Part shown: in pieces, positions 1-54,934 of the stretch
Layout of the letters: the number at the start of each line of letters is the position of its first letter
Position numbering within the stretch: the first letter of the stretch is position 1
Origin: Asticcacaulis sp.
Lineage (GTDB): Bacteria > Pseudomonadota > Alphaproteobacteria > Caulobacterales > Caulobacteraceae
Reading direction: 5' to 3'
Length of the DNA stretch: 54,934 nt
Assembly: GCF_027484505.1 (NCBI RefSeq)
Contig: NZ_JAIXSV010000144.1
Location: 1 to 54,934 of the forward strand
Program-made: the position numbers and the translations under genes
The notes under the pieces: generated by a model
What the model was told of the DNA's origin: nothing
The model's input: only the letters and a program-made list of their open reading frames with translations
Database searches by the model: none

Positions 1-80
1 AACATAATGATCTAGATTTTTGTTTCGCCCCTCGCCGGGCGGTGGCTTTGCCACCTTGGCCGCCGCCTCAATGGCGGCTT

Positions 81-114
81 GAGCGGAATGATTCCATTTG
101 AAATCATTCCGCTC
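81..114. repeat. 13-bp perfect inverted repeat, dispersed intergenic motif
   Basis: GAGCGGAATGATT (81-93) pairs perfectly with AATCATTCCGCTC (102-114) around an 8-nt loop. The right arm with its flank, AAATCATTCCGCTCTAA, recurs at about 32050-32066, so this is a dispersed intergenic element rather than a one-off structure. Confidence 0.75.
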
Positions 115-154
115 TAAACACCTGACGCTTACGAAATAATGCCAGAAAACGCTC

Positions 155-198
155 AAGGGTTAACGGTTTTCAAATACCGTTAACCCTTTTGCTTTTAC
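155..198. terminator. Bidirectional-type hairpin terminator
   Basis: AAGGGTTAACGGT (155-167) and ACCGTTAACCCTT (176-188) form a 13-bp perfect stem with an 8-nt loop, followed by a T-rich run. The T-rich tract suits termination of rightward transcription from a gene left of the window. Confidence 0.6.
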
Positions 199-349
199 CC
201 TATGGTTTTCAGCTGTGGAAGACCGCTTTTTCCTGCAAATTTGTCATAAATACCCGCCGACGTTCAGAGGTTGTTTAACCTTTGACCGCAGAATCCCGGA
301 TGTCACAGGTCATAGCCTGTTGGAATCATTAAGGTTTGGGTAAGGATCA

Positions 350-1270
350 ATGAAAGCGGCTCTGGGCCTCGGATCGGCGCAATTCGGATGCGACTACGGC
401 ATCTCGAACCTGCGCGGCCGCGTGTCCGAAGACGAGGTCCGTCAGATCCTGCAATACGCGGCCCAGTGCGGCCTGAAGGCCATCGACGTCGCCCCCTATG
501 AAGGCGATGTCGAACGCATACTCGGCCGTTGCTGGCCCTTCCCTTCACCGTTCAAGCCGCAAATCCGCAGCGTCCGCGCCGAAAGAGGCCTCGACTGGGT
601 AGAATCGCGCCTGAAGCGTTCGGTCGAGCATATGGGCTTGGCCCGCGTTGGCGTCGGTATGATCGACGATGCGTCCGACCTGATGGGCCCGCAAGGCGAT
701 GCCCTGTGGGCGCGTATGGAAAAGCTGAAGGCCGACGGCCTGTTTTCCCGCATCGGCATTTCGGCGCGTTACGAAGATTCACCCGTGGCCCTGGCCAAGC
801 GCTTCAAGCCCGATCTCATTCAGGTGCCCACCTCGATCCTCGATCAGCGGCTGGTGCGCGAAGGCGCTCTAGAAGCGCTGGCCGGCATGGGCATCGAGGT
901 GCAGGTGCGCTCGGTGTTCCTGCAAGGCCTGCTGTTCACGCCGCGCGAAGCCCTGCCTGCCAATCTGCAACCGCTGGGGCCCCAACTGTCGCGCATCCGC
1001 CGCCACCTGCTGGAAACCGCGACCGACCCCCTGCACGCGGCCCTCAGCTACGCCCTGAACCTCAAGGGTGTGTCCTCAGTCATCGTCGGCGTCACCTCGG
1101 CCGCCGAACTGCGCGCGGTCATCGCCGCCTCAGATCGTCCGCGCCCGGACCTCGCCTGGCACGCTTTTGCCATCGAAGACCCGATCGCGCTCAACCCGTC
1201 GCTCTGGCACGCCGACCTCAGCGACGACCCGCGCCTGCGTGAACGCCGCTCGGTCATCTGCGCCGCTTAG
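350..1270 (+). CDS. Aldo/keto reductase-family protein, catalytic residues altered
   Basis: A 306-aa protein with the AKR-type TIM-barrel pattern: a GLGSAQFG start, an IDVAP-Y segment at 45-50 matching the usual IDTA-xx-YG strand, and a C-terminal IVGVTSAAEL segment typical of the NADP-binding end. The start ATG follows TAAGGATCA, a fair ribosome binding site. Of the family tetrad, Asp46 and Tyr50 are present. The usual lysine strand reads QIRSV (71-75), and the usual histidine position reads MIDD (104-107). It may therefore be a weak or non-catalytic member; relatives of this subgroup are often annotated as oxidoreductases linked to sugar pathways. It stands alone, with hairpins on both sides. 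The family call is firm; the substrate is unknown. Confidence 0.8.
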   Translation: MKAALGLGSAQFGCDYGISNLRGRVSEDEVRQILQYAAQCGLKAIDVAPYEGDVERILGRCWPFPSPFKPQIRSVRAERGLDWVESRLKRSVEHMGLARVGVGMIDDASDLMGPQGDALWARMEKLKADGLFSRIGISARYEDSPVALAKRFKPDLIQVPTSILDQRLVREGALEALAGMGIEVQVRSVFLQGLLFTPREALPANLQPLGPQLSRIRRHLLETATDPLHAALSYALNLKGVSSVIVGVTSAAELRAVIAASDRPRPDLAWHAFAIEDPIALNPSLWHADLSDDPRLRERRSVICAA

Positions 1271-1277
1271 AGTGCTT

Positions 1278-1310
1278 TCCGAAAAGTGTGACGCACTTTT
1301 CGGATAAAAA
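1278..1310 (+). terminator. Rho-independent terminator after the AKR gene
   Basis: TCCGAAAAGTG (1278-1288) pairs perfectly with CACTTTTCGGA (1294-1304) around TGACG, then TAAAAAA. It starts eight bases after the AKR stop. Stems of this kind are also common dispersed palindromes in alphaproteobacteria. Confidence 0.7.
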
Positions 1311-1329
1311 AGCGCGTTAAACCAAAAAA

Positions 1330-1374
1330 TTTAGAGCTGCTCGGCGGCTCAACTGAGCCGACAAATGCTCTAAA
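1330..1374. repeat. Nested palindrome in the AKR-mutM gap
   Basis: An outer pair TTTAGAGC (1330-1337)/GCTCTAAA (1367-1374) encloses an inner perfect stem CGGCTCA (1345-1351)/TGAGCCG (1354-1360). The GCTCTAA end resembles the dispersed motif at 102-117 and near 32060. Confidence 0.6.
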
Positions 1375-1505
1375 CCCGCCAGGGCTTTGGCCACGAAACG
1401 AGAACATCCGTGTGCTGAAAAAACAAACGGCTCAGTGCCTCTTTTCGTGTTTTTCGTGGCTAAAATAATCTACATAGGCAGGTACATTTTCATACCGGAT
1501 CGTCT

Positions 1506-2387
1506 ATGCCCGAACTGCCCGAAGTCGAAACCGTCCGACGCGGCCTGATGCCTGCGCTAGAGCACGCGCGGCTGAGCGGCCTGCGTCTGCATCGGCCCAA
1601 TCTGCGCTATGCCTTCCCGGAGCGCTTTGCCGAGCAACTGGAGGGCGCTGAAATCCTGCGGCTGGAGCGTCGCGCCAAGTACCTGCTGTTTCACCTCGAT
1701 ACGCAAGCCGTTTGGGTAACCCACCTCGGCATGACCGGACGGTTTCAGGTCACCGATATTGACGGGCAAAGCCTTGCGCTTGATGGGAACTATTACCACG
1801 CGGTGCGGCCTGATCCCAAACACCTGCACGTTCAGGTGCTGGCGACCAAGGCCGGTGTGACGCGCCTGATCGATTTTTACGATCCGCGCCGCTTCGGCTT
1901 CATGCTGTTGCTGCGCCCTGACGAACTTTACGCGCAGGGCTGGTACAAGGGGCTGGGTCTCGAACCCCTGTCCGACGCGCTGAATGCCGATGCCTTGCAC
2001 GCCTTGTTCAGCACCCGCCGCACACCGCTGAAAAGCCTGCTGATGGATCAGACGCTGATTTCAGGGTTGGGCAATATCTATGTCTGTGAGGCCCTGTGGC
2101 GGGCCGCCCTGTCGCCCGACCTGCCCGGTGAGCGGCTAAGCCACGCCAAGGCGGCTGAGCTGACCCTGGCCGTGCGGGAGGTGCTGGAAGAGGCCGTGGC
2201 GGCCGGCGGCTCCTCGATCAGCGATTTCGCCTCAGCTTCCGGCGAACTGGGCTATTTCCAGCACCGCTTCCGCGTCTATGATCGCGAGGATGAGCCCTGC
2301 CTGCGGCCCGGTTGCGGGGGCACCATTGCCCGCAAAACCCATTCTGGACGCTCGACTTTTTACTGTCCGGCGTGTCAGAAAGGTTAA
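1506..2387 (+). CDS. mutM: Formamidopyrimidine-DNA glycosylase (Fpg/MutM)
   Basis: A bifunctional base-excision repair enzyme that removes 8-oxoguanine and formamidopyrimidines and nicks the abasic site. The 293-aa length is normal. The protein starts M-PELPEVE, giving the catalytic Pro2 and Glu3 after Met removal. The H2TH region sits mid-protein (GLGNIYVCEALW). The C terminus carries a complete zinc finger with Cys265, Cys270, Cys287 and Cys290. The next possible start, a 29-codon ORF, begins ten bases after the stop, and rpsT follows 170 bases on. mutM-rpsT-dnaA adjacency is familiar from Caulobacterales. Confidence 0.97.
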   Translation: MPELPEVETVRRGLMPALEHARLSGLRLHRPNLRYAFPERFAEQLEGAEILRLERRAKYLLFHLDTQAVWVTHLGMTGRFQVTDIDGQSLALDGNYYHAVRPDPKHLHVQVLATKAGVTRLIDFYDPRRFGFMLLLRPDELYAQGWYKGLGLEPLSDALNADALHALFSTRRTPLKSLLMDQTLISGLGNIYVCEALWRAALSPDLPGERLSHAKAAELTLAVREVLEEAVAAGGSSISDFASASGELGYFQHRFRVYDREDEPCLRPGCGGTIARKTHSGRSTFYCPACQKG

Positions 2388-2396
2388 GGAGATCGG

Positions 2397-2486
2397 ATGA
2401 GGCGAAAAAAGAGTCGTTCTGTGGATGATTCTTGCCCCGAAAGCGTTGACCTGCCTGCGCCCTTCGGTTATATCCCGCCCCCTTGA
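2397..2486 (+). CDS. Possible 29-aa leader peptide ending in IPPP
   Basis: An ORF too short for routine gene calling: ATG at 2397, stop TGA at 2484-2486. An ideal AAGGAG ribosome binding site (2386-2391), overlapping the mutM stop, lies five bases upstream of the ATG. The peptide is basic at the start (MRRKKSRS) and ends PFGYIPPP. Three consecutive prolines before the stop are a known cause of slow elongation or EF-P dependence, so it could be a regulatory leader for rpsT 72 bases downstream. No family is recognised; expression is inferred from the ribosome binding site only. Confidence 0.4.
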   Translation: MRRKKSRSVDDSCPESVDLPAPFGYIPPP

Positions 2487-2558
2487 AATTCGTGTCGCGG
2501 CCCCCTTTAGAAGGCTGGCGCCGCGGCTCCCTTAACTTATCGTCCCCTGAGGTGATGA

Positions 2559-2825
2559 ATGGCAAATAATCCCGGCGCCAAGAAAGCGATCCGCAAGATC
2601 GCCCGCCGTACCGAAGTCAACAAGGCGCGCCGTTCGCGCGTCCGTACCTACGTGCGCAAGTTCGAAGAAGCTCTGGCCGCTGGCGATGCCGCCGTTGCCA
2701 AGACCGCCTTCATCGAAGCGCAATCCGAACTGATGCGCGCCGTGTCGAAGGGCGTGGTGCACAAGAATACCGGCGCCCGCAAGGTGTCGCGTCTGGCCGC
2801 CGCTCTCAAGAAGCTGGCCGCCTAA
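2559..2825 (+). CDS. rpsT: 30S ribosomal protein S20
   Basis: A small-subunit protein that binds 16S rRNA early in 30S assembly. It has 88 aa, the usual length, with the family start [19 protein letters not shown] and the C-terminal [18 protein letters not shown]-type helix. It is strongly basic. It is followed by a stem-loop at 2850-2885 and the long dnaA upstream region, so it probably ends the mutM-rpsT transcript. The start was chosen at the conserved MAN; GAGGTGATG just before it gives a usable binding site. Confidence 0.97.
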
Positions 2826-3464
2826 TTTCCTTTTCCTGACTATGACAAGCATCAGGCACTGAGCGATCCGCTCCGTGCGCTGATGTTTGTTGTCTTTGGG
2901 ACTGTGATGCGTCCGGACAATCTTGCTGAGCGTCCGCACTTTGGTTTTCCTAAACTTTTCAATGACCTGATGTCTTTACCACTCTGTGGTGAAGCGTCTT
3001 TTTGCGCGTAAAAGTTTTTTAACCCCTGCGTCAAAATGACAACGTCTTAACAGTTTGTAAATTTCTCCTTACCGGGGAAGACGTTATCAGAGTCAACAGA
3101 AATATCAGCGCTGGTCAGCAAATATCCTCGTTGACCTGACCGCCGGGAAAGCTAAGGTGAACCCATCTCGCCTTTCCATCCCAATACGGATGAAACGGTG
3201 GTGCAGGGCAATGCCTTGCACCAAACGAGAGTCTGTTGCCAAAATTTCACAAAACCAACGACTTAGGTTTTGCCGGAACGCGGATCAGATCGGGGGTGGA
3301 CACAGCCTGACACTGGTTAAGGTGTGAACGCCAAGGGTTTTTGTAACCGGAGGCGGCTCTCCCTCTTCGGGTGTCAGGGGCTCTCTCAGAGCCTGTGTCA
3401 GCCTGTCTGAAGCCGTCGCCGCATAGCGTAAGAGTTGGGGAAAAATGATCGGGGCTTTGATAAC
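2826..3464 (+). promoter_or_regulatory. dnaA upstream region with two GANTC sites
   Basis: A 639-bp region without a gene. It has two GAGTC (GANTC) sites at 3090-3094 and 3229-3233, the target of CcrM methylation in Caulobacterales, where methylation state is known to influence dnaA transcription. A near-match to the CtrA box (TTAA-N7-TAAA) lies at 3047-3061. No consensus DnaA box TTATNCACA was found, so I do not call it oriC. Confidence 0.5.
2850..2895 (+). terminator. Probable terminator after rpsT
   Basis: An imperfect stem pairs CATCAG (2850-2855) with CTGATG (2880-2885) and GAGCG with CGCTC around ATC, with a CAC/GTG pair between and a few mismatches. The T-rich TTTGTTGTCTTT follows. 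It begins 24 bases after the rpsT stop. Confidence 0.55.
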
Positions 3465-4889
3465 ATGCCAGGCGTAAACAACTGGTCGCCGATCCAGCCT
3501 GAAATGGTATGGACTAAAGTCGCATCCGCGCTTCGTCATGAATTGGGTGAGGGGCCGTACAACTCCTACGTCGCGCCGTCGGCGCTGCGACAGAACCCGC
3601 TGGGCGACCCGGTGCTGGTGACGCCGACGCTGTATGCCCGCGACTGGTTTGCCCGCAATGCTCTGCGCCGCGCCAATGAGCTGTGGGCGCAGCACGATCC
3701 GGACCATCGCTCCCTTGAGCTGAAGTCGCGCGCTGAATTCGATGATCAGTCGAAGGCTGCCCCCATGACACCGGTGACCCGCGTGGACAGCGCGCCGGTG
3801 GCCCCCTCCATGGCCCCCGTGGTCAATTTTCACGACGCGGCGGCCCGCGTGGCCGGGCTTCAGGAACGCCTTACGTTTGAGACCTTTGTGCCGGGTCGTG
3901 GCAATGAATTCGCCTACACCATGTCGCGTCAGGTCGCCACCTGGGCGGATGGACACTTTAACCCGGTCTTCTTCCACGGCCCTTACGGCTATGGGAAAAC
4001 GCACCTTCTGAACGCCATCGCCTGGGAAGCGAAGGCCCGCCGTCAGGACGCAAAAGTCGTCTATCTGACCGCGGAAAAGTTCACCTCGACCTTTGTGAAA
4101 TCGCTTCAGGACCGCTCGACTGCGGCCTTTAAGGATGAGCTGCGCAGCGCCGATCTGCTTCTGATCGACGATGTGCACTTTATCGGCGGCAAGACCTCGT
4201 CGCAGGAAGAGCTGTTTCACACCTTGACCGCGCTGTTGGAAAACAATAAGCGCGTGGTGTTCACGGCGGACCGTCCGCCGTCACACCTCAACGAAATCGA
4301 AGCGCGTCTCAGATCGCACCTGTCCTCCGGACTGGTCTGCGCTCTGGATGTCGCCGATCAAAGCCTGAGAATGGGCATTATCGAGCGCAAGCTCGATCAA
4401 CTCGCTAAGCGTCTGGGCGTCGCCCAGAAGCCGCAACATGATGTACTGCAATTTTTAGCAGATCGCGTACCGGGTTCTATCCGAGAGCTGGAAGGGGCCG
4501 TTAATACCCTGGCCGCTTCGGCCGGTGCGCGTCTGGGGAGTTTGACTTTGGACGAAGCTATGGCCTTGCTGCAACCCAACCTGAAGGTATCGGCGGAGCG
4601 CCGCGTGACGGTCGATGAAATCCAGAAGCTGACGGCGGATCACTTCGCCCTGAAGCAGGCGGATCTTCTGTCGGAGCGCCGGACGCGCTCGGTCGCCCGC
4701 CCGCGTCAGGTGGCGATGTGGCTGTGCAAGCAGCACACGACGCGTTCCTATCCGGATATCGGCCGCCGTTTCGGTGGACGTGACCACACCACGGTTTTGC
4801 ACGCCGTGAAGAAGGTCGAGGAGCTGCTGCAAAGCGACGAACAGATCGCTAAGGACGTCGAAGCCCTGACCCGTAAGCTGCGTGGCTGA
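3465..4889 (+). CDS. dnaA: Chromosomal replication initiator DnaA
   Basis: An AAA+ initiator that binds DnaA boxes, opens the origin and loads the helicase. From ATG 3465 it has 474 aa. An in-frame TTG at 3435 would add ten residues, but the ATG has a GGGG binding site at 3451-3454 and gives the more typical N terminus. The divergent N-terminal domain I is followed by GLQERLTFETFVPG, Walker A GPYGYGKTH near residue 172, Walker B LLLIDDVHF near 231, and the domain IV signature GGRDHTTVLHA near 437. It is close to Caulobacter DnaA in style. dnaN follows after 145 bp. Confidence 0.96.
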   Translation: MPGVNNWSPIQPEMVWTKVASALRHELGEGPYNSYVAPSALRQNPLGDPVLVTPTLYARDWFARNALRRANELWAQHDPDHRSLELKSRAEFDDQSKAAPMTPVTRVDSAPVAPSMAPVVNFHDAAARVAGLQERLTFETFVPGRGNEFAYTMSRQVATWADGHFNPVFFHGPYGYGKTHLLNAIAWEAKARRQDAKVVYLTAEKFTSTFVKSLQDRSTAAFKDELRSADLLLIDDVHFIGGKTSSQEELFHTLTALLENNKRVVFTADRPPSHLNEIEARLRSHLSSGLVCALDVADQSLRMGIIERKLDQLAKRLGVAQKPQHDVLQFLADRVPGSIRELEGAVNTLAASAGARLGSLTLDEAMALLQPNLKVSAERRVTVDEIQKLTADHFALKQADLLSERRTRSVARPRQVAMWLCKQHTTRSYPDIGRRFGGRDHTTVLHAVKKVEELLQSDEQIAKDVEALTRKLRG

Positions 4890-5034
4890 TTTGCCGGTTT
4901 AACCGGTTGACGCCGCTTAATAAACATTTAAGGTCTTGCGAAGCGCCGGGGCATCTGCCCCGGCCTTTTGCTCTATACCTGTACAGCCGCAAAGGCTGGT
5001 CAATAATTTTGGCCAATAATTTTGGGATGCCAAG

Positions 5035-6156
5035 ATGCAGCTAATCATTGAACGTGGCGCACTCCTGAAGGCACTGGGCCACGTGCAGAACGTGGTGGAA
5101 CGCCGCAACACCATCCCCATACTGTCGAACGTGCTCCTGTCGGCCGAAGGTTCTCAGGTGTCCTTTTCGGCCACCGACCTCGACATGGAGATCGTTGATT
5201 CGGCCGAAGCCATTGTCGCCGTGCCGGGTCAGATCACTGCGCCCGCCCATACCCTGTACGAAATCGTACGCAAGCTGCCCGATGGGGCCGATGTTGAACT
5301 GCGCTATCAGGCCGGCGACGATCCGCGCCTTTCGGTTCAGGCTGGGCGGTCGCGCTTCGCCCTGCCCGTCCTGCCCGCCGGAGACTTCCCGGTCATGTCG
5401 GGTGATCACGACGGTACGACCTATGCAGTTCTGAAAGAAGACTTGAAGCGCCTGATCGACAAGACGCGCTTTGCCGTCTCCACCGAAGAGACGCGCTACT
5501 ATCTCAACGGCCTGTTCCTGCACACCCTGACCGAGGACGGTTCGGGCTACCTGCGCGCCGTGGCCACCGACGGTCACCGTCTGGCCCTCGCCGAAATGCC
5601 GGCGCCCGATGGTGCGATGGGTAGCGCCGGGGTCATCATCCCGCGCAAGACGATTGATCAGGCCCGCCGCCTTCTGGACGATGGCACGGGCTATGTCGAA
5701 CTGACCGTTTCGCCTGCCAAGATCCGCTTCAACTTCGGCACCGCCGCCCTGACGTCGAAAATCATCGACGGTTCCTTCCCGGACTATGGCCGCGTCATCC
5801 CGAAGAACAATGACAAGCTGATGCGTATTGACACGGGCATCCTGTCACGCGCCGTGGATCGCGTTTCGACCATCTCGGCGGAAAAGAGCCGCTCGGTGAA
5901 GATGGCCATTGAACCGGGCCGTCTGACGCTCACCGTGCGCAATATCGAAGCCGGTCAGGCCGTCGAAGAAGCGGAAATCGACTACGATTCCGACGCGCTC
6001 GAAATCGGCTTCAACGCCCGCTACATCCTCGATGTGATGGGGCAGATCGCCGGTGAGCAGGTGGAACTGCGCCTCAATGATGCGGCGTCTCCGACCCTGG
6101 TGCTCGATACCGCCGATCAGGGCGTCCAGTACGTGCTGATGCCGCTGCGGGTATAA
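5035..6156 (+). CDS. dnaN: DNA polymerase III subunit beta (sliding clamp)
   Basis: A ring-shaped processivity clamp of the replicative polymerase, also a platform for MutS and DnaA inactivation. 373 aa, the standard length with three clamp domains. It starts MQLIIERGALLKALGHVQ, has the RRNTIPILSNVLL segment, and ends QYVLMPLRV, the family end. It is separated from recF by a toxin-antitoxin pair, which is unusual for a cluster normally found as dnaA-dnaN-recF-gyrB. A terminator lies 20 bases downstream, so dnaN is probably not co-transcribed with recF. Confidence 0.97.
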   Translation: MQLIIERGALLKALGHVQNVVERRNTIPILSNVLLSAEGSQVSFSATDLDMEIVDSAEAIVAVPGQITAPAHTLYEIVRKLPDGADVELRYQAGDDPRLSVQAGRSRFALPVLPAGDFPVMSGDHDGTTYAVLKEDLKRLIDKTRFAVSTEETRYYLNGLFLHTLTEDGSGYLRAVATDGHRLALAEMPAPDGAMGSAGVIIPRKTIDQARRLLDDGTGYVELTVSPAKIRFNFGTAALTSKIIDGSFPDYGRVIPKNNDKLMRIDTGILSRAVDRVSTISAEKSRSVKMAIEPGRLTLTVRNIEAGQAVEEAEIDYDSDALEIGFNARYILDVMGQIAGEQVELRLNDAASPTLVLDTADQGVQYVLMPLRV

Positions 6157-6175
6157 TCCGACGCTAAGAGTACCG

Positions 6176-6210
6176 CAAAAGGCCGTGAACATAGTTTCGC
6201 GGCCTTTTGT
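6176..6210 (+). terminator. Terminator after dnaN
   Basis: AAAAGGCCG (6177-6185) pairs with CGGCCTTTT (6200-6208). The stem extends through a T-G wobble into GAA/TTC, and the strand ends in TTTTGT. It separates dnaN from the following TA module. Confidence 0.8.
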
Positions 6211-6257
6211 CATGACAACGTCCGACGTATATGCTAAATATCGGGCAGGAGACTGAT

Positions 6258-6539
6258 ATGCCCGCTACGCCCCCCCGTAATCAGAAGCTCGATCTGCGCA
6301 TCACGCCGCAGGCCAAGTCCTATTTGCAGGCGGCGGCACAGGCGGCGCATCGCTCGGTCAGTGAATTTGTTCTGGAAAGCGCTCTGGCCAAGGCCGAGGA
6401 AACTCTGGCCGAAAGACGCGCCTTCGCCCTTACCGCCGAGACATGGGAGGCTTTCAGCAACGCTCTGGACGCCGACCCGCGTGATCTGCCGGCGATCCGT
6501 CGCCTGTTCGAATCCCAGAGCCCGTTCGAGCGCTCCTGA
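6258..6539 (+). CDS. DUF1778 ribbon-helix-helix antitoxin (TacA type)
   Basis: A 93-aa protein with the DUF1778 pattern: LDLRITPQAKSYLQAAA, then RSVSEFVLESALAKAEETL, then a C-terminal tail (LPAIRRLFESQSPFE) of the kind that wraps the partner toxin. Antitoxins of this family bind and neutralise GNAT toxins and repress their own promoter. ATG 6258 was preferred over 6231 because GCAGGAGA sits just before it. The toxin gene starts two bases after its stop. The pair lies between dnaN and recF, so it looks like an insertion into the replication cluster. Confidence 0.88.
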   Translation: MPATPPRNQKLDLRITPQAKSYLQAAAQAAHRSVSEFVLESALAKAEETLAERRAFALTAETWEAFSNALDADPRDLPAIRRLFESQSPFERS

Positions 6540-6541
6540 TA

Positions 6542-7048
6542 GTGACCGCTTTCCGGATTGAAAAACTGACCAAGCGACACGCCGTCGAGGACTTCGACTG
6601 CGGCGAGGTGGCATTGAACCGCTTTCTGGCGCGTTTTGCTCTTGTCAATCAGACCGCCAATTCCGCCGTAACCTATGTCGGGTTGCGCGGGGATGAGGTC
6701 ATCGGATTTTACTCGCTGGTAGTCGGTGAGGTCTATTACGCCGACGCCCCGGAAAGACTTAAAAAAGGGCTCGCGCAACATCCTGTCCCTGTCATGCTTT
6801 TGGCGCGTCTGGCGGTCAGTCGCTCCTGGCAAAACCAACACTTGGGTAGCGGTCTGCTGAAAGACGCCATTCGCCGCACGCTTCAGGCCGCCGATATTGC
6901 GGGTATTCGCGCCCTGATCGTCCACGCCAAGGACGATAGGGCGCGGGCCTTTTACCAGCGCCACGATTTCATCCCGTCGCCTTCCGACCCTCTGCATCTG
7001 TTCGCCCTGATCAAGGATTTGCGTGCAGCCGCGAGCCCGCAAGGCTAA
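6542..7048 (+). CDS. GNAT-family toxin (TacT type)
   Basis: A 168-aa acetyltransferase starting with GTG two bases after the antitoxin stop. Family members acetylate the amino group of charged aminoacyl-tRNA and so block translation. Visible features are the N-terminal [13 protein letters not shown] block (17-29), the acetyl-CoA loop [12 protein letters not shown] (95-106), and AFYQRHDF (137-143), in which Tyr138 is in the place of the usual catalytic tyrosine. The antitoxin-first order with tight spacing is typical. Only four bases separate its stop from the recF ATG, so recF may be translated from the same transcript. Confidence 0.87.
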
Positions 7049-7052
7049 GCGC

Positions 7053-10627
<3,575 letters not shown>

Positions 10628-10651
10628 GGACCACTCAAACCTTCTCTTCCG

Positions 10652-10686
10652 AAACCGCCGAAGTCTCAGCGCTTCGGCGGTTTTTT
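10652..10686 (+). terminator. Strong terminator after gyrB
   Basis: AAACCGCCGAAG (10652-10663) pairs perfectly with CTTCGGCGGTTT (10672-10683) around an 8-nt loop, followed by a T run. It is a textbook intrinsic terminator 24 bases after the gyrB stop. Confidence 0.92.
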
Positions 10687-10706
10687 ATCGCTGGAAGTGT
10701 CAGTTT

Positions 10707-10741
10707 GCGATACGATGTGTTCACTCGCAATACGAGGTGTT
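10707..10741 (+). promoter_or_regulatory. Tandem operator repeats upstream of parD
   Basis: GCGATACGATGTGTT (10707-10721) and GCAATACGAGGTGTT (10727-10741) are 15-bp direct repeats with two differences and a 20-bp period, about two helical turns, ending three bases before the parD ATG. Ribbon-helix-helix antitoxins bind such spaced sites to repress their own operon (family knowledge). Binding here is inferred. Confidence 0.6.
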
Positions 10742-10744
10742 ATC

Positions 10745-11038
10745 ATGGCTGATACCTTCTCCATTCGCCTGCCTGACGACCTGCGCGCTGAGGTGGACCG
10801 CATCGCCGCAGACAGCAAACGCTCGCGCGCCTTCATTATCAAGGAAGCGGTCGAAGCCTATGTCGAGGATCGTCGGGCCTATCACACAGCCATTGAAGCG
10901 GCCCTGGTCGAAGCCGACAAGGGGGTTTTCGTGTCGGCGGCAAACGTGCAAACCTGGATGGAAGCGCTGGTGAACGACCCGAACGCCTTACCGCCTGAAC
11001 CCGATGTTTTCAAATATGCCGCTGATCGTTCTTCCTGA
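10745..11038 (+). CDS. ParD/CopG-type antitoxin
   Basis: A 97-aa ribbon-helix-helix protein: DTFSIRLPDDLRAEVDRIAAD followed by SRAFIIKEAVEAYVEDR is the RHH DNA-binding dimer domain. The C-terminal half (VNDPNALPPEPDVF) is the likely toxin-binding tail. The ATG at 10745 fits the family start better than the GTG-type start at 10697, which would run through the operator repeats. Its 3' end overlaps the parE start, giving translational coupling. It probably represses its own promoter through the repeats at 10707-10741. Confidence 0.85.
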   Translation: MADTFSIRLPDDLRAEVDRIAADSKRSRAFIIKEAVEAYVEDRRAYHTAIEAALVEADKGVFVSAANVQTWMEALVNDPNALPPEPDVFKYAADRSS

Positions 11039-11297
11039 CGCTTTGGCGGATATCGGGCAGGCTTTTTCCTATATCCATGCACGCAATCCCCAAGCGGCCA
11101 GACATCTGCAAATCGCTCTGACAGGTGCCTTTGAACGGATCGGCAGTCGTCCTCGTATCGGCCGGCTGCACGCCGATGGCCGATACAGGGAATGGTCTGT
11201 GGTCGGCTGGCCCTATATCATCGTGTATCGAACCGTTGGCGACGATGTTGAAATTCTGCGGGTCTGGCATGAACGCCGGGAGCGGCCCCAGACATAA
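11016..11297 (+). CDS. ParE/RelE-superfamily toxin
   Basis: A 93-aa toxin with the plasmid-stabilisation (ParE) pattern: LPDALADIGQAFSYI, NPQAARHLQIAL, IGSRPRIGRLHADGRYREW, PYIIVYRTVGDDVEILRVWHERR. ParE members inhibit DNA gyrase; RelE members cut mRNA. The lack of obvious RelE-type catalytic residues and the C-terminal VWHERR favour ParE. An ATG at 11004 is an alternative start. It overlaps the antitoxin by 23 bases. Its location next to gyrB is notable but may be chance. Confidence 0.85.
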   Translation: MPLIVLPDALADIGQAFSYIHARNPQAARHLQIALTGAFERIGSRPRIGRLHADGRYREWSVVGWPYIIVYRTVGDDVEILRVWHERRERPQT

Positions 11298-11310
11298 CGA
11301 AAAGAGCACG

Positions 11311-11757
11311 ATGAAAAACGTCATTCACCTCGCCACAGCGGTTGTGGTCGATCCGCAGCGTAAGCAGGCGCTGGTCGTGCGCAAGCACGGCTCAGCGACC
11401 TTCATTCAGCCCGGCGGCAAGATAGACGCCGGCGAAACGGCCATGGAGGCCTTGCGCCGCGAATTGCTTGAAGAAATCGGGCTGGAGATCACGGAAGACG
11501 AAGCTGTCTATCTGGGTCATTTCACGGCTCCGGCGGTCCATGAAAACGGCTTTACCGTGGACTCGCAGGCCTTTTGGATCGAAACAGACAAACCCGTCTG
11601 TGCGGCGGCGGAAATCGCGGAAATACAATGGATTGATCCGCTTGCGACACCGAATCTGCCGCTGGCACCACTCTCGAAGCAGCTCATGGCGTTAGCGGTG
11701 GAACGACTCCAGTTAAGGGGTGTGGGGTCCGCGACCCCACGAACCTTTGAGCAATAA
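11311..11757 (+). CDS. NUDIX hydrolase
   Basis: A 148-aa protein with a perfect Nudix box: Gly36, Glu42, Arg50-Glu51, Glu54-Glu55 and Gly57 in the spacing G-x5-E-x7-RE-x2-EE-x-G. Members hydrolyse nucleoside diphosphates linked to another group; the substrate cannot be read from sequence. The ATG at 11311 lies 13 bases after the parE stop, so it may be co-transcribed with the TA pair. Its last codons lie in the left arm of a 19-bp terminator stem, and a GTGGGGTC/GACCCCAC hairpin (11722-11740) lies within its 3' end. Confidence 0.88.
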   Translation: MKNVIHLATAVVVDPQRKQALVVRKHGSATFIQPGGKIDAGETAMEALRRELLEEIGLEITEDEAVYLGHFTAPAVHENGFTVDSQAFWIETDKPVCAAAEIAEIQWIDPLATPNLPLAPLSKQLMALAVERLQLRGVGSATPRTFEQ

Positions 11758-11793
11758 AAAACCCTGCTTAGCGAAAGCAGGGTTTTTTATTGC
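11751..11793. terminator. Bidirectional terminator between NUDIX gene and argG
   Basis: GCAATAAAAAACCCTGCTT (11751-11769) and its exact reverse complement (11775-11793) flank a 5-nt loop. A/T runs at both bases make it work in either direction for the two convergent genes. The NUDIX stop codon TAA (11755-11757) is inside the left arm. A second stem, CTGGGGCC/GGCCCCAG, follows at 11805-11823. Confidence 0.93.
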
Positions 11794-11842
11794 TTGAAAA
11801 GACTCTGGGGCCGTAGGCCCCAGACCCCGTTACTTAAAAGCC

Positions 11843-13084
11843 TTACTTGGCGTCGCGGGCGTCGCGCTTGGCCGCGACACGCAGGCGCAGGGCATTGAGC
11901 TTGATAAAGCCCGCTGCGTCGCGGTGATCATATGCGACCTTGCCTTCTTCGAAGGTCACGAGGTCCTGATCATAGAGGCTATAGGGGCTTTCGCGGCCGA
12001 TGACCGAGACATTGCCCTTATACAGCTTCACCGTCACGCGGCCGGTGACCTTGGCCTGCGAATAGTCGATGGCGGCCTGAAGCATCTCGCGCTCCGGCGA
12101 GAACCAGAAGCCGTTATAGACCAGCGAGGCGTATTTCGGCATCAGCTCGTCCTTCAGGTGCATGGCCCCGCGGTCCAGCGTGATCGACTCGATACCGCGG
12201 TGCGCCGCCAGCAGGATAGTGCCGCCTGGGGTCTCATAGACGCCGCGCGACTTCATGCCGACGAAGCGGTTTTCGACGAGGTCCAGACGACCGACGCCAT
12301 TGTCGTGGCCCAACTGGTTCAGCTTGGTCAGCAGCGCCGCCGGCGACAGGGCTTCACCATTGATGGCGACCGGATCGCCCTTTTCAAAGTCGATGGTGAA
12401 GACTTCGGCCTTGTCCGGTGCCGCTTCCGGCGAGATGGTGCGCTGATAGACGAACTCAGGGGCTTCAACCGCCGGGTCTTCCAGCACCTTACCCTCGGAC
12501 GAGGAGTGCAGCAGGTTGGCATCGACCGAGAAGGGCGCGTCGCCGCGCTTATCCTTGGCGATGGGGATCTGATGCTGTTCGGCAAAGGCCAGCAGGGATT
12601 CACGCGACGCAAAGTCCCACTCACGCCACGGGGCGATGACGCGGATATCGGGCTCAAGGCCATAATAGCCCAGCTCGAAACGCACCTGATCGTTACCCTT
12701 GCCCGTCGCGCCGTGGCAGACGGCATCGGCACCGACCTTGCGGGCGATTTCTATCTGCTTCTTGGCGATCAGCGGACGCGCGATCGAGGTGCCGAGCAGG
12801 TACTGGCCTTCATAGACGGTGTTGGCGCGGAACATCGGGAAGACGAAATCGCGCACGAACTCTTCGCGCAGGTCTTCGATATAGATGTTTTCCGGCTTGA
12901 TGCCCAGCAGCTCGGCCTTCTTGCGCGCGGGCTCCAGCTCCTCGCCCTGACCGAGATCGGCGGTGAAGGTCACCACCTAGTCATTATATTCGGTCTGAAG
13001 CCACTTTAGGATGATCGAGGTGTCGAGGCCGCCCGAATAGGCGAGGACGACTTTCTTGACGGGCTTTTCAGTAGGGGAGGTCAT
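11843..13084 (-). pseudogene. argG: Argininosuccinate synthase with amber codon 36
   Basis: ArgG joins citrulline and aspartate with ATP in arginine synthesis. The frame from ATG (13082-13084) has 413 codons and is otherwise intact. The N terminus reads [19 protein letters not shown], the ATP-pyrophosphatase loop; then at 12977-12979 a TAG stands where relatives have Glu before [13 protein letters not shown]. The rest ([30 protein letters not shown]) is complete to the stop at 11843. Restarting at GTG 12974-12976 would lose the ATP loop, so the product should be inactive unless the amber is suppressed. One G-to-T change (GAG to TAG) explains it. It could also be a sequencing error. Confidence 0.93.
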
Positions 13085-13159
13085 GGGGCAACCACTCCGG
13101 TCAGGGGGGTGAAAACAGTTGCTCGCGCCTTTAAGACCCCTCCCCTCAAGATGCAAGGA

Positions 13160-13660
13160 TTAATGCAGGAGCGAGAGGGCCATCTTATGCCATTGGGCTA
13201 CGGTAATGCCGTTTTTCTGATCGATGGCCAGAGGGTGGTCGATCTGTGTTACCGTGAAAAGTGGCACCGTGCCCGGCTCGCGGTCCTGAACCAAAAGCGA
13301 AAGGTGAAGAACTTGATCATAAGGCCGGAGAGGGCTGCATAACCAGCCGAAACTGGGCGGATCATCACCCCGATCCGGATCGTTCCATCGGTCTTGCCTG
13401 CGATTGAAGTTCTCTTCGCTGAGGGAGGACCAGACCGAGAAGGTCAGGGGCGTCGCATGATTTATGATAGGGATTTCTATATGTCCCCTGACAAAAAAAT
13501 GCTCGTCGTCAACGACGCACCAACTGTCAGAAAGCTCGACACGCGATTGAAACGCCTCTTCCGACACCAGCGCCCGCCAAGGTGCCTCAATCCCGAAGCA
13601 CACAGGCATATCATCATGTGCCTGGCCGCAATGACGGCACTTCCATTTGATCCCGAACAA
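13160..13660 (-). CDS. DUF2199 family protein
   Basis: A 166-aa protein starting MFGIKWKCRHCGQAHDDMP: the paired Cys-x2-Cys and the PVCFGIEAPW block match DUF2199, a family of unknown function. The middle (DSWCVVDDEHFFVRGHIEIPI) and FSVWSSLSEENF are also typical. There is no signal peptide or membrane segment. It lies upstream of argG on the same strand with a 75-base gap, and behind the kup terminator, so it is probably expressed on its own. Confidence 0.75.
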   Translation of the reverse strand: MFGIKWKCRHCGQAHDDMPVCFGIEAPWRALVSEEAFQSRVELSDSWCVVDDEHFFVRGHIEIPIINHATPLTFSVWSSLSEENFNRRQDRWNDPDRGDDPPSFGWLCSPLRPYDQVLHLSLLVQDREPGTVPLFTVTQIDHPLAIDQKNGITVAQWHKMALSLLH

Positions 13661-13678
13661 CGAATTCCCCCAAATAAA

Positions 13679-13706
13679 AGCCCCATCCGGTGAGCCGGAC
13701 GGGGCT
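13679..13706 (-). terminator. Terminator after kup
   Basis: AGCCCCATCCGG (13679-13690) pairs with CCGGACGGGGCT (13695-13706); read on the minus strand the single mismatch becomes a G-U pair, and TTTTATTT follows. It lies just beyond the kup stop and reaches the start region of the DUF2199 gene. Confidence 0.82.
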
Positions 13707-13714
13707 GGACTTAA

Positions 13715-15736
13715 CTATACGCTGACCTGCGTCCCAAGCTCCACCACACGCCCCGGCGGGATATGGAAGAACTCGGTCGGGTTGGTGGCGTTGCGCATCA
13801 GGAAGATGAACAGGCGATCCTGCCACAGCGGCATACCCGACGTCGCCGAGGCCACCACGCTACGGCGACCGAGGAAGAAGCTGGTGGCCATGATGTCGAA
13901 CTTCAGGCCCTGCTTGCGGCAGATACCCATGGCCTTGGGCAGGTTGGGGCTCTCCATAAAGCCATAGTGCACCGTGACGCGCTTGAAATCCTCATCGAGC
14001 TTTTCGATGGTGATGCGCTCGGATTCGTGCACACGCGGGATGTTGCGCGTATCGACCGTCAGGATGATGTTCTTCTCGTGCAAAATCTTGTTGTGCTTGA
14101 GATTGTGCATCAGGGCCACGGGCGCGACTTCGGCGTCAGAGGTGAGGAAGATGGCCGTACCCGGCACGCGGTGCGGCGGGCGCGCCTTCAACATGTCGAT
14201 CAGATCGGTCAGCAGGACGCTGTCGCGGCGGGACTTGTCGAACAGTATCTGCGAGCCACGCACCCAGGTCGCCATGACCGTAAATAGCGCGACACCGATC
14301 AGCACCGGCAGCCAGCCGCCGGTAAAGAAACGCAAGGCGTTGGCGCTGAGGAAGGCAAGATCGAGGATCATAAACGGGATGATGAAGGCCAAAACGCGCG
14401 GCCAGCCCCATTTCCACATCTGACGCATGACGATGGCCGCCATCAGCGTCGTAACCACCATGGTCCCCGTCACGGCCAGACCATAGGCGTGCGCCAGAGC
14501 CGACGACGTCTGGAAGGTCAGCATCACTACAATCACGCCCACCAGAAGCATGGTGTTGAGCTGGGGCACAAAAATCTGACCCTCCTGCGTTTCCGAGGTC
14601 CGTTTGACGTTCAGACGCGGCAGAAGACCAAGTTGAATGGCTTGCTGAGTGAGCGAAAAGGCCCCGGTGATGACTGCCTGTGACGCAATGACCGTCGCCA
14701 TCCCGGCCAGCAAAACCAGCGGCAGACGCAGGACCTCTGGAGCCAGTTCAAAGAACCAGTTCATCTCCGGAAAGGGCTTACCGGCCGCCTGAGAGGCTTC
14801 CAGAACGCTTAGCGCCAGCGCGCCCTGCCCCAGATAATTCATCATCAGACACGGCAAAACGAAGAATTGCCAGGCTGCCTGAATGGGCCAGCGCCCAAAA
14901 TGGCCCATGTCGGCGGTCAGGGCCTCGGCCCCGGTGACCGTCAGAAAAACAGCCCCAAGGACCAGAAAACCGGCCATGCCATGTTCCAGCAGAAACTTGA
15001 CAGCGTACCAAGGGCTGAAAGCCGCAATAATGTCGGGATGAGCCCCCAGATTAAACGCACCAAGGGCGAACATGACGGCGAACCACACCGTGCAGATAGG
15101 ACCAAAAAGCTGTCCAACTCTTTCCGTGCCATGGCTTTGGATGAGAAAAAGCCCAATCAACATGATCAGGGCAATGAACATCACCACTTCGTTCGTGATA
15201 GACGGCGCAATATTATCGATGGTGCGCAACCCTTCAACGGCCGACAAGACCGATATGGCCGGGGTAATGATGGCGTCACCGTAAAACAGCGCCGCACCGA
15301 TCACACCGAGGGTGAATATGACCGCCGTCCGCTTACCTATGGCTTGCTGCGCCAGCGCCATCAGCGACAAAACGCCGCCTTCGCCCTTGTTATCGGCACG
15401 CATGATGAACATGACGTATTTAACCGTCACCACAAGGATCAGCGCCCACAGGGCCAGCGACACGACGCCGAGAATTTCCGAGCGCGTCACGCCATCGCCC
15501 GCCGCCGCGTGCAAGGCTTCCTTGAAGGCATACAGCGGCGAGGTGCCGATGTCGCCAAACACCACGCCGATGGACCCCAAAGCCAGCGCCCAGAAACCCG
15601 CGTGTTTGGCCTGGCCTTCGGTAGGATGCGGTTGTGAGGGTTTGTGCGCGGACGCGACGTCCGCTCCGGGCTTGTCGCCGGTGGAGACCGAAGCGTCCGG
15701 GGAGGGACTGGCTTCGGGAGGGGTATCCCCGATCAT
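13715..15736 (-). CDS. kup: Low-affinity potassium transporter Kup
   Basis: An inner-membrane K+ uptake protein (KUP/HAK/KT family), probably K+/H+ symport. 673 aa from the ATG at 15734-15736, which has CAGGAGATATTGC before it; a longer GTG start would add eight residues. A roughly 45-residue Pro/Ser/Ala-rich N-terminal tail precedes the family signature GSIGVVFGDIGTSPLYAFKE, about 12 membrane segments, and a soluble C-terminal domain (PRVHESERITIEKLDEDFKR). It is divergent from the Rrf2 gene. Confidence 0.95.
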   Translation of the reverse strand: MIGDTPPEASPSPDASVSTGDKPGADVASAHKPSQPHPTEGQAKHAGFWALALGSIGVVFGDIGTSPLYAFKEALHAAAGDGVTRSEILGVVSLALWALILVVTVKYVMFIMRADNKGEGGVLSLMALAQQAIGKRTAVIFTLGVIGAALFYGDAIITPAISVLSAVEGLRTIDNIAPSITNEVVMFIALIMLIGLFLIQSHGTERVGQLFGPICTVWFAVMFALGAFNLGAHPDIIAAFSPWYAVKFLLEHGMAGFLVLGAVFLTVTGAEALTADMGHFGRWPIQAAWQFFVLPCLMMNYLGQGALALSVLEASQAAGKPFPEMNWFFELAPEVLRLPLVLLAGMATVIASQAVITGAFSLTQQAIQLGLLPRLNVKRTSETQEGQIFVPQLNTMLLVGVIVVMLTFQTSSALAHAYGLAVTGTMVVTTLMAAIVMRQMWKWGWPRVLAFIIPFMILDLAFLSANALRFFTGGWLPVLIGVALFTVMATWVRGSQILFDKSRRDSVLLTDLIDMLKARPPHRVPGTAIFLTSDAEVAPVALMHNLKHNKILHEKNIILTVDTRNIPRVHESERITIEKLDEDFKRVTVHYGFMESPNLPKAMGICRKQGLKFDIMATSFFLGRRSVVASATSGMPLWQDRLFIFLMRNATNPTEFFHIPPGRVVELGTQVSV

Positions 15737-15897
15737 GCAATATCTCCTGAGAGACCACACAGGAGGGTCCTCGCTTGAACGGCGGGCCTCTTACGCCCAT
15801 TTCTAGACAGATTCAATCCACATTGCATCAGGCCTCACCTCACATGTGCCGATTCCACTAGGAATAGCAGTCAAATTATCGTAATTACAGAGGGATC

Positions 15898-16317
15898 ATG
15901 TCCGACAGTCAGAGATTTCCCGTCGCCGCGCATACCCTGGCCTATCTGGCCCACAAAGGGGCCTATTCGCGTGAACAGGCGGTATCCTCGTCTGTTCTTG
16001 CGGCCTCTATCCCGACTAACCCCGTCGTTATCCGTCGCATGACCACGCAACTGGCCAAGGCCGGTCTGGTCGATACCTGTTCAGGTGTCTCCGGCGGCAC
16101 ATGGTTGCTTAAACCTGCTGAAACCATCCCGCTGGATCAGGTGCTGCACGCCGTGCACGGTTGCGCCCATCTGGGCTCGGCCCCGCCGGGAGCCGATGGC
16201 TGCCCTGTCGGTCAGGCCATCCCCAAGGCGGTATCGGGCGCGATGAAAGCGGCCAATGCCGCCGCGACTGAAACCCTTTCGAAAATCACCGTCGCCGACC
16301 TTATCCGGAATATCTGA
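15898..16317 (+). CDS. Rrf2-family transcriptional regulator
   Basis: A 139-aa winged-helix regulator: FPVAAHTLAYLAHKG, SSSVLAASIPTNPVVIRRMTTQLAKAGLV and GVSGGTWLLKPAETIPLDQVLHAV match the Rrf2 DNA-binding domain. Cysteines at 61, 89 and 102 could sense redox state or bind a metal or Fe-S cluster, though the classic three-Cys IscR/NsrR spacing is not clear. It overlaps the SDR gene start (TGATG), so the SDR gene is its likely operon partner. It resembles YwnA-like members. Confidence 0.87.
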   Translation: MSDSQRFPVAAHTLAYLAHKGAYSREQAVSSSVLAASIPTNPVVIRRMTTQLAKAGLVDTCSGVSGGTWLLKPAETIPLDQVLHAVHGCAHLGSAPPGADGCPVGQAIPKAVSGAMKAANAAATETLSKITVADLIRNI

Positions 16318-17111
16318 TGCGCAGACTGGCCCTCATTACCGGCGCAACATCGGGCATTGGCCTGGCCTTCGCCCGCGTCTATGCCAGCCACGGCTGGGAC
16401 GTGGTGGTGACGGGCCGCCGTCAGGAGCGGCTGGAAAAGCTGGTCGAGGAAATTCGCCTGCGCTTTGGCGTCGAAGCCTATTTTGTCGTGGCGGACCTGT
16501 CCGAAGCGGGCGCGCCGCAAAAGCTGATCGACTATGTGACTTCGCTGGGGCGCAAGGTCGATGGGCTGGTCAATAATGCCGGTTATGGCCTGCCCGAAGG
16601 CTTTATCGGCAATGCCTTTTCGTCGCATGAGGCCTTTCTGCGGGTACTGATGCACGCCCCGACCGAGCTGGCCTATCTGGTCCTGCCAAGCATGATCGAA
16701 CAGAAGTTCGGCCGCATCGTCAATGTGTCGTCTCTGGCCTCTTACCTGCCCGCCTCGCCGGGCGACACCCTCTATGCCCCGGTCAAGGCCTATCTGACGC
16801 GCTTTTCGCAAGGTCTGCATCTTGAGGCGCGCGACCACGGCGTGCACGTCAGCGCCCTATGCCCCGGCTATACCTATTCGGAATTCCACGACGTCACGGG
16901 CTCGCGTGAGCGCATCAGTCAGGCGACGCCGGAATGGATGTGGATGGGCGCTGATGAGGTGGCCCGCGAAGGCTATCAGGCCGCCGAAGCCAACCGCGCC
17001 ATCTGCGTGCCGGGCGCGCCTAACAAGTTCCTGTCGGCGCTGCTGAAGATCATCCCCGATGACTGGGCGCTGGAGCTGATCTCCAACCACCTGCGCAAGA
17101 TGGTGCGTTAA
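16317..17111 (+). CDS. Short-chain dehydrogenase/reductase
   Basis: A 264-aa Rossmann-fold oxidoreductase with the NAD(P) motif TGATSGIG (8-15), NNAG (86-89), Ser139 and the catalytic YAPVK (Tyr153, Lys157). The TGRR after the second strand suggests NADP preference. It is translated from the overlapping stop/start of the Rrf2 gene, so the regulator may control it. The substrate is unknown. It ends two bases before the convergent marC-family gene. Confidence 0.9.
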   Translation: MRRLALITGATSGIGLAFARVYASHGWDVVVTGRRQERLEKLVEEIRLRFGVEAYFVVADLSEAGAPQKLIDYVTSLGRKVDGLVNNAGYGLPEGFIGNAFSSHEAFLRVLMHAPTELAYLVLPSMIEQKFGRIVNVSSLASYLPASPGDTLYAPVKAYLTRFSQGLHLEARDHGVHVSALCPGYTYSEFHDVTGSRERISQATPEWMWMGADEVAREGYQAAEANRAICVPGAPNKFLSALLKIIPDDWALELISNHLRKMVR

Positions 17112-17113
17112 AA

Positions 17114-17848
17114 CTACGACCCGCTATAAGGGTGCGCCGCCGCCGGCACGATAATGTCGTGCGTGACGGTCGAAATGGCCGAAATGATGATCTGCACCGA
17201 CAAGGCACACAGGATCAGCCCCAGCACGCGGATGACCACCACCATGCCGACGCGGCCGAGCATCTTGGAAATATGCCCGGTAAACAGGAAGGTCAGCAGC
17301 ACCGCCAGCGAGGTGGTGACGATGGCCCCAAGGCCGACCGCCATACCCGTAATGCCGTATTTCTGAGCCTCACCCGCCTGAATGATGACGGTCGAGATGG
17401 CGCCCGGCCCGATCAGCAGCGGGATGGCAAAGGGCACGACGAACTTTTCAAAGGTTTTCTTGGCGCGGTCACGACCCCGGATCGGGGCCCCGTGCGCATC
17501 GACCGTATCTTCGGTCAGGGATTCGGTCTCTTCGAACATGGCCAGAAAATCGCCACGCGTCATGTCGAGCCCCAGCAGGAACAGCAGGATGCCGCCGGCA
17601 ATGCGGAAGGCGTCCATCGAAATGCCGAAAAACTGAAGCAGGGCCAGACCGGTAAAGAAGAAGAAGCTGAGGAACAGGGCGGCAAAGGCTGAGATATAGA
17701 CCACCAGCCAGCGCCGCGCCGATTCCGACTGCGTGCGCGTAGCTGCCGCAAAGATCGGCACATTGCCGATGGGATCGAGCAGGGCGAACAGGGTGATGAA
17801 GAAGTTCACATAAAGCTCAACCAGACCCAAGGAGCCGCCCGACATCAT
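17114..17848 (-). CDS. MarC-family integral membrane protein
   Basis: A 244-aa inner-membrane protein with six probable membrane segments. The family signature ITLFALLDPIGNVPIF is near the N terminus and FAIPLLIGPGAISTVII is in the second half. A charged loop (FEETESLTEDTVDAHG) sits between the halves. MarC proteins have no firmly established function despite the historical antibiotic-resistance name. It is convergent with the SDR gene and divergent from pyrF. Confidence 0.9.
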   Translation of the reverse strand: MMSGGSLGLVELYVNFFITLFALLDPIGNVPIFAAATRTQSESARRWLVVYISAFAALFLSFFFFTGLALLQFFGISMDAFRIAGGILLFLLGLDMTRGDFLAMFEETESLTEDTVDAHGAPIRGRDRAKKTFEKFVVPFAIPLLIGPGAISTVIIQAGEAQKYGITGMAVGLGAIVTTSLAVLLTFLFTGHISKMLGRVGMVVVIRVLGLILCALSVQIIISAISTVTHDIIVPAAAHPYSGS

Positions 17849-18000
17849 TCACCCTCCTGCAACCGATTCAATGTGTAACAGACCCGTCTATCCGGTTACA
17901 GGAAAAACTTTCGCAGAGACTGAGGTCGGGGGGCGCGTTTTCCCCATTGTGCGTTGAAAAATCCGGTGTAAGGGAAACCGACTGTTTCCGGAGCGCCGTT

Positions 18001-18690
18001 ATGACCCTGCCCGCCGATCCCCGTATCATCGTTGCCCTTGATGAGCCCGATCTCGCCTCTGCCCGCCATCTGGTTGAGGCGCTGGGCGATCACGTCAGCT
18101 ATTACAAGATCGGCCTGACGCTTCTGGGACAGGGCGGTCTGTCTTTGACCGAGGAACTGGGCGCGCGCGGCAAACAGGTGTTTCAGGACTGGAAGCTGCA
18201 CGATATTGGCGCTCAGGTCGAAGGGGCCGCCGAAGCCATTTCGCGCGGGGCCTGCGATATGCTGACCGTCCATGCGGAGCCGCAGGTGATGAAGGCGGCT
18301 GTGCGCGGCCGTCAGGGCCACACCAAACTGCTGGGCGTCACGGTCATGACGACACTGAAGCAGGATGATCTCGATGAGATGGGCTATGGCATGGCGCTGG
18401 AAGACCTGGTCAAACGCCGGGTCGATCAGGCGGTCGAAGCCGGTATGGACGGCGTGGTCGCCAGCCCGCACGAAGCCACGATGATCCGCGCCCGCGTCCC
18501 GGCTGACTTCCTGATTGTCACCCCCGGCGTGCGTCCGGCCTGGGCCGACGCCAATGACCAGAAGCGCATCGCCACCCCAGCGGATGCCATCCGCAATGGG
18601 GCGACGCACATGGTCATCGGCCGTCCGATTACCCGCGCTCCCGACCCTGTGGTGGCGGTTCAGGCGATATTGGCGGAGTTGCAGGGGTAA
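18001..18690 (+). CDS. pyrF: Orotidine 5'-phosphate decarboxylase
   Basis: Last step of UMP synthesis, OMP to UMP plus CO2. 229 aa from ATG 18001, which has a CCGGAG binding site; an upstream GTG at 17947 is less likely. The catalytic DWKLHDIG block gives Asp63, Lys65 and Asp68. GVRPAWADANDQKRIATP, with the following AIRNGATHMVIGRPI, forms the phosphate-binding end. It is convergent with the DUF1674 gene; a small CAGGGG/CCCCTG stem at 18682-18697 spans its stop. Confidence 0.96.
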   Translation: MTLPADPRIIVALDEPDLASARHLVEALGDHVSYYKIGLTLLGQGGLSLTEELGARGKQVFQDWKLHDIGAQVEGAAEAISRGACDMLTVHAEPQVMKAAVRGRQGHTKLLGVTVMTTLKQDDLDEMGYGMALEDLVKRRVDQAVEAGMDGVVASPHEATMIRARVPADFLIVTPGVRPAWADANDQKRIATPADAIRNGATHMVIGRPITRAPDPVVAVQAILAELQG

Positions 18691-18715
18691 GCCCCTGTAA
18701 TCAGGGGATTCCGAC

Positions 18716-18955
18716 TTAAAAATCGCTGACGATACCCTTGCGTTCCCAGTCGCCAAAGCGTGTGGGCTCAAGACCGGCTGGGCCGCCGTCTTCGTAAGGC
18801 CGCTCGACCGCCTCTTTTTCCGCCTGAGCGCGGCGTTCGGCGGCTTCGGCCAGAGCGCGCTGCGCCGCCGGTGTCAAAACGCGCTCTGGCTCCACCGCTT
18901 TTTCAGCATCATCAATCGATTGCGAAGTCGTCTCGTCGTTTTTTTCAGATGACAT
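18716..18955 (-). CDS. DUF1674 protein (SdhAF4-like)
   Basis: A 79-aa protein from ATG 18953-18955. The C terminus reads GGPAGLEPTRFGDWERKG and ends IVSDF, the DUF1674 signature shared with mitochondrial SDH assembly factor 4, which protects flavinylated SdhA during complex II assembly. The N-terminal half is charged and probably disordered or helical (AAQRALAEAAERRAQAEKEA). A longer start at 19021 would run into the divergent htpX leader. Function in bacteria is inferred from the family. Confidence 0.85.
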   Translation of the reverse strand: MSSEKNDETTSQSIDDAEKAVEPERVLTPAAQRALAEAAERRAQAEKEAVERPYEDGGPAGLEPTRFGDWERKGIVSDF

Positions 18956-19056
18956 TTTCGTAAGTGCCTTAAATTTGTCTGCGCTTTCCTTATATGTATT
19001 TCGCAAGGGATGCCGTCGCAACCCTAATACTTAACACTCAGGAGAGCTTCTTACCC

Positions 19057-19953
19057 ATGAACCCGTTCAAGACCTTTATGCTTCTGGCGGGTATGACCGC
19101 GCTGTTTGGCGCGATCGGACTGGCGATTGGCGGGCCTACGGGTATGCTGATCGCGCTTGGCCTGGCCCTGGCCATGAATGCGTTTGCCTACTGGAACTCC
19201 GACAAGATGGTGTTGAAGGCCTACCGGGCCGAACCCGTCGATCCGGCCAGTGCGAATGGCCTGATCCGTACCTATTACGACGATATCGTCGAAATGAGTC
19301 ACCGGGCGGGCCTGCCCATGCCAGCGGTCTATATCATCCACAATGATCAGCCCAACGCCTTTGCCACCGGCCGCAATCCGCAAAACGCCGCCGTGGCCGC
19401 CACGACCGGTCTGTTGCGGATGCTGGACCGCAGCGAGATTCGCGGCGTGATGGCGCACGAACTGGCGCATGTGAAAAACCGCGACACCCTGATCATGACG
19501 GTAACGGCGACGCTGGCCGGTGCCATTTCGTCGATCGCTAACTTCGCCATGTTCTTTGGCGGGAATAGCGATGATGAAGACGGTATCAATCCGATTGCCG
19601 CCATCCTGATGGCCATTGTCGCACCTCTGGCCGCCATGCTGGTGCAGATGGCCATTTCGCGGGTCCGCGAATACGAGGCCGACCGCGTCGGGGCCGAGCT
19701 GTGCGGCGATCCGGAAAGCCTCGCCCGCGCCCTGCACAAGATCGAACAGTACGCCCACGGCATCCCGAACCACGAAGCGGAACGCAATCCGGCGTCGGCG
19801 CACATGTTTATCATCAACCCGTTGTCGGGTAAGCGGATGGACAATCTCTTCTCGACCCACCCGGCAACGGACAACCGTGTGCGCGCCCTGATGGAACTGG
19901 GTGTGCGGATGGGCAACCGTCGAGGTGGCATGACCAGCGTGCCGACGACATAA
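19057..19953 (+). CDS. htpX: Membrane zinc metalloprotease HtpX
   Basis: An inner-membrane M48 protease involved in membrane protein quality control. 298 aa from ATG 19057, preceded by CAGGAGAG; an earlier in-frame ATG at 18994 lacks this site. Two N-terminal membrane segments (about 5-45) precede HELAH (His134, Glu135, His138) and the third zinc ligand Glu207 in REYEAD, with a further hydrophobic pair around 150-200. The length fits the family. One copy of the 125-bp repeat starts at its stop and may serve as the 3' end. Confidence 0.95.
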
Positions 19954-20078
19954 ATACCAACGGCCGAAGATGCCGACCGCATCCGGCCGTTGAAAACTCG
20001 AGACTGTCTCATATGTGTCGGTGACATGAGACAGTCTCGAAAGGCATACCAAGAGTCATTTCCAATGACCCTTGGTAT
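19954..20078. repeat. 125-bp three-hairpin repeat, copy 1
   Basis: Starts ATACCAA and ends TTGGTAT. Three stems in order: AACGGCCG (19959-19966)/CGGCCGTT (19984-19991); a 14-bp perfect stem CGAGACTGTCTCAT (19999-20012)/ATGAGACAGTCTCG (20026-20039); and ATACCAAG-GTCATT (20046-20060)/AATGAC-CTTGGTAT (20064-20078). A same-length copy lies at 29077-29201. Confidence 0.9.
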
Positions 20079-20140
20079 GTGCGGGTTGGGGCGCAGGACT
20101 TTTGCTGATATAGCGGCGCCTCATCCGGCCTTTCTGGCCA

Positions 20141-20167
20141 CTGTCTCCCCGTTCAACAGGGAGACAG
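20141..20167 (+). promoter_or_regulatory. Hairpin in the leader of the rsmB-like gene
   Basis: CTGTCTCCC (20141-20149) pairs perfectly with GGGAGACAG (20159-20167) around a 9-nt loop, 31 bases before the ATG. No U tract follows, so it is more likely an mRNA leader structure than a terminator. Confidence 0.4.
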
Positions 20168-20198
20168 ACGTAACGCACAGCATCTTTTGAGAGTTTGC

Positions 20199-21593
20199 AT
20201 GTCCCAACATTCCGGCCGCCCCTCTGGCAAGCCTTTCCGCCCACCCGCCGCCAAGCCCCGCCCTTCCGCCCGCCCCAGCCGCCCGAAGCCGGACGCTGCG
20301 GAAAGCATGGAAAACGATATCGGCATCGCGGCGCGCGTAGCGGCCATTACCCTGATCGAAGCGGCGCTTGAAAAACGCAGCGGCTTTGATGAAGCCGCAG
20401 CCAGCGCCGACTTCATCAAACTGTCGGAAACCGAACGCGCCTTTGCCCGCGCCCTGGCCCTGCTGGTGCTGCGCCGTCTGGGGCAGCTTGATCACGTCAT
20501 TCACAAGAAGACGCAGAAGATGCCGCCCGAAGCGGTGCGTCAACTTCTGCGCATCGGCATGGCGCAAATCTTCTTCATGCAGGTGCCCGACTTCGCCGCC
20601 GTTTCAACGACGGTGAAAATCGCCGAGCGTGAAAACAAGACCCGCCCATTCAAGGGGCTGATCAATGCCATCCTGCGTGGCCTGATCCGTGACGGCAAGC
20701 TGTCCGACGTTAATCCAAAGCGCCTTGTGCCCGACTGGCTATGGCAGCGCTGGGTGCAAACCTATGGCGAGGACAATGCGGCGGGCATGGCCGGCGTCCT
20801 GACCGAGGAACCGGCGACCGACCTCAGCTTCCGCAGTGCAGCCGACCGTGATGCGTTGGCTGAGGCCCTTCAAGGCGAAGCCGTCGGTCCGGTCAATCTG
20901 CGCTCAAGCCTGCGCGGCGATCTGCGTCAGTGGGCTGACTACGAGGCCGGGAAGTGGTGGGTGCAGGACATTGCCGCCGCTACCCCGGTCAATCTGCTGG
21001 GCGACCTCAGCGGCAAAACCGCGCTCGATGTCTGCGCCGCACCGGGCGGCAAGACGCTGCAACTGATCGCCAAAGGCGCGCAGACCGTCGCCATCGACCG
21101 GTCCAAAAACCGCCTCAAGCGCGTTGAGGACAATCTGTCGCGCATTGGCATGAGCGCCGAAATCCACAATGCCGACGCCTCGACCTTCGATGATCCACGC
21201 GCCTTCGACGTGGTGCTGGTCGATGCGCCCTGTTCGGCCACCGGCACCTATCGCCGTCAGCCGGACGTGCTGTGGGCCACCCGCCCCGCCGATGTCGCCA
21301 AGCTGGCCGATGTTCAGCATCGCCTGCTTGATGCGCTGGCCCCGCGTGTCAAACCCGGCGGCGACTTCCTCTACTGCACCTGTTCGCTGGAACGTGAGGA
21401 AGGCGAAACGCAGATTCTGGCCTTCCTGCGCCGGAACAAGGACTTCACCCTTGTCCGCCACAGCGCCGATCAGCACCCGGACATACCCGCCGCCTCATTT
21501 GCGCCCGAAGGCTGGTTGAGATTGCTGCCGCATCAGCGTAAGGGAGGGCAGGACGGGTTCTTCGTCGCGCACCTGAAACGCAACCCCGCTTAA
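20199..21593 (+). CDS. RsmB-family rRNA m5C methyltransferase
   Basis: A 464-aa protein. After a basic, Pro-rich N-terminal tail comes a NusB-like RNA-binding domain (about 35-165: VAAITLIEAALEKRSGF, LRIGMAQIFFMQVPDFAAVS), then a SAM-dependent domain with DVCAAPGGKTLQL, the VLVDAPCSATG cysteine motif near 342 and CTCSLEREEGE near 393. These two cysteines are the catalytic pair of RNA m5C methyltransferases; RsmB modifies 16S C967. The ATG at 20199 was chosen over TTG 20187. rpe follows nine bases later. Confidence 0.9.
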   Translation: MSQHSGRPSGKPFRPPAAKPRPSARPSRPKPDAAESMENDIGIAARVAAITLIEAALEKRSGFDEAAASADFIKLSETERAFARALALLVLRRLGQLDHVIHKKTQKMPPEAVRQLLRIGMAQIFFMQVPDFAAVSTTVKIAERENKTRPFKGLINAILRGLIRDGKLSDVNPKRLVPDWLWQRWVQTYGEDNAAGMAGVLTEEPATDLSFRSAADRDALAEALQGEAVGPVNLRSSLRGDLRQWADYEAGKWWVQDIAAATPVNLLGDLSGKTALDVCAAPGGKTLQLIAKGAQTVAIDRSKNRLKRVEDNLSRIGMSAEIHNADASTFDDPRAFDVVLVDAPCSATGTYRRQPDVLWATRPADVAKLADVQHRLLDALAPRVKPGGDFLYCTCSLEREEGETQILAFLRRNKDFTLVRHSADQHPDIPAASFAPEGWLRLLPHQRKGGQDGFFVAHLKRNPA

Positions 21594-21602
21594 GAGTTCT
21601 GC

Positions 21603-22262
21603 ATGACCACGCCGCTGATTTGCCCCTCGATTCTGGCCTCCGACTTCTCCAAGCTGGGCGAGGAGGTGCGCGCCATCGACGCCGCTGGGGCCGACTGGAT
21701 TCATATTGATGTGATGGACGGGCATTTCGTGCCCAACCTGACCATCGGGCCGGATGTGGTGAAAAGCCTGCGTCCGCATACGCAAAAGACCTTTGACGTG
21801 CACCTGATGGTGACGCCGGTCGATCCCTACCTTGAGGCCTTCCGAGCCGCCGGGGCCGACTATATGAGCGTACATCCGGAATCGGGCCCGCACCTGCACC
21901 GCACGCTGAAGCAGATCCGCCACCTGGGGGCCAAGGCCGGGGTAGTGCTCAATCCCGCGACGCCGCTCGAGGGTCTGGAATGGATCATGGACGACCTCGA
22001 CCTGATCCTGTTGATGAGCGTCAATCCGGGCTTTGGCGGGCAGAGCTTTATCGAAAGCCAGCTGCGCAAGATCGAAGCCGTGCGCAAAAAGCTGGACGCG
22101 CTGGGCCATCCCGCCGTGCTTCAGGTTGATGGCGGCGTGAACCTGCAAAACGCCGCTGCCTGCGTGGCCGCCGGGGCCACGGCGCTGGTCGCCGGCACCG
22201 CGGTCTTCAAGGGCGGGCCGGACGCCTACGCCGCCAATATCAAGTCGCTCAAGGGTCTCTGA
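21603..22262 (+). CDS. rpe: Ribulose-phosphate 3-epimerase
   Basis: Interconverts ribulose 5-phosphate and xylulose 5-phosphate in the pentose phosphate pathway. A 219-aa TIM barrel with ICPSILASDFSKLGEEV, the metal-binding DWIHIDVMDGHFVPNLT, MSVNPGFGGQSFI and VDGGVNLQNA. It sits between the rsmB-like gene and the heparinase-like gene with gaps of nine and four bases, so it is very likely part of one operon. Confidence 0.96.
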   Translation: MTTPLICPSILASDFSKLGEEVRAIDAAGADWIHIDVMDGHFVPNLTIGPDVVKSLRPHTQKTFDVHLMVTPVDPYLEAFRAAGADYMSVHPESGPHLHRTLKQIRHLGAKAGVVLNPATPLEGLEWIMDDLDLILLMSVNPGFGGQSFIESQLRKIEAVRKKLDALGHPAVLQVDGGVNLQNAAACVAAGATALVAGTAVFKGGPDAYAANIKSLKGL

Positions 22263-22266
22263 CCCG

Positions 22267-24000
22267 ATGCAGGTCTATGAGCAGCCCATTGCCATAGCCG
22301 GTCATGCCGCGGTGCGTATACCGTGGGGCAAGGTCGTGCGGGCGTGGGCGCGCCGTCAGGCCGCGGCTGAAATCTTCGGGATGCCGGGCTATCGCCTGTC
22401 CTTACGCGGCCCCGCCATCGAAGGCTTTATCGCCGCTCCCCACGAAATCCGCCCGCCCAATCCGCACCTGGGCAAGGCCATGATGTCGGGTCGCTATAGC
22501 CTCGGTGGCGCGCGCATGAGCGTGCAGGGCACAGGCGATCCATGGAACCGCCCCTCCCCCACCCGTGCCTTTGCGATTGAGCTTCACCGCTTCTGCTGGC
22601 TGCGCCACCTGTTCACGCAAGGCGAGGATGGGGTGAAGGAAGGCCTGCGCCTCTTCCTGCTGTGGGACAAGACCTTCCGCAAATGGACACCCTTTGCCTG
22701 GGATCAGGGGGTGCTGGCGCGCCGCCTGATTAACCTGAGCGTCTTTGCGCGCCGCCTGTCGGCCTATGCCTCCGAAGCCGAAGCCCACTGTCTGGCGCAG
22801 TCCATGGCCGAACAGGCCCGCCATCTGTGGCGGTTGCCGCGCAATCTGGCCTGGTACGCGCAAAAAGCCACGGCGCTGGTGCTGGTCGGCTGCGTCCTGT
22901 CCGGCCGCGCGGGCGACAGTCTGCGGCGCAAGGGGTTGAACATCCTGCCCAAGGCCCTGAAACGCACCATATTGCCCGACGGTTCACACGCGTCACGCAG
23001 CGTGCAGGCGGGGCTGGAACTGCTCTATGATCTGCTGCTGATCGAGGACGGGCTGAACCAGCGCGGGCTGGTCATTCCGGAATATCTCGAAACCGCCATC
23101 GAACGCCTCAGCCGCTTTGTGCGCACCCTGTCGCATCCGGATGGGTCGCTGTGCGCCTTTCAAGGGTCAGAATCCCTGCTGGCCGAACAGGTGGCCCCGG
23201 CCCTGCTGCACGAAGAAAAGCGCCCTCTGGCCCCGACCTCCCTGCCGGTATCGCTGGAGCATGGCCGTTATCAGCGGCTGATCGGGCGCTCGCTGACCGT
23301 CTTCGTCGATACAGGCGAACCGCGCTTTGGGGCTCTGGGTTACGCGGCTTGCGATCACCCTATGAATTTCGAGGTGTCAGGCGGGCGTGACAAGCTGTTT
23401 GTCACGCCGGGCTGGGCACCGGGGCATTCGGACCACCACGAATTCCGCATTATCAATGCCGCCAACACCCTGACACTGGGCGATCTGCCCATCCTCAGCC
23501 CCATCACCGGGCGCTTTGGGGAGTTGCTGCATTTCGGCCTTGAGGGGCTGCGCTATCGCATCCGCAGCCGCCGCATCGAATCCGAAGACGCAGGCTCGCT
23601 GATCGAGATGGAGCACGAAGGCTGGCGTCCCGTTTTCGGCATCAAGCACGAACGCCGCCTGTATGTTGATCCGCAGCGCGACGAACTGCGTGGCGAAGAA
23701 AAGCTGATCCCGGTCGAGCCGAAGAAGGACCTGCCGGAACAGGCCCCCTATGCCCTGCGCTTTGTGCTGCACCCGGAGGTGCAGGCCTCACTGGCGCGTG
23801 ACAAGCGCTCTATCCTGCTGCGCGGGCCGGGGGGACGCGGCTGGTGGCTCCGGCATGACGCGCGCGAGGTCAGTATCGAAGAGTCGAGTGTCTTTGAACG
23901 TGGTCAGCCGCGCAAATCGACGACGCTTCTGCTGCGCGGCACGGTGCGGTTGGCCACCCCTCTGCGCATCCGCTGGAAGCTGTCGCCTGCGGAGGCGTGA
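22267..24000 (+). CDS. Heparinase II/III-family protein
   Basis: A 577-aa protein with an alpha-helical N-terminal region (about 30-310) and a C-terminal beta-rich heparinase II/III domain starting around GRYQRLIGRSLTVFVDTG, with APGHSDHHEFRI carrying conserved His/Asp and a later KHERRLYVDPQRDELRGEE block. Family members are polysaccharide lyases or have unknown roles in envelope carbohydrate metabolism. I see no clear signal peptide, so a cytoplasmic role or unusual export is possible. A purH neighbour downstream of such a gene is common in Caulobacter relatives (from memory). Confidence 0.82.
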   Translation: MQVYEQPIAIAGHAAVRIPWGKVVRAWARRQAAAEIFGMPGYRLSLRGPAIEGFIAAPHEIRPPNPHLGKAMMSGRYSLGGARMSVQGTGDPWNRPSPTRAFAIELHRFCWLRHLFTQGEDGVKEGLRLFLLWDKTFRKWTPFAWDQGVLARRLINLSVFARRLSAYASEAEAHCLAQSMAEQARHLWRLPRNLAWYAQKATALVLVGCVLSGRAGDSLRRKGLNILPKALKRTILPDGSHASRSVQAGLELLYDLLLIEDGLNQRGLVIPEYLETAIERLSRFVRTLSHPDGSLCAFQGSESLLAEQVAPALLHEEKRPLAPTSLPVSLEHGRYQRLIGRSLTVFVDTGEPRFGALGYAACDHPMNFEVSGGRDKLFVTPGWAPGHSDHHEFRIINAANTLTLGDLPILSPITGRFGELLHFGLEGLRYRIRSRRIESEDAGSLIEMEHEGWRPVFGIKHERRLYVDPQRDELRGEEKLIPVEPKKDLPEQAPYALRFVLHPEVQASLARDKRSILLRGPGGRGWWLRHDAREVSIEESSVFERGQPRKSTTLLLRGTVRLATPLRIRWKLSPAEA

Positions 24001-24136
24001 GGCTTCGTCAGACAGGAAAACAGCTTAAACGTTTCACTCTCTGACCTCACATTTTCCGTTACAAATGAAGGGGGATTGTGGGTTTTCTTTTGCGCCCCCC
24101 TTGTGTAAACCGCGCGCATCTTTCCCCTTCTTTAGT

Positions 24137-25753
24137 ATGGATGCGCCTATGCCCGCCGCCCCTGATTTCCCGCCCGCCCCCGATCTGGTTACGCCGAAGC
24201 GCGCGCTTATTTCCCTGTCGGACAAGACCGGCCTGATCGAGGTGGCGCAGGCTCTGGTGGCGGCGGGTGTCGAAATCATCTCAACCGGCGGAACGCGCGC
24301 CGCTATCGACAAGGCCGGCATCGCCGTCAAGGACGTGTCCGACCTTACGCAATTTCCGGAAATGATGGATGGCCGCGTCAAGACCCTGCACCCCAAGGTG
24401 CATGGCGGTCTTCTGGCCTATCGTGACGCACCGGAGCACGCCAAAGCGCTGAGCGATCACGATATCGCCCCTATCGACATCGTGTGGATCGACCTCTATC
24501 CCTTTGAAAACACTGTGGCTTCGGGCGGCGGTTTTGAAGCGGCCATTGAAAACATCGACATTGGCGGGCCGGCCATGATCCGTTCGTCAGCCAAGAACCA
24601 CCCCTATGTCGCCGTCTGCGTCGATAAGGCCGGCATGGATGAAGTGATCGCCGCCATGCAAGGCGATGGTCAGACAAGTCTGTCTTTGCGTAAATCGCTG
24701 GCCGCGCGCGCTTTTGCGCGTACCGCCGCCTATGACAGCGCCGTTTCGACCTGGTTCGCAGAACAACTGGGAGATGGTTATCCGCTGCGCAAGACCCTTG
24801 CGGGTGCGCGCCTGCAAACCATGCGTTACGGCGAAAACCCGCATCAATCGGCCGCCTTCTACAAAACCGGCGAGGACCGTCCGGGTGTCGCCACGGCCAA
24901 GCAGCTTCAGGGCAAGGAACTGAGCTATAATAACGTCGCCGACACCGATGCGGCGATCGAGTTGGTGGCCGAATTTGAGCAACCGGCCTGCGTCATCGTC
25001 AAGCACGCCAATCCCTGCGGCGTGGCCGTCGGCCCGGATCTGCTGACCGCCTATAAGCGCGCGCTGGAATGCGACGACGTGTCGGCCTTTGGCGGCATTG
25101 TGGCGCTGAACCGCAAGCTGGACGCCGCCACGGCGGAAAAGATCGTCGAAATCTTCACCGAGGTGATCGTCGCCCCCGAAGCCGACGACGAAGCGCTGGA
25201 GATCGTCAAGGCCAAGAAGAATCTGCGCCTGCTGGTCACGGGTTCCCTGCCCGATCCGCTGTCGGGCGGTCAGGTGTTCCGCAGCGTGGCGGGCGGGCTT
25301 CTGGTGCAGTCGCGCGACACGGCGCGTATCACCGCCGCCGACCTTAAGATCGTCACCAAGCGTCAACCGACCCCGACCGAGATCGAGGACATGCTGTTCG
25401 CCTTCACCGTCGCCAAGCACGTCAAGTCGAACGCCATCGTCTATGCCAAGGACGGCCGCACGGCGGGCATCGGGGCCGGTCAGATGAACCGTCGCGACTC
25501 CGCCCGCATCGCCGCCCTGCGCGCACAGGAAGCGGCGGAAAAGATCGGCCTGAGCGAGTCGCTGGCCAAGGGTTCGGCCTGTGCGTCGGAGGCCTTCTTC
25601 CCCTTCCCGGACGGCCTGCTCGAAGCGGCGGCTGCCGGGGCCACGGCCGTGATTCAGCCGGGCGGCTCGATCAAGGACGCGGATGTCATCGCCGCTGCCG
25701 ATGAGGCGGGCCTGACCATGGCGTTTACCGGCATCCGCGTCTTCCGGCATTAA
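24137..25753 (+). CDS. purH: Bifunctional AICAR formyltransferase/IMP cyclohydrolase
   Basis: Last two steps of purine synthesis, AICAR to FAICAR to IMP. 538 aa from ATG 24137; the family start is close to [20 protein letters not shown], and starts at 24065 or 24149 are possible. The N-terminal MGS-like cyclohydrolase domain (about 20-215) is followed by the AICARFT domain with [28 protein letters not shown] and [11 protein letters not shown]. It ends FTGIRVFRH, the usual family end. No purine riboswitch was recognised upstream. Confidence 0.95.
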
Positions 25754-25930
25754 CCGGAGTAATTTCCGCTACATCCCTCCCTGCGACAGCGGGGAGGGGG
25801 GACCGCGAAGCGGTGGGTGGGGCAAGCCTTGAGACTCCGCATGGACGCTTCGCTTGCCCGGCGTTTCACCAACGAGCCGACTCCCTTGCTTCACAGGGAA
25901 GGATGTACAAAGTCATATCGCGTGGTATCT

Positions 25931-25963
25931 ATCCCTCGGGGACGTCTTTCCGAGGGATTTTTC
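25931..25963 (+). promoter_or_regulatory. Hairpin with U tract directly before a start codon
   Basis: ATCCCTCGG (25931-25939) pairs perfectly with CCGAGGGAT (25950-25958), followed by TTTTC and then the ATG at 25964. The right arm contains GAGGGA, the only plausible ribosome binding site. The structure could end transcription or hide the binding site. Confidence 0.55.
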
Positions 25964-26752
25964 ATGCCTGAGACTTTGGCTGAGCGGTGGGCGCGGCTGT
26001 CGCCCTGTACCGAGGCGTTCGGACCGGCCGATACCGCACCGCGCCCGGCCCTGATCCTGTTCCACGGCTGCGGTGGCGTTCGCCCGCACATCTATCACTA
26101 CGCCGAAGCCGCCGCCGCCATCGGTGTGCGGGCCTATGTCGTCGATTCGCTCAAAGCGCGGGGCTGGGGCCGGTCGCACGGCGTGTCGCTGGTCTGTACG
26201 GGGCTGGCCCTGCAAGGCTATGAGCGCTCCGGCGACGTGCTGGCGGCCATCAAGGGCATTTCAGCCCTGCCCGAAGTTATTCCGGATCAAATTGTCCTGT
26301 CGGGCTGGAGCCACGGTGGCTGGTCGATCATGGACCTGATGACCGAGCCGCTCAAAAGTCCCGGTGAGGCCAAGCTGGCCGATCCCGACCCGACCCTGAT
26401 CGACCACGTGCGCGGCCTGTTCCTCGTCTATCCCTATATCAGCTTCCCGGCGCGCAGCCTGCGTCACCCCTGGCTCTACCGTCCGCGCACCCGCGTCGCG
26501 CTGGCACGAAAGGACCACCTGACCCCCTATGCCCGCGCCGTTTCGGTGCTGGAGCGACTGAAAACCGACGGCCTGAACGTTGATATCCTCAGCTTCGACG
26601 CCACCCATGCCTATGACGAGGAAAGCTTCGGCGGCTTCAACCCCATGCACCACGATCAATCCGCGGTGGATGGCACCACCGAAGGCCTGCTCGGCTTTCT
26701 GCAGGAGGTGTTTGAGATGGACGTGCCGACACGGGCCGTTGCCGCAAGCTGA
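25964..26752 (+). CDS. Dienelactone hydrolase-like alpha/beta hydrolase, copy A
   Basis: A 262-aa alpha/beta hydrolase. ILFHGCGGVRPH (31-42) forms the oxyanion region. GWSHGGW puts the nucleophile at Ser116, where classic dienelactone hydrolases have Cys. Asp184 (ARKDHL) and His215 (ATHAYDE) complete a likely triad. The start at 25964 was chosen because a hairpin with the only ribosome binding site precedes it; the upstream extension is repeat-like sequence. The next gene is a paralogue with overlapping stop and start. The substrate is unknown. Confidence 0.82.
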   Translation: MPETLAERWARLSPCTEAFGPADTAPRPALILFHGCGGVRPHIYHYAEAAAAIGVRAYVVDSLKARGWGRSHGVSLVCTGLALQGYERSGDVLAAIKGISALPEVIPDQIVLSGWSHGGWSIMDLMTEPLKSPGEAKLADPDPTLIDHVRGLFLVYPYISFPARSLRHPWLYRPRTRVALARKDHLTPYARAVSVLERLKTDGLNVDILSFDATHAYDEESFGGFNPMHHDQSAVDGTTEGLLGFLQEVFEMDVPTRAVAAS

Positions 26753-27498
26753 TGGACAGCCTGCAACAGCGGTTTGAGCGGTTATGGCCGCACGTCACGG
26801 TGCGCGGCGCGCCCGATTCTGCGCCGCGCCTGACCGTTGTGCTGTTTCACGGCTGCGGCGGTGTAGGCCGCAACATCACCCTGTTTGCCGATTACGCCGT
26901 ATCGCTGGGCCTGAGAGCGGTGATCATCGATTCCTATGCCCCGCGTGGGATGAAGCGGCGACTGGCGGCCTTTCTGGCCTGCAATGGATTATGGCTGAGG
27001 GGCTATACGCGCTCAGGCGACGTGCTGGCCCTGCTGTGGGGCCTGTCGCAACGGCCGGAGGTGAACGGCATACTGCTCGCCGGCTGGAGCCACGGGGCAT
27101 GGGCGATCATGGACCTGATGACGCAACCCCTGACCCGTGCCGGTGAAGCGCGGCTCAGCGACCCCAGCCCGGAGCCGCTGACGCAGGTGCGTGGCCTCTT
27201 CTTGATGTATCCCTATGTCAACTTCCTCGCCCGTTCGATGGATAAGGCGTGGCGGCGGCAAATCCCGACCCTGATGGTCATTGCGCTTAAGGATCATCTG
27301 GCGCGTTTCAGCTTGTCTTTGAAAGCCGTGCGTCGCCTGCGGGCTCAGGGCGTGCCGCTGGAGACGGTTGTCGTCGATTCCACCCATGCCTTTGATGAGC
27401 TGGGGGCCGATCGCTTCGGCTTCATGAAATACGACCCACACTCGGTGTCCACCGTGCGGGCCGCCTTCGCTGAGTTTGTGAGCCGCTTTAAAGTTTAG
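26752..27498 (+). CDS. Dienelactone hydrolase-like alpha/beta hydrolase, copy B
   Basis: A 248-aa paralogue of the preceding gene, overlapping it by one base (TGATG). The shared blocks are LFHGCGGVGRN, YTRSGDVLALL, GWSHGAW with Ser113, ALKDHL with Asp181 and DSTHAFDE with His212. The pair clearly arose by tandem duplication and has diverged well beyond the motifs. It is convergent with the copper-chaperone gene, the two stop codons overlapping by four bases. Both copies keep their triads, so both may be active. Confidence 0.82.
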   Translation: MDSLQQRFERLWPHVTVRGAPDSAPRLTVVLFHGCGGVGRNITLFADYAVSLGLRAVIIDSYAPRGMKRRLAAFLACNGLWLRGYTRSGDVLALLWGLSQRPEVNGILLAGWSHGAWAIMDLMTQPLTRAGEARLSDPSPEPLTQVRGLFLMYPYVNFLARSMDKAWRRQIPTLMVIALKDHLARFSLSLKAVRRLRAQGVPLETVVVDSTHAFDELGADRFGFMKYDPHSVSTVRAAFAEFVSRFKV

Positions 27499-28052
27499 TG
27501 CCCGCTGTGTTCCGCTGCACCGGACAGAGGCGCGTTCGAAACGGGAGCCTCGATCTTCACCGTCCCGGCCTTGGCGAAGTTGAGCGTCAGGCTCAGCGTC
27601 TCGCCATCGGCCGGACGGGTCTTAAGCCCCATTAGCATGATGTGATTGCCGCCGGGCTTCAGTTCCAGCGTCTGACCGGCCTTGACCTCAAAGCCTTCCG
27701 GCACGGGCGACATCATCATCTTGTCGCCGTCCATCTTCATGGTGTGCAACTCGACCTTTTCGGCGCAATCACAGGCCACCGAGACCAGACGGTCGTCGTC
27801 CTTGCCGATATTCTTGATGGTGACATAGCCGCCCGTATTGGGGTTTTGCCCCAGCGCCGCACGCACCGCATAGTGCGTCAGCTCAAGGCCGCTTTCGGTC
27901 TTGACGCCATCGACATCGGTCTTGGTCTTCACCGTGGTGACGCCGTTGGATTCCGTTTCGGTCTTGACCTCAGCGGTCGAATGACCGCCGTCACAAGCCG
28001 CCAGAGCGCCCAGCGAAAGCGCCGCCACAGACAGAACGATAAACTTACGCAT
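27495..28052 (-). CDS. PCuAC-type copper chaperone lipoprotein
   Basis: A 185-aa protein from the ATG at 28050-28052, which follows GGAGG. The N terminus is a signal peptide with lipobox LAAC (Cys20), so it should be a lipoprotein. After a Thr/Glu/Lys-rich linker comes the PCuAC (DUF461) domain with NTGGYVTIKNIG, VELHTMKMDGDKMMM and GGNHIMLMGL, the His/Met copper(I) ligands. PCuAC proteins hand copper to the CuA site of cytochrome oxidase; no ScoI partner is nearby. The C terminus ends AAEHSGH. Confidence 0.88.
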   Translation of the reverse strand: MRKFIVLSVAALSLGALAACDGGHSTAEVKTETESNGVTTVKTKTDVDGVKTESGLELTHYAVRAALGQNPNTGGYVTIKNIGKDDDRLVSVACDCAEKVELHTMKMDGDKMMMSPVPEGFEVKAGQTLELKPGGNHIMLMGLKTRPADGETLSLTLNFAKAGTVKIEAPVSNAPLSGAAEHSGH

Positions 28053-28066
28053 GGTGTCCTCCAAAT

Positions 28067-29062
28067 TTAGCCCCACAGTCCAACGATCTTCTTGACGTCC
28101 CTGACCACCGGTTCCGCCGCCGCTTCGGCCGCTTCGGCCCCCAGCTTGAGCACGCGGTCAACCTCTGCCGGATCATTCAATAGCCCGCGCAGACGCTCGG
28201 AGATAGGCGACATCTTGTCCACCACCACCTCGGCCAGCGCCGGTTTGAACGCGCCAAAGCCCTTGCCGCCAAAGTCGTTGAGCACGTCCTGCACCGACAC
28301 CCCGGCCAGAGCCGCATAGATACCGACCAGATTTTTGGCTTCCGGGCGCTCAGACAGACCGGTCTCCTCGGTCGGCAGCACCTCGGCGTCCGACTTGGCC
28401 TTCTTGATCTTGGAGGCGATGGTGTCGGCATCGTCGGTCAGGTTGATGCGCGAATTGTCCGAAGGGTCGGACTTCGACATCTTGGCCAGCCCGTCACGTA
28501 GGCTCATGATGCGCGCGCCCGGCCCCTGATACAGCGTGTCCGGCAGGGGGAAGTAGTCCACCTTATAGTCGTGGTTGAACTTCTTGGCCACGTCGCGGGT
28601 CAGTTCAAGGTGCTGACGCTGATCCTCGCCCACCGGTACGTGGGTGGCCTTGTACAGCAGGATGTCAGCGGCCTGAAGCACCGGATAGGTATAGAGGCCG
28701 ATCGAGGCGCGTTCCTTGTCCTTGCCCGCCTTGTCCTTGAACTGCGTCATGCGGTCGAGCCAGCCCAGACGCGCCACGCAGTTGAAAATCCACGCCAGCT
28801 CCGAATGGGCGCGCACCGCCGATTGCGGGAAGATGGCCGACTTGGCCGGGTCCACGCCCGCCGCGAGGTAGCAGGCGGCGATTTCGCGCGTCTGCGACAA
28901 CAGCTTGTCCGGGTCCTGCCAGACGGTGATCGCGTGCAGATCGGCAATCATGTAGAAGCGCGTGGCCTCAAGGGATTGCATATCGGCGAACTTTTTGAGT
29001 GCGCCGAGATAGTTGCCGAGGTGGAGCGAACCGGACGCCTGAATACCGGACAGAATACGCAT
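28067..29062 (-). CDS. trpS: Tryptophanyl-tRNA synthetase
   Basis: A class I aminoacyl-tRNA synthetase charging tRNA-Trp. 331 aa, normal length. The HIGH-like motif is [13 protein letters not shown] near residue 10, the second motif is KMSKSD, and SLRDGLAKM precedes it. The start [11 protein letters not shown] is the usual family start. It lies downstream of murJ on the same strand, separated by copy 2 of the 125-bp repeat, a common murJ-trpS pairing in alphaproteobacteria. The copper-chaperone gene follows after 14 bases. Confidence 0.97.
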
Positions 29063-29076
29063 GTGTGGACCCTCTT

Positions 29077-29201
29077 ATACCAACGCCCGAAGATGCTGAC
29101 GCATCCGGCCGTTTAAAAACTCGCGAATGTCTCATATATATCAAAGACATAAGACATTCTCGAAACGAATACCAAGAGTCATTTTCAATGACCCTTGGTA
29201 T
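29077..29201. repeat. 125-bp three-hairpin repeat, copy 2
   Basis: The same length, terminal ATACCAA/TTGGTAT ends and three stems as copy 1 at 19954. In the middle stem GACTGTC/GACAGTC of copy 1 becomes GAATGTC/GACATTC here, a compensating pair change. It fills the murJ-trpS gap and its last base is the last base of the murJ stop codon. Confidence 0.9.
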
Positions 29202-30787
29202 CACCCCTTACGCAGGGCTTTCTTGATGTCGGACGGGCGGACGGCCCGTGTTGCGAACAGAAGGGCGATATAAACGAAAAGTCCGACGAGACAAACGCCC
29301 ACAATGGCGATTTCCTTGGTCAGATGATGCGTCAGGGGCTCAATCGCGCCTTCGATCACCGCGCGATAGTGCGAAGCCAGCGCGCAGAAGGCCCCCATCA
29401 GCGCCCCGGCCATGATGATCTTCAGCAGGCCCGCCGCCGCCTTGGGGCCCAGTGACCACGTCTTGCGACGGCTCAGCGTCCACCACATCAGGCCGACATT
29501 GACCCAGGCCGCCGCCGAGGTGCCGATGGCCAGACCCGCCACCCCGATCAACGGGAACAGGGTCAGGCCGCAGGCCAGATTGACCCCCACCGACACCAGG
29601 GCGAACTTCATCGGCCCATAGGTGTCCTTACGCGCGAAAAAGGCCGGGGTCAGTACACGCGCCAGCACAAAGGCCGGCACGCCCCAGCCATAATGCAGCA
29701 GGGCACGGGCCGTTTCCTGCGCGTCGTGCAACAGGAACTCCCCCCGCGTATAAAGGCCGTCGATCAGGAAGAAGGGCATGGCGATCAACGCCGCCGCGGC
29801 GGGCAGGGTCAGGGCCATGGCAAACAGCACGGCATCGTCCATCACGCTTTGCGAACGCTCCGTATCGCCCGACTGCACCGCCCGCGACAGGGTCGGCAAC
29901 AGCGCTACGCCGATGGCCACCCCGACCAGCCCCAGCGGCAACTGATACAGACGGTCGGCGACGCTCAGCCAGGTGCGCGCCCCATTGACGCCCGACGCCA
30001 GCAGCGAGGAGACGAAGACATTGATCTGCGTCGCGGCGGCGGCCAACGCACCCGGCACAGCCAGCAGCAGCAGGCCGCGCATTTGCGGCGTCAGCTTTGG
30101 CCACACAAACCCGATACGCGCCCCCGTCCTGCGGCAGCCCCAGACCAGCAGCGCCGCCTGCGCCACACCGGCGGTCAAAACCCCGATGGCCGCCAGATAG
30201 GAGGCGTGTATCGGGTCCTTACCGAACCACACAAAGACCAGCATAAACAGGTTGAGCAGGGTCGGCACAAAGGCCGACAGGGCGAAGCGTCCGCGCGCAT
30301 TCAGCACCCCGGACAACAGCGCCACCATGGTCATGCACGGCAGATAGGGCATGGTGATCTGGGTCAGAATGATGGTCAGACGCATCTTGGCCGGATCGTC
30401 GGCATAGCCGTGCGAAAACACGGCCATGACCTGCGGCATGAAGATCATGGCCAGCGCGCTGAGGATAATGGCGATCATCGTCATGGTGGCCATGGCGTCG
30501 CGCGCCAGTCGATCCGCCGCTTCGGGGCCTTCGGTTTCCAGCGCCGCCGAATAGGCCGGCACAAAGGCGGCGGTGAAGGCGCCTTCGGCAAAGATACGAC
30601 GGAACAGGTTAGGGAAGGTCAGCGCCGTGGCATAGGCATCGGCGGCGATATTGCCTGACGCCCCCATGACGGCGGTGATGACCAGATCACGGGCAAAGCC
30701 CATGACGCGACTGACCAAAGTCATGCCGCCAAAGACAAGCGAGGAACGCACAACGCTGGTGGGTTTCGACCCGGTTTCCTGAGACAC
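29201..30787 (-). CDS. murJ: Lipid II flippase MurJ
   Basis: Moves the peptidoglycan precursor lipid II across the inner membrane. 528 aa with about 14 hydrophobic segments. The start region RSSLVFGGMTLVSRVMGFARDLVI, then NLFRRIFAEGAFTAAFVPAYS and LPLGLVGVAIGVALLPTLSR, are strong MVF-family signatures. It is followed by the repeat and then trpS on the same strand. Its stop codon shares a base with the repeat, so the repeat inserted or was kept exactly at the gene end. Confidence 0.96.
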   Translation of the reverse strand: MSQETGSKPTSVVRSSLVFGGMTLVSRVMGFARDLVITAVMGASGNIAADAYATALTFPNLFRRIFAEGAFTAAFVPAYSAALETEGPEAADRLARDAMATMTMIAIILSALAMIFMPQVMAVFSHGYADDPAKMRLTIILTQITMPYLPCMTMVALLSGVLNARGRFALSAFVPTLLNLFMLVFVWFGKDPIHASYLAAIGVLTAGVAQAALLVWGCRRTGARIGFVWPKLTPQMRGLLLLAVPGALAAAATQINVFVSSLLASGVNGARTWLSVADRLYQLPLGLVGVAIGVALLPTLSRAVQSGDTERSQSVMDDAVLFAMALTLPAAAALIAMPFFLIDGLYTRGEFLLHDAQETARALLHYGWGVPAFVLARVLTPAFFARKDTYGPMKFALVSVGVNLACGLTLFPLIGVAGLAIGTSAAAWVNVGLMWWTLSRRKTWSLGPKAAAGLLKIIMAGALMGAFCALASHYRAVIEGAIEPLTHHLTKEIAIVGVCLVGLFVYIALLFATRAVRPSDIKKALRKG

Positions 30788-30893
30788 GCGGTATGGCCTT
30801 AAAGGAGAGCAATCGGTTTCGCTCTTACCCTAGCCGCAGGAATTAGCAAGCGGAGAGGGGTTAATGGGGCGGGACGGCCGGTTTTTGCCGATA

Positions 30894-31730
30894 TTACGGA
30901 TATTTTGAAACCGCATCAAAGAAAAACCAGTCTGGGTTAAGGCCCGCCTCAACGCGGTTACTTAGCGGTGGAAAGGGAACTATGCCGTGACGACGGAAAG
31001 CGCCCATGACCTCTTCTGCGTACCTGTCGGCAAAAGCCTCACGCTCTTGCTGCGGGCGCGCGAAAAAAAGTGATATAAGATCATCCAATTCACCTTCGTT
31101 ACGATCAAACGCGGCTTCCACCTTCTGCTGATAGTCAAGGTGATGACCAATCTCATGCGGCACGGTCCGAAAGAGTTGCGTAGCCCTGATAGCTTCGGGC
31201 GGGCATGAGATTTCGATGTATCTGGATGTTATATCAACGCGATGGCCGTCTCGGCGCAACGCGTCAAGTTCCTGCGTAAATACTGGGCCGACATGTTTTT
31301 TTAGCCGATAGTTGTAGTCGAGAGGCTGCGCCTCAATAACAACGCTCATCCCCGTATGACGCCCGAATTCCGCCCAGTAGGCCATGCGGCCCCATACGGG
31401 GCTAAAAATGCGCTCTTTACGCTTGGGTTGGCGGAAGACCACAACCGAAAGACCTGCGCGATCCGCCTCTGGAATTAGCTTCAACAACTCGATGATATCT
31501 TGGACAGAGAGGAAGTATTTCCATCCCGGAGCAGTTGGCTCGACGAATACGGTAAAACGTTGCGAGTTCAAGGCATATTCGAATTCCACGGCAGAGTTGA
31601 GCTTTTCATAAAAGCACCTAGAATCGTTACTGGGGTTCGGAATGCCAAAAGATTTTCGGCGTTTATATCCTTGGCTCTTGCAACCTATTTTGCGGTTTCG
31701 CCTAGTTGGATTTCGCCCTGAAAAATTCAC
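30894..31730 (-). CDS. Unclassified HExxH metallopeptidase-like protein
   Basis: A 278-aa protein of no family I can name. A HEIGHH motif (His192, Glu193, His196) is followed 35 residues later by EREAFADRYAEE, where Glu231 could be the third zinc ligand, as in gluzincins. The N-terminal 40 residues are very basic. There is no signal peptide or membrane segment. The start is a GTG at 31728-31730 with GGGA nine bases upstream; the true start may be further in. Base use is less GC-rich than its neighbours, and it borders a repeat-filled gap, which hints at acquisition. Confidence 0.6.
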   Translation of the reverse strand: MNFSGRNPTRRNRKIGCKSQGYKRRKSFGIPNPSNDSRCFYEKLNSAVEFEYALNSQRFTVFVEPTAPGWKYFLSVQDIIELLKLIPEADRAGLSVVVFRQPKRKERIFSPVWGRMAYWAEFGRHTGMSVVIEAQPLDYNYRLKKHVGPVFTQELDALRRDGHRVDITSRYIEISCPPEAIRATQLFRTVPHEIGHHLDYQQKVEAAFDRNEGELDDLISLFFARPQQEREAFADRYAEEVMGAFRRHGIVPFPPLSNRVEAGLNPDWFFFDAVSKYP

Positions 31731-32278
31731 CCGACATTCCCAATTTGAGCACCCGACGGGCGCCTGTCTTTCATCAAGTTAGCCCGCCATATGAGTGTTG
31801 TGAAGCTCTGACTGGACCGCGCGTTGCACAGCGGCCTGTCCGAAGAGGCCGCCGGGGCGCTAGATCGGTATGACTTTTAATGGAATCATCATTCAAGCAC
31901 CTCCCCTGATTTCAGGGGAGGTGGATTTGACGCCGCTCAGGCGTCAAAGACGGTGGGGTTAACACCCCTGCTTTAACCCCACCCGGCGCTACGCGCCACC
32001 CTCCCCTGAAATCAGGGGAGGCGCTATCGCGCTATGCCGTTTCCACCTAAAATCATTCCGCTCTAATCCCACACGACACTCTGATTAGGGAATTAAAGCA
32101 GCGCTACACCCGCATGGCGGCTGAGCGGGGCGAGTAATTTAATATCCGTTCCATGTGCCCCCTCGCTGTCCCTGCTTTTTAAGCGATAAAGGCTTAAATT
32201 TTGCGACTAAAGCCACATAATCGGGCCACGAGACCGTGCTCGATTCATTCCTTGACCTTAAGCACTTACGCCGAGCGC
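31731..32278. other. Gene-poor stretch with palindromic array
   Basis: No convincing gene was found in 548 bases. The middle (31898-32020) holds a hairpin array, followed by the dispersed AAATCATTCCGCTCTAA motif near 32050-32066. The remainder is AT-rich sequence just downstream of the chemoreceptor gene stop. No clear terminator for that gene was seen. Confidence 0.6.
31898..32020. repeat. Array of five hairpins with matching outer stems
   Basis: The stems in order are CACCTCCCCTGA/TCAGGGGAGGTG (31898-31923), TTTGACGC/GCGTCAAA (31926-31948), GGTGGGGTTAA/TTAACCCCACC (31952-31983), GGCGC/GCGCC (31985-31997) and CTCCCCTGA/TCAGGGGAG (32001-32020). The first and last stems have the same sequence. 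A related GC-rich palindrome lies at about 25775-25830. Confidence 0.75.
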
Positions 32279-33976
32279 TCAGGCAGCCCGAACGATGTTT
32301 TCGGCTTCTGAGGAGGCGATCTGCATGTTGCGCGCCATGTCCTGAGATGTGGCGCTTTGTTCTTCGACGGCGCCCGCTGTGAACAGGACCTGCTCCTGAA
32401 CGTTCGAAACGGTGGTGCGAATGGCGTCGAGCGCATTGACCACGGCGGCAGAGCTGGCGCGCACGCCGGCGATTTCGCCGACAATCTGTTCGGTGGCCCT
32501 GCGCGCCTGAGTGGCCAGATTTTTGACCTCGGTCGCCACAACGGCGAAGCCGCGCCCGGCTTCGCCGGCGCGGGCCGATTCGATGGTGGCGTTCAGCGCC
32601 AGAAGATTGATCTGGCTGGTGATGTTGCTGATCATCTCGACGATGCCGTCCATCTGCGCCGCCGCAACGGCCAGTTGCCGGGCGCTGTCGTCGGCTTCGT
32701 TAACGGACTGATTGGCCTGATCGGCGGCCGCCTTGGTTTGCGACATGGTGTCAGAAATCGATCGGCCCGTGGCCGCCATCTCCTCAACCGCTGCCGACAG
32801 GTCCTGTAGCGAGTGGGACAGCTCCGTCGTCCGGTTGAGCGCTACGCGTCGGGCAGTGACGTCGGTGGCGTATTTTATGACCTTGTACGGCTTGCCATTC
32901 ACGTCCAGAATGGCGTTGTAAGAGGCCTGAATATAGACGGATCGCCCGCCCTTGGCGTGGCGCTGAAATTCTGCGGAAATGAATTCGCCGCGCGCCAGCC
33001 TGGTCCAGAATTCGCGATAGGCGTCGCTGTTGGCGGTGGCTTCATCCACGAACATCCGGTGGTGTTTGCCCCGGATTTCGTCCAGCCCATAACCCATGAC
33101 CTTCAGGAAGTTGTCATTGGCGTTGAGAATGGTGCCGTCCAGACTGAATTCAATGACCGCCTGAGCGCGCGAAATGGCTTCGACCTGGCTCAAAAGGTCG
33201 GCGTCTTTCTGAGCCTGCTGGGTGATGTCAGAGGCAAATTTGACGATCTTCAGGGGGCGGCCATCTATGCCCAGTATGGGGTTATAGGTGGCCTGAAGGA
33301 TGACCTCGCGCCCGTCTTTATTCATCCGCTTGAACTGCGAAGAGACGAATTCACCCGCCAATAGTCGCCGCCAGAAGTCGGCATAGGCCGCACTCCTAGC
33401 GTCGTTTTCCATGACGAACATGCGGTGATGTCGTCCGACAATTTCGTCGAGCCCATAACCCATCACCTTCAGAAAGGCATCATTGGCCGTAATCACTGTG
33501 CCATCAAGGGCAAATTCGATAACAGCCTGAGAGCGTGAAATCGCCGTGACCTTGCCTTCCAGATCAAGGTCGCGCAGCTTGCGGGCGGTCACGTCAGACG
33601 CGATTTTGACGATCTTGTAAGGCTGACCCGATCGATCGAGAATGGGGTTATACACGGCTTCCAGATAGACGTTGTGCCCGTCTTTGGTCTGACGCCGGAA
33701 CTCTCCCTTTTGGGGAATGCCGCGTTTCAGGTCCGCCCAGAATTGGCGATAGGCCGGCTTTTGCATCTCGCCCGGATCGACGAAAGCTGAATGGTGCTTG
33801 CCCACCAGTTCAGAGGCCGAGTAGCCCATCAGGTTGAGAAAATTGGCGTTGGCGGAGAGCACATGCCCTTCAAGATCAAACTCGATAAGGCTTTGGCTCA
33901 GATTAATCGCCGTCAGCAGGTCCTGATTAAGGCCATCCGCCTTATGCGACTTTTTTCCACCAAACGCTGACCACAT
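32279..33976 (-). CDS. Soluble three-PAS methyl-accepting chemotaxis protein
   Basis: 565 aa from the ATG at 33974-33976, preceded by CGGAGTG. There is no membrane segment or HAMP domain. Three PAS/PAC repeats (about 18-130, 145-255, 265-375) share strong similarity, for example [21 protein letters not shown] and HHRMFV in the second and third. A short signalling domain ends the protein, with the hairpin tip [20 protein letters not shown] and [12 protein letters not shown]. Relatives such as BdlA link PAS sensing to chemotaxis or biofilm dispersal. No che genes are in the window. Confidence 0.9.
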
Positions 33977-34057
33977 GGGCGGCACTCCGTAACACAATGG
34001 GTGACATTGTTACGGAAGCTTCTCAATAAGAGGTTAAGTCTTGTAATGACGGGCCCG

Positions 34058-36937
34058 TTACCGCGCCATCGACGCCCGTGCCCGCGTCGGGGCGGAGCGG
34101 GTCGGGGCCGAGGGCGGGTCCAGCACATCGGTCAGGGCACGGTGGACCTTGTCGCGCTGCGATTTGGTGAGTTGCTTGCGCGTAAAATGATCGACCACAT
34201 AGAAGGCATCGACCGCGCGTTCGCCGTAGCAGTCGATATGCGCCGAAGCGGTATCGAGATGCGCGCGCGCCAGCACGCTGGCCACATCGGCCAGAAGCCC
34301 CGGACGGTCGCGGCCCGACACCTCGATAATGGTCATTTGCGGGTTGGACTCGTCATCAAACACCACGGTCGGTGCAATGGCAAAAGCCGCCGTGCGGTGG
34401 GCATTGATAGCCTTATGGATCAGGGGCGCGGCCACTTCACCCCCGACGGCCTTTTCCAGCGCCTGTTCCATCTGACGCAGACGACCCGGATCGTCATGAC
34501 CAAAGGGCTTGCCCTGCGTGTCCTGCACATAGAAGACGTCGAGCGCCTGCGCTGTGGTGGAGGTGAAGACCTGCGCGCCCACGACGTTAGCGCCCATATT
34601 GGTGAAACAACGCGCCAGATCGGCAAACAGACCCGGACGGTCCGGCCCCGTAATGCAGAAGCGGGCGGCATTGCGCGTATGGTCGATATAGGCCTGAGCC
34701 GAGGCCTTGCCTTCGGCGGCGCTCCACACCTGACGGGCGTGCTGGCGGATTTCGTCGGCGGAAAAGGCAAACAGATACGACTCTTCCATTGTATCGAGCC
34801 AGCCGCGCATCTGCGCATCCCCGGCGCTCAAAGACTCGCGCAGGGCAGCGGCGCGCGCCTGAATCTCTTCGCGCACCTGGGTCACGGCGTCGCCTTCGCT
34901 GCCACGCCCACCGCGGAAGGCGGCTTCGGTGGCGGCCTGTAGCTCACGCATCAACTGCCCTTTCCAGCCGTTCCACACACCCGGCCCGACGGCGCGGATG
35001 TCGGCGACCGTGAGAACCAGAAGCTGACGCAGACGCTCGGGCGTTTCGACGATGCGCGCAAAGGAGGCCACGGTTTCGGGGTCGGACACATCGCGCTTTT
35101 GCGCATAGTCGGACAGGACAAGATGATGGCGCACCAGCCACGCCACCTGATCTATCTGCCACTTTTCGAGGCCCAGCCGCGCACAGGCGCGCCGGGCAGC
35201 GATTTCGCCCTCAATCTCCTGCCCCAGTTCGCCGCCCTTGCCCACATCGTGCAGCAACATGGCGAGATAGAGGGTGTCCTTATTGGCCAGATTGGGGATC
35301 AGCGAGGTGGCCAGCGGGTGATCTTCCTTATGCTGCCCCAGTTCGATGTCGCGGATGATGCCGATGGCGCGCAGCGTGTGCTCATCGACCGTATAGGTGT
35401 GGTACATATTGAACTGGGTTTGGGCCACGATGTGCCCGAACTCAGGGATATAGCGCCCCAGAAGTCCCGTCTCGGTCATCAGAGACAGGGTACGATAGGG
35501 GTTTTTGCCGCGCACCAGTATATCCAGAAAGACCTCGGCCACGGCCTTGTCACGGCGCAGCGCCGCATTGACCAGCTTCAGGTTACGCGCCACCGCCGTG
35601 AAGGCGTCCGGGTGCAGGTCCATCTCCAGCCGGTCCGCCATGCGAAACAGCTTGAACATGGCGATGGGGGCCTTTTTGAACACGTCCGGGCTCTGCACGC
35701 TCAGACGGCCCGAGTCGATGATCAGGCCCGGATGTTCCGGCTTGCTAAGTGACAAAAGCCCCGACTGGAAAAAGTGCGTCAGGCGTTGCAGCGGCTTGGT
35801 CTGCTGCGCCTCCAGCTTGGTGCAGAAGATGCGGGTCAGCGCCCCCACCTCCTTGGCCACCAGAAAATAGCGGCGCATGAAACGTTCGACCGCCGGTTCG
35901 CCATCGGCTTCGACATAGCCCATGCGGCGGGCGATTTCCGGCTGAAGATCGAAGCTCAGGCGTTCTTCGGCGCGGCCCGCCGTCATGTGGATCAGGATGC
36001 GTACCTTCCACAGGAAGTCGAAGGCCTGAACAAAGGCCATGCGCTCTTTTTCGGTGAGAAGCGGATCAAGCACGCCCCAGCCACCCGCCGCCTGCGGTTT
36101 CTGGCTTTCGCGCAGCACCGGCGCGGGGGTGGCCCCGGCGAGGTATTTGGCGATCCAGAACAGGGTATGCAGGTCGCGTAAGCCGCCTTTGCCCTCTTTG
36201 AGGTTCGGTTCCACGACATAACGCGTCGTCCCGGCCTTGGCGTGACGGAAATCGCGCTCCTCCAGCTTGGCCGTGACGAAATCAGACGCGCCGTGACGCA
36301 TGACATCGAGCGCCAGCTTTTCTTTCAGATACTGCACCAGCCCGCTATCGCCAGCCAGAGGGCGGTATTCGAGAAGCGCGGTCATGACGGTGTGATCTTC
36401 ACGCGCCATTTTGAGGCTTTCATCGACCGTGCGCGAGGCGTGCCCGACCTTGAGGCCCAGATCCCACAACGAATAGAGGATGAATTCGATCACGCTTTCG
36501 GAGTGCGGCGTTTCCTTCCACGCCCGCAAAAACAAGAGGTCGAGATCGGAATAAGGAGCCAGTTCGCCGCGCCCATAGCCGCCTACCGCGACCAGCGCCA
36601 GACGCTCACCCTCGGTCGGATTACGCGCGCGATAGACGTGGGTCAGGGTAAAGTCCCACAGGGCGGTGATGATCTCGTCAGCCAGCTTCGACAGTTCACG
36701 CGCCGTCGATAGTCCGCCGCGGTGGTCCTCAACGTGTGAGAGCAGGCTTTCGCGCGCCATATCCCATTCGCGCTTGAGAATGGCCACCGCCTTGCGCCGC
36801 AAGTCGGCCACGTCACCGGTCGAGTCCTCATAGGCCTCGGTCAGTTTGCGACGCAGCAACGCGCCGTCAATACTGTGGCTCAGCAGGGCGGGACTGGTCT
36901 TGGTCAGCATGGGGGCGGGTTCACCTGCGGGCGGCAT
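34058..36937 (-). CDS. glnD: [Protein-PII] uridylyltransferase GlnD
   Basis: A nitrogen sensor that uridylylates PII proteins when glutamine is low and removes UMP when it is high. 959 aa; MLTKTSPALL at residue 10 is an alternative start. The nucleotidyltransferase motif GGYGRGELAPYSDLDLL (119-135) has both catalytic aspartates. An HD domain with HDVGKG is near 562, and two C-terminal ACT domains (from about 750 and about 855, with GRDRPGLLADVASVLARAH) bind glutamine. It follows mutS by 15 bases on the same strand. Confidence 0.96.
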   Translation of the reverse strand: MPPAGEPAPMLTKTSPALLSHSIDGALLRRKLTEAYEDSTGDVADLRRKAVAILKREWDMARESLLSHVEDHRGGLSTARELSKLADEIITALWDFTLTHVYRARNPTEGERLALVAVGGYGRGELAPYSDLDLLFLRAWKETPHSESVIEFILYSLWDLGLKVGHASRTVDESLKMAREDHTVMTALLEYRPLAGDSGLVQYLKEKLALDVMRHGASDFVTAKLEERDFRHAKAGTTRYVVEPNLKEGKGGLRDLHTLFWIAKYLAGATPAPVLRESQKPQAAGGWGVLDPLLTEKERMAFVQAFDFLWKVRILIHMTAGRAEERLSFDLQPEIARRMGYVEADGEPAVERFMRRYFLVAKEVGALTRIFCTKLEAQQTKPLQRLTHFFQSGLLSLSKPEHPGLIIDSGRLSVQSPDVFKKAPIAMFKLFRMADRLEMDLHPDAFTAVARNLKLVNAALRRDKAVAEVFLDILVRGKNPYRTLSLMTETGLLGRYIPEFGHIVAQTQFNMYHTYTVDEHTLRAIGIIRDIELGQHKEDHPLATSLIPNLANKDTLYLAMLLHDVGKGGELGQEIEGEIAARRACARLGLEKWQIDQVAWLVRHHLVLSDYAQKRDVSDPETVASFARIVETPERLRQLLVLTVADIRAVGPGVWNGWKGQLMRELQAATEAAFRGGRGSEGDAVTQVREEIQARAAALRESLSAGDAQMRGWLDTMEESYLFAFSADEIRQHARQVWSAAEGKASAQAYIDHTRNAARFCITGPDRPGLFADLARCFTNMGANVVGAQVFTSTTAQALDVFYVQDTQGKPFGHDDPGRLRQMEQALEKAVGGEVAAPLIHKAINAHRTAAFAIAPTVVFDDESNPQMTIIEVSGRDRPGLLADVASVLARAHLDTASAHIDCYGERAVDAFYVVDHFTRKQLTKSQRDKVHRALTDVLDPPSAPTRSAPTRARASMAR

Positions 36938-36952
36938 TTATCTTTACCTACG

Positions 36953-39658
36953 TTACACCAGACCCCTTAAACGATAGATAACTTCCAGGGCCTCACGGGG
37001 GCTGAGGTCGTCCGGATTGATGCCTTTGATCGCCTTTTCCAGCTCGGTTTCGGCGGACTTTTGCACCGCAGCAACCGCAACCTGCGCCTGAACCGTGGCA
37101 AACAGGGGCAGATCGTCCAGTTTGAGCTGATGCGCCTTATCGGTCTCCAGTCGCTCCAGTATGTCTTTGGCGCGGGCCACCACCACCGGCGGCATTCCGG
37201 CCAGACGCGCCACCTGCACGCCGTAGGAGCGATCGGCTGCGCCGCGTTTGGCTTCGTGCAGGAAGATCAACTCGCCGTTCCATTCGCGCGCCGTCATGGA
37301 GATATTGTGGGTATGGGCGAGTAAGGATTCAAGCTGAGCCAGTTCATGATAGTGGGTGGCAAACAGGGCGCGCGCTTTGACCACCTCATGCAGGTTCTCG
37401 GCGCAGGCCCAGGCGATGGCCAGACCGTCGAAGGTCGCCGTACCGCGCCCGATCTCGTCCAGAATGACAAAGGAACGCTGCGTCGCCTGAGTCAGGATGG
37501 CAGCGGTTTCAACCATCTCCATCATGAAGGTGGAACGGCCCTGCGCCAGATCATCACCGGCGCCGACGCGCGAAAAGAGGCGATCCACCACACCCAGCCG
37601 GAACGATGCCGCCGGAACAAACAGACCGGCCTGCGCCATGATCACCAGCAGGGCGTTCTGGCGCAGGAAGGTCGATTTACCGGCCATGTTCGGCCCGGTC
37701 ACGAGGTCGAGCCGCGGACCGCTCTGACCCGACGCATCCAGACAGCAGTCGTTGGGCGTGAACGGCTTGCCTTCGGCGCGCAAGGCCGCCACCACGACCG
37801 GATGGCGGGCGCCTTTGGCATCGAAGACGAGGCTGTCGTCTACCACGGGACGGGTGGCCTCAAGGTCTTCGGCCCATTCGGAGGCCGCAGCCGCGACATC
37901 CAGCGCGCAGAAGGCGTCGAACATATCCTGCAACGGATGGGCGTTGCGGCGGACTTCCTCGCGCAGGTCTTCAAAAATGGCCAGTTCGAGATTGAGCGCA
38001 TCGGACCCGGCGCGAGCGATACGCGCATCAAGATCGATCAGGTCCGGCGTCGAAAAACGCATCTGGTTGGCCAGCGTCTGACGATGGATAAAACGCTGAC
38101 GATGAGCGTCGCTTAAGGCCTCGGCCTGTTTGGCCGTCAGTTCGATGAAATAGCCCAAAACCGCATTGTATTTGATCTTCAGTGGCAGGCCGGTTTCCTG
38201 CTGAAGGTCGGACTCCATGCGCAGAATGATCTGGCGCGAGTCGTTGCGCAGACTGATAGCGTCCTGAAGGTGGCTGTTGTAGCCGGGCTTGATAAAACCG
38301 CCATCGCGCGTCGTAAGGGGGGGCTCCTCGACCAGCGCCATGTCGAGTTTGAACAACAGGTCCAGCACGTTTTCCGAAGCCGTCAGGGCCTCCACATGGG
38401 CATGGATTTCCGCGGGCCAGTCGGGGTCAAGCCGGGTTTCCGGATCATTCGGCTGCAACAGGCCAACCATATCTCTGGCCAGATCGAGGCAGTCGCGGAT
38501 GACCTTCAGGTCACGCGGCCCGCCCCGCCCCAGACCCAGCCGCGACAGGGCGCGCGCCATATCGCTCATGCCGCGCAAACGGCCGCGCACCTCCTGACGC
38601 AGCGACCGCTGAGCGAGGAACCATTGCACGGCGTCCAGCCGGCGATTGATCTCGACCGGATTGTTCAGCGGGCGTGACAAACGCGCCGCCAGCAAACGCG
38701 AACCGCCGGACGTGATCGTGCGGTCGATGGCCGACATCAGCGAGCCTTCGCGGCTGCCCTTTTGCGTGCGCTCGATCTCCAGACTTAGGCGGGTGGACGG
38801 ATCGATGGCCAGATAGGCCACAGAAGCGACCTTTCTGGGGGCCTTGAGTACCGGCGCCTTACCCGCCTGCGTCAGGTCGATATAGGCCGCCAGCATCCCT
38901 AGTGCCGACAGTTCGGACGGGCTGAACGCCCCGAACCCATCCAGCGTTTCGACGCCATAGAGCCGCTTCAGCCGCGCCTCCCCCGCTGCCGGATCGGACA
39001 GAGACGCCGGTTGCGGCTGAATCGCGCCACCACAATATTTCAGCAGGGCGTAGAGGTTTTCATCCTGAAGGATACGATCGGATACAAGGCTTTCGGAGGG
39101 GCGCAGCGCCGACAGGTGCGTGCCCAGCGTCTCCGGCGTCAGTTCCAGACATTCCACCTCGCCCGTGGACAGTTCCAGCGAGGCCAGCGCCATCACGCCC
39201 GCCCGCTGTGACAGGGCCACCAGACGGTTGGCACCGCGCTCTTCCAGCAGGCTGTCTTCGGTCAGGGTGCCCGGCGTGACGATGCGCGTAATGCCGCGTT
39301 TCACCACCGCCTTGTAGCCGCGCTTTTTGGCTTCGGACGGGTCTTCGAGTTGGTCGCAGATGGCCACGCGGAACCCCAGGCGGATCAGCTTGGCGATATA
39401 GGCTTCGGCAGCGTGGGCGGGCACGCCGGCCATGGGGATGTCTTCGCCCTGATGCTTACCGCGCTTGGTGAGCGCCAGAGACAGGGCCCCCGCCGCCTGC
39501 TCGGCATCCTCAAAGAACAGCTCGTAAAAATCGCCCATTCGGAAGAACAGGAGCGAACCCGGATTGGCGGCCTTGACCTCCAGATACTGGGCCATAACCG
39601 GCGTCGCACCGTCGAGTTGCGCTTTAAGGTCTTTTTCGGAAGAGGGGGTCGCGTTCAT
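36953..39658 (-). CDS. mutS: DNA mismatch repair protein MutS
   Basis: Recognises mismatches and recruits MutL. 901 aa, normal length. The N-terminal FFRMGDFYELFFEDA contains the Phe-x-Glu mismatch wedge. Walker A GPNMAGKSTFLRQ is near 656 and DEIGRGTATFDGLAIAWA near 736, followed by ATHYHEL. It is transcribed leftward into glnD, a pairing also known in other alphaproteobacteria, and divergently from the malic enzyme gene. Confidence 0.97.
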   Translation of the reverse strand: MNATPSSEKDLKAQLDGATPVMAQYLEVKAANPGSLLFFRMGDFYELFFEDAEQAAGALSLALTKRGKHQGEDIPMAGVPAHAAEAYIAKLIRLGFRVAICDQLEDPSEAKKRGYKAVVKRGITRIVTPGTLTEDSLLEERGANRLVALSQRAGVMALASLELSTGEVECLELTPETLGTHLSALRPSESLVSDRILQDENLYALLKYCGGAIQPQPASLSDPAAGEARLKRLYGVETLDGFGAFSPSELSALGMLAAYIDLTQAGKAPVLKAPRKVASVAYLAIDPSTRLSLEIERTQKGSREGSLMSAIDRTITSGGSRLLAARLSRPLNNPVEINRRLDAVQWFLAQRSLRQEVRGRLRGMSDMARALSRLGLGRGGPRDLKVIRDCLDLARDMVGLLQPNDPETRLDPDWPAEIHAHVEALTASENVLDLLFKLDMALVEEPPLTTRDGGFIKPGYNSHLQDAISLRNDSRQIILRMESDLQQETGLPLKIKYNAVLGYFIELTAKQAEALSDAHRQRFIHRQTLANQMRFSTPDLIDLDARIARAGSDALNLELAIFEDLREEVRRNAHPLQDMFDAFCALDVAAAASEWAEDLEATRPVVDDSLVFDAKGARHPVVVAALRAEGKPFTPNDCCLDASGQSGPRLDLVTGPNMAGKSTFLRQNALLVIMAQAGLFVPAASFRLGVVDRLFSRVGAGDDLAQGRSTFMMEMVETAAILTQATQRSFVILDEIGRGTATFDGLAIAWACAENLHEVVKARALFATHYHELAQLESLLAHTHNISMTAREWNGELIFLHEAKRGAADRSYGVQVARLAGMPPVVVARAKDILERLETDKAHQLKLDDLPLFATVQAQVAVAAVQKSAETELEKAIKGINPDDLSPREALEVIYRLRGLV

Positions 39659-39915
39659 AGGGACAGGTTAATCAGTGTTAACAAGGCTCACCAGCGCGAA
39701 ATGTAGCATTGCGCGGATTTCCACAGCCGTCCTCATCCGCCAGCGCGGCTTATGTGCGGAATTCCGCCCTCCGTTTCAGATATTGAAATGAAGTAAAACC
39801 TTTTTTGACGGTTTCGGGGGGAATAGGGTGTTTATCCCAAGCCTATACTGCCATACTAACACCCTAAGTAAACCCATAATTGTCAGACAAATAAACCGCG
39901 AGACGGAACGCCGGA

Positions 39916-42198
39916 ATGCCCATCGACAAGACCAAGGTCAGCGACGAAGAAGCCCTGAATTTCCACCAATATCCCACCCCCGGGAAGATCGGACTTCAGC
40001 CGACCAAGCCTATGGCGACGCAGCGTGATCTGGCGCTGGCCTATTCGCCGGGTGTTGCTGTACCGGTGCGCAAGATCGCCGAAAATCCGGACGCCGCCTA
40101 TGACTATACGTCAAAGGGCAATACGGTCGCGGTGATTTCCAACGGCACCGCCATTCTGGGTCTTGGCAATCTGGGCGCGCTGGCCTCGAAGCCGGTGATG
40201 GAAGGTAAGGCCGTCCTGTTCAAACGCTTTGCCGATATCGACTCGTTCGACATCGAAGTGGCGACGCAGGACCCCGATGAATTCATCACCGTGGTCAAGA
40301 ACATCACGGCGTCTTTCGGCGGCATCAATCTCGAAGACATCAAGTCTCCGGAATGCTTCATCATCGAGTCGGCGCTTCAGGACCTCGCTGACATTCCCGT
40401 CTTCCACGATGATCAGCACGGCACAGCCATCATTGCCGCCGCCGGCCTGATCAATGCGCTGGAAATCACCGGCCGCCGGATCGAGGACACCAAGGTCGTG
40501 CTGTGCGGCGCGGGCGCGGCGGGTCTGTCCTCCATCGGCCTGATCAAGGCCATGGGCGTGAAACCGGAAAACACCACGGTCGTCGATATTCACGGCGTGG
40601 TCTATAAGGGCCGCACGGTCGAGATGGATCAGTGGAAGTCGGTCCACGCCACCGATACGGACAAGCGCACGCTTGCTGAGGCGATGGTCGGGGCCGATGT
40701 GGTGCTCGGTCTGTCGGCCAAGGGCGTCATCACGCCCGAAATGGTCGCCACCATGGCGCCGCAGCCGATCATCTTCGCCATGGCCAATCCCGACCCGGAA
40801 ATCACGCCGGAAGACGTGGCAAAGGTGCGCGACGACGCCATCGTCGCTACGGGCCGTTCGGACTATCCCAATCAGGTCAATAACGTTCTGGGCTTCCCCT
40901 ACATCTTCCGCGGCGCGCTGGACGTGCGCGCCCGCCGCGTCAATCACGAGATGAAGCTGGCCGCGGCCATGGCGCTGGCGCAACTGGCCCGCGAAGACGT
41001 GCCGGACGAAGTGGCCGCCGCCTATCAGGGCCGTCACCTGAAGTTTGGCAAGGACTACATCATCCCGACGCCGTTCGATCCGCGTCTGATCTGGTATATC
41101 CCGCCCTTCGTGGCACAGGCCGCCATGGACACCGGCGTGGCGCGCAAGCCGATCGAGGACATGGATTCCTATCGCAAGACGCTGGAAAAGCGCCTCGATC
41201 CGTCAGCGGGCTTCCTGCAAAATATCACCGCCACGGTGCGGTCGCGCCCCTCCAAGCGCATCGTCTTTGCCGAAGGCGAAGACATCTCGGTCATCCGCGC
41301 CGCCCACGCCTTCAAGGCGCAGGGTCTGGGCACGCCCATCCTTTGCGGCCGCGAAAACCTCGTCACCGCCAATATGCGTGCGGCGGGTCTCGACCCGGCG
41401 GAAGAGGATATCGAAATCGTTAATGCCCGCCTGAGCCACCGCAATGCGGCCTATTCGCAACTGCTCTATAGCCGCCTGCAACGCAAAGGCTTCCTGAAGC
41501 GCGACGTGGACCGCCTGATCAATCAGGACCGCAACTCGTTCGCCGCCGCTATGGTGCTGTCCGGCCACGCCGACGGCATGGTCACCGGCGTCACCCGCTC
41601 CTTCGATCAGGCCTTTGAAGAGGTTCTGCGCGTCGTCGATCCGGCCCCCGGCGGGCGCGTGATGGGTATGTCCATCGTGCTGGCGCGCGGCAAAACGGTG
41701 TTTATCGCCGACACCACCGTGGCCGAACTGCCTGACCCTGAAGAACTGGTCGAAATCGCGGTCGAAGCGGCCATGGCCGTGCGCGGTATGGGCCACACGC
41801 CGCGCGTCGCCTTCATGTCCTATTCGACCTTTGGCAACCCGGCGGGTGAGCGGTCCGACCGCGTGGCCAAGGCGGTTGAGCTTCTGGAGCAACGCGGCGT
41901 TGACTTCGAATTCGAAGGCGAAATGCCGCCCGACGTGGCGCTCGATCCGGCTCTGTGGGCCAACTACCCGTTCCAGCGCCTGACCGCCCCGGCCAATATT
42001 CTGGTCATGCCGGCCATCCACTCGGCATCGATTTCGACCAAGCTGGTACAGGCCTTGGGCGGGGCGACCGTCGTCGGGCCGCTGCTGCTGGGCCTGTCGA
42101 AGCCGGTGCAGATCTGTCAGCTGTCGGATTCGGTGACCAAGATCCTGACCATGGCCACCTTCGCGGCCTATGACATCCGGGCCAATATCAACAGCTGA
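39916..42198 (+). CDS. maeB: NADP-dependent malic enzyme, MaeB type
   Basis: Oxidative decarboxylation of malate to pyruvate. 760 aa with the two-part architecture of MaeB: the malic enzyme domain (about 1-430; YSPGVAVPVRKIAENP, VFHDDQHGTAII, VLCGAGAAGLSSIGL) and a C-terminal phosphotransacetylase-like domain (about 430-760; RSFDQAFEEVLRVVDP). The latter usually serves in acetyl-CoA regulation rather than catalysis. The ATG at 39916 follows ACGCCGGA. A terminator lies 25 bases downstream. Confidence 0.95.
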   Translation: MPIDKTKVSDEEALNFHQYPTPGKIGLQPTKPMATQRDLALAYSPGVAVPVRKIAENPDAAYDYTSKGNTVAVISNGTAILGLGNLGALASKPVMEGKAVLFKRFADIDSFDIEVATQDPDEFITVVKNITASFGGINLEDIKSPECFIIESALQDLADIPVFHDDQHGTAIIAAAGLINALEITGRRIEDTKVVLCGAGAAGLSSIGLIKAMGVKPENTTVVDIHGVVYKGRTVEMDQWKSVHATDTDKRTLAEAMVGADVVLGLSAKGVITPEMVATMAPQPIIFAMANPDPEITPEDVAKVRDDAIVATGRSDYPNQVNNVLGFPYIFRGALDVRARRVNHEMKLAAAMALAQLAREDVPDEVAAAYQGRHLKFGKDYIIPTPFDPRLIWYIPPFVAQAAMDTGVARKPIEDMDSYRKTLEKRLDPSAGFLQNITATVRSRPSKRIVFAEGEDISVIRAAHAFKAQGLGTPILCGRENLVTANMRAAGLDPAEEDIEIVNARLSHRNAAYSQLLYSRLQRKGFLKRDVDRLINQDRNSFAAAMVLSGHADGMVTGVTRSFDQAFEEVLRVVDPAPGGRVMGMSIVLARGKTVFIADTTVAELPDPEELVEIAVEAAMAVRGMGHTPRVAFMSYSTFGNPAGERSDRVAKAVELLEQRGVDFEFEGEMPPDVALDPALWANYPFQRLTAPANILVMPAIHSASISTKLVQALGGATVVGPLLLGLSKPVQICQLSDSVTKILTMATFAAYDIRANINS

Positions 42199-42222
42199 GC
42201 TAGGGCTCTCGCTGAGACGCAT

Positions 42223-42257
42223 CAGGGCGGAGCCGTCAGGCTTCGCCCTGTTCTTTT
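42223..42257 (+). terminator. Terminator after maeB, overlapping the ampG end
   Basis: CAGGGCG (42223-42229) pairs with CGCCCTG (42244-42250) and AGCC (42231-42234) with GGCT (42239-42242), joined by a G-T wobble, then TTCTTTT. The stem covers the ampG stop codon (42236-42238), so it serves the + strand gene. Confidence 0.82.
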
Positions 42258-43930
42258 ACGGCCCCCACCCGGATCAGCCAGATAGCCAGCACAACAGCAA
42301 CCAGTCCCACCAGCGCCGTATAGGTGAAAAACAGCATATAGCCCGCCCCCAACGCTTCGCGGCTGACGCCCAGAGCCTCCGCAGGCTTGGCAAAGCTGAT
42401 GGCGGGCAGGTTATGCAGATAGCCCATGAAGGGTGTTGCGACATTCCCCTGATCGGCGCCACGCGCTGCGCCCTCGACGATACGCCCCGACTGTGACGCC
42501 AGCAGCTTGCCCGGAAGCGCGTAAAGCGACGACAGAAGGGCGTACTGCGGAGCGGCAAAGCGCTCAGAAATCAGAGACGACATATAGGCGACCAGCACCA
42601 CCCCGGCATAACCGCCCGAAATATTGTCGATGGCCAGAGCGATGGAAAAGGCCGGAATGCTGTTGCCCTGCGTCGCCAGCCAGGCATAGGCGAAGTTGGA
42701 TGCCGCGCAGGCAAAGGCCCCGATCATCAGGCTCTTTTTCATGCCCAGTCGGGTCATGGAAAGCCCGCCGGCCGTTACCCCGATAATGGTCATGATGACG
42801 CCGAAAATCTTGCGCACTTCGCCTATCACCGAGAGGTCAAAACCCAGATCACGGTAAAAGGCACCGTTGATATTGAGCAAAAAGTCCGACAGACGATAGA
42901 CGCAGATACCCGCTAGGATCAGCCAAGCGAGGTTTTCGTAGCGCACCAGAAAATCGGCCATCGGTTCAACAAAGGTCTGACGCAGATAGGCCCCCGGACG
43001 CGTCGGCGTGCGCGGCAAGGGCAGACAAGCCACAAACAGCAGGCTCAACCCGATCAGCACCGCCGGGAACTGCAGAAAAATACCGGTTTCACGGCTGGTC
43101 CACACGGCTTTGGCGGCTTCAAAAGCTTCAGCAGACGGAAAAATGAACTGGAACAGGCTGATATTGCCGGTCAGCCCCGACCCCATCAGCGAGGCCGCCA
43201 GCAGCATGAGCAGCACGCGCCCACCCCATTCGAGCGCCTCGGTGACCGGATGCGGTGGCAAATCCCCGTAGTGGATAGGCCGGATAATGTGTTCGCCTTC
43301 GCGCGCCAGAAGGGTTCCCGTAATACCAATCAGCATCATGGCCGCCATCAGGGCATAGGCCGGTCGCCAGCCATAATGTTCGGCAATAATCAGCGGCAGG
43401 ATACCGGCCACAAAGGTCGAAACCCGTGCCCCCCACGTATAGGCCGTTGTCAATACCGCCTGCCCACCAGAGCCCGCGCTTTCAATCCGCCACGCGTCGA
43501 TGACAATATCCTGCGTTGCCCCCAAAAAACCCAGCAAGACGGCGATCAGGGCCATCAGCATCAAATGATCCTGCGGATTAAGCCCCGATATGGTCCACAG
43601 GCCCAGCAGGATCGCCACCTGCATGATCAGCATCCAGCTTCGCCTGTGGCCCAAAAGCGCTGTGAGGCCGGGGATGCGCACCCGATCGACCAGCGGGGCC
43701 CACATGAATTTCAGGCTGTAGGCAAAGGTCGCCAGCGAAAAGAAGGCGATGACCTCAAGCGACAGACCCTCGTCGCGCAGCCATATCGACAGGGTATCAA
43801 AAATCAGACTTAGGGTCAGGCCTGCCGAAAAACCCAGAAAGATCATGGCCAGCGTCTTGCGCGTGAAGAAGGGCTTCACGGCCTGCCACAAAGTCTTGGT
43901 CTCAGGCTGGGCGGGTGGCGTCGTGGTCAT
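42236..43930 (-). CDS. ampG: AmpG-family muropeptide permease
   Basis: A major facilitator transporter that imports anhydromuropeptides for cell-wall recycling. 564 aa, with about 14 hydrophobic segments. The family start region IFLGFSAGLTLSLIFDTLSIWLRDEG, YSLKFMWAPLVDRVRIP, GATQDIVIDAWRIE and the late IDNISGGYAGVVLVAYMS are all typical of AmpG. No ampD, nagZ or beta-lactamase gene is nearby. It is convergent with maeB. Confidence 0.9.
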   Translation of the reverse strand: MTTTPPAQPETKTLWQAVKPFFTRKTLAMIFLGFSAGLTLSLIFDTLSIWLRDEGLSLEVIAFFSLATFAYSLKFMWAPLVDRVRIPGLTALLGHRRSWMLIMQVAILLGLWTISGLNPQDHLMLMALIAVLLGFLGATQDIVIDAWRIESAGSGGQAVLTTAYTWGARVSTFVAGILPLIIAEHYGWRPAYALMAAMMLIGITGTLLAREGEHIIRPIHYGDLPPHPVTEALEWGGRVLLMLLAASLMGSGLTGNISLFQFIFPSAEAFEAAKAVWTSRETGIFLQFPAVLIGLSLLFVACLPLPRTPTRPGAYLRQTFVEPMADFLVRYENLAWLILAGICVYRLSDFLLNINGAFYRDLGFDLSVIGEVRKIFGVIMTIIGVTAGGLSMTRLGMKKSLMIGAFACAASNFAYAWLATQGNSIPAFSIALAIDNISGGYAGVVLVAYMSSLISERFAAPQYALLSSLYALPGKLLASQSGRIVEGAARGADQGNVATPFMGYLHNLPAISFAKPAEALGVSREALGAGYMLFFTYTALVGLVAVVLAIWLIRVGAVKEQGEA

Positions 43931-44006
43931 GCGTATCCTCGGTAATGATCTAACCGCTGATCATCGGGGGAAGCCATTGATTTGGCAAGCGCGCAAAAAA
44001 GACCTG

Positions 44007-45563
44007 TCAGGCCGCGTTGGCGCGCCCGCACCATTGGCTCAGGCGATGGCGCAGCGCCGGCAGCTCAATGGGCTTGGTCAGGAAGTCGTCCATACCCGCC
44101 GCCAGACAGGCACGCCGGTCTTCTTCGTAAGCATTAGCGGTGAGAGCGATGATCGGCACCCTCACGCCTTTGGCGCGCAAGGCCTTCGTGGTGCCGATAC
44201 CGTCCAGACCCGGCAGACCAAGGTCCATGAACACAATATCATAGAGGTTTTGCGTCTCAATCAGACGCAGCGCCTCTTCACCACTGGCGGCACGCTCCAC
44301 CCGACAGCCTTCGCGTTGCAGCAGGATCTGCGCCAGCAGCGCATTGACCGGATTGTCTTCAACCAGAAGCACCTGCACGCCAGGGGCAACCACCGGCACG
44401 ATACGATCGTCCTCGGTTGCGGCTGCCGGTTCTTCATTGGGAAGCGGTTTGAGCGAAAGCGTCTCTATGCGCTCCTTCAACGAACTGCGACGCAAGGGCT
44501 TAATCAGGTAGCCGGCCCAGCCCTTATCGCGCCACGCCGGAATTTCATCGCGTTCTTCTGGGGCCAGCAGAATCAGACTGCGGTTGTTGGGCGCAGGCAC
44601 CGGTTCAGGCAGACCGCGGCGGTCCGCCAGCACCACAGCGCGTGAACGACGGCCAATGCCCTTAAGCTGGCTGGCCTGACGCACGCGGATGCCGCAACTG
44701 TCGAGATGCGATTGAGCCGCCTCAGCCAGCACCGGATTGGTCGTGACGCATATGACATCCGGGGTCGAGCGCTGTTCAGGCGTGGCACGCAAGGTGCAGG
44801 CCACCGGGAAGGTTGCGGTAAATTCCGACCCCTTGCCCGGTTCGGACTGGAGGTCGAGTTCCGCGTTCATGGCCTCGATCAGTTTTTTGACGACGACCAG
44901 CCCCAATCCCGCCCCGCCGTACTGCGCCCCGGCGTGCGACGGATCGACCTGCCCGAAGGCCTCGAAAATACGCGCCCTCGCCTCTTCAGGAATACCGGCC
45001 CCTGTATCCCGAACGCCGAAACGCACCGCCCCGGCCTCCGTCAGCGTCACATCCATCAGAACGCCGCCGGACTGGGTGAATTTGAGCGCATTACCCGCCA
45101 GATTGAACAGAATCTGACGCAACCGCCCTTCGTCAATTTCAATGGCCTCAAGCCGAGGATCGAGGCTCCAGGCGATTTCAATACCCCCCGCATAGGCGCG
45201 CGGCGAGAGAAGCTCAGCCACGCTTTGGAGCAGGGGTTCGAGTTCGACCAGATGGCTTTCCAGATGGATATGCCCGGCTTCGATACGCGCATAGTCGAGC
45301 AGATCATTGACCAGAGTCAGCAGGTGCTCTCCGGACTCCCGCGCGGTCTGAAGATAGGACTGCTGTTCAGCGGTCAGCGACGTGCGGTTGAGCAGCGACA
45401 GCATCCCCAGCACGCCATTGAGCGGTGTGCGGATTTCATGGCTCATCAGCTTGAAGAAATCCTCGCGCGCCTTGAGCTTCTGCGCCGCCTCGCGGGCTTC
45501 GGCTTCGGTCATCAGACGGCTGTCTGTCTGATCCGGCGCGAGGGACATCTGGCGTCTGGACAT
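44007..45563 (-). CDS. Hybrid sensor histidine kinase with receiver
   Basis: 518 aa from the ATG at 45561-45563. There is no membrane segment or sensory domain; a short helix leads directly to HisKA with SHEIRTPLNG (His42). HATPase_c follows with NLAGNALKFTQSGG, DTGAGIPEEARARIFEAFGQVD and GGAGLGLVVVKKL. A degenerate receiver-like segment (about 260-365) lacks the phosphorylatable Asp but keeps YLIKP. A normal receiver closes the protein, with LLVEDNPVNALLAQILL, FMDLGLPGLDG near 445 and FLTKP. It is likely cytosolic and receives its signal from a partner. Confidence 0.9.
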   Translation of the reverse strand: MSRRQMSLAPDQTDSRLMTEAEAREAAQKLKAREDFFKLMSHEIRTPLNGVLGMLSLLNRTSLTAEQQSYLQTARESGEHLLTLVNDLLDYARIEAGHIHLESHLVELEPLLQSVAELLSPRAYAGGIEIAWSLDPRLEAIEIDEGRLRQILFNLAGNALKFTQSGGVLMDVTLTEAGAVRFGVRDTGAGIPEEARARIFEAFGQVDPSHAGAQYGGAGLGLVVVKKLIEAMNAELDLQSEPGKGSEFTATFPVACTLRATPEQRSTPDVICVTTNPVLAEAAQSHLDSCGIRVRQASQLKGIGRRSRAVVLADRRGLPEPVPAPNNRSLILLAPEERDEIPAWRDKGWAGYLIKPLRRSSLKERIETLSLKPLPNEEPAAATEDDRIVPVVAPGVQVLLVEDNPVNALLAQILLQREGCRVERAASGEEALRLIETQNLYDIVFMDLGLPGLDGIGTTKALRAKGVRVPIIALTANAYEEDRRACLAAGMDDFLTKPIELPALRHRLSQWCGRANAA

Positions 45564-45632
45564 GGGGTTCGCGTGTCTCCGTACTTCGTTTTGAAGTCCT
45601 TCGCAGCCTAACGGCAAATCCTTAACGTCGGC

Positions 45633-46298
45633 TCAAGCGGTCGGTATTTTTCCCGACAAAACGGCGGTCGGCTGCGGTTCGGATGCCGCCCGTCGATAGA
45701 TCAGCGCTTCGGCCACATGCCGGCGCAATATGGGTGTTTCCTCGCCGCTCAGAGCGCTTTCGATGTCGGCAATGGTACGCGCCAGTCGCACACAGCGCGT
45801 CCACGCCCGCGCCGACAGGTTGGCCCGCTGCGCCGCCTGTACCAACAGGGTGCGCGCCGCCTCATCCAAGGGTGCAATGGCCTCCAGCGCCGAACCCGAC
45901 GCCGTGGCATTGACAGCGGCTTCCGGCGGCAAGCCCAGGCGGCGCGCCCGTTCGGTCTGGATATGACGCGCGGCCTGTACACGGGCGGCGACCTCCGCCG
46001 AACCTTCAGCGGGTGGTGGCAGGGCCATGTCTGCGGCCGTCACTGGCGGTACGTCGATTTGCAGGTCGATACGGTCCATCATTGGCCCGGACACGCGCCC
46101 CTGATAGTCGCGCTGACATTTTGGGGCTTTGCCACAAGCCCCCTTACCCACTCCACCATAGCCGCAGCGGCAGGGGTTCATGGCGGCGACCAATTGCACC
46201 CGCGCCGGGTAACGGATGTGGTGATTGGCGCGCGCCACCACGACTTCGCCGGTTTCCAGCGGTTGCCGCAGGCTATCGAGTGCTTGTGGCGAATATTC
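45633..46298 (-). pseudogene. comM: comM/yifB, 3' part, split by transposon
   Basis: The C-terminal part of a YifB/ComM Mg-chelatase-like AAA+ protein. It begins at EYS-PQALDSLRQPLE at the transposon edge, continues LVAAMNPCRCGYGG, DYQGRVSGPMMDRIDLQIDVP and the C-terminal helical domain, and ends IPTA. Joined to 50180-51096 with one copy of the 8-bp duplication removed, it restores the frame exactly. The ATG at 46304 read into this part lies in the transposon end and is unlikely to give a useful protein. ComM is a branch-migration helicase used in natural transformation. Confidence 0.93.
46291..46298. repeat. Target site duplication, left copy
   Basis: GAATATTC, repeated at 50180-50187, directly flanks the inverted repeats of the transposon. 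Eight-bp AT-rich duplications are known for IS1595-family elements. Confidence 0.9.
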
Positions 46299-46323
46299 CG
46301 GCATTATGTAGGAAACACACCAA
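46299..46323 (+). repeat. Left terminal inverted repeat
   Basis: CGGCATTATGTAG-G-AAA-C-ACACCAA. It matches the right end except at two positions. A CACACC/GGTGTG palindrome (46316-46331) overlaps its inner edge. Confidence 0.9.
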
Positions 46324-46430
46324 GCGGTGTGATCCCCGTAATGCCTCGGAATGTTCGAGGTAAATTATGACTCCACAACCCGAGCGTATCGTGATCAATT
46401 GCCCGAACAGTGGCAGGGGAGTGGTATCGC

Positions 46431-47357
46431 ATGGAAATCACGTTGAACCACGGAGTGGAATACGAAATTGTAGACCCCGTGTCGGTAGAAGATTTGGTGA
46501 AGTCAATAGAGGCACATGCTCGCTTGTTGCGAGCTACATCCGATCTTATTTCCGAACTTGTGCCGGGACTTCAAATAGAAACAAAAAAAGTCTCCGTAGT
46601 TTATCTCAGCCAGCAGAGCCCTTTGAAAGAAGCATTTGCTGTTGGTTTGTATCTAACATATCAAAAGGAGCTTGAGAAGGAGGTGCCGGAACTAATTGAA
46701 GCTCTAACTAACACAAAAATTCCAGATCGGTACGATACGCTCGTAACCGTTCTTGTTATGCTTGTCGCAATTTATGGAATTTCAAAAGCGTTGGATACGC
46801 TATTTCCTGGAAAGTCAAAGGCGAACATTGAAGAAACCAAAGAAAGCTTAACAAGCCAAGCTGCTAAAATTATTGGAGTTACATCTAAACGATTAATTGT
46901 GGCCCTTGAAGTGCTGTTTAAGGGAAGAAGCGAGCGCGTGTTGGTAAATTCATCCCAAAAAATGTTTGCTCCAACTAGAAACCAGACATTCGCAAGCATT
47001 CGTGACGCCAGAGGTCAGGTTCTTGTTGGACAAGACGCGACACGGGATGCGCAAGCCGCATCTGGGTTGCCGTATGAAATAGAAGATAATGACGACGCGG
47101 AAACAAGCTCCCAATTTCACCAAGGTGTTCGGATCATTCTTCACGCCATGGACAAAGACAGAAAGAAAAGCGGATGGGCCGGTCATTGCCCAGATCTATT
47201 TGACGAACGTATTCCTATGCATTTGGAAAAAACGTTGAAACCGGAAAAAATATTCGGCCACGATGAAATCAAAGGCGACATCCTTCTAACCTCCGAAGAG
47301 GATGCAGAAGGAAAAATGGTGGCAAAAGAATTTCTCTTAATTCAAGCCTATATGTAA
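46431..47357 (+). CDS. Transposon cargo protein with one membrane segment, unknown
   Basis: A 308-aa protein from ATG 46431, with GGGGAG nine bases upstream. I recognise no family. The N-terminal part is soluble (MEITLNHGVEYEIVDPVSVE, with Val/Glu-rich strands), followed by a single membrane segment at about 102-121 (TLVTVLVMLVAIYGISKAL) and a roughly 185-residue C-terminal part with an acidic stretch (EIEDNDDAETS). Codon use is strikingly AT-rich compared with the chromosome, so the gene came from a different background. Its 3' end overlaps the convergent DUF6471 gene by 21 bases. A role in defence or fitness of the element is only a guess. Confidence 0.75.
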   Translation: MEITLNHGVEYEIVDPVSVEDLVKSIEAHARLLRATSDLISELVPGLQIETKKVSVVYLSQQSPLKEAFAVGLYLTYQKELEKEVPELIEALTNTKIPDRYDTLVTVLVMLVAIYGISKALDTLFPGKSKANIEETKESLTSQAAKIIGVTSKRLIVALEVLFKGRSERVLVNSSQKMFAPTRNQTFASIRDARGQVLVGQDATRDAQAASGLPYEIEDNDDAETSSQFHQGVRIILHAMDKDRKKSGWAGHCPDLFDERIPMHLEKTLKPEKIFGHDEIKGDILLTSEEDAEGKMVAKEFLLIQAYM

Positions 47358-47567
47358 ACTGCTAGTCTCAATCGCGCTTAGACATTGCAGAAGATACGCC
47401 GCTGTGAATTTGCCCCTAGAGAGCTTATTCCGCACGTTTACCTCTTTCTCGTCAACTCCGATTGCAGCGAGCTTGTCCACAAGCTGAGCGTAAGTGACGC
47501 CCTTGCGCTTCAGTTCGGCCTTCAACAGGTTCGCTGCCATCATCTCCCAATCCGTTTTTTCGGCCAT
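47337..47567 (-). CDS. DUF6471 family small protein
   Basis: A 76-aa protein: TDWEMMAANLLKAELKRKGVTY, AQLVDKLAAIGVDEKEVNVR, NKLSRGKFTAAYLLQCLSAI match DUF6471, a helix-turn-helix-like family of unknown function. It is transcribed away from the transposase gene, across a 104-base region rich in palindromes. This arrangement suits a repressor that controls itself and transposition, but that is inference. It overlaps the end of the upstream cargo gene tail to tail. Confidence 0.72.
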   Translation of the reverse strand: MAEKTDWEMMAANLLKAELKRKGVTYAQLVDKLAAIGVDEKEVNVRNKLSRGKFTAAYLLQCLSAIETSSLHIGLN

Positions 47568-47590
47568 TTGTAACGCTCCTGATTAAAAAA

Positions 47591-47606
47591 GTATCGTTTG
47601 CGATAC
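47591..47606. promoter_or_regulatory. Palindrome in the DUF6471-transposase gap
   Basis: GTATCG (47591-47596) and CGATAC (47601-47606) around TTTG. It lies 24 bases upstream of the DUF6471 start, at a position suited to a repressor or promoter site. Confidence 0.5.
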
Positions 47607-47634
47607 ATATGCCCTTGTCAGAGATACGTCAACG

Positions 47635-47668
47635 CACTATATACGATACATACGTATCTGATATAGTG
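47635..47668. promoter_or_regulatory. 34-bp imperfect palindrome before the transposase start
   Basis: CACTATAT at the left end matches ATATAGTG at the right end, and GATAC (47645-47649) matches GTATC (47654-47658); 14 of 17 pairs match. It ends three bases before the transposase ATG at 47672, so it could be an operator or, in mRNA, a hairpin that restricts initiation. Confidence 0.65.
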
Positions 47669-47671
47669 ACA

Positions 47672-48631
47672 ATGGCTCAACATTTCCTCCTTTCTTCCGC
47701 CGCTCGCACCCTCTCGCTGGTGAAGGTAATGCGCATGTCGGACGATCAAGCATTTGAAGCGTTCAAGGCTATCCGTTGGAGCGACAACGGCGGGGAACCT
47801 TATTGCCATAAGTGCGGCTGCGCTGAGGTCTACACCTACAAAGCCCGCAAGCTGTGGAAGTGCAAGGGCTGCGAGGCTCAATTCTCCGTCACGTCCGGGA
47901 CGATCTTTGCCAGTCGAAAGCTGTCGCTGCGTGACCTGCTCGCCGCAATCGCCATCTTCACCAATGGCGCTAAGGGCTACTCTGCGCTTCAACTGAGCCG
48001 TGATCTGGACGTTCAGTACAAGACGGCCTTTGTCATGGCTCACAAGCTGCGCGAGGCTATGGGCGCGGCCTCTGATCGTTCTAAGCTGGACGGTGAGGTT
48101 GAAGTGGACGGCGCGTACTTTGGTGGCTACGTGAAGCCCGCCAATGAGAAGGAAAACCGCCGCGACCGTCGCAAGACCGCCAACCAATCCGGCAAGCGTC
48201 AAGTCGTCGTCATCATGCGCGAGCGTGACGGTCGCGCCATGCCGTTCGTTACCAAGTCAGAGGCACAAGGCGTTGCTCTGGTCGCTGCCAATGTGGATCA
48301 GGGCGCGACCGTTCATGCCGACGAGGCCAGCCATTGGGATAACCTGTCCGCTCGTTTCATGACGAAGCGCATCAATCATAGTGAAGCCTATTCACTGGAC
48401 GGCGCTTGCACCAACCAAGCCGAAAGCTATTTCAGCCGCCTCCGTCGCGCTGAGACAGGCACTCACCATCATATCGCCGGTAAGTACCTGTCGGCCTATG
48501 CAAACGAAATGGCGTGGCGCGAAAACTTCCGCCGCGTTTCCAATGGCGAGCAATTTATGATGATCGTGGGCGCTGCGGCTGCGCATCCTGTGTCGCGCCA
48601 GTGGAAAGGGTACTGGCAGAGGACGAATTAA
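47672..48631 (+). CDS. IS1595-family transposase
   Basis: 319 aa from ATG 47672, giving the family start MAQHFLLSSAARTLSL; a longer start at 47609 would cross the palindrome. The N-terminal zinc ribbon has Cys45, Cys48, Cys64 and Cys67. The catalytic DDE core is Asp146 (EVEVDGAYFGGY), Asp217 (VHADEASHWDNL) and Glu251 (NQAESYFSRLRR). It looks full length and intact, so the element may still be mobile. Its codon use is closer to the host than that of the left cargo gene. Confidence 0.95.
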   Translation: MAQHFLLSSAARTLSLVKVMRMSDDQAFEAFKAIRWSDNGGEPYCHKCGCAEVYTYKARKLWKCKGCEAQFSVTSGTIFASRKLSLRDLLAAIAIFTNGAKGYSALQLSRDLDVQYKTAFVMAHKLREAMGAASDRSKLDGEVEVDGAYFGGYVKPANEKENRRDRRKTANQSGKRQVVVIMRERDGRAMPFVTKSEAQGVALVAANVDQGATVHADEASHWDNLSARFMTKRINHSEAYSLDGACTNQAESYFSRLRRAETGTHHHIAGKYLSAYANEMAWRENFRRVSNGEQFMMIVGAAAAHPVSRQWKGYWQRTN

Positions 48632-48648
48632 TCGTCTCGATATAAAAT

Positions 48649-49086
48649 CTATTTGCGAGCGCCGGTAAAGATGCCCTTGACGATCATCCCGACCAGTCCG
48701 ATTACTGTTACCGCAGTACTACCAACCAAAAAACTCAGGACCGTATCGCTAACTGGATTCACAACCGGACAGAACATATTGGAGAATACAAGAAATCCAA
48801 CAAATAAACTGTACCCGACCATAAAACGGAATATCTTACGGGAGTAAGGTACAATTAGCTGGTTTAATATCACTGCCCCATTTTCTGTGCGTTTGTATTC
48901 ATCGAATTCAATTTTCAGTTTTTCGTGACGCTCGCTAAGATCGATGAATTCGTTCTGCCAATTGATCGTAACAGTCAGCGACGCACCAGACTCGCTACTT
49001 GATGACAGCGAATCTGGTGCAGTATCAATGTCCTTTGGGCTAGGCTTGGGCAGCTTCTTCGCGCCCCGCCTGAGCCAAAAGCGCAT
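48649..49086 (-). CDS. Two-membrane-segment protein, candidate Panacea-linked toxin
   Basis: A 145-aa protein with a soluble N-terminal half including a charged coiled stretch (LSERHEKLKIEFDEYKR). Two membrane segments follow, at about 86-106 (IFRFMVGYSLFVGFLVFSNM) and 115-137 (TVLSFLVGSTAVTVIGLVGM), and a basic tail (FTGARK). Its gene overlaps the 3' end of the Panacea gene by 47 bases, the usual arrangement of a toxin-antitoxin pair. I know of Panacea antitoxins paired with membrane-active toxins, so this is the likely toxin; no activity is shown by sequence. Confidence 0.7.
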   Translation of the reverse strand: MRFWLRRGAKKLPKPSPKDIDTAPDSLSSSSESGASLTVTINWQNEFIDLSERHEKLKIEFDEYKRTENGAVILNQLIVPYSRKIFRFMVGYSLFVGFLVFSNMFCPVVNPVSDTVLSFLVGSTAVTVIGLVGMIVKGIFTGARK

Positions 49087-49519
49087 AATGACGCTCTATA
49101 GCTTCATTTGAAATCGGAGTGTTACGGCCTTGGGCGTACGCGTGATACCATGGAGTTCCAGACTTATGAGTCATGTGTGACAAGTCGGCACCCTTGTATG
49201 AACCGTATCTCCCCCAAACATGCTCTAAGACTTCACACTCGTTTGGAGTAAGCTCTGCCTCATACGGCTGCTTTGTGATGGGACTTACTAGCAACCCGTC
49301 TTTCAAACCAAAATCTCGAATATGATCCCATATTGATCGAAATACAGGACCGCCGTCCCATGCCTCTATTCGATCTCGGACCAAAGGCTCGTGATTGATG
49401 GCCAGATTAAACCCGTGAGAGATGTAAACCAGCTTTTGCAGCTTCATTTGATCGCCGCCAATCGAAGGCGACAAGCGCAGGAAATGGTTCGCGACAGCCA
49501 ACGCGCGATGATTTGACAT
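49040..49519 (-). CDS. Panacea-domain (DUF4065) antitoxin-like protein
   Basis: A 159-aa protein with the Panacea signature: ANHFLRLSPSIGGDQMKLQKL (written with its early break), VYISHGFNLAINHEPLV, RIEAWDGGPVFRSIWDHIRDFG, ELTPNECEVLEHVWGRYG. Panacea is the neutralising domain of PanA antitoxins, which pair with many toxin types. It lies upstream of, and overlaps, the two-membrane-segment gene. The AT-rich 160-base region before it contains its likely promoter. SocA is a related Caulobacter adaptor, but the context here favours a TA role. Confidence 0.85.
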   Translation of the reverse strand: MSNHRALAVANHFLRLSPSIGGDQMKLQKLVYISHGFNLAINHEPLVRDRIEAWDGGPVFRSIWDHIRDFGLKDGLLVSPITKQPYEAELTPNECEVLEHVWGRYGSYKGADLSHMTHKSGTPWYHAYAQGRNTPISNEAIERHYALLAQAGREEAAQA

Positions 49520-49685
49520 AACGACCTCCTTTCCGAATCGCCAACACGGAACTTTAACGCTTTGTCAAGTTTCTTGTTTGTTCCGTTCACATATATGCGT
49601 CCGTTTGGTATATTTTGCAATCCATAACTGTCACCACAAACGTGAAAGTGACGATTATGCGCAATATGCACATCTTCACAATGCG

Positions 49686-50111
49686 CTAAACCGCTAACAC
49701 CCAAGCCTTGTATTCGCCTATGTGGCCTGCGCTTACAACCGTTTTGCGCTCTTGGTACTTAGTCAGACATGCCCCAATGCGCTTACGGATGATGACGTAA
49801 GTCTCGTCGTCTGTTCGCAGGTTTCGCGCTTCAAGCCATGCCGTCGTTATGTCCTTAGACGTAACAGGCCCAGACGCTTTACGCAGATAATCCAGAACGA
49901 ACCTTTGAACGCTGCCCTTCTTCGCCCTGTGCTTCGTCACGTAGCGCTGTATGGCCCTTGGTGTCTGTTCTGGATCGAACAGGGCAATTGCCGCGTCTAG
50001 GTGGTCAATGTCACAGGTGACTTTGTGGAGGTCTTTTTCAAGCGCCTTACGCAGCTTAAAAAGCTCGTCTCGCTTGGCCATGAGGCCCGCTACGGTGTTC
50101 GGTCTTTCCAT
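49686..50111 (-). CDS. Coiled-coil plus winged-helix-like cargo protein
   Basis: 141 aa from ATG 50109-50111. An N-terminal coiled-coil stretch (AKRDELFKLRKALEKDLHKV, then IDHLDAAIALFD) is followed by a basic linker (YVTKHRAKKGS). A C-terminal winged-helix-like domain reads QRFVLDYLRKASGPVTSKDI, then TYVIIRKRIGACLTKYQERK. I recall similar uncharacterised proteins beside transposases in alphaproteobacteria. No clear ribosome binding site precedes this ATG; another ATG at 50079-50081 is possible. A role in DNA binding or target choice is a guess. It is the cargo gene nearest the right end. Confidence 0.65.
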   Translation of the reverse strand: MERPNTVAGLMAKRDELFKLRKALEKDLHKVTCDIDHLDAAIALFDPEQTPRAIQRYVTKHRAKKGSVQRFVLDYLRKASGPVTSKDITTAWLEARNLRTDDETYVIIRKRIGACLTKYQERKTVVSAGHIGEYKAWVLAV

Positions 50112-50154
50112 GAGAGGAACATAACCGGAAACGTATTTTATAGCGTGACAAACG

Positions 50155-50179
50155 TTGGTGTATTTGCTACATAATGCCG
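50155..50179 (-). repeat. Right terminal inverted repeat
   Basis: Read on the minus strand it starts CGGCATTATGTAG-C-AAA-T-ACACCAA, matching the left end with two differences. It is immediately followed by the second GAATATTC. Confidence 0.9.
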
Positions 50180-50187
50180 GAATATTC
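50180..50187. repeat. Target site duplication, right copy
   Basis: GAATATTC, identical to 46291-46298. Removing the element and one copy restores the comM reading frame. Confidence 0.9.
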
Positions 50188-51096
50188 CGGCAATTCATCA
50201 AGGAACAGGACGCCATTGTGCGCCAAGGACACCTCGCCCGGTTTGGCGCGCAAGCCACCGCCCGTAAGCGCCGCCATCGAAGCGGAATGATGGGGCGAAC
50301 GAAACGGACGCTCGCGCGTCAGATTGCCCTTTTCCAGCAGCCCCGCCATCGACCAGATTTGTGAGGTTTCCAACAACTCTGTGGCGGTCAGGGGCGGTAA
50401 TATACCGGGCAGTCGCTGCGCCATCATGGATTTGCCCGATCCGGGCGGGCCGACAAACAACAGATTGTGTCCCCCGACGGCGGCGATTTCGAGGGCCCGT
50501 TTGGCGGCCTCCTGCCCCTTGACCTCCTTGAGGTCCGGCTGCGCCCCTTTTGATATCACTTCGCCGGGTTGCGGCGCGCTGAGCACCGCCTGACCCTTGA
50601 AATGCGCAATCAGGTCGATCAGCGAGCGCGGCGCCAGTATGGGCACATCGCCGGCCCAGGCGGCTTCACGGCCATTGGCTTCCGGACAGATGAGCCCCAT
50701 GCCGTAAGAGCCTGCGGCAATCGCCGCGGGCAAGGCCCCGGCCATAGCCCCGATCTGCCCGTCCAGCTTCAACTCACCGGCACAGACATAGCCATCCAGC
50801 GCATCCTGCGGGATGACGCCCATCATCACCATCAGGGCCAGTGCGATAGGGAGATCGTAATGCGAGCCTTCCTTCGGCAGATCAGCGGGGGCCAGATTGG
50901 CAACAATGCGCTTGGCGGGAATGCTCAAACCCATACCGGCAAAGGCTCCGCGTACCCGGTCACGGCTTTCCGCCACTGCCTTGTCCCCCAGCCCGACCAC
51001 CACAAAGGCCAGATTGCCTGAGGTGATTTGCACCTCGGCCTCGACGCGATGCGCCTTCGCCCCCTCAAACGCCACGGTTGTCACACGCGCCGGCAT
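50180..51096 (-). pseudogene. comM: comM/yifB, 5' part, split by transposon
   Basis: The N-terminal part of ComM/Yif[22 protein letters not shown] with [20 protein letters not shown] (Lon-protease-like fold domain), then the Mg-chelatase AAA+ core with Walker [10 protein letters not shown] near residue 225 and [17 protein letters not shown]. The frame runs into the transposon just after LDELPEYS and stops there after three foreign residues (GIM). The Walker B region (VLFLDE) is kept but the rest of the ATPase is in the other piece, so this half should not be a working helicase. Confidence 0.93.
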
Positions 51097-51155
51097 AGTC
51101 CCCTCCGATGGATAGCCGCATAAGGAAACGCCAAAGCGCCACGCTTACGCAAATC

Positions 51156-51164
51156 TTATCCACA
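51156..51164 (+). promoter_or_regulatory. Consensus DnaA box upstream of comM
   Basis: TTATCCACA, an exact match to the DnaA box, in the AT-rich 187-bp gap that contains the comM promoter. An ATTACA/TGTAAT inverted repeat lies at 51219-51236. A single box suggests DnaA regulation of comM at most, not an origin. Confidence 0.45.
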
Positions 51165-51283
51165 CCCTAGGGAATGAATTTAGACAAATCAAGAACAAAA
51201 ATCGAACAAAATGGCATAATTACATATAACTGTAATATACGACCTGCCATAACTGCGAAATCTCGGATATTTTCCTTTAGATT

Positions 51284-52240
51284 CTAGGCCTTGGCTGTGG
51301 ACAGCTTACGTTCCACCGCGTTCCACAGAGCGTCGCCCGCATCTATGCCGTCAAACGCTTTAAGTTGCACCGCGCCCGTCGGCGACGTCACGTTGATTTC
51401 TGTCAGATAATCCCCGATCACGTCAAGTCCCACAAAAATCAGGCCTCGTTCACGTAGGGCCGGACCCACTGCAGCGCAGATTTCCAGATCACGCGGCGTC
51501 AGCGTCGTGGGCACCGCCGTGCCGCCAACGCGCAGGTTGGAACGCACCGCGTCCTTTTGTGGCACACGATTGATGGCTCCGACCACTTCGCCATCAACCA
51601 GAATGATGCGCTTGTCGCCCGCCGACACGGCCGGAATAAATTTTTGCAGCACCAGAGGCTCACGACCAATCGCCGCGTGCAGTTCGATCAGGGCATCGAG
51701 ATTCCGGTCGTCCGCCTTGAGCTTGATGATACCGCCACCGGCCGCCCCATGCAGAGGTTTCAGGATCACGTCACCGTGGCGTTGCTGAAAATCGCGCAGG
51801 GCTTCGGGATCGGCGCTGATCAGGGTCGGCGGCTGAAGGCCCTGGAAGTGTTGAGCGAACAGCTTTTCCGGACAATCGCGCACGCTGCGCGGGTCATTAA
51901 CGACCAGCGTCTTCGGATGGATCATTTCGAGGAGGTAGGTGGCGGTAATATAGGCCACATCGAACGGCGGGTCCTGACGCATCAGCACCACATCGACATC
52001 GCTGCCGAGATTAAGTTTCTGATGCGCCCCAGCCGTAACGTGATCGCCCTTGACCGGCCGCAGCGTCACCTTACGCGCACGGGCGAAAATCTCACCGTCT
52101 TCCAGCGACAGGTGCTGCGGTTCATAGACCCACAGTTCGTGGCCCCGCGCCTGCGCTGCCATCATCAGCAGGAAGGTGGTGTCCCCGGCGATATTGATGG
52201 TTTCGATGGGGTCCATCTGGACGGCAACGCGCAGGGTCAT
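51284..52240 (-). CDS. gshB: Glutathione synthetase
   Basis: ATP-grasp ligase joining gamma-glutamylcysteine and glycine. 318 aa, normal length. The N-terminal domain starts [20 protein letters not shown]; the ATP-grasp shows [30 protein letters not shown] and [16 protein letters not shown]. The C-terminal metal-binding region includes [19 protein letters not shown]. An upstream gap of 65 bases separates it from yraN, so it may be in the rsmI-yraN-gshB transcript. Confidence 0.96.
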
Positions 52241-52305
52241 AGGGGTACCTCTCGTTTCTTGCCATCTATTTATAGAGCCTGAGCGTCAGCACAAGGGGAC
52301 GGGAG

Positions 52306-52689
52306 TCAGATTCCGTCGGCAAAGGCGTCGCGCACATAGCGCACACCCCGTGGCGTCACGACATAGAGATCAACGTGCAGGCTGAGTTTGGCCAGTTGCG
52401 GGCGGCGGGCCTGAAGCTGATGACCTGCCTGCCATAAACGGTATCTTTGAGTGGGGGAGACCGCTGTCAGGGCTTCCATAACGGTGCGGCGTTGCTTAAC
52501 CTCAATGACCGCCAGCCGCTGGCCGCGCAGGGCCAGAATGTCGATTTCACCTTCCGGCGTTTTCAGACGAAACCCCAGGATGCGATGCCCGGCGAGCAGG
52601 AGATGAACAAGCGCGATATATTCGCTCAGATGCCCGCGTTTGTGCGCCTTCTGCCCGCGTTCAACCTTGTGGGCATTGGGCTGTTTCAT
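52306..52689 (-). CDS. yraN: UPF0102 (YraN) family nuclease-like protein
   Basis: A 127-aa protein with the YraN endonuclease-like fold: RGHLSEYIALVHLLLAGHRI, LKTPEGEIDILALRGQRLAV, IEVKQRRT. The EGEID and IEVKQR motifs give the PD-(D/E)xK catalytic set. The role is not established. The gene overlaps the rsmI stop by four bases, the standard rsmI-yraN order in many bacteria. Confidence 0.92.
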   Translation of the reverse strand: MKQPNAHKVERGQKAHKRGHLSEYIALVHLLLAGHRILGFRLKTPEGEIDILALRGQRLAVIEVKQRRTVMEALTAVSPTQRYRLWQAGHQLQARRPQLAKLSLHVDLYVVTPRGVRYVRDAFADGI

Positions 52690-53537
52690 TTCAAATCCAG
52701 CGCCCGTTTGTAAATGACCTTGCGCGGCAGGTCGAACTTCTGCGCCAGCAGAGCCGCGGCCTCGGACGGCGGCAGGGTTTTAAGCGCGTCGATGATGGCC
52801 GCATCCAGATCGTCGGCAGAGGCTGCCTCGGTCTGACCTGGCCCGATCAGCACCACAATCTCGCCCTTCGGCTCCTGAAGCTCGCGACACTCGACAAGTT
52901 CGCCAAGCGTGCCACGCACACAGGTTTCATAGAGTTTGGTCAGTTCGCGGCACACCGCCGCCGGGCGCTCGCCCAGAACGGCGCGCATATCGCGAAGGGA
53001 TTCGTGCAAACGCGGGCCGGTTTCGAAGAAAACCACTGTCGATTCAAGTGTTTTGAAATCAGACAGAAAGGTCTTCCTGGCCGCTGATTTGTTGGGCAGA
53101 AACCCCGCAAACATAAACCGGTCCGTCGGCAAGCCGGCCAGACACAAGGCCGCCATCACCGCCGACGGGCCCGGAATGGGATGCACCCTTGCCCCGGCTT
53201 CGAGCGCCATATTGACCAGCCGGAAGCCCGGATCGGAGACCAGAGGCGTGCCGGCATCCGACACCTGGGCTACGATTTCACCGGCGTGCAGGCGGGTCAG
53301 GATTTCCGGAATAACCTGTGGCCCCGAATGGTCGTCATAGCGGATCAGCTTTTTCTTGAGATCATAAGCCGAGAGCAGCTTGCCGGTCACCCGCGTGTCC
53401 TCGCACAGCACCACATCGGCGGCGCGCAGCACATCGAGCGCGCGCAGGGTGATGTCGCGCAGATTGCCGATCGGCGTGGCAATAATATACAGCCCGCCTT
53501 CGACAGGACGGGGCGGTGGGGCAAAGAAATCGCTCAT
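52686..53537 (-). CDS. rsmI: 16S rRNA 2'-O-methyltransferase RsmI
   Basis: Methylates C1402 of 16S rRNA with SAM. 283 aa. It has the tetrapyrrole-methylase-like signature GLYIIATPIGNLRDITLRAL, then LCEDTRVTGKLLSAYD, QVSDAGTPLVSDPGFRLV and PGPSAVMAALCLAGLPTDRF. It leads the rsmI-yraN pair and probably gshB. Confidence 0.96.
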   Translation of the reverse strand: MSDFFAPPPRPVEGGLYIIATPIGNLRDITLRALDVLRAADVVLCEDTRVTGKLLSAYDLKKKLIRYDDHSGPQVIPEILTRLHAGEIVAQVSDAGTPLVSDPGFRLVNMALEAGARVHPIPGPSAVMAALCLAGLPTDRFMFAGFLPNKSAARKTFLSDFKTLESTVVFFETGPRLHESLRDMRAVLGERPAAVCRELTKLYETCVRGTLGELVECRELQEPKGEIVVLIGPGQTEAASADDLDAAIIDALKTLPPSEAAALLAQKFDLPRKVIYKRALDLK

Positions 53538-53573
53538 GCCCCTATCTGGCGCATGGGCCGCCGTTTGGAAAGC

Positions 53574-54176
53574 CTAAATAATGCCGGCGCAGGTGCGGGC
53601 CAGTGCCTTGCGCCGCGCCACACTCAGTTCCAGCCCCGTCACCTTCCAGTCGAGGCCATTGCGCGACACGACCAGATAGTCGTCGCCACTGATGCGGTAC
53701 TGACGGGCGGCAAAGCTGCCGTAACGGATACGCGGATCGGGTTTCCAGTTGAGTTTGGCCGGTTGCGGCTTGAGGTATTTGAGCAGGGTGACAAAGCCCT
53801 GAGCCTCACCCGCCGTCTGGGCACACAGATGCAGGTCGATGGTCTTTTGCGGTTCGGGCTCAGGGGCCGGTTTGGGTTTGCCGCCAAACAGCGACGTGCC
53901 CTTGTCCCACATGCGTTGCAGGAAGCCTTCCTTGTGTTCGGCGGGCTTGGGCGTCTCTACCGGGATGACCTCATAAGGCGCGATCTCGTTATACAGACGG
54001 TTGGTAATGGCCGTGCCGTCGATCAGGGGTTCGACGCGGGCCACTTTACCGGCGCTGGCATAGGTCAGGGTGTCGATAGCCACGACCTGCGCCCGATAGA
54101 CGTCCCAGCAGACAAGACCGCCGATAACGACCACCAGAACGGTCAGTCCGATCAGAATTCTGCGCCATTTGTGCAT
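53574..54176 (-). CDS. Membrane-anchored hypothetical protein
   Basis: A 200-aa protein with one N-terminal membrane segment (about 7-27, ILIGLTVLVVVIGGLVCW), probably leaving the rest in the periplasm. A Lys/Pro/Glu-rich linker (GGKPKPAPEPEPQK) precedes a compact C-terminal domain (HLCAQTAGEAQGFVTLLKYL; SGDDYLVVSRNGLDWKVTG). No family is recognised. It lies between rsmI and hemW on the same strand; gaps of 36 and 48 bases make co-transcription possible. Confidence 0.75.
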   Translation of the reverse strand: MHKWRRILIGLTVLVVVIGGLVCWDVYRAQVVAIDTLTYASAGKVARVEPLIDGTAITNRLYNEIAPYEVIPVETPKPAEHKEGFLQRMWDKGTSLFGGKPKPAPEPEPQKTIDLHLCAQTAGEAQGFVTLLKYLKPQPAKLNWKPDPRIRYGSFAARQYRISGDDYLVVSRNGLDWKVTGLELSVARRKALARTCAGII

Positions 54177-54224
54177 GGGAAGCCCCCTTTTTCACCGCTT
54201 GTTTAAGCAACAAAACGGCAAAAA

Positions 54225-54934
54225 TTATGACAGAAGCTCCAGAAGCAGCCGGTCGAGGACCACCCGCCCCTTCGGCGTGGCGCGCAAACGCTCCGGCGTC
54301 AGTTCCAAAAAGCCCTCCGCGATCAACTCATCGCGCTTGTTCAGCGGTAACCCGGCAATGCGTTCAAGCCGCACCCCTTCGATCAGACGCAGACCCAGCA
54401 TCAGCGCCTCTTCGCTGGCCTCATCGAGCGACAAGGGTTCAGGGGTCACGCTGTGGCCTGTTTCGCGGACACGCGCGATATAGGCTTTGAGATCAGGCTC
54501 AGCGACCGTCGAATGGCGCGAATTGTCAAAGCTTACACGCCCGTGAGAGCCGGGTCCGATACCCACATAGTCCACGCCTTCCCAGACGTTGATATTGTGT
54601 TGGGACCGTGCGGCCACGCCGCGCGCATGGTTCGACACCTCGTAGGCCTCATAGCCCAGCTCGCTCAGGACAGACTGGGTTGTATCATAGAAGGCCTCGC
54701 CCTGTTCGGGGTCGGGAATGCGCAACTGCCCCCGCCGGGCGGCGCGCCCGAAGGCGGTCTCGGATTCGATGGTCAGTTGATAGGGCGAGATATGTTCAAT
54801 TCCAAGACTCGCGGTCCGCCGCAGCTCATCTTCCCAGTTTTCTAGGCTTTGCTCCGGCAGGGCATAGATCAGGTCCAGCGACACCCGCTCAAAGACAGAC
54901 AAGGCGGTCTCTAGCCCCGTAAGCGCTTCCCGCG
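54225..54934 (-). CDS. hemW: HemW-like radical SAM protein, C-terminal part
   Basis: The open frame runs off the right edge, so the 5' part is missing; the edge residues read REALTGLETALSVFERVSLDL. Visible features are IYALPEQSLENWEDELRR, HISPYQLTIES, GIGPGSHGRVS and the C-terminal HemN-type winged domain (EALMLGLRLIEGVRLERI). HemW is a heme chaperone often misnamed coproporphyrinogen III oxidase. The radical SAM CxxxCxxC motif would lie beyond the window, so the call rests on these blocks. Confidence 0.92.
   Translation of the reverse strand, partial: REALTGLETALSVFERVSLDLIYALPEQSLENWEDELRRTASLGIEHISPYQLTIESETAFGRAARRGQLRIPDPEQGEAFYDTTQSVLSELGYEAYEVSNHARGVAARSQHNINVWEGVDYVGIGPGSHGRVSFDNSRHSTVAEPDLKAYIARVRETGHSVTPEPLSLDEASEEALMLGLRLIEGVRLERIAGLPLNKRDELIAEGFLELTPERLRATPKGRVVLDRLLLELLS

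Follow-up and report, generated by a model that had tools for sequence, protein, structure and literature searches.

How an element of the IS1595 family came to lie inside comM, and whether a component of its own brought it there, is the question raised by this locus. The window, i.e. the whole stretch of 54,934 nucleotides analyzed, contains the element at 46299-50179 (3,881 bp), where it splits comM into the two pieces listed below with the other features.

45633-46304, minus strand: C-terminal piece of comM (yifB), PF01078 and PF13335
46291-46298, no strand: left copy of the 8-bp target duplication GAATATTC, codons E-Y of LDELP|EY in comM
46299-46323, plus strand: left terminal inverted repeat, 25 bp
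46410-47357, plus strand: left cargo slot, ORF of 315 AA without a Pfam, NCBIfam or PADLOC family
47337-47567, minus strand: DUF6471 protein, 76 AA, core family F2, PF20075 (ends read from the sequence)
47672-48631, plus strand: IS1595-family transposase, core family F0, PF12760 zinc ribbon, PF12762 DDE domain, NF033547
48649-49086, minus strand: right cargo slot, ORF of 145 AA overlapping the Panacea gene, no family found
49040-49519, minus strand: right cargo slot, SocA-like Panacea-domain protein, antitoxin-like, PF13274 (under the NCBIfam equivalog cut-off)
49686-50111, minus strand: right-end protein F1, 141 AA, predicted N-terminal long helix and winged helix, putative target selector
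50155-50179, minus strand: right terminal inverted repeat, 25 bp
50180-50187, no strand: right copy of the 8-bp target duplication GAATATTC
50167-51096, minus strand: N-terminal piece of comM, 309 AA, PF01078 and PF13541

The family assignment made in the earlier note holds, with transposase matches to PF12762 (149.6 bits, cut-off 27), PF12760 (48 bits, cut-off 25.4) and NF033547 (172.1 bits, cut-off 75). The transposase appears intact, as had been proposed: PF12762 is matched over the full length and the frame is open. Its start was taken from relatives, while the open ORF begins at 47609. The boundaries described there were also confirmed by the duplication on both sides and by the 25-bp ends, CGGCATTATGTAGGAAACACACCAA and CGGCATTATGTAGCAAATACACCAA, which are equal at 23 of 25 positions as read off the sequence. 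A repeat search across the element ends computed a longer inverted repeat of 33 nt (94 %) because the duplication is itself palindromic. Both comM pieces extend into the transposon ends, which provide the ATG of the C-terminal ORF (MPEYS...) and the TAG at which the N-terminal piece stops (13 protein letters not shown). When the element and one duplication were removed in silico, the rejoined flanks gave a 1,979-bp alignment, free of net gaps, with two relatives from the same genus (G015, G007) at 92-93 % identity, in agreement with the proposed split of one gene. An empty comM in close relatives, the check suggested there, was found as well: the gene is unbroken in 20 of 25 genomes of the genus, occupied in three (the window genome, G016 and, as a remnant, G002) and without a match in two.

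A reading as a recent chance insertion could be retained less fully. A recent event, suggested as possible in the earlier note, would fit the complete duplication, the open transposase, the lack of further lesions in the comM pieces and the empty site in relatives at 92-93 % identity. Chance, on the other hand, appears unlikely from sequence comparison because relatives use the same comM base in many genomes and the element carries a target-tracking protein. Natural transformation, which the earlier note expected to be affected, may be influenced by the insertion; comEC and dprA family matches are present in the window genome, and a second comM homologue (62 % identical) was located on a contig of 4,970 bp, possibly of foreign origin.

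Related elements share a core consisting of the DUF6471 protein, the transposase, two cargo slots and F1. For the 145-AA ORF in the right cargo slot, a role as toxin partner of the antitoxin-like protein is possible. Searches of six ORFs of the window element against Pfam and NCBIfam gave no match to Tn7 families, including TnsB/TnsC/TniQ-type proteins, or to tyrosine recombinases, and a promoter and terminator scan gave no excess over shuffled sequences.

The relatives return to single bases. At comM site A, 27 loci including the window are inserted at the same nucleotide directly after the codons LDELP, in both orientations. The GAR codon following LDELP opens the duplication in each of the 25 loci listed, of which five (L095, L111, L144, L173, L190) were read at a single junction. 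Insertions also recur at a second exact comM site (site B, 7 loci), at two bases in a family-2 glycosyltransferase gene (site 1 in 12 loci, with an imprecise duplication in L099; site 2 in 4), in a gene without a name (2 loci) and at the end of tRNA-Gln (2 loci). Restricting the count to elements whose two ends were both located and whose duplication copies agree at 7 or more of 8 bases leaves 74: 20 at comM site A, 6 at site B, 1 at the comM 5' end, 14 in the glycosyltransferase gene, 2 in the unnamed gene, 1 at the tRNA and 30 elsewhere. Site A is possibly over-represented since sampling began from the transposase of the window itself. Two genomes carry two elements each with different F1 proteins and different targets (L123 and L142 in G241; L131 and L166 in G327).

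F1 is present in 81 of 86 delimited elements, and the phylogenetic comparison connects it with the target. For 38 rows shared by both proteins and falling into six target classes, the F1 tree needs 5 changes, which is the minimum, and the transposase tree 10. On the transposase tree, a single clade was rejected for site A (16 rows, p 3.5e-40), glycosyltransferase site 1 (9 rows, p 3.2e-59) and site B (6 rows, p 1.5e-4). These classes are single clades on the F1 tree, with moderate support for sites A (68/92) and B (88/94) and a support of 100/99 for glycosyltransferase site 1; in an F1 tree of 103 rows, support for the site-A clade is 100/97. The 38 rows do not include L130, L090a, the second F1 of L077, L110 and L172 (two elements), L076, rows labelled other or unknown, single-site classes, loci that lack a complete element or for which the ORF listing does not show both proteins, and five duplicates (L137, L147, L176, L182, L184). 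L076 was not counted as site B because its transposase-bearing element (6988-10472) is not the one ending in comM (6547). Restoring L130, the double-element rows and the second F1 of L090 gives 47 F1 rows, which need 6 changes. L128 and L129 were placed in the site-A clade by the F1 tree before their site was known and were then found at site A.

A second comparison used the residual identity of pairs with the same versus different targets, corrected for transposase similarity, with 1000 permutations. The value was +0.151 for F1, reached by none of the permutations, -0.025 for DUF6471 (960/1000), +0.005 for left-end DNA (182/1000), and -0.013 (945/1000) and +0.003 (275/1000) for the N and C parts of the transposase. 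Short DNA beside the right end tracks the target weakly (+0.023, 14/1000), so that F1 is the only one of the parts compared with strong tracking. DUF6471 and linkage to the left end were rejected as determinants, and the transposase was rejected by the tree tests. Judged by these sequences, target class follows F1 rather than the transposase, DUF6471 or the left end, and this evolutionary test is strongly in favour of targets changing as the putative selector changes.

DNA specificity usually resides in the transposase, and the leading alternative is that the transposase alone recognizes the sites while F1 is a regulator or passenger correlated with them by happenstance. In the 30 sites elsewhere, a slight bias towards a palindrome (G A n W W n T C, flanked by G/C) is seen, and site A fits it well. 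However, the site classes are dispersed across the transposase tree, neither transposase part tracks the target after correction, and the transposases of L130 and L131 are 79 % identical despite different targets, so this explanation is unlikely. The F1 proteins of these two loci are only 20 % identical; that of L130, a site-A locus, is atypical, with a long branch outside the site-A clade and a position away from the right end, which speaks against F1 as the target selector.

Somewhat less likely still is hitchhiking, in which F1 adjoins the target flank and stays in place while resident elements recombine the rest. The position of F1, nearly always close to the right end, the tandem elements at single sites (L110, L077, L090) and the weak tracking by right-end DNA would be expected from it. 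However, the left end, which is also adjacent to the flank, does not track the target. Moreover, site-A elements lie in both directions (12 opposed, 11 the same) with 9 orientation changes on the best F1 tree, which requires separate insertions unless elements invert in place.

Random insertion followed by selection for comM breakers, since comM loss protects the element, is very improbable. Diverse mobile elements often break comM in Acinetobacter, which PMC11472951 ties to intragenomic conflict. However, selection for gene loss alone would spread insertions along the whole gene, about 1.5 kb in length, whereas 27 loci coincide at one base and 7 at another, and the other recurrent targets are a glycosyltransferase gene and a tRNA end; base-exact recurrence already contradicts this explanation. 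RNA-guided transposons exist, but a nucleic-acid guide within the element is the least credible option, as target motifs were matched no better inside elements of their own class than in others and the longest shared words did not exceed controls, a comparison whose reach ends before short or gapped guides.

Directed insertion through F1 therefore remains the preferred reading, and it is probable that these elements form a lineage of IS1595-family cargo transposons with site-specific insertion in which F1 directs the transposase to one base. The conserved transposase would act on CGGYATTAKGTAG-type ends and generate the 8-bp duplication, while F1, with its long helix and winged helix, would bind the DNA stretch encoding a conserved protein motif and, through a presumed contact, direct the transposase to a single base. 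The F1 type of the window would recognize the comM codons of a ten-letter protein motif. These codons carry what we take to be the Walker B pattern, and insertion should therefore inactivate the ComM ATPase. Exchange of F1 modules between elements during evolution would have switched the target among comM sites A and B, glycosyltransferase sites 1 and 2, the unnamed gene and tRNA-Gln. Loss of comM may benefit the element through less removal by transformation.

The structure model of F1 (pLDDT 85) contains a winged helix, and Foldseek places it mostly near winged-helix regulators such as Fur, with E-values of 0.008 or worse. A sequence-profile search in the PDB gave weak matches only, mostly coiled-coil-like, and the Pfam search no convincing family. 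The predicted recognition helix was not supported as the seat of class-specific residues; the linker at 46-66 scores highest. Also against F1 as selector, some members sit outside the target of their F1 clade: four of site A (L089, L122, L125, L181), one of site B (L186) and two of glycosyltransferase site 1 (L138, L183). The hosts of the four comprise two with an unbroken site A and two without a comM match at E 1e-20 (G369 and G423, the latter 90 % complete). Resemblance of the off-target sites to the comM box was rejected, as it is mostly slight.

Insertion sequences are often seen as near-random, while this lineage seems to be site-specific and to have a selector that can be exchanged; target acquisition by a DDE transposase could therefore be tested with two small genes. 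The naturally occurring F1 variants, with their different sites, offer an entry point for work on targeted DNA insertion, and the apparent convergence of unrelated element types on the same comM codons bears on whether mobile elements attack natural transformation on purpose.

Among the literature matches listed, with subscription papers mostly outside the search, no report of IS1595 elements targeting comM and no paper containing the word DUF6471 was found. PMC2682660, PMC11736806 and PMC4943601 contain both search words; the passages seen of the latter two do not describe such targeting, and in those of PMC4943601, a transposon in comM is mentioned and the IS1595 family is not named for it. 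The element resembles IS1595-family insertion sequences in its transposase domains, 8-bp duplication and terminal inverted repeats. However, for ISApl4, another member, PMC12561309 gives 35 listed sites scattered over its genome, whereas elements of the window lineage come back to single bases and are equipped with DUF6471, F1 and cargo. AbaR islands, which sit in comM of Acinetobacter according to excerpts of PMC11472951 and PMC7508600, are likewise mobile DNA breaking comM, but they use Tn7-like machinery in another class of bacteria. A putative protein selector anchored on DNA encoding a conserved motif would work like TnsD/TniQ targeting in Tn7, although the scanned ORFs of the window element match no Tn7 family in Pfam or NCBIfam. 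Also comparable are Tn6022, which is Tn7-like, and Tsy, which according to PMC10293859 target the comM Walker B motif via the selector TnsF, a relative of tyrosine recombinases. Insertion in comM near Walker B, a dedicated, here putative, site-picking protein and cargo are common to all three, whereas the window element has an IS1595 DDE transposase and its F1 is a small predicted winged-helix protein without a Pfam family. We consider it rather likely that the lineage adds a third kind of element, with a second selector type unrelated to TnsF, to those homing into the comM Walker B codons. A 141-AA winged-helix protein, with no visible Tn7-type ATPase adaptor, would then guide an ordinary DDE transposase of the insertion-sequence type to one base, and F1 variants for six or more sites would exist in nature.

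Across the relatives of the IS1595-family transposon that splits comM in the window, the choice of target follows the protein encoded at the right end of the element, here called F1 (141 aa), and not the transposase. The features of the window on which the comparison is based are:

45633-46304, minus strand: C-terminal part of comM
46299-50179: inserted element (3,881 bp), between both comM pieces
47337-47567: DUF6471 protein (PF20075)
47672-48631: transposase (PF12762, PF12760, NF033547)
49686-50111: F1
50167-51096, minus strand: N-terminal part of comM

The ends claimed for this element in the earlier note could be read as 25-bp inverted repeats (23 of 25 positions equal) and an 8-bp target duplication, GAATATTC, which is palindromic in its own right, and the transposase matches confirm the IS1595 assignment. 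The proposed comparison with an empty comM in close relatives also supports the insertion. With the element removed, the comM flanks and two same-genus relatives give an alignment of 1,979 bp at 92-93%, and the site is unbroken in 20 of the 25 genus genomes searched, occupied in three (own genome, G016 and G002) and without a comM match in the other two. In G022 (L115), comM matches in three overlapping pieces despite an empty insertion site, which indicates that the gene may be frameshifted.

Since G016 carries a 7,753-bp block of two such elements and G002 a remnant with F1, both at the window's exact comM base, relatives were collected, with sampling started from the window's transposase. 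Of 398 genomes at the order level, 57 gave matches, as did 16 of 385 at the class level; these counts include the own genome. A search of genome contigs gave 35 named loci, and 80 stretches were retrieved from the order and class matches, from which five duplicates were taken out. Many relatives have matching ends and duplications. In the G016 block (L110, 5057-12809), the two elements occupy a single comM site and point in opposite directions, and each has an F1 of the type found at this site; L077 and L090 likewise hold a second F1 at one site.

The window's site, directly after the comM codons for LDELP (site A, LDELP|E), is occupied in 27 loci including the window, namely 25 (five read at one junction only) plus L128 and L129. 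A second comM site (site B, E-x-L after LPPL...) is occupied in seven loci, L076 by an element end only, and L085 is a single insertion at the comM 5' end. In a glycosyltransferase family 2 gene (PF13641/PF13632), 12 loci have the element at GGTSN|HF (site 1); two of them, L087 and L177, were read at a single junction, and the duplication of L099 is imprecise. Four more have it at NWLT (site 2; L083 from one junction), and two further insertions lie at other positions of this gene. The same base of an unnamed gene without a Pfam match is targeted in L090 and L092. Two elements, L082 and L191, are located at the tRNA-Gln(CTG) 3' end; measured from the predicted end of the tRNA, the starts of their flanking 8 bases differ by no more than one base, and L191 sits in an array without matching duplications. 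In 74 elements, both ends were found and the duplications match; 44 of these lie in the genes listed above and 30 elsewhere, the latter at sites with a weak palindromic preference only. For ISApl4, another IS1595 member, the table in PMC12561309 lists 35 sites scattered over a genome.

Target classes are scattered on the transposase tree, whereas they form clades on the F1 tree, in which 22 of 23 site-A rows fall into one clade (support 100/97), together with six rows of then unknown site and four at other sites. Of these six, L128 and L129 were later found at site A; L076, L079, L112 and L118 were not placed there. For 38 shared rows in six classes, five changes (the minimum) are needed on the F1 tree versus 10 on the transposase tree. 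The transposase data reject a single clade for site A, for site B and for glycosyltransferase site 1; for F1, each of the three is one clade, with moderate support for site A (68/92) and site B (88/94). F1 identity corrected for transposase identity is higher by 0.151 in same-target than in different-target pairs (0/1000 permutations). After the same correction, no target signal was found for DUF6471, the left end or the two transposase parts tested, and a weak one for short right-end DNA (14/1000 permutations). Two genomes, G241 and G327, each carry two elements with different F1 and different targets. L130 is an exception to the agreement between F1 and target. Seven elements whose F1 is of a targeting type are inserted at other sites, and the host genomes of two of them gave no comM match. 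Off-target sites of this kind mostly show no resemblance to the comM box. In one genus, a subclade of site-A-type F1 was observed away from comM (L118, L122 and L125 in G246, G369 and G423); a comM match was not found in two of these genomes, and comM is unbroken in the third. Within site A, orientation changes nine times on the best F1 tree, which suggests that insertions there were probably many.

In the mechanism we propose, F1 would bind DNA coding for a conserved motif and would bring in the transposase. An AlphaFold2 model of F1 (63 aligned sequences, pLDDT 85), with helices at 4-45, 67-78, 85-95 and 102-121 and strands at 125-131 and 134-139, suggests a winged-helix arrangement. Winged-helix proteins such as Fur and ZitR make up most of the nearest Foldseek chains (E 0.008 or worse), and a Pfam scan of ten F1 proteins yielded no convincing family. 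The duplication begins at a codon boundary in the recurrent protein-coding targets read (comM sites A and B, both glycosyltransferase sites and the unnamed gene), and therefore the element ends give the upstream piece an in-frame TAG and the downstream piece an ATG, as seen directly for comM in the window.

Of 86 script-delimited elements, 83 have the transposase family, 81 have F1 and 69 have DUF6471, as counted from an ORF listing that missed some proteins recovered by profile search. Gene content varies among elements at two positions (slots), one to the left of DUF6471 and the other between the transposase and F1. The window's cargo comprises a 315-aa ORF without a family, a Panacea (SocA-like antitoxin) protein and the 145-aa partner of the latter, whose ORF overlaps it; none of the three has a PADLOC match. 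The same kind of pair as this one in the window's right slot, a Panacea protein of the window's type adjoining a 112-118-aa protein family, occupies the left slot of L085, L096 and L150. Scans of relatives' cargo covered a minority of the ORFs, with Pfam matches for 11 of 20 proteins: PemK (L088, L099), Panacea (L121), a ShosA-like DprA-domain protein (L133), Bro-N (L136), a Cas2-like protein (L154), P63C (L092), an SDH-type protease (L090) and an HTH_20/LMWPc/MIP set (L119). The latter (6118-7765: HTH_20, low-molecular-weight phosphatase family and MIP (aquaporin) family proteins) resembles an arsenic operon. PADLOC matched three of 10 proteins, ShosT and ShosA in L133 and PD-T4-10_B in L132. 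This ShosT/ShosA-type defence pair, whose ShosA-like member bears a DprA-like domain, lies in the right slot of L133 and, by clustering into the same protein families, of L134. The own genome also holds a second relative of about 1.26 kb (L004, contig C350, 10904-12167) in which the ends match and DUF6471 is accompanied by a cargo protein of another kind; transposase and F1 were not found in it, and it shows no clear duplication.

In Acinetobacter, PMC11472951 ties comM inactivation by mobile elements to reduced transformation. Family matches to comEC and dprA are present in the own genome. Another homologue of comM lies at about 2298-3218 of a 4,970-bp contig (L197, C273); it is 62% identical, and its 518-aa frame is open. 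This small contig may be foreign to the genome. Tn6022 (Tn7-like) and Tsy target the Walker B region of comM via TnsF, which is related to tyrosine recombinases (PMC10293859). In contrast, no counterpart of this machinery was found in the window element among the families scanned, and the IS1595 lineage apparently arrived at this comM anchor independently.
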